Under the pieces are notes generated by a model. It was not told where the DNA came from and did not search any database. It worked only from the letters and a program-made list of their open reading frames with translations. Position numbers and translations under genes: made by a program. Below, piece after piece: positions 1 to 20,435 of a stretch of 20,435 nucleotides of DNA. Source of the stretch: a virus. Numbering within the stretch: position 1 is the stretch's first letter; every line of letters begins with the position of its first letter. The stretch covers positions 1 to 20,435 of the IMG/VR virus record IMGVR_UViG_3300033146_002345; one strand, given 5' to 3'.

Positions 1-63
1 AGGGTTTTTTGAATCGAAATCTATATCTTCATCTTCATACAGATAAGGATTTATAACAAAAAA
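1..63 (-). CDS. -1 frame extension of the tail assembly chaperone (partial at window edge)
   Basis: The -1 frame after the slippery site encodes VINPYLYEDEDIDFDSKNP and runs off the left edge with no stop. The segment is acidic and probably helical, like the T-domain extension of other chaperone pairs, which contacts the tape measure protein. An ATG in this frame exists at 88-90, but no ribosome binding site precedes it, while nearly all other genes here have one. I therefore prefer expression by frameshifting. An independently started overlapping gene cannot be excluded because the rest of the frame is outside the window. Confidence 0.6.
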
Positions 64-824
64 TCGAGTATGTTTATACCTTCTTCCCATGTATTTTTAC
101 ATTTACTGCAAGTACATTTATAGCTAAAATCATACTTCGCAATTTTATCTATTTCTTTGAGTAAGATATTTCTATCTATTTTAACCATAGACTGAATATC
201 TTTTCTTGTTACTTTTTTCCCGCTTATATCTTTAACACAAGAAAATAATAGTTCTGTGCTGATATCATTGTACTTATCTTCTTTTAATAATTTTGTTATT
301 TTAGTTTGAAAATTCATATCAGTAGGAATTAGAGTTACACTTTTAACTCTTTTACCTTCTAATACAATTCCTCTTGCTAAAGTTACCTTTCGTGGATTTA
401 AAGTATCTCCATCCATAGTAATACCACTAATATCTATTTCACCTGTATAAGGTGCTTTGCATATATGTGTTTGCTCTCCTTCTGTAATCTCTGAGGGGCA
501 AAAAACATTTGTAAACTCGTAATTAGTACCGAGGGTTAGTTTTCTAATTGAAAAAATAATTTCGTCTACTACAGCTGAAGGTAGTGCTTTTAATTCTTCT
601 TCTGTAGGTAAATCTGTTGTTCCTGGTATTTCTACAATACATCTAGTTACAAGTTCTAAAAGCATTTTTGCTGGTGCGTTTTTAAACTTGTCTGTTGATA
701 ATACTTCTTCATCGAAGCCTGTTATCTCTCTAATTGTTACTTTATCGTACTTTACTTCATTAGCTATAATCTTTCCATCTTTAGATAAGGTAATAGTTTC
801 TTCTAAGCAATTTTCCATCTTCAT
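51..824 (-). CDS. Tail assembly chaperone / T4 gp26-like baseplate protein, zero-frame product
   Basis: This 257-residue protein follows the tail tube gene, where contractile-tailed phages keep the tail assembly chaperone that guides the tape measure protein before tube polymerisation. The C-terminus carries a cysteine cluster (C237, C239, C242, sequence CTCSKC) followed by an acidic and hydrophobic end (WEEGINILDFLL). Two further cysteines lie at about 109 and 122, so a metal site is possible. A Cys-rich end followed by Phe-Phe is what I recall of T4 gp26-like baseplate/chaperone proteins. The start ATG follows AGGAGA at good spacing. The gene ends on a slippery heptamer, so a longer -1 product is likely. 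The chaperone role rests mostly on position and the frameshift signal; a baseplate hub role is the alternative. Confidence 0.72.
   Translation of the reverse strand: MKMENCLEETITLSKDGKIIANEVKYDKVTIREITGFDEEVLSTDKFKNAPAKMLLELVTRCIVEIPGTTDLPTEEELKALPSAVVDEIIFSIRKLTLGTNYEFTNVFCPSEITEGEQTHICKAPYTGEIDISGITMDGDTLNPRKVTLARGIVLEGKRVKSVTLIPTDMNFQTKITKLLKEDKYNDISTELLFSCVKDISGKKVTRKDIQSMVKIDRNILLKEIDKIAKYDFSYKCTCSKCKNTWEEGINILDFLL
57..63 (-). other. Predicted -1 programmed ribosomal frameshift site (T TTT TTG)
   Basis: On the minus strand the last zero-frame codons are GAT TTT TTG TTA TAA, giving the X XXY YYZ heptamer T TTT TTG in the correct phase one codon before the stop. The same heptamer is the reported frameshift site of the phage P2 E/E' tail genes. 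After a -1 slip the reading frame continues with GTT ATA AAT CCT and stays open to base 1. Only 50 bases beyond the stop are visible, and I see no convincing stimulatory hairpin in them. Confidence 0.72.
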
Positions 825-852
825 AAATATCTCCTGTAAGTTTGTTTAAATT

Positions 853-878
853 AAGCACACCTTTTAAGGGGTGTGCTT
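853..878 (-). terminator. Hairpin between tail tube and chaperone genes (terminator or attenuator)
   Basis: A 9-bp perfect stem (AAGCACACC with GGTGTGCTT, 853-861 and 870-878) encloses an 8-base loop. It lies in the 65-base gap after the tail tube stop. On the transcribed strand it is followed by AATTTAAAC, a poor U-tract, so partial termination or 3'-end protection of the abundant tube and sheath message is more likely than full termination. The hairpin is symmetrical, so orientation is taken from the genes. Confidence 0.6.
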
Positions 879-889
879 TATTAAGTCGG

Positions 890-1369
890 TTAAGTTACTT
901 CTTCGTAATCCCAACCATCGTGCTGCATTTCTGCTGTCTCTACCCAAGGGGCAGAACTTTGTCCGTCTAATTCATCTGCTGCATATTTAGAAGGCCATGC
1001 ATTCTTAGCTCTAATCTGTTTGAATAATGAACCGTCTCTATTTAACACTTTTATGATTAAATCTTTACAATACATCATTGCACCTGCACCGTTGTTAAGA
1101 CTAAATACTAAGTCGTACCAATCTTTCAACTTCTCCTCGTCATCAAAACCTTTTTCTAGCGTTATTGCTGGCGATTTTGTAAAACCTGGAAGTTTAGTTT
1201 CAGCATTCATATCCCCTGTCTTCCAAGAGATTACTTCTGTTTCTAACTCTATTCCATCTACTTTCTTAAATGACCCTAACTCAATAATTCCTTCAGAACC
1301 ACCTTGAGGGGTATCATCAGAAAAAACTTGGAACCTATGTTTAACTCTTATATTTGAATTACAACCCAT
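890..1369 (-). CDS. Tail tube protein (T4 gp19-like)
   Basis: This 159-residue protein matches the size and pattern of the T4 gp19-like tail tube family. It starts with a short N-terminal arm (SNIRVKHRFQVF), then a core with VDGIELETEVISWKTGDM, and a conserved-looking region on the order of LEKGFDDEEKLKDWYDLV. The end contains NAWPSKYAADELDG, close to the family pattern of a Trp-Pro followed by an acidic loop. It polymerises into the inner tail tube through which DNA is ejected. It lies directly downstream of the sheath gene, the usual order in contractile phages. The start follows AAAGGAG. A hairpin follows the gene. Confidence 0.88.
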   Translation of the reverse strand: MGCNSNIRVKHRFQVFSDDTPQGGSEGIIELGSFKKVDGIELETEVISWKTGDMNAETKLPGFTKSPAITLEKGFDDEEKLKDWYDLVFSLNNGAGAMMYCKDLIIKVLNRDGSLFKQIRAKNAWPSKYAADELDGQSSAPWVETAEMQHDGWDYEEVT

Positions 1370-1389
1370 AATCTACTCCTTTCTGTTTA

Positions 1390-2925
1390 TTATCCTACTT
1401 TAGGTGTTACATCGAACCAAACAAATTCAGCTGTTCCTAAATTGTTAATACCTAAAAGGCATCTTACAATCCCTGCGTCTTTCTCTGCTTGACCATTAAT
1501 ATCGCTATCAACTTTTACTGAGTAAGCTTTGTCTGTTGTGTCTCCGTCTAGCCCGCCTTCTAAATATCTTGTGTTAAGAATTTGATTAACTACACTTTTA
1601 ATATCATGCCACAATTTTGGACCGTTAGGTCTATGTACTGCCCAAAGTGTTCTAGCTAATACTCTAGCTTCTAAATCTGAAGTATTCCTTCTTGCGTTAA
1701 TATACAAGTAATCTTGCTTCTCTGTAATTGCGAGAGTACGAGAACCCCAAGGGCATACTCCGATGTCTGGAATATCTTTTAAACAGTTGATACCTAGTGC
1801 ATTTAATCTTCCTATTGCTTTAGCACTAATTGAGCTTTCTAATCCTGTAACATACTTTAATACTGCATGAGTACCTGAGGGGCTAAACCAAACACCTTTA
1901 GTAACATCGCTATCTGTTCTTGAGTAAACTCCTGCTATTGCACCTAAGGGTGAAATAACTGACCCGTCTTCTTGATTAACAACATACTTGTAGTATAAAG
2001 CACCTTTAGAGTTATCCCCTGAAGTTCCTACTCCTCCGAGTGAAGTTGTTCTAAAAGAAGTTATATCTGCTTCATCAATTCCTTCATCTCCAGTACATAT
2101 AATAAAGTTTACTGCACCTTCTGGCGTTTTAGTCCAGTCTAGTAATGCATTTACTACTACTGCATTTGAACTCATATCTGGCGAAAAAGTTACAAGTGGG
2201 CTAGGAATGTTATCGAATGCATGAAAACCTGTAAGAGCTTCTGTATCACCTGTGTAATCTGCGGCAACAATTCCTACTACCCCATCTTCACCTGAAGACA
2301 TAGTAACATCTGCTTGAGTTTGGTCTAAATTATCTACACCTAAACCTGCACTTAGCTTAATAAATAATGACTTATTGTTAATTACTGTCATTAAGTTATA
2401 AGAATCGCCTACAATTTCATTCAAGTTATTAAAAGTTGGCTCTAAAGGAATACCTGCTGAATCTGTAACTGTTAAGTTAAAGGAAGCTGGGTCTGCATTA
2501 GAAGCAGCCGATATAACAACTTTTATTGTGTTTCCGAAAGCACCTACACATCGTGCAGTTACTTTATACTTTTCTACTGGACTAGCATTATCATCCATTA
2601 GGCTACCTGTAGCTTTTACACCTGTTCCGGTTGTATTATCTGTAATTGTAGCGTAGTGTGTAATACGCTTAAACCACAAGTTCTTTCCACCGTTTTGAAA
2701 AAACTTTCTTACTTGAGTGTAAGAAGTATACCCTGTGGAAGCTTTAAACTCTTTTACCCATGCACTCAAAGAGGTACATAGTACTGGAACATCTTCTACT
2801 CCCCAGTCTGTTATCCCAAACATTGCTCCTACACCTGTGGCTACTACAGCCTTAGGTTCTGCGGGACTTGGTGTTTCGGTTAAATATACATTAGGCTCTA
2901 AACCTATAACATCTAAATTACTCAT
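1390..2925 (-). CDS. Contractile tail sheath protein
   Basis: This 511-residue protein has the typical length and ends of a phage tail sheath subunit, which stacks around the tail tube and contracts at infection. The N-terminus has the family pattern PNVYLTETPSP followed by the FGITDWG region. The C-terminal third has the hallmarks of the family: a PWGSRTL stretch, YLYINARRNTSDLEARVLA, LWAVHRPNGPKLWHDI, and a glycine-rich segment before a final beta strand (EFVWFDV). It establishes that the phage is a myovirus type or a related contractile particle. The ATG is preceded by AGGAGGAAT. The gene sits between the tail terminator and the tube. Confidence 0.95.
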   Translation of the reverse strand: MSNLDVIGLEPNVYLTETPSPAEPKAVVATGVGAMFGITDWGVEDVPVLCTSLSAWVKEFKASTGYTSYTQVRKFFQNGGKNLWFKRITHYATITDNTTGTGVKATGSLMDDNASPVEKYKVTARCVGAFGNTIKVVISAASNADPASFNLTVTDSAGIPLEPTFNNLNEIVGDSYNLMTVINNKSLFIKLSAGLGVDNLDQTQADVTMSSGEDGVVGIVAADYTGDTEALTGFHAFDNIPSPLVTFSPDMSSNAVVVNALLDWTKTPEGAVNFIICTGDEGIDEADITSFRTTSLGGVGTSGDNSKGALYYKYVVNQEDGSVISPLGAIAGVYSRTDSDVTKGVWFSPSGTHAVLKYVTGLESSISAKAIGRLNALGINCLKDIPDIGVCPWGSRTLAITEKQDYLYINARRNTSDLEARVLARTLWAVHRPNGPKLWHDIKSVVNQILNTRYLEGGLDGDTTDKAYSVKVDSDINGQAEKDAGIVRCLLGINNLGTAEFVWFDVTPKVG

Positions 2926-2946
2926 TTATAATTCCTCCTGAAGTCT

Positions 2947-3495
2947 TTAATCTATTACTACTCCGTTATATGGTCTTAACTCTGTCTCTACATATTGGTT
3001 TTCAAAACATAAATGTGCTGTCACCTGATAATCACTTCTATACACCATATAATCTTCCATTCTTTCGTCTAAATTTAAAGGAGAAATAGAACTACAGTCT
3101 ACTTTCTCCGTATTACCCTTTATTGGCAGCAAAAACTTTGGTGGAAACATTTGCAACATTGCCAACTCTATTTCTGCTTGATGCCTTTTATAATACACAT
3201 AATATCCTATTCTATACCTCCAAAAAACATCTATTAGCTTAGTTGTAGTTATGTCTACATTATTTAAGTTATCTGCATAACTAAGTCTATCTTCTTTTGT
3301 AAATCTTGTATCTCTTTTCATAGAGAAACCGCTTTCTATATTTATTAACGGAAAACGTTGATTTATTTCTAATCTATCGGGATAACTAAATTGTACTGGT
3401 AGTACAATATCTTGGTTATCTTGATTAACTGTTAACTGAAAGCTTTCTATATACTCTTTCATAGCTGCATCTATATCTGCTATAATATAACTCAT
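2947..3495 (-). CDS. Putative tail terminator / tail completion protein
   Basis: This is a 182-residue protein just before the sheath gene, where many contractile phages encode the terminator ring that caps the tube and sheath. It has an N-terminal helix (DIDAAMKEYIESF), then strand-rich sequence with PLINIESGF and a long central part rich in Tyr and Arg (VFWRYRIGYYVYYK). The assignment is from position and overall alpha-beta character, not a clear signature motif. The start ATG overlaps the previous stop (TAATG), so translation is coupled to the neck gene. A neck or baseplate-adjacent role is possible. Confidence 0.5.
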   Translation of the reverse strand: MSYIIADIDAAMKEYIESFQLTVNQDNQDIVLPVQFSYPDRLEINQRFPLINIESGFSMKRDTRFTKEDRLSYADNLNNVDITTTKLIDVFWRYRIGYYVYYKRHQAEIELAMLQMFPPKFLLPIKGNTEKVDCSSISPLNLDERMEDYMVYRSDYQVTAHLCFENQYVETELRPYNGVVID

Positions 3496-3989
3496 TAGCT
3501 ATACCAACTACCTTTAATTTTTTTAGCTACTTGCTCTAACCTACCTATAAGTACTGGTTCCATCTCATCTAAAGTTGGAGTAAACAATGGTCTAGCTGGA
3601 ATCTTTATAGAACCGTATTCTAATAAAGCTGCTAAGTCACCCATTGACTTTCCGGAAGGTGTATGTTTAACATCTGTAAATGCTCCTGCTTTAATGCTAA
3701 TTCCATCTTTTTCTTCTATAAGTCTATTCTCTAAATGGTCTATAAAAAACTCTGACTCTATCCATTTATCTCTTTCATGCTGTGTCTTTTTAGCTACTGT
3801 CCTTGGACTTAAGGGAGCCATTTTTAAATCTTGCTTCCTAATATGAGTAGCAACTCTAGTTATAAATACTTCCCCCATGTCCCTAAAAGCACCGTTAAAT
3901 GTTTCTTCTATCTTTTCACTAAATGCGGTGATTGCTAACGCAACGGATAAAGCGTTGCTTTCTATTACTATCTCGAGTTCTCTAGCCAT
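3495..3989 (-). CDS. HK97 gp10-like neck / head-tail connector protein
   Basis: About 164 residues from ATG at 3987-3989, preceded by GGTGAG at eight bases. A GTG at 3998 would add three residues but places the same ribosome binding site against the start codon, so I prefer the ATG. The protein shows the family pattern of HK97 gp10-like neck proteins: an amphipathic N-terminal helix, MAPLSPRTVAKKT, a Trp-containing segment leading to a FIDHLENRL helix, then a strand with IKAGAF, DLAALLEYGSIKIPARPLF, and a terminal helix. The EYGS...IPARPLF motif is diagnostic in my experience. It joins the head connector to the tail. It overlaps the preceding gene. Confidence 0.72.
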   Translation of the reverse strand: MARELEIVIESNALSVALAITAFSEKIEETFNGAFRDMGEVFITRVATHIRKQDLKMAPLSPRTVAKKTQHERDKWIESEFFIDHLENRLIEEKDGISIKAGAFTDVKHTPSGKSMGDLAALLEYGSIKIPARPLFTPTLDEMEPVLIGRLEQVAKKIKGSWYS

Positions 3990-4404
3990 TTTGTACACTC
4001 ACCATTGCCTCTGCTGCGTAGATAATGTATAAAAATGGATTACCTCCGAAGTGTAAAGGTCTTATCTTTTTTATCTCATAGTGTAAACCGTTAAAGATAA
4101 AAGTATCTGACTCTTTTGGTTCGATACCTCTTCTTACAAACTCTTCTTTCATAACATACAGTCTACCTATATTCTTTTTGTCGTACCCTTCCATTTCTAA
4201 ATCCGCTTTAGGAAAATATATCGCAAAATAACCCATTAACTCTATATTAAGATATTCTTTAGTAGTATCTTCTTCATATAAAGTATCATAAGTAGAAGCT
4301 ACTCTAGTTCTCCAAGTAACATTTGTTAATTCTCCCTCTGCACCAAAAGTTTCTAACAAGTCGTGAGCATCGTCACTATAATCTAATACATCTTGTCTAT
4401 CCAT
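3982..4404 (-). CDS. Putative head-tail stopper protein
   Basis: This 140-residue protein lies between the adaptor and the gp10-like neck protein, the slot of the SPP1 gp16-like stopper that closes the DNA channel after packaging. The central part reads as beta-rich (LNIELMGYFAIYFPKADLEM), followed by DTFIFNGLHYEIKKIRPLHFG, split here as a strand-turn-strand typical of small beta-barrel stoppers (DTFIFNGLHYEIKKI). Near the N-terminus it is acidic and probably helical. The start overlaps the preceding stop by one base (TAATG). The function is inferred from gene order and fold impression. Confidence 0.5.
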   Translation of the reverse strand: MDRQDVLDYSDDAHDLLETFGAEGELTNVTWRTRVASTYDTLYEEDTTKEYLNIELMGYFAIYFPKADLEMEGYDKKNIGRLYVMKEEFVRRGIEPKESDTFIFNGLHYEIKKIRPLHFGGNPFLYIIYAAEAMVSVQNG

Positions 4405-5081
4405 TAGAATCTAACCCTTGGTCTATGAAAATACGACTGTCTAGTCATACTTACAATTTCAAAACTGTCTTCTAAGTCTGCATCAAAATCCTCAGTTAGT
4501 CTTCTGTAGTAAGACTCTAAGGATTGTGCTAGTCGTATATAATGTCCTACTCTTTGTCCTTTGTCGAAATGCATATCTTCGGGCAAAGTTATAGAGTAGT
4601 ATTTAGAATTATCGTAAGCTAAATCATAACAACAAGAGATACGAACAAGGAGGATTATCACACTTACATCAGCTTCTGATATATAGGAATGACCTCCGGG
4701 TCCTTTGTATCTTCTTATTCCCTCTCTTATCTTAAGAATATACTCTTCATCTGTAAAAGCTGGATTATCTCTATCTGTATCTCCTAACGCGACTGAAGAT
4801 TGATAAATTATATTATCTATATACTCACCTAAAACTGGCTCAGATAATTCTGAAACATCTCCGGCGGTGTTTAAATAAGATAATTTAAACCAATTTGTTA
4901 TGTCAGCTTCTTCTGTAATCTCTATAAAAGGTTCTGCTGGTATAAAGTCTACATTTTCAATTAGAGTAAAGATACCTCCTTTACTAACAGACTCGTACAC
5001 ATTAAAAGAAACGATGTCCAATATTTCATTTTCACCTAATTCTTCTTGTAATGAATCTATATCCAAGTATATTCTTAACAT
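4404..5081 (-). CDS. Putative head-tail adaptor with an N-terminal FN3-like domain
   Basis: This 225-residue protein appears to have two parts. Residues 1-90 resemble a fibronectin type III-like beta sandwich: FNVYESVSKGGIFTLIENV, then WFKLSYLNTAGDVSELSEP, the tyrosine-and-turn pattern of such domains. Residues from about 110 to 225 are helical (EEYILKIREGIRRYKG, and ISEADVSVIILLVRISCCYD), as expected for a connector adaptor docking under the portal. It follows the capsid genes and precedes the stopper. The start is supported by AAGGAT. The adaptor call rests on position and helix content; the FN3-like call is by eye. Confidence 0.52.
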   Translation of the reverse strand: MLRIYLDIDSLQEELGENEILDIVSFNVYESVSKGGIFTLIENVDFIPAEPFIEITEEADITNWFKLSYLNTAGDVSELSEPVLGEYIDNIIYQSSVALGDTDRDNPAFTDEEYILKIREGIRRYKGPGGHSYISEADVSVIILLVRISCCYDLAYDNSKYYSITLPEDMHFDKGQRVGHYIRLAQSLESYYRRLTEDFDADLEDSFEIVSMTRQSYFHRPRVRF

Positions 5082-5094
5082 ATTCTATCCTTAG

Positions 5095-5334
5095 CTAAAG
5101 TTTCTTAGCACAGTTTCTGTCTAATAATATCTTAGCTATGTTTTTACTCACAGTAATCTTTTGTCCTAGCTTATACTTAAAGTAATTCCCTTTAGCATAA
5201 AATTTTACTGTCTCGGTAACTTCCATCTTAACACTATCTACAGAAACTGTTTTTGCTTCTGCTACTTTTGGAGTTTCACCTTTTGGGGTTTCACCTTTAC
5301 CTACTGCTACATCTTCTTGTGATTCTTTATTCAT
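5095..5334 (-). CDS. Small capsid-adjacent protein of unknown role
   Basis: This 79-residue protein is encoded just after the major capsid gene. The first 35 residues are low complexity and include a direct repeat of KGETPK. The C-terminal half (FYAKGNYFKYKLGQKITVSK, then AKILLDRNCAKKL) resembles a compact module often found next to capsid genes, with a strand, a KxGQxI turn and a helix ending near a cysteine. It could be a head decoration or assembly accessory protein. AGAAGGAG precedes the ATG. I do not recognise a firm function. Confidence 0.55.
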   Translation of the reverse strand: MNKESQEDVAVGKGETPKGETPKVAEAKTVSVDSVKMEVTETVKFYAKGNYFKYKLGQKITVSKNIAKILLDRNCAKKL

Positions 5335-5346
5335 TTAAAACTCCTT

Positions 5347-6315
5347 CTAAATATCTGCATCTGATGTATACACATCAATGATATAGTCGTTAAGAATATC
5401 TCCGCCACCAATTGTATACCAAGCAATAGATTGCTTTCTGTTAAAATCTTCGGGTACGCCTGGAATTAGTTCGATAGGTACTGAAGCACCATAACCAACT
5501 GCATCTGCACCTATTAGTACCCCACGAGAAACATCTACACCTGCTGCACCAGCAGCTTCCATAACAATTCCACCTGCTCCGTTTGCACCCATTGCAATAG
5601 TAGCGTTAGTTTTGTTAGGCATTTGTGTAGTATCTAAGAATACTACATCGTTAAGTCGTCCTGCTTCACCGTTTAACATTTGAGTAGTGTCTACATACTT
5701 TCTTGCATCTAACCAACCAGCGGAATTTCTAATCTGTCTGATTTGTCTTGGTGTACCTATAAATGCATAGTACTGGTCTCCACCTCTACTAAGTTTAGGT
5801 ATCAATAGATTTTTTGCAACTTCTACTAGTGCGTCAACAACAGTATCGTCGAAACCTCCTGCTGTAGCGTTTAATGCACCTGCATCTGAACCGTCAGCTG
5901 CAGCGTAATACTTGTTACTTGTACTCAAGAAAATATCTCTTAGGTACTCATCCATAACGATAGCGTAATCTCGTCCTAGAAGTTTTTTAGCATCTTCTAA
6001 CAAGCTTCTAATAGAAGCAACAGAAGCTCTTCGTGAGAAAGCAGCTGCGTTACCGAATTCACCGAGAGTAATAAACTTCTCTGATGTAGTCATTGCTTTT
6101 TTGTCTATAGGGGTATCTTCATTTGCTAAAACTCCACCCTTTCCGAGATTTTCCATTACAGTAAATTTAATTCTTTCACCTGGGGACATACCGAATTCTA
6201 GTTTGTAGTCTACAAACTGTTTAAAATACATTTTTGGTTCTGCTTCAATAAGAAGCTTCTTTGAGTACAAATCCAGTAAGTTTCCTGGAATGTTAGCTAT
6301 TTTTGTTAATGCCAT
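5347..6315 (-). CDS. Major capsid protein, N4-gp56-like HK97 fold
   Basis: This 322-residue protein has the features of the N4-gp56 type of major capsid protein. The N-terminus is helical (LLDLYSKKLLIEAEPKMYF), followed by an early strand GERIKFTVMENLGKGGVL and LANEDTPIDKKAM, which corresponds to the family position of a tolerant loop before a strand repeat. Further on are EFGNAAAFSRRASVASI, AKKLLGRDYAIVMDEYL, and a fold core with YYAFIGTPRQIRQIRNSAGW. The C-terminus ends with a strand-rich domain. It forms the icosahedral head shell. It lies directly after a coiled-coil scaffold gene, and AGGAGAATT precedes its ATG. Confidence 0.85.
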   Translation of the reverse strand: MALTKIANIPGNLLDLYSKKLLIEAEPKMYFKQFVDYKLEFGMSPGERIKFTVMENLGKGGVLANEDTPIDKKAMTTSEKFITLGEFGNAAAFSRRASVASIRSLLEDAKKLLGRDYAIVMDEYLRDIFLSTSNKYYAAADGSDAGALNATAGGFDDTVVDALVEVAKNLLIPKLSRGGDQYYAFIGTPRQIRQIRNSAGWLDARKYVDTTQMLNGEAGRLNDVVFLDTTQMPNKTNATIAMGANGAGGIVMEAAGAAGVDVSRGVLIGADAVGYGASVPIELIPGVPEDFNRKQSIAWYTIGGGDILNDYIIDVYTSDADI

Positions 6316-6333
6316 GTTAATTCTCCTGTAATA

Positions 6334-7050
6334 TTATAGTTTAGCGAGGAATTCTTTAGAATATTCTTCAAAAGCTTTGGAATCCATCTCCATTAACTTT
6401 TGATAAGTGGGTTCTAAATTATCACTCTCGCCTTCTTTCTTATATTTACCCTTGCCTGTATCTGGCAATTTACCTCCAGCTAAAAATTCTGCTTCTTCGC
6501 TTTTCTTTACTGAGGAAACTATTAACTCGTATCTCTCAGCTGCTACCTTTACTGCTGCGTCAATTTCTTCTTTGGTACTTCCTGATACTAACTCGGGAAT
6601 TATTTTACCTTTTAAAGCGTTTATTTGTTGCTGTTTGTATAAATTCAAATCCCTAGAATCTAATTCTAGTTGATACTTCTTATCTTGTAGTTCTAAAATC
6701 TTTCTAAACTTTTCTGAATCCTCATTTTGTTTAGCCTCTAATTCTTTAATTCTTTCTTTAGCATCTAATTCTTCCTTTCTTTTTTCTTCCTCTTTATCTG
6801 CTTCTTCTTTCTTTATTGCTCTTGCTAAGGCTAACTCTGCTTCTAGTTTAGAAGCTTTTTCCTTTTCTTTTTCTATTGTTTCATATAGTTTTGTTTTTTC
6901 TAAGGCAACTGCTTCCTTCAATTTCTCTGCATACTCTCTTTCTAAATCTTCCTTCTTTTTAAAACTTTCGTCTTTTTCTGCTGTATTCTCTGCTGCGTCT
7001 TTTTCGGCTTTAATTCTTGCTTCTTCGGCTAATTTTGCTTCTTCTGACAT
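6334..7050 (-). CDS. Putative scaffolding protein (coiled coil)
   Basis: This 238-residue protein is almost entirely helical and charged. Residues 1-155 are a continuous Lys/Glu-rich coiled coil (KEKEKASKLEAELALARAI and similar), with no proline. The last 80 residues contain a glycine-rich turn (LAGGKLPDTGKGKY) and a basic-to-acidic tail, the part that contacts coat protein in other scaffolds. Its place just before the major capsid gene and its coiled-coil content are what one expects of an internal scaffold that is lost before DNA packaging. AAGGAGAT precedes the ATG. No protease motif is apparent. Confidence 0.75.
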   Translation of the reverse strand: MSEEAKLAEEARIKAEKDAAENTAEKDESFKKKEDLEREYAEKLKEAVALEKTKLYETIEKEKEKASKLEAELALARAIKKEEADKEEEKRKEELDAKERIKELEAKQNEDSEKFRKILELQDKKYQLELDSRDLNLYKQQQINALKGKIIPELVSGSTKEEIDAAVKVAAERYELIVSSVKKSEEAEFLAGGKLPDTGKGKYKKEGESDNLEPTYQKLMEMDSKAFEEYSKEFLAKL

Positions 7051-7062
7051 AATTAAATCTCC

Positions 7063-7350
7063 TTAAGGTTTTAGTTCTAATATTAGAGCTAGTATACTTT
7101 GATACTCTATTTTATAGAACTCTTCTAGTTTAATGACTTTTTCTACTTTTTTATACATCTTGGCGTGAAGTTGTAACTCTACCTCTGGTTCTTCTTCTGA
7201 GAAAGTTAATAATTCTTTTATATAAGAATCAATCCTATTCTCTACTAGTCTAATTCTTGTCTTAATCCTAGTTAACTCTTTTTTTAATATTCTTTTCTGC
7301 CCTTCTTTTGTTCTATTCTCTACTAATCTGTCTACTAGGATACTTCTCAT
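7063..7350 (-). CDS. Small coiled-coil protein before the scaffold gene
   Basis: This 95-residue protein is helical and charged: residues 1-50 are strongly basic (RILKKELTRIKTRIRLVENR) and residues 50-95 are acidic and hydrophobic (KVIKLEEFYKIEYQSILAL). It is probably a short helical hairpin or coiled coil. It lies between the Mu F-like gene and the scaffold and ends 12 bases before the scaffold start, so a head assembly role is plausible. The ATG is preceded by AAAGGAC. A promoter candidate lies immediately upstream. I do not recognise a family. Confidence 0.6.
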   Translation of the reverse strand: MRSILVDRLVENRTKEGQKRILKKELTRIKTRIRLVENRIDSYIKELLTFSEEEPEVELQLHAKMYKKVEKVIKLEEFYKIEYQSILALILELKP

Positions 7351-7366
7351 AAAATCAGTCCTTTAA

Positions 7367-7395
7367 ATTATAATTATTTGAAAATATATATTCAA
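7367..7395 (-). promoter_or_regulatory. Promoter candidate before the scaffold/capsid genes
   Basis: In the AT-rich 70-base gap before the scaffold group, TTGAAT (7390-7395) and a perfect TATAAT (7367-7372) are separated by 17 bases on the minus strand. This could boost capsid and scaffold expression. The predicted start point would lie about 10 bases from the ATG, close to the ribosome binding site, and AT-rich DNA gives such matches by chance, so confidence is limited. Confidence 0.35.
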
Positions 7396-7420
7396 CATAA
7401 ATCTATTTAATACTTAAATA

Positions 7421-8281
7421 CTAAACTAAATTTATACTACACCCACAATTTGGGTGGGGATAACTTGGAATTGTTTTATCGGTGTAATATTTATGTTCTG
7501 CGTATACATCACATATATCTTTCTGTCGTCCTGCGATAGTAGATAACACCCACTCAAACTTTAATCCTTTAGGTAATTTATTGTTCTTTTTTAAATATTT
7601 AAACAACTCTTTAGGTACTTCTTGAGCGGTTCTATTTATCTCTGATACTGCTACAACCGTAGCAGGTCTTAAACCGTTTCTTCCTTGATAAGTTCCTAGT
7701 AAGTATTTTTTTATTTGTTCTGTTTTTAAGGGAATAGACATCTTCTTACTAAGTATTTTTTTTAAGTCTAACTTAGAAATATTTGATAGTCTGTGTATTC
7801 TTTTATTAAGTGTTAATCCTTTGAATACCTTATTCGCATCTAATCCCGCTAATAACTTAGTTTTTTCTGCTTTAGATAAGTTTAAACCTAAAAGTTTTAG
7901 CTGTCTATTTAACTCTGTTATTTTAGCTTCTTCTATCCCTTTGTAAACTATTGTTTTAACTGAGTCGTAAGTGCTATTTATAATTAGTTGGGATTTCAAG
8001 CTATTACTTGTTTTAGTGTTTTCTAGTATACTACTTAAATTATTGGGTATAATACTAGCTTTAAGTTGGCTTCTAATCGCTAGAATAAGCAACCCCTTAG
8101 GGGTATTTAAGTTACTATAATTGCTATTTTGAGGAGCTAATTCTTTACTTTCTTCTTCTAATACTTCTTTTTTATCTTCTTCTGTTGTAGTAACAATTAG
8201 TTCTTCTTTAATTCCTAAACTTTGTTTTAATTTAGTTATCTCTGAGGTAACTTTAGAGATAATATCGGCTTCTGTACTCAT
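7421..8281 (-). CDS. Head morphogenesis protein (SPP1 gp7 / Mu F-like minor head protein)
   Basis: The 286-residue protein ends with the hallmark of the Mu F/SPP1 gp7 family: a Trp-containing strand (GLKFEWVLSTIAGRQKDIC), then a segment ending IPSYPHPNCGCSINLV, with C257, H276, C279 and C281 as the likely conserved residues. Residues 1-60 are Glu/Lys rich and variable. Residues 110-230 are helical and include RTAQEVPKELFKYLKKNN, part of the family core. These proteins bind the portal and DNA inside the head. The family is usually encoded directly after the portal, whereas here about 4.8 kb of other genes intervene. The ribosome binding site is weak. Confidence 0.8.
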   Translation of the reverse strand: MSTEADIISKVTSEITKLKQSLGIKEELIVTTTEEDKKEVLEEESKELAPQNSNYSNLNTPKGLLILAIRSQLKASIIPNNLSSILENTKTSNSLKSQLIINSTYDSVKTIVYKGIEEAKITELNRQLKLLGLNLSKAEKTKLLAGLDANKVFKGLTLNKRIHRLSNISKLDLKKILSKKMSIPLKTEQIKKYLLGTYQGRNGLRPATVVAVSEINRTAQEVPKELFKYLKKNNKLPKGLKFEWVLSTIAGRQKDICDVYAEHKYYTDKTIPSYPHPNCGCSINLV

Positions 8282-8287
8282 TTTATA

Positions 8288-8584
8288 CTACTTAAACTTT
8301 TCTGATACTACTAGTGTAGCTGTTTCACTTTTACCATGCCAATCTGGCATTTTTATCTCTGCTTGCAACTTCCATCTTCCTTCTCCTGTTAAATCATTTT
8401 CTTCTGTTATATAGTATAAATAATTAGTATTTGAGTCTACTACTCCCTCCCAAATTCCTGTTTTACCTTTAGGAGTTTTATAGTGTATTCTTTTAATAGT
8501 AGCTATTGAAATGTCTTCTTTTAGGTCTAAAATAATTTTAGTACCTATATCTTTCTCGTATATTTTATTCTCTTGTGTTGACAT
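8288..8584 (-). CDS. Beta-rich virion-type protein (baseplate/fibre accessory-like)
   Basis: This 98-residue protein matches a type often seen among phage fibre and baseplate genes: an N-terminal KDIGTKIILDLKEDIS, then a predicted strand followed by HYKTPKGKTGIWEGVV, YYITEENDLTGEGRWKLQAE, and a final strand with TATLVVSEKFK. The aromatic-turn pattern (TGEGRWKLQ) is characteristic of a small immunoglobulin-like sandwich. It probably decorates the virion or supports receptor-binding proteins. The ATG abuts the preceding stop (TAGATG). I infer structural function from this pattern and from the surrounding fibre-like genes. Confidence 0.6.
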   Translation of the reverse strand: MSTQENKIYEKDIGTKIILDLKEDISIATIKRIHYKTPKGKTGIWEGVVDSNTNYLYYITEENDLTGEGRWKLQAEIKMPDWHGKSETATLVVSEKFK

Positions 8585-8746
8585 CTAATCCTCCAAATCT
8601 ATCTTTGAGTTTAAAGTTATTATTTTAACTAAACAAGTATTTATTAGTTGTGTTTTCACTAGTTTAGTACTTAAAACTATTTCTTTACTTAAAGTTGTTT
8701 CCAACTTAATCTCTTTTCTTATGGGTGTATTTAATATTACTTGCAT
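8585..8746 (-). CDS. Small beta-pattern protein, unknown
   Basis: A 53-residue open frame starts at ATG 8744-8746, overlapping the preceding stop (TAATG) and ending directly at the next gene (TAGATG). The sequence alternates hydrophobic and polar residues, with repeated short motifs of the type KEIxLxT (RKEIKLETTLSKEIVLSTKL), suggesting beta strands or a tiny repeat fold. There is no signal peptide or membrane segment. Tight coupling on both sides, with no spare bases, is the main evidence that it is real. Function is unknown; it may be a small virion component. Confidence 0.6.
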   Translation of the reverse strand: MQVILNTPIRKEIKLETTLSKEIVLSTKLVKTQLINTCLVKIITLNSKIDLED

Positions 8747-8895
8747 TACTTACTCCCTAATCTTGAGGTTAATATTATCTGCTTAGTTATTTTAGACACT
8801 TTTATTATTACTTCTCTAATCCCTTGAAAAAATCCTGTCTTTAATCCTTGCGTTATTATATAGTTACTACCTAAACCTTTTGTTACTAAACTCAT
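8746..8895 (-). CDS. Small basic protein, unknown
   Basis: A 49-residue frame begins at ATG 8893-8895, which overlaps the stop of the preceding gene (ATGA), and ends in TAATG with the next gene. It has a short Gly-rich start (KGLGSNYIITQGLKTGFFQG) and then a basic helix-like end (REVIIKVSKITKQIILTSR). No known family is recognised. Overlapping start and stop signals on both sides argue for a translated, coupled gene in the fibre-like block rather than spacer DNA. Confidence 0.58.
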   Translation of the reverse strand: MSLVTKGLGSNYIITQGLKTGFFQGIREVIIKVSKITKQIILTSRLGSK

Positions 8896-9302
8896 ACTGG
8901 AAACCTTTCTGCGGGTTCTGAGGAGGTAGGATTACCTGCACCATCTTTTAAATCGAATACAGCTATTGGGGTAACATTATCTTTATTATAAAAACTTAAT
9001 TGATTGTTTTGTATTCTCCATCTACCTTTCTCTATTTGTTTTATAAACTCTGAAGACATATCTACTGTTCCATCTTGGTATCTTATGTCTAAAGAAAGTG
9101 AATCCCCTCCGTCACAACTAACAACATAATCTTTAGTTAATTCAGCATTAAAATCGTATTTATACCAACCGTTAGCAATCTCTTCCATCTCATCTAAATC
9201 TACTACTTTTAAATTAGATTCTACTTCCCATATCTCTAGTAGTGGAGTTAAACCTAAAATAGGTTCTCCGTATCCTGTCATAAACTTTGACGTTAAAAAC
9301 AT
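8892..9302 (-). CDS. Virion-associated protein of a type common in phage fibre/accessory clusters
   Basis: The 136-residue protein begins MFLTSKFMTGYGEPILGLTP and has the layout of a beta-rich phage protein: NGWYKYDFNAELTKDYVVSC, then a DGGDSL turn, and a C-terminal segment RWRIQNNQLSFYNKDNVTPI followed by a FDLKDGAGNPT strand. The WRI-NNQ-x-FY-DxVTPI pattern recurs in phage proteins encoded near portal and fibre genes. It is probably a virion decoration or fibre attachment protein. GAGGATAACC precedes the ATG. The next gene's ATG overlaps its stop. The exact partner is unknown. Confidence 0.62.
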   Translation of the reverse strand: MFLTSKFMTGYGEPILGLTPLLEIWEVESNLKVVDLDEMEEIANGWYKYDFNAELTKDYVVSCDGGDSLSLDIRYQDGTVDMSSEFIKQIEKGRWRIQNNQLSFYNKDNVTPIAVFDLKDGAGNPTSSEPAERFPV

Positions 9303-9317
9303 AGGTTATCCTCTATA

Positions 9318-9482
9318 CTAACTTCTTGTTAGTGCTTTAACTAGTAACTCTTGTATCTCTTTTGTTGAGATTTTATCTCTAAGTTTAACTTTATTAACTT
9401 TCTTACTAATACTTACCTCAACTCCCTTTTCATCATTAAAACCGTTATACTCTATAATTTTACTTGGGGTGCTTTTTTTCAC
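9318..9482 (-). CDS. Small basic protein starting with GTG, unknown
   Basis: A 54-residue frame starts with GTG at 9480-9482, overlapping the preceding TAG stop, with GGAGAAGAC just upstream as a good ribosome binding site. It is lysine-rich: KKSTPSKIIEYNGFNDEKG, then VSISKKVNKVKLRDKI and a short C-terminal helix (TKEIQELLVKALTR). No ATG exists that would fit better. Family and function are not recognised. It forms part of a run of small coupled genes in the structural operon. Confidence 0.6.
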   Translation of the reverse strand: MKKSTPSKIIEYNGFNDEKGVEVSISKKVNKVKLRDKISTKEIQELLVKALTRS

Positions 9483-10144
9483 TAGTCTTCTCCTATAAAT
9501 CCGAACATTGTAGCTTTTATATTCATATCAGTAACTCCAAAAGAATTATAAGCAATTCTAATAAATAACCCTAATGGAATATTTAATTTACTACCATATA
9601 TACTTTCAAAACCGTTATCTTTTTCCCAAACATAAGACTTCTTAACAAATTTATTTATCTCAATTACATCTGTTCCAACTGTTAGTCCATAAGTTGAGAA
9701 TAAGCCTAACACATCATTTTTATCTATAACAGATATTTCTATATAGTCTTCTAAGTTTGCTTGTTCCCAATTATATACAGAGTAAGTACCTGAAACTAGT
9801 TTGTATATTTCTGTCATCTCTATATCAAAAAATGAAACTTCTCCTGCTGGGCATAAATGTTTACTCCCACTCCACAGAGGTAACTCATTTGTTTCACCAA
9901 AAGTTAGGCTTACACTTGTAGCCCCATCACTTGAATATCCTCTAAGATTAAACTTTGATTTATATGTTTCAAAATCAGCTACAATATCTAAATCTTCTTT
10001 GTCTATTATAGTAGAAGCAGTCAATCCGTCAATCAATGTCCATAAAAAATATTCTTCTGCATTTTCTGTAAAGTATAGTTTTGAAACACTTAAACTGATA
10101 AATGTTTTAAACTCTTCCCAGTTGATTTCTCTTTCCATTTCCAT
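9482..10144 (-). CDS. Putative virion structural protein, beta-rich
   Basis: This 220-residue protein is rich in aromatic residues and predicted strands. Features include a helical N-terminus (EREINWEEFKTFI), a central ATSVSLTFGETNELPLWS, SFFDIEMTEIYKLVSGTYS, and near the end EINKFVKKSYVWEKDNGF, then GLFIRIAYNSFGVTDMNIK, a pattern seen in phage virion proteins of unknown position. It probably belongs to a fibre or decoration apparatus. Two ATGs (M1 and M3) are possible; the first follows AGAAGG and overlaps the upstream stop (TAAATG), so it is preferred. No enzyme motif is present. Confidence 0.55.
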   Translation of the reverse strand: MEMEREINWEEFKTFISLSVSKLYFTENAEEYFLWTLIDGLTASTIIDKEDLDIVADFETYKSKFNLRGYSSDGATSVSLTFGETNELPLWSGSKHLCPAGEVSFFDIEMTEIYKLVSGTYSVYNWEQANLEDYIEISVIDKNDVLGLFSTYGLTVGTDVIEINKFVKKSYVWEKDNGFESIYGSKLNIPLGLFIRIAYNSFGVTDMNIKATMFGFIGED

Positions 10145-10514
10145 TTACCTACCTTCTCTATATAGCATTAAGCCGTAATTGAAATATCTATTATTACTTT
10201 TATAGGCAGTAACAAACACCTCAAAACCGTCTTCAAAATCTATCTCTTTGTTAAAACTAAATATATTTTCTCCACCGTTAAAATCTAATGTAAATGGCGT
10301 ATTAGATGAATCTCGTTTATATTTTAAGCTATTTTTTAAAGAAGAAAAATCTAAATCAAAATACTATAACTAATTTCACATTATATTCTTTTGTACTACA
10401 AGTTAAGCTGAAAAAATCAATCTTTCCACCTTTATTATTTTCGTAAGAAAATATCAAGGTGTCCACTTGTTTAACTAGTTTGAATCTGTCTTCTACTACT
10501 ATTGATTTATACAT
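10145..10514 (-). CDS. Frame-shifted virion-type gene; possible +1 programmed frameshift at TTT TGA T
   Basis: The zero frame starts at ATG 10512-10514, overlapping the previous stop, and gives 52 residues (MYKSIVVEDRF... to ...KLVIVF) before TGA at 10356-10358. The +1 frame then stays open for 70 more residues (DLDFSSLKNSLKYKRDSSNT onwards), ending EGR with TAA immediately before the next ATG. Together they make one 122-residue beta-rich protein occupying the whole slot between neighbours. The shift falls in TTTT just before the stop: tRNA-Phe on UUU can re-pair with UUU one base on. This is either prfB-like programmed +1 frameshifting without an obvious stimulatory Shine-Dalgarno, a one-base insertion, or an assembly error. 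The product resembles neighbouring virion accessory proteins in composition; no function is recognised. Confidence 0.6.
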
Positions 10515-10941
10515 AATAACCCCACCATTTTGTAAAAATAACTCTTCTTCCAGAACCCATTCTAGTAGCTACTAAGATAATACTAGCAACTCCATCTCCT
10601 GTAAACTGTTCCGCTATTTGGTCGTTTGAATCATTCGCCTCTAAAATGACTTTAAACAAAAGACTTTCGGCTCCATCTAAGCTACCACTTGGGGCGTAAA
10701 ATAATTCTACCATTGAAGATGAATTTGCTCTCTCACAAGTCATAGATAAGCCTGTTATTTTTAAACTCGCCCCGTTTGGAATAATATAAACATCTTGCTC
10801 AGAGCTATTACCTGAAATATCTTCATCTATAAATCTTTTTACCGCTGTTGTTCCTGTTGGAGGAGTTAAAGCTTGAGTCTCTACTTTCAGTCTTTCATCC
10901 TCTACTCCTACACCATCAATTTCTATTATATTAAAGCTCAC
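10507..10941 (-). CDS. Putative beta-sandwich virion protein (GTG start)
   Basis: This 144-residue protein starts with GTG, preceded by AAGGAG at good spacing, and overlaps the upstream gene by 11 bases. It is strand-rich: DEDISGNSSEQDVYIIPNGA, then SLKITGLSMTCERANSSSM, LFYAPSGSLDGAESLLFKV and a Gly-rich GDGVASIILVATRMGSGRR ending FTKWWGYYV. The pattern suggests a jelly-roll or beta-sandwich head/fibre decoration domain. It lies between the fibre-adaptor-like gene and the frame-shifted gene in the structural operon. No known family is recognised with certainty. Confidence 0.58.
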   Translation of the reverse strand: MSFNIIEIDGVGVEDERLKVETQALTPPTGTTAVKRFIDEDISGNSSEQDVYIIPNGASLKITGLSMTCERANSSSMVELFYAPSGSLDGAESLLFKVILEANDSNDQIAEQFTGDGVASIILVATRMGSGRRVIFTKWWGYYV

Positions 10942-11263
10942 TATAGTCTCCTTCTATACTGGAAACTTTTCCATTAATCCTGTGTATATTTTCTACTAGA
11001 CTTCTAAAAAGTATCCCTTCGGCGTTATAAAATAAAGTTGTGTATTCGGTTACTTGATTATTAAATCTTGTGTAGGTTATTTTTTTAATTAAGTTTAAAT
11101 TAGAGGTATTAGTCCAAGTTTCTTCGCTCACTAAATTGTTTACTTTAGTAACTTCATAAATGAAATCTACCGGTGGGGTATTTGTCAATAATGAGGGGTC
11201 TAAATCTACTGCTTTTATTGACCCATCTGCTATTTCATCCCCTGTTAGTTGTGTTCTTGGCAT
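10931..11263 (-). CDS. Fibre-associated protein with an IADGSI motif
   Basis: The 110-residue protein opens with LTGDEIADGSIKAVDLDPS, a motif of the family xIADGSIxxxDLDxxL found in phage fibre and head-fibre proteins, where short parallel beta-strand repeats link domains. A related sequence (SAKLADNSVTVSKIDF) occurs in the 370-residue fibre-like protein two genes upstream. The rest (DFIYEVTKVNNLVSEETWTN, then strands with ITYTRFNNQVTEYTTLFYN) is beta-rich. It is probably a short fibre or connector. Spacing and coupling place it in the structural operon. The start follows AGGTAAC. Confidence 0.6.
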   Translation of the reverse strand: MPRTQLTGDEIADGSIKAVDLDPSLLTNTPPVDFIYEVTKVNNLVSEETWTNTSNLNLIKKITYTRFNNQVTEYTTLFYNAEGILFRSLVENIHRINGKVSSIEGDYSEL

Positions 11264-11272
11264 ATTAGTTAC

Positions 11273-11806
11273 CTATTTTAGTTTTACTTTCACTTCTTCA
11301 AAATTACTACTTTCTTTTATCTTTTGGAATAAATCTTTTATAATTTTATAATCATGTATGCTAACTTTGTTAAACTCTTTTAATTTTAGCTCATCTCTTA
11401 AATAGTATAATACTAATTCTGCACATACCACATTCTTTCTTCCATCTTCTAGCGGATTTACAACTATTTTACCTGTAAAAAGTTTAACTATCGCAACCCA
11501 TACATAACCTATAATTTGTTTAATACTATAGTTATTTCCGTAATATTTATTAAGAATACTTTCTACTGCAAGGTTTATTTCTTTTTTACTACTTTTAATT
11601 TTAAACCAAGTAATTTCTTTTTTCTTCTTTGCTCCTAATCTAGTTAAGGATACTTTAGGGATTACAGCTTCTAAAAGAAAATTATCACTATACCCCATCG
11701 TTGTGTGTGAAAATATTGTTTTACCGAAAAGTTTAATTAACAGAGAGAATATTCCTTTACCTTGAACAAAGCCTACTAATCCTTTACATGAAGTTACTGT
11801 TTTCAT
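11273..11806 (-). CDS. Permuted papain-like (NlpC/P60-type) cysteine hydrolase
   Basis: This 177-residue protein has the layout of permuted NlpC/P60 or YiiX-like enzymes: a glycine-rich N-terminus (GLVGFVQGKGIFS), His34 in FSHTTMGY, Glu46 in FLLEAVIP, and Cys128 in NVVCAELVLYYL, where the Cys-x-Glu-Leu pattern marks the nucleophile helix. In the family these cleave amide or thioester bonds in peptidoglycan peptides, lipids or proteins. Encoded between fibre-like genes, it could be a virion-borne cell-wall enzyme or an enzyme that helps DNA entry. No signal peptide is seen. The ATG follows AAGGAC. A hairpin precedes the gene. Confidence 0.68.
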   Translation of the reverse strand: MKTVTSCKGLVGFVQGKGIFSLLIKLFGKTIFSHTTMGYSDNFLLEAVIPKVSLTRLGAKKKKEITWFKIKSSKKEINLAVESILNKYYGNNYSIKQIIGYVWVAIVKLFTGKIVVNPLEDGRKNVVCAELVLYYLRDELKLKEFNKVSIHDYKIIKDLFQKIKESSNFEEVKVKLK

Positions 11807-11820
11807 TTTATGTCCTTAAA

Positions 11821-11846
11821 TAAGGGCTACAATTAAGTAGCCCTTA
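11821..11846 (-). terminator. Hairpin downstream of the fibre-like gene
   Basis: A 10-bp perfect inverted repeat, TAAGGGCTAC (11821-11830) with GTAGCCCTTA (11837-11846), encloses a 6-base loop. On the transcribed strand it is followed by TTTAAGGAC, giving only a short U-tract that merges with the next gene's ribosome binding site. It probably acts as a partial terminator or 3'-end protector for the fibre-like transcript, reducing but not preventing expression of the hydrolase gene. Confidence 0.6.
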
Positions 11847-11853
11847 AAATTAT

Positions 11854-12966
11854 TTAGTACTGATAATCTACAAGTACAACATCCTCGAACCCTGGGTTCG
11901 TTTTTAACGTTGCAGCGAAAGTAATATTTCCGCCTACAATAGTATAATCGTTACCTGCACCTGGAACTTGTCGCATACCGTTTAAGAATACTGCTTGAGT
12001 ATTCGCAATAGGTGTGTTAGCTAAAGAAACTGCTGCTGAACCATTCGTAACAGTAGGTATTTCATTCATTACCTGAATGAATGAGGGAACAGAAGCTTCT
12101 AATTCTTCTAGAGCATCCATTACATTTGTAGCTGCACCTTGGTAAGTATTAGTTCCATCGAAACCGATGTCCCCAGCACTTACTTGTGTAGCACCTGTAC
12201 CGAAATCAATTTTAGATACTGTAACTGAATTATCGGCTAATTTTGCTGAGGTTATACCTAAATCTTTTACATTAAGAATATCGGCAGTAATCTCAACAGT
12301 AGAATTGTCCACATTAACTGAAAAGTCTGAACCTGTAAGAGTTAGACCGTTTCCAGCGGTATAAAGTCCGCCACCGCTTGTCTGACCAAACTGTACTGCT
12401 GTGGTATCTACAACAATATCATCTGGTGTAATCGCTGTCCAATTTGAACCAGCTTGAGTACCTTCACCAACGTATACTGTTAAACCGTTTGTAAACTCGG
12501 CATCTTCATCTGCATCAGTTGAACGAGTTAACTCCCATGCGGTAGCCCCATCACCTAAGACAGTAACAGTATAAAGACCGTGGTCTATATTGGAAGCTGC
12601 TTCATCTTTTACTAAGACTCTATCTCCTAATGCAACTGCAACTCCGTCTATAGTTAAAACTCCGACTGCATCTGCTGTTAAAGTTTTACCTTCTCCGCTA
12701 CCGGCTGCTGTATAAGCATCTAAAGCTGCTACTGTTGCTAAGCGTACGCTTTCTTTATCGTCTCTATTTGAACCGATAGCATCTGCGTAAGCTTTTGTAA
12801 CTGCATCTGAAGGATTTACTGGGTCTTTAAGCCCTGTAATTGTAGCGTCTTCATTACCGTTAGTAATATTCCAATCTGCTCCACCTAAAAAGTTCAATAC
12901 TAACTTGACTTTGTCGATGGTTAGGTTCATTATTTGTGCTAAACCGTTTAATCTTGTAACTGACAT
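11854..12966 (-). CDS. Head or tail fibre protein
   Basis: This 370-residue protein has the modules of phage fibres. Residues 45-65 carry LKDPVNPSDAVTKAYADA, the common shaft linker. Residues 73-195 contain the repeated fibre domain with VRLATVAALDAY, LTADAVGVLTIDGVAV, GDRVLVKDEAASNIDHGLY and AWELTRSTDADEDAEF. Residues 238-254 hold TSAKLADNSVTVSKIDF. The C-terminus (AVFLNGMRQVPGAGNDYTI then a strand-rich end) is a widespread fibre tip or anchoring module. It may bind the head or be a receptor-binding fibre; its place after the portal favours a head fibre. It has higher Ala/Gly/Thr content than its neighbours. AGGAGAAAATT precedes the ATG. Confidence 0.8.
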   Translation of the reverse strand: MSVTRLNGLAQIMNLTIDKVKLVLNFLGGADWNITNGNEDATITGLKDPVNPSDAVTKAYADAIGSNRDDKESVRLATVAALDAYTAAGSGEGKTLTADAVGVLTIDGVAVALGDRVLVKDEAASNIDHGLYTVTVLGDGATAWELTRSTDADEDAEFTNGLTVYVGEGTQAGSNWTAITPDDIVVDTTAVQFGQTSGGGLYTAGNGLTLTGSDFSVNVDNSTVEITADILNVKDLGITSAKLADNSVTVSKIDFGTGATQVSAGDIGFDGTNTYQGAATNVMDALEELEASVPSFIQVMNEIPTVTNGSAAVSLANTPIANTQAVFLNGMRQVPGAGNDYTIVGGNITFAATLKTNPGFEDVVLVDYQY

Positions 12967-13057
12967 AATTTTCTCCTATTATATTTAAACTTTTCTGATA
13001 TTCTCCTGCTGAAATTATTTTCTTCTGTGTGAAGTCCTTATGCTATTTAATTTATAA

Positions 13058-14560
13058 CTAAAGCTCATTTTCTTCTTTAATCTTAGTGCCTTTGGACATA
13101 CCTTCTGATACATCTGCACTAGTTTCCCCGTAAATTTCTGTTACGGATTCTAATATTTTTTTAGCTACTTCTTCGTCTACTTCTTTAAGTAACTCTTCTA
13201 TGTTATCTTCACCTAGTTCTCTTAAAGCTCTTTTTCTAGATAATAAGCCTAACTGTATTCTTTCTGCAATCATTTGTAACTGTAACATCTTGTCTTTAGG
13301 TAAATAATCTGCAAATTCAACTAAGAATAAACTTTTAAGTGTTTCATCCTTATGTTTAAACTTAATCTCTGGATTCAATGTTATCTTGGATATTGCTGAA
13401 ACTAACTCACCTGTATTTACATAAACATCGTCTTCTATTAAATCTGTACTTGAATACTTCCTTTCTACTGCTTCAGTTAATAAAAGGCTTAACCTTATTG
13501 CTTCTGCTAAACCTCTGGAATAAAAAATTGCTTTTCTATCGGTTAATTCTATTAAAGGCATTAAGTTCATATGTAATGCTACACCTGTTGTGTTAGAAAT
13601 ATTTTTATTACCTGTAACAGAATCTATAGGTATACTACTTACTTCGTGAATAGCTTCATCCATATAAGATATAAATTTTTGTTGTGCGGGAAAGTCTGTA
13701 TCTAGGATTAAATTTTCGACCCTTGCTTTTAAGGGTAAGTTACCCCAAAGTTTATTAACACCTTTTTCCATATCTGAAATTCTAGCTCCGAATAATAAAG
13801 TTATAGGGTCTCCATGATAGTCTACATCATCTGAAAATCTTCTTATTTGATGATTTAAAAGATAGTTTAAATCTTTTATCTGCTTAATATCACTTATCCC
13901 ATATATATCATTTCCTGAGGGAAGATTTTTTATATGTACAAAAGGAACTTCTCCTAGTAAGTTATCTCCGGAAGCTTTTTCATCTTTTTTATTATCTGTA
14001 AATATTTCTACTTTATCTTTAGTCCATCTTTCTGAATAGCTATGTTTTTTGTTACCTTCATAGTATTCATAACTTACTAGAACTTCGTTCGGAATATTAT
14101 TAACACCTTCCTCAATAATAGTTATATCTCTACTATCTTGAACTTCTAATCTTACACCTAGAGGAACTCTTTCATCGAATACTATCTTTATAAAACAATC
14201 TCCTGTAACACTACCTACTTGCACAGTATTAAACCCTAAAACATCTTTCCCGCCGGAATTTTCTAATATCTGATTTATATAGGGGGAAAGAATATTTTCA
14301 ACTTCTTCTGTAACATAATTAACAGTAAAAGGTTTTCCCACTAAAAATGCTATCGACTTATTAACTATTGTGTATATTTTATTTTTGCTTGGAGTTGGTT
14401 TGTCTTCGTCTTCTTCGTAATCTTCCCATAAGTAACCTTTGTATAACTTCCAAAATAACGAATACTCTTCAATCCTTTCTTTATTATACGCTTCCAATAT
14501 AGGATTTGCTTCTGAGTTATCTTTATCTGTAAGGTTATTTAGTTCTTCTTGACTTCCCAT
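13058..14560 (-). CDS. Portal protein (SPP1 gp6-like)
   Basis: The 500-residue protein has the typical size of SPP1 gp6-like portals, which form the dodecameric ring for DNA packaging and ejection. Visible features are: NKIYTIVNKSIAFLVGKPFT (residues 60-79), a wing region with VTGDCFIKIVFDERVPLGVR (119-138), the PFVHIKNLPSG stretch followed by DIKQIKDLNYLLNHQIRRFS in the stem region, and the tunnel-loop helix area with SNTTGVALHMNLMPLIELTD. The C-terminus is acidic and helical. It opens the main structural transcription unit and is preceded by a near-consensus promoter and by AGGGG. A 91-base gap to the fibre gene holds no recognisable feature. Confidence 0.9.
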   Translation of the reverse strand: MGSQEELNNLTDKDNSEANPILEAYNKERIEEYSLFWKLYKGYLWEDYEEDEDKPTPSKNKIYTIVNKSIAFLVGKPFTVNYVTEEVENILSPYINQILENSGGKDVLGFNTVQVGSVTGDCFIKIVFDERVPLGVRLEVQDSRDITIIEEGVNNIPNEVLVSYEYYEGNKKHSYSERWTKDKVEIFTDNKKDEKASGDNLLGEVPFVHIKNLPSGNDIYGISDIKQIKDLNYLLNHQIRRFSDDVDYHGDPITLLFGARISDMEKGVNKLWGNLPLKARVENLILDTDFPAQQKFISYMDEAIHEVSSIPIDSVTGNKNISNTTGVALHMNLMPLIELTDRKAIFYSRGLAEAIRLSLLLTEAVERKYSSTDLIEDDVYVNTGELVSAISKITLNPEIKFKHKDETLKSLFLVEFADYLPKDKMLQLQMIAERIQLGLLSRKRALRELGEDNIEELLKEVDEEVAKKILESVTEIYGETSADVSEGMSKGTKIKEENEL

Positions 14561-14594
14561 TTATTACCCCTAAAGTTTTAAACTTGTAAAGGTA

Positions 14595-14623
14595 ATTATA
14601 GTTGTACTTATCTAGTAAGTCAA
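14595..14623 (-). promoter_or_regulatory. Sigma-70-type promoter for the portal and structural genes
   Basis: On the minus strand TTGACT (14618-14623) and a perfect TATAAT (14595-14600) are separated by exactly 17 bases. The predicted transcript starts near 14588, leaving a leader of about 28 bases with AGGGG before the portal ATG. This is the best promoter match seen in the window. Confidence 0.72.
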
Positions 14624-14651
14624 GAATAAACAATCTTTATACTTAGTTTGC

Positions 14652-14912
14652 TTAAAACTTAAACTTTAACTTAATACCTACTTTTACTTCTCTATTAAGA
14701 TTTAATACCCCAGTAAAATTTTTTATTTTAACAGTTAATTTTCTACGCCTTAATTTTAGTTTAATATCTATATCGAACATTCTGAAGTTAAATCTTACTA
14801 AGGCTAAAATCATGTTTTTACTTCTTTTTACTTCTTTTGTGCTTTGCAGCTTAAAATTCGACTCTAATTCTCTTTGAGTTAATTCTTTATTTATTAATAT
14901 TATATTATCCAT
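14652..14912 (-). CDS. Small basic beta-rich protein, unknown
   Basis: This 86-residue protein starts at an ATG preceded by GAGGG and about 25 bases after a promoter candidate. The first half is helix-like and polar (NKELTQRELESNFKLQST). The second half alternates basic and hydrophobic residues (FDIDIKLKLRRRKLTVKIKN, then LNREVKVGIKLKFKF), consistent with amphipathic beta strands, and is strongly positively charged. It could be a nucleic-acid-binding or virion protein. No family is recognised. It is separated from the portal by its own intergenic promoter. Confidence 0.55.
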   Translation of the reverse strand: MDNIILINKELTQRELESNFKLQSTKEVKRSKNMILALVRFNFRMFDIDIKLKLRRRKLTVKIKNFTGVLNLNREVKVGIKLKFKF

Positions 14913-14936
14913 ATTACCCTCTTTAGTTAGAGATAA

Positions 14937-14964
14937 AATATAAGAATAATATTAGTTAAGTCAA
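14937..14964 (-). promoter_or_regulatory. Promoter upstream of the 86-residue gene
   Basis: TTGACT (14959-14964) and TATATT (14937-14942) are 16 bases apart on the minus strand, just after the hairpin that closes the accessory region. The predicted start is near 14930, about 18 bases before the ATG at 14912. The -35 sequence is identical to that of the portal promoter. Confidence 0.6.
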
Positions 14965-15040
14965 TGAAAATAGAGTGTTGTGCTTGAGGTGTCTTGGATT
15001 TTCTAATGTTAAGGTTGTTTGGATAGGTTTATAAAGAAGT

Positions 15041-15063
15041 AACCCCTTTGTAATAAAGGGGTT
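15041..15063 (-). terminator. Hairpin terminator after the coiled-coil gene
   Basis: A 9-bp perfect stem (AACCCCTTT at 15041-15049 with AAAGGGGTT at 15055-15063) and a 5-base loop follow the end of the coiled-coil gene within 10 bases. On the transcribed strand the tail is ACTTCTTTATAAA, moderately U-rich. It sits between two transcription units, with a promoter just beyond it. It probably separates the accessory genes from the structural operon. Confidence 0.72.
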
Positions 15064-15067
15064 ATAA

Positions 15068-15496
15068 TTAATCATTATGTTTATATTGTACTAAGGATAC
15101 TCCAGATAAATCTTTTAAGTTTTTTAACGCCGAATCGTAAGTATTTTTAAACCTTTGTAAATTGTGGGTATTTACCTCGAATTGTGTATCTACCAGAGTA
15201 CCTAGAGTTATTATTGCACCCTTTAAATTATCTGCTATTTTTTGAGTTTTATAATAAGACTGTTGTAGATTACTTTTGGCTTCCTTTAAATCTTTTAACT
15301 CGTGTCTAAGGACACGAAGTTTACTTTCGTTTCTAATTTTAAGCATATCTTCGTGTTCTCTGTGTTTGTGGTTTAATTCTGCCACTTCTTCTTCGTACCT
15401 TTTATTTAATAACTTTTTTGTATCCTCTACTGCTAATTTTACTAGAAGCTTAGTTTTATCTTTTGTTACTTTAAGTCTTAGTTTTCTAGCTAACAT
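15068..15496 (-). CDS. Coiled-coil protein, unknown
   Basis: This 142-residue protein is helical throughout, with a strongly basic N-terminus (MLARKLRLKVTKDKTKLLVK) and a long central coiled coil rich in Glu, Lys, His and Arg (EEEVAELNHKHREHEDMLKI). The C-terminal 40 residues (FKNTYDSALKNLKDLSGVSL) look like another helix. It overlaps the end of the membrane protein gene by 11 bases, so the two are translationally coupled and may act together at the membrane. No catalytic motif is visible. A hairpin terminator follows. A lysis-related role is possible but unproven. Confidence 0.6.
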   Translation of the reverse strand: MLARKLRLKVTKDKTKLLVKLAVEDTKKLLNKRYEEEVAELNHKHREHEDMLKIRNESKLRVLRHELKDLKEAKSNLQQSYYKTQKIADNLKGAIITLGTLVDTQFEVNTHNLQRFKNTYDSALKNLKDLSGVSLVQYKHND

Positions 15497-15743
15497 TCTT
15501 GCCCGCCTTTTTCTTATTTTGAGACTTATTTACACTTTTTAAATCGCTTCGGTATAATTTTTCTGCTTTCTCGAAGGACTGTTCTTTCCAACTTTTAACT
15601 TTTAAATTCTTTAAAAAATAAGTTATAATCAAACTTGGGTAAACCCAAGTTACCCATTTTAAAAAGAAAGCGGAAGTTGTAAGTTCTTTATTTGTAAGAT
15701 AAATAATAAAACTAACGATTAAAGTTGTTAATAAATAAAACAT
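15486..15743 (-). CDS. Small membrane protein with two predicted helices
   Basis: This 85-residue protein has two hydrophobic segments, about residues 2-17 (FYLLTTLIVSFIIYL) and 26-44 (FFLKWVTWVYPSLIITYFL), followed by a positively charged cytoplasmic-type tail (KVKSWKEQSFEKAEKLYRSD). Size and topology fit a holin-like or other small phage membrane protein, but no endolysin gene is adjacent. It is coupled to the downstream coiled-coil gene by overlap. The start follows AGGAGAAAATT. The hydrophobic segments are clear; the lysis role is speculation. Confidence 0.6.
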   Translation of the reverse strand: MFYLLTTLIVSFIIYLTNKELTTSAFFLKWVTWVYPSLIITYFLKNLKVKSWKEQSFEKAEKLYRSDLKSVNKSQNKKKAGKNVS

Positions 15744-15782
15744 AATTTTCTCCTATTTTTAAAGTGTATAAATCTAAACTAA

Positions 15783-15902
15783 CTAAGTTTTTACAACTTC
15801 TATTACTTGGTTATCTACTTCTCTTAAAGCTTCTTTACCTCCATACTTTTTAGCTACTTCTAAAACATCTTATGCGAATTGTTCAAATTGTCGCTTAATA
15901 CC
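15783..15902 (-). pseudogene. Decayed gene fragment with an in-frame stop
   Basis: Between the methyltransferase and the membrane protein, one frame reads GIKRQFEQFA, stop, then DVLEVAKKYGGKEALREVDN and QVIEVVKT before a second stop. The codon pattern and helix-like sequence on both sides of the TAA (15870-15872) look like the C-terminal end of a former gene with a nonsense codon. No start codon or ribosome binding site is present, and the upstream part is missing. The remnant probably marks the edge of a replacement that brought in the methyltransferase. Confidence 0.5.
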
Positions 15903-15924
15903 TTATATATTGTTGTAGGGGGTG

Positions 15925-16866
15925 TTATTTCTTCAATATGTGTAAATACTCTTCTGTTTTATTTGCTTTATAATTTCTATTCTCATCCTTATCTGCTTTA
16001 AAACGTTGATAATTTATTGTAGCAATATCATATTTCCCGTATTTAGACATTATTATTTTTACATCTTCAACAGACATTAATCCTTCTTTTAATACATAGT
16101 TTTTACTGCAATATCTTGATTTTTGATAATTTGGCAAACCCGTTTTGCCTTTTGGACTAAACTCTTTATATCTTGCAATCGTATTTAACATATGATAATT
16201 AGAACCATATTGTCGAGCATTATATGGTGGGTCTAAATACAGAATGTCTCCACTTACTTCTTTAATTAATTTATTGCTGTCTTTGTTAAATACTAAATGT
16301 TCCTTGTCATTAATTCCAAAATTTGCAGGTTGTAATATAAGTTCTTTTTGTGCAGACTTTTTAAGATGTTTTAAAAATGCACTATAAACAGCAGCTGTAT
16401 TTGCAACTTTATCTGAACTTTCTAATAAACTAGCTAAAAGAAAATAATACTGATTGGAATTTATATAGTTTATGGTCTTCCATTCTTCAATTTGCTGTCT
16501 AATTGTATCAATTTTTTTACCATTGTTGTCAGAGAAATATTGCCGACCACTACCACTGCCTAAACAATAGTTTTTATAAATAAAACCATTTTTAATTAGA
16601 GGCAATTGATTTAATTCTTCAATTAACTCTTCTTGATTTTTTAATTTGTAATGATTTTCGATGTAATTTTTATTTAAAACAAAGCTATAATATTCAAAAT
16701 CATTTGAAATCACTTGTTTAACTTCTTGTTTAAAGTTTCTTCCAACAATTCCTGTGCCAGCAAAAATATCGCAAAATATTTTATCTGACAAATCATTTCC
16801 TACAACTGAATAGATTGTTGATTTAATAAAATTTGATAATTTTAGTTTTGACCCTATATAATTCAT
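15925..16866 (-). CDS. Orphan adenine-N6 DNA methyltransferase, D12 alpha class
   Basis: This 313-residue protein transfers a methyl group from S-adenosylmethionine to adenine in DNA. It starts with MNYIGSKLKL (motif X), then DIFAGTGIVG at 33-42 (SAM-binding motif I), a long variable region that should hold target recognition, and LDPPYNARQYGSNYHMLNTI starting at about 211 (catalytic motif IV DPPY at 212-215). The motif order places it in the alpha group, as in Dam. The sequence after DPPYN resembles Type II enzymes of the NlaIII/FokI methylase kind in my recollection, so the target site is not assigned. No endonuclease is adjacent. It may protect phage DNA from host restriction. Start overlap with the broken gene upstream is TAATATG. 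Confidence 0.88.
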   Translation of the reverse strand: MNYIGSKLKLSNFIKSTIYSVVGNDLSDKIFCDIFAGTGIVGRNFKQEVKQVISNDFEYYSFVLNKNYIENHYKLKNQEELIEELNQLPLIKNGFIYKNYCLGSGSGRQYFSDNNGKKIDTIRQQIEEWKTINYINSNQYYFLLASLLESSDKVANTAAVYSAFLKHLKKSAQKELILQPANFGINDKEHLVFNKDSNKLIKEVSGDILYLDPPYNARQYGSNYHMLNTIARYKEFSPKGKTGLPNYQKSRYCSKNYVLKEGLMSVEDVKIIMSKYGKYDIATINYQRFKADKDENRNYKANKTEEYLHILKK

Positions 16867-16867
16867 A

Positions 16868-17144
16868 TTAGTATGTTTCCTCGTTAAATGTTATTGTTAG
16901 GTTATTGCAATTTATACTAAATTCAACATATCTTAGTGGTAAAATATTATTAGTCATATTGAAAGTTCTGAATGCATTAACTAAGCCATGATATTCTATT
17001 GTCGTTTTATCTGTTATTTCTCTTGAAATAATCTTTGGCTCAATATCAGATTGGTGCTTCTTTTACTTTAAAAACACCTAAAAACTTTTTTTCTCTAATT
17101 CCTTTTTGAAAATTTTGTTGTAAATAAAATCCTACTACCTTCAT
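16868..17144 (-). pseudogene. Frame-broken small gene upstream of the methyltransferase
   Basis: An ATG at 17142-17144, with GGAGGT at good spacing, opens a frame of 32 residues (MKVVGFYLQQNFQKGIREKK to EAPI) ending in TGA at 17046-17048. The +1 frame continues without a break for about 60 residues (SDIEPKIISREITDKTTIEY onwards) and ends in TAA directly before the methyltransferase ATG. The two frames overlap only at 17046-17062, so the break lies in or near ACCAATC. A one-base insertion would explain it. The reconstructed product is about 91 residues and not recognised. This site does not offer good tRNA re-pairing, so mutation or sequencing error is more likely than programmed shifting. Confidence 0.6.
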
Positions 17145-17154
17145 CTAATACCTC

Positions 17155-17349
17155 CTATACAATTTCTACATATTCACCTATAATACTTAAAGCTTCTTGG
17201 TAACTTCTTGATGAAGTTACCTCAGCTACCATTTCTTTTGCTTCTGTTGAAAAACCCTTCCTCTTTAATTCTTTACTTGCTATACCCATTAAATTAAATA
17301 TATTGCCATTCTCACCTAATAAACTAACTTCGATTCCTGTTTGTTTCAT
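17155..17349 (-). CDS. Small conserved-type phage protein, unknown function
   Basis: The 64-residue protein has the pattern of a small protein found in many phages: an N-terminal strand (GIEVSLLGENGNIFNLMGIA) with NGNxFNLMG, a helix (KELKRKGFSTEAKEMVAEV), a SRSYQEALSIIGEY segment and a C-terminal strand ending VEIV. The family typically reads xGxDGNAFxIIG...YDHLLQ...W/Y-VE, and a role is not established. The ATG follows AGGAGAAATAG and abuts the stop of the preceding gene. The next gene's ribosome binding site overlaps its own stop codon. Confidence 0.65.
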   Translation of the reverse strand: MKQTGIEVSLLGENGNIFNLMGIASKELKRKGFSTEAKEMVAEVTSSRSYQEALSIIGEYVEIV

Positions 17350-17562
17350 CTATTTCTCCTTATAAGCATTTTTCCAGTTAACTTTTTTTCCGTGCTCTTT
17401 TTCATACTTCTCTCTAAGAACTGGTAAACCTGCAATCAATAATCTTCTTGCAGTTGCAGCTAAATATCTTTCATCTAAACTTGCTAACTCTTCTATATCT
17501 TCTTTTAAAGATAATTCTATAGGTACTCCTATAATCTTCTTAACTTCTACTGTTTTAAGCAT
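17350..17562 (-). CDS. Small ribbon-helix-helix-like protein
   Basis: This 70-residue protein has a short N-terminal strand (VEVKKIIGVPIELSL) followed by two helices (KEDIEELASLDERYLAATAR, RLLIAGLPVLREKYEKEHG). The order strand-helix-helix and the pattern LA-x-ARRLL resemble Arc/CopG-type DNA-binding proteins, but the strand is not classical and the C-terminus is longer than the core. It may regulate the operon in which it lies, which includes the methyltransferase region. AGGAGAAAATT precedes its ATG. It is directly coupled to the next gene. The regulator call is an inference. Confidence 0.5.
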   Translation of the reverse strand: MLKTVEVKKIIGVPIELSLKEDIEELASLDERYLAATARRLLIAGLPVLREKYEKEHGKKVNWKNAYKEK

Positions 17563-17591
17563 AATTTTCTCCTAGTTTATTTTATAATCTT

Positions 17592-18560
17592 TTAAATTAA
17601 AACTGTTAAACCGTTTAAACTACCTGCTGTTTTTACTGCTGTTGAATATACTGTTTCTAAATCTTCTTCTAATACCTTATACCTCCTTATAAGTAGTTGA
17701 TTAACTATAATTGTTGCTTTCATTAAATTATTTTTTTCTCTCATTTCTTCTGTAACTATTATAGTTACTTTTTTGCCGTTTAGTAGGGTAAACTTACTAA
17801 CTAGTACATCCTCTTGTTTACCTTCTGAATTAAAATCTCCTATAATTTCTACAGGGTCTAGTAATTGAACATCTTTGTGATAAATAAGTTCTAACCCTTC
17901 TTTAGTTAAGAAGTCTTTTAACTTACTTTCATCTGTGTATAAAAATACTTTTTCACCTTTTTTTAGTTGTGAAAAGGATAAGTATAATTTAGCATATTTT
18001 GGTGTCCCGGAATCTATTTCTTCTACAACATCATCTATTATTTCTTCTTCTAACTTTTTTACTCCTACTATAATATCTATTATTTCGTCTACTGTTTGAT
18101 TATCACTTTCTGATAAACCTGATTCTGCTCTTAATTTAGATTCTTTTTGAACTTTACGCTGCTTTTTTATATACTCTTTAAAACTTTCTACTTTAGTATT
18201 TAACGCTAGTGAATTCTTAGCTGCTGTTTTACTTAAATCTGTTAATAATATTCCAAGCATAGTTATCATTTCTGCATCTTCAATCATAAGTTGCACATTT
18301 AATTCATTTATTCTTTTATCATCAAATATACCTTTTAAATTAAACTTAGCCATTCCGTGAAATCTTCCTACATTAACATACAAAAAATTAACTAAGCTAT
18401 CTTTTGTGTATACATCTTTTTTATTAAAAGAAACTATAATTTTATAAGTATTTCCATCTCCTGGCTTATATATAGCATGAATAGATTCTCCTTCTGAGGT
18501 TAATTCTCTTCCTAAATCTTCTGTTAAGGTTACTTTTTTTAGAAGTTCATTCTTAGTCAT
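17592..18560 (-). CDS. Unknown accessory protein, 322 residues
   Basis: I do not recognise this protein. Residues 1-85 contain strand-rich sequence (GDGNTYKIIVSFNKKDVYTK) and FLYVNVGRFHGMAKFNLKG, followed by a helical part (QLMIEDAEMITMLGILLTDL) and a lysine-rich linker. Residues 155-185 are acidic (EEEIIDDVVEEIDSG). The C-terminal part has SFSQLKKGEKVFLYTDESKL and alternating strands near KVTIIVTEEMREKN. No membrane segment or catalytic motif stands out. The ATG is preceded by GGCGGAATAAG. It follows a leader with four tandem 8-bp repeats and a promoter candidate, so it may head its own transcription unit. Confidence 0.6.
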   Translation of the reverse strand: MTKNELLKKVTLTEDLGRELTSEGESIHAIYKPGDGNTYKIIVSFNKKDVYTKDSLVNFLYVNVGRFHGMAKFNLKGIFDDKRINELNVQLMIEDAEMITMLGILLTDLSKTAAKNSLALNTKVESFKEYIKKQRKVQKESKLRAESGLSESDNQTVDEIIDIIVGVKKLEEEIIDDVVEEIDSGTPKYAKLYLSFSQLKKGEKVFLYTDESKLKDFLTKEGLELIYHKDVQLLDPVEIIGDFNSEGKQEDVLVSKFTLLNGKKVTIIVTEEMREKNNLMKATIIVNQLLIRRYKVLEEDLETVYSTAVKTAGSLNGLTVLI

Positions 18561-18582
18561 CTTATTCCGCCTTTGTTTAGTT

Positions 18583-18614
18583 TTATTTAATTATTTAATT
18601 ATTTAATTATTTAA
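18583..18614. repeat. Four tandem copies of an 8-bp repeat (TTATTTAA)
   Basis: Four perfect head-to-tail copies of TTATTTAA occupy 32 bases between a promoter candidate and the ribosome binding site of the 322-residue gene. They would form part of its 5' leader. The unit is AT-only. Such runs can change copy number by polymerase slippage. Confidence 0.85.
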
Positions 18615-18632
18615 TGTTTTAGTTATGATATA

Positions 18633-18662
18633 AATATAATAAAAATAGTGTTAAACTGTAAA
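18633..18662 (-). promoter_or_regulatory. Promoter candidate for the 322-residue gene
   Basis: On the minus strand TTTACA (18657-18662) and TATATT (18633-18638) are 18 bases apart; a 17-base alternative uses TTATAT. It lies in the 130-base gap upstream of the 322-residue gene and just before the tandem repeats. The surrounding DNA is very AT-rich, so chance matches are possible. Confidence 0.45.
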
Positions 18663-18690
18663 ATATCTTTATTTATTTTTATTTAAACTA

Positions 18691-19068
18691 TTAACCTTCT
18701 ACATCTATTGTTTTATAGGATTTATCTATATCGTAATCAGTTGTTTGTAAGTCTAGTATAAAATCTTTTTCTATATACTCACTTTTAATAAAAGAGTGAA
18801 CTAAAACTTTTAATGCTTCTTCATTTTGTTTCCTGTTATCATTATTCCTGCTCATTATACACATTGCTAACCAGTCGAATATCCTAAATTGTGCTACAGT
18901 TAAATCGAAAACAGTTTGTTTCATCCATGTAGTAGTTGCACCGAAAAATTCCATAGTTCCTATTACTGTTGCTAAATCTTCTTTTGTTAATGAATTAGCT
19001 AACCCTTTTTCTGCTGGCATAACTTTTCTTCCTTCTTCTAACATCTTATTCCATAAAATAGCATTCAT
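18691..19068 (-). CDS. Unknown small accessory protein, 125 residues
   Basis: I do not recognise a family. The protein is mostly helical: MNAILWNKMLEEGRKVMP, LTKEDLATVIGTMEFFGATT, TVAQFRIFDWLAMCIMSRNN, and a final segment with FIKSEYIEKDFILDLQTTDY. It carries four Trp or Phe clusters and no charged low-complexity parts. It starts just after the pentapeptide gene (TAATATG), with a weak ribosome binding site, so it is likely coupled to that gene. The context is accessory, and the function is not inferable from sequence. Confidence 0.6.
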   Translation of the reverse strand: MNAILWNKMLEEGRKVMPAEKGLANSLTKEDLATVIGTMEFFGATTTWMKQTVFDLTVAQFRIFDWLAMCIMSRNNDNRKQNEEALKVLVHSFIKSEYIEKDFILDLQTTDYDIDKSYKTIDVEG

Positions 19069-19069
19069 A

Positions 19070-20257
19070 TTAAATTACCCCCGGGAAGTTGTTTTCTACT
19101 AATTCTGTACTATAACTTGCTGCTACTAAAATACCTTTAAATACTGTTGTTACTTCTTCTATCGTACTTTCTCCGCTTATTTCTGCTTGAACTATTTTAT
19201 CTTTATGTTCGTATCTAAGTGTTAGTACACCGTAATCTTGTTCACCCTTTATCCAAGGTCTATCTGGTTTATCACGCCAATCGCAGTCTTTTTTATTTTT
19301 AACCTTCTTGTCTCCTTGTGAGTTTATAGGCATTATTTTTAAGTCTTTTTTAGACTTAATTATATTTCGTTCATCTAATTTAATAGAAAAATCATCTTGG
19401 AATTTACGTTGAATTTCGTGCCCTTTCCCTAAATTTTTAGCTACTAATAGGATTACGTCCTTATACATTTTCAACCAACTACCCCCATTTAATGCTATTT
19501 TTTCAGCTTGTGCCTCTGTTAAGTTCTCCCACCACCTCACAGATTGGAGTTGACACCCTACCCTTATTTTGTTGGACCAAATGTCGCAAGCGTACTCTCC
19601 TAAGTGTAATTTTGCAAAAGCTGCATTCCGTAAATTAGCGTTCCGTAAATCAGCATTCTGTAAATTAGCATTCTGTAAATTAGCATTTTGTAAATCTGCA
19701 TTCTGTAAATCAGCATACTGTAAATTAGTGTCACGCAAATCAGCATTCTGTAAATTAGCATCTTGTAAATTAGCATTCTGTAAATCTGCATTCTGTAAAT
19801 CAGCATACTGTAAATTAGCGTTCCGTAAATCAGCATCACGCAAATCAGCATACTGTAAATCAGCATTCTGTAAATCAGCATTCTGTAAATTAGCATTCTG
19901 TAAATTAGCATTTTGTAAATCAACATACTGTAAATCAGCATTCTGTAAATCAGCATTCTGTAAATTAGTATCACGCAAATCAGCATTCTGTAAATCAGCA
20001 TTATATAAATCAGCGTCCTGTAAATTAGCGTTCCGTAAATCAGCATTCTGTAAATTAGCGTCCTGTAAATTAGTATCACGCAAATCAACATCACGCAAAT
20101 CAGCATACTGTAAATCAGCATTCTGTAAATCAACATTCTGTAAATTAGTGTCACGCAAATCAGCATTCTGTAAATTAGCTTTTTTGCCTTTTTCTCCCTT
20201 CATTAGCCATTTTTTATGCTCTTTTAGAATAATGTCCAATTTATCTTTCTTCATCAT
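19070..20257 (-). CDS. Pentapeptide repeat protein with a conserved-type C-terminal part
   Basis: This 395-residue protein contains 37 consecutive pentapeptides of the type A(D/N)LQN or A(D/N)LRD, about residues 27-211, which should form a right-handed four-sided beta helix. The N-terminus (KEHKKWLMKGEKGKK) is a short helix and basic stretch often found in phage pentapeptide proteins. After the repeats comes HLGEYACDIW and GCQLQSVRWWENLTE (about 215-250), also typical of phage members, followed by a Lys-rich linker and about 85 residues (DYGVLTLRYEHKDKIVQAEI and so on) not recognised. Repeat proteins of this family can mimic DNA or scaffold proteins; no role is proven here. The ATG is doubled; the first follows GAGGAGAAT. 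Confidence 0.82.
   Translation of the reverse strand: MMKKDKLDIILKEHKKWLMKGEKGKKANLQNADLRDTNLQNVDLQNADLQYADLRDVDLRDTNLQDANLQNADLRNANLQDADLYNADLQNADLRDTNLQNADLQNADLQYVDLQNANLQNANLQNADLQNADLQYADLRDADLRNANLQYADLQNADLQNANLQDANLQNADLRDTNLQYADLQNADLQNANLQNANLQNADLRNANLRNAAFAKLHLGEYACDIWSNKIRVGCQLQSVRWWENLTEAQAEKIALNGGSWLKMYKDVILLVAKNLGKGHEIQRKFQDDFSIKLDERNIIKSKKDLKIMPINSQGDKKVKNKKDCDWRDKPDRPWIKGEQDYGVLTLRYEHKDKIVQAEISGESTIEEVTTVFKGILVAASYSTELVENNFPGVI
19625..20179 (-). repeat. 37-unit 15-bp coding repeat array
   Basis: The pentapeptides are encoded by near-identical 15-bp units, roughly tgtaaatcagcattc on the plus strand, with a few variants (cacgc, taccg-like, tactg). The DNA is more uniform than the protein requires, suggesting that units have expanded or been homogenised by recombination or slippage. 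It is an open coding array, not a CRISPR: there are no unique spacers. Confidence 0.85.
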
Positions 20258-20278
20258 ATTCTCCTCATGAATTTTCTC

Positions 20279-20435
20279 TTAGTTGATTTCCTGTAATAAA
20301 TTTTCCATCAATTCAGGATTACTAAACTTATCTCCAACTATTGCAACATCCATAAAAACATCTGTAATAGGTGGCTCAATATATTCACTTCTATTTTTTA
20401 ATATTATCCTGCTACCGTCCCAGCTTAATATCCAA
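20279..20435 (-). CDS. Partial unknown gene, C-terminal 51 residues
   Basis: Only the end of this gene is in the window. The visible residues run WILSWDGSRIILKNRSEYIE, then PPITDVFMDVAIVGDKFSN and a helix PELMENLLQEIN, followed by TAA. The next gene starts 22 bases on with GAGGAG between, so they share an operon. The N-terminus and function lie beyond the right edge. I do not recognise the sequence. Confidence 0.7.
   Translation of the reverse strand, partial: WILSWDGSRIILKNRSEYIEPPITDVFMDVAIVGDKFSNPELMENLLQEIN

Follow-up and report, generated by a model that had tools for sequence, protein, structure and literature searches.

A putative −1 frameshift at the end of a gp26-like tail assembly chaperone gene, in a family that appears to join its two domains in more than one way

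We propose that gene 51..824 on the minus strand of IMG/VR record IMGVR_UViG_3300033146_002345 very probably gives rise, by −1 frameshifting at a T_TTT_TTG heptamer close to its stop codon, to a long form of a tail chaperone. The window, by which we mean the whole stretch of DNA analysed, is the complete record of 20,435 bp; its base 1 is a contig end, and it carries no terminal repeat. The initial annotation had taken the gene for a frameshifted tail assembly chaperone, a reading that comparison with relatives supports well. The features concerned are the following.

51..824, minus strand: predicted short tail assembly chaperone (TAC-N) of the gp26/PF12322 family, 257 aa, 0 frame
57..63, minus strand: slippery heptamer T_TTT_TTG, in phase, its TTT and TTG being 0-frame codons
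51..53, minus strand: 0-frame stop codon TAA, one codon past the heptamer
1..96, minus strand: open −1 frame, running to the contig edge
1..57, minus strand: post-slip part of the −1 frame, the putative start of the long-form C-terminal extension, cut by the contig end
88..90, minus strand: ATG in the −1 frame, without a Shine-Dalgarno (SD) sequence and not conserved in relatives
79..87, minus strand: purine-rich GGAAGAAGG, 15 nt upstream of the heptamer (weak)
99..116, minus strand: codons of C237, C239 and C242 (CTCSKC), paired with C109/C122
890..1369, minus strand: tail tube protein
1390..2925, minus strand: tail sheath protein

The chaperone gene and its slippery site

The 3' end of gene 51..824 reads ATA CTC GAT TTT TTG TTA TAA, which places the heptamer in slip phase before the TAA, as the initial annotation had stated. 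Its description of the −1 frame as acidic and open to base 1 is likewise borne out by the sequence: after the slip this frame reads VINPYLYEDEDIDFDSKNP, 19 codons, and since the window is the whole contig the extension is cut there. These 19 codons do not match the C-domain profile described below. A scan of IMG/VR found no record overlapping the left end of the window, and neither gene 51..824 nor the sheath, as close-relative queries for a left extension, led to an overlapping record. The +1 frame stops 16 nt beyond the stop of the gene. As to possible stimulators, the hairpin downstream of the slip site is weak (−7.3 kcal/mol, z −1.4), and GGAAGAAGG might conceivably act by pairing with the anti-SD sequence (−6.2 kcal/mol over 25 nt upstream), a weak candidate.

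The window itself provides an estimate of how often such an arrangement would arise by chance. In-phase XXXYYYZ heptamers occupy 63 of the 5960 phased positions in its genes, and any such heptamer is expected within a 12-codon overlap in 12% of cases; T_TTT_TTN occurs at 4/5960 phased positions, and 0.8% is expected in a 12-codon overlap. At the composition of the window (32% GC) random sequence would keep an 18-codon frame open in about 19% of cases, and in 7 of the 28 other genes the −1 frame reaches equally far. The openness of the −1 frame is not significant, and the presence of any XXXYYYZ heptamer is only mildly unusual. These statistics are suggestive at best, and the case hence rests on conservation in relatives.

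The order sheath, tube, gene 51..824 is as the initial annotation claimed; on the minus strand these three come after a portal, capsid and connector module. Sequence profiles and a predicted structure support the assignment of this gene to the T4 gp26 (PF12322) family of tail chaperones, in agreement with the gp26-like chaperone first suggested. With tblastn, gene 51..824 finds the Streptomyces phages LuckySocke, Alone3, BRock, GiJojo and pSt2308 (E 1e-6 to 5e-3); LuckySocke gp90, at E 1e-6, is itself a PF12322 match (7e-11), and LuckySocke, BRock and GiJojo share the order sheath, tube, chaperone relative, small ORF, long gene. A scan with tail tube proteins yielded a collection of loci (L numbers), of which 72 are viral and 56 come from bacterial genomes. 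A profile of the relatives built without the window finds the protein of gene 51..824 at E 9e-23, and one excluding all five −1 rows still does so at E 9e-19. The PF12322 (T4_baseplate) model gives no match at E<=1 to the window protein alone, whose link to the family runs through relatives that score high enough against the model (L003, L007, L077 and L004 lie above the cut-off, L002 exactly at it). Against PF10109 (Phage_TAC_7, the P2 E family) the window protein scores 21.2 bits (E 3e-4), below the cut-off of 25; a PHROGs search with the gene gave no useful match, and a search of solved structures by sequence gave nothing relevant.

The AlphaFold2 model of the window protein has a pLDDT of 91. 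In a search of BFVD it comes closest to T4-like ‘baseplate hub assembly’ proteins over the full length (E 3e-16, TM 0.7-0.8), a fold match that is not independent of sequence, as the model used family members as its alignment. Among solved structures the top match, over the first 100 residues, is the HK97 tail assembly chaperone 2OB9 (Foldseek probability 0.89, E 0.23), which carries the expected function and superposes with a modest Z of 5.4 (rmsd 3.6 over 85 residues). The initial annotation had also remarked on a Cys cluster as unusual for a small chaperone. The motifs (C237/C239/C242 and C109/C122) are real, but they are not odd, the paired Cys residues being near-invariant in the family: C109, C122 and C242 are invariant across 41 sequences. 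Together they likely form a zinc ribbon typical of the gp26/PF12322 family. At the other end of the window (19070-20257, minus strand) lies a 395-aa protein with a long run of near-identical pentapeptide repeats of the ADLQN/ANLQN type, which leave long open frames in the other frames and on the opposite strand.

Relatives with the C domain in the −1 frame

Thirteen distinct relatives belong to the −1 type, namely L002, L003, L007, L077, L078, L128, L129 and the T4-like L140-L145. The shifted frame extends 128-203 nt beyond the stop in 13/13 and contains a conserved ‘W/YS..EI..mP..ER’ domain. This part of the −1 frame is tens of codons long in the relatives, and wherever a tape-measure-like gene is visible the frame closes before or on reaching it; in L002, L003, L007 and L077 a long tape-measure-like ORF comes after the chaperone.

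Two profiles of this C domain were used. Profile 1, made from the shifted-frame domain with L002, L003, L007 and L077 included, was searched against all frames of the loci, and it places the domain in the −1 frame of L002, L003, L007, L077, L078, L128 and L129. Profile 2 was rebuilt from +1 loci only and searched against 10,425 ORFs; its five best ORFs include the −1-frame ORFs of L129, L128, L007 and L078 (E 2e-4 to 4e-4), the fifth of the five being the fused L089. Lower down are L003 (E 0.007) and L142 (E 0.02), followed by L002 and L141 (E 0.2-0.3). The C domain is short and diverged, hence the modest single matches. The Pfam family DUF6760 is found in the −1 frame of L007 at E 8e-7.

The slip sites of the 13 relatives are T_TTT_TTY in 10 and G_GGG_GAA in two (L007 and L078), GGGGGAA being a motif reported to be common among annotated phage frameshifts (PMC10885494). 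T_TTT_TTC occurs in L002, L128 and L129, and L077 has T_TTT_TTT followed by T_TTT_TTC. We note that L003 (9264-9479) has a −1-frame C domain without a canonical heptamer, the sole candidate seen being GAT TTT GTC. Among the T4-like phages, the gp26 gene has T_TTT_TTC at its end in Sf-CH1b, S-PM2, P-HM2, Aeh1 and Mendera, and T_TTT_TTT in phiN3; a −1-frame C-domain match is found in Sf-CH1b, S-PM2, P-HM2, Aeh1 and phiN3, and in Mendera the −1 ORF is present but falls short of a C-domain match. Downstream hairpins are strong in L002, L128, L129, L141 and L142 (z −3 to −4.4) and weak in other loci, including the window; downstream structure and SD-like stimulators vary.

We also observed that the Clostridia MAG loci L128 (4481-4858) and L129 have a chaperone much shortened, to 126 aa, and have retained T_TTT_TTC, the −1 domain and the Cys motif near the C-terminus. 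In L141 (2214-2393, S-PM2 gp51), L142 and L143, what is labelled ‘gp51’ or ‘assembly catalyst’ is the −1-frame continuation of gp26; this cyanophage and Sinorhizobium phage gp51 sits behind T_TTT_TTC or T_TTT_TTT and is annotated as a separate gene. As host labels go, phiN3 is a Sinorhizobium phage, Aeh1 an Aeromonas phage and Mendera a Stenotrophomonas phage, and S-PM2, P-HM2 and Sf-CH1b are cyanophages.

Relatives with a +1 frame or an in-frame fusion

Profile 1 locates the C domain in the +1 frame of some 60 loci, and about 50 Streptomyces-phage-like relatives carry it there. At the point of entry into the +1 frame, 46 of 48 distinct loci have an in-phase TTT followed by C, the exceptions being L060 and the L067-L069 group, with CTT_C; elsewhere in the +1 genes TTT accounts for 53/391 Phe codons. 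Re-pairing from UUU to UUC makes a perfect +1 slip; a −2 shift was considered for this group and rejected on pairing grounds, since it entails mismatches. The +1 frame has no start codon before +60 nt in 13/51 distinct loci and no SD-like start in 46/51, and SD-like stretches upstream show no consistent pattern across the +1 group (mean rank 0.36). In their public records LuckySocke, GiJojo and BRock have the C part as a hypothetical gene of its own, and pSt2308 has none annotated. On this comparison of sequences, it is likely that the Streptomyces-phage-like contractile phages have an unannotated +1 programmed frameshift in their gp26-like chaperones.

The ending YTG TTT CGC/CAG/CTC, together with a conserved +1-frame C domain, is shared by the chaperone genes of L004 (6640-6900, LuckySocke gp90/gp91), L005, L138, L139 and about 45 others within L010-L076. 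HSTV-2 had already been suggested as a myovirus with a +1 shift in its chaperone (PMC5009743); this phage, whose annotated two-piece chaperone has TCC TTT CGC near its end, was tried as a relative and rejected for want of an N-profile match. In the Streptococcus phage vB_SagM-GXN1 (L136, 3017-3383) a gp26-like gene carries TTC TTT CGT and a +1-frame ORF with a weak domain match (E 0.16-0.3). Its nearest row in the tree is L077, a −1 type, both branches being long, and it may represent a second origin of the +1 arrangement.

In a third set (L079-L127, L132 and L133; ~45 loci) the C-domain match lies at the end of an uninterrupted N-domain ORF that follows the tail tube gene. With both domains in one ORF, no frameshift is needed. 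Many of these loci are Proteobacteria genomes and MAGs, and the fused loci are probably contractile tail or injection systems. With profile 2, six loci of the bacterial-genome set, L128 and L129 being among that set, pass E 0.05, so that C-domain homology of the fused group is carried mainly by profile 1 together with DUF6760, which is found at the C-terminal end (residues 221-256) of the L088 fusion protein (E 2e-4).

The −1, +1 and fused states are grouped on the tree, with 4 changes where the minimum is 2 and the shuffled mean 44.5, and the tree places of the window, L002, L003, L077, L144 and L136 are unsure, on long branches. The −1 slippage sites (T_TTT_TTN or G_GGG_GAA) are found in the window, in Bacillota/Clostridia elements and in T4-like phages. 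We think it probable that the members of a single chaperone family unite their two domains by no fewer than three routes (−1, +1 and fusion), the direction of the shift being evolutionarily switchable. The direction of programmed ribosomal frameshifting is held to be conserved among orthologs (PMC3711429), and the apparent occurrence of all three states within one family stands against that rule, although orthology across the members is arguable given their deep divergence. In the literature searched, which left out the study of T4-like chaperones by Vladimirov (2022), we found no paper on the +1 case in Streptomyces phages and no description of such three-way variation within one family.

Proposed mechanism, alternatives and known systems

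We envisage that most ribosomes would stop at the TAA at 51..53 and so make the short form (TAC-N), the product of gene 51..824. A minority would move one base back on T_TTT_TTG, the two tRNAs re-pairing from TTT/TTG to TTT/TTT, and would go on in the −1 frame through a small domain at the C-terminus, which runs off the contig; the result would be the long form (TAC-NC). Judging from lambda gpG/gpGT and P2 E/E', both forms jointly would load the tape measure protein and recruit tube subunits; on the lambda model (PMC5009743) it would be the short form that coats the tape measure and the rarer long form that brings in tube subunits via its C domain. In the window phage the heptamer would then set the ratio of short to long form.

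It is also conceivable that the −1 frame belongs to a small gene of its own, starting at ATG 88..90 and overlapping the end of the chaperone gene, with the heptamer an incidental stretch of poly-T. We regard this as quite unlikely. The in-frame ATG exists, but, as the initial annotation had pointed out, it has no ribosome binding site, and no SD sequence is present. In four of the −1 relatives (L002, L007, L077 and L078) the shifted frame lacks any start codon before +60 nt, and an SD-like start is absent in 12/13, so that the ATG is best read as incidental. The window has 32% GC, and some XXXYYYZ would indeed be expected within the overlap in 12% of cases; against this, T_TTT_TTY is found again at the equivalent position in members of about 15-25% identity. 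Similarly, gp26 and gp51 are separate genes in T4, and the S-PM2 and P-HM2 records annotate the downstream part as a gp51 of its own, but in other relatives the domain is fused in frame.

Even less probable, in our view, is slippage of RNA polymerase at the poly-T run, which would produce mRNAs longer or shorter by one base and a fusion made by normal translation. The window has only six T's, a shorter run than the 9-11 A that slip with high efficiency (PMC3711429), the +1 group has no more than TTTC, L007 and L078 carry GGGGGAA, and the sites preserve the phase that tandem tRNA slippage needs. Homopolymer runs are nonetheless known substrates, and transcriptional slippage has been inferred where one gene family shows both directions (PMC3711429), as the chaperone family does. 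We give just as little credence to chance, that is, to an ordinary gene end whose −1 frame happens to be open to the contig edge: frames this open are as common in random sequence and in the other genes of the window as given above, but chance would have to account for a P2-type heptamer in the last codons and for the fact that each of the 13 distinct −1 relatives examined continues in the shifted frame. We retain −1 ribosomal frameshifting as the preferred reading.

Contractile phages in which the chaperone gene ends with a −1 frameshift are already known: P2 is one, and there are other myophages (PMC12846349). The window is a diverged addition, a long chaperone with a likely zinc ribbon. The comparison across the family weighs more than the window itself, for a −1 shift, a +1 shift or no shift would lead to the same two-domain product, and the family makes a change of direction at a recoding site testable. 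Frameshifted chaperone genes are mis-split in annotation, and a simple rule may serve to find unannotated ones: a gp26-like gene followed by a shifted-frame ‘W..EI..m...ER’ domain.

Among known systems, the T4-like phages S-PM2, P-HM2, Sf-CH1b, phiN3, Aeh1 and Mendera, with gp26 and a downstream gp51, have the protein family of the window and a C domain or conserved ORF in the −1 frame, although they are distant from it in sequence; T4 itself was rejected as a frameshift case, having neither a slip site nor a gp26/gp51 overlap. The Vandenendeviridae and Andersonviridae, contractile phages with a proposed −1 frameshift at a conserved GTTTTT, resemble the window in the T run at the end of a short chaperone gene (PMC12846349). 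Lambda gpG/gpGT is a two-form chaperone produced by low-level −1 frameshifting (PMC5009743). The HK97 chaperone provides the fold (2OB9) nearest to the N-terminus of the window protein. Lambda and HK97 differ from the window in their non-contractile tails and much smaller proteins, and their slip sequence is a different one. In P2 the annotated frameshift site of E/E' is T_TTT_TTG, in phase and identical to that of the window, as the initial annotation had stated; P2 shares with the window the order sheath, tube, chaperone, with the tape measure next in P2, where the small C-terminal extension carries an ‘FHWPPSEL’ motif and overlaps the tape measure start. P2 E has 91 aa, whereas the product of the window gene has 257 aa with Cys motifs and is weakly PF10109-like.
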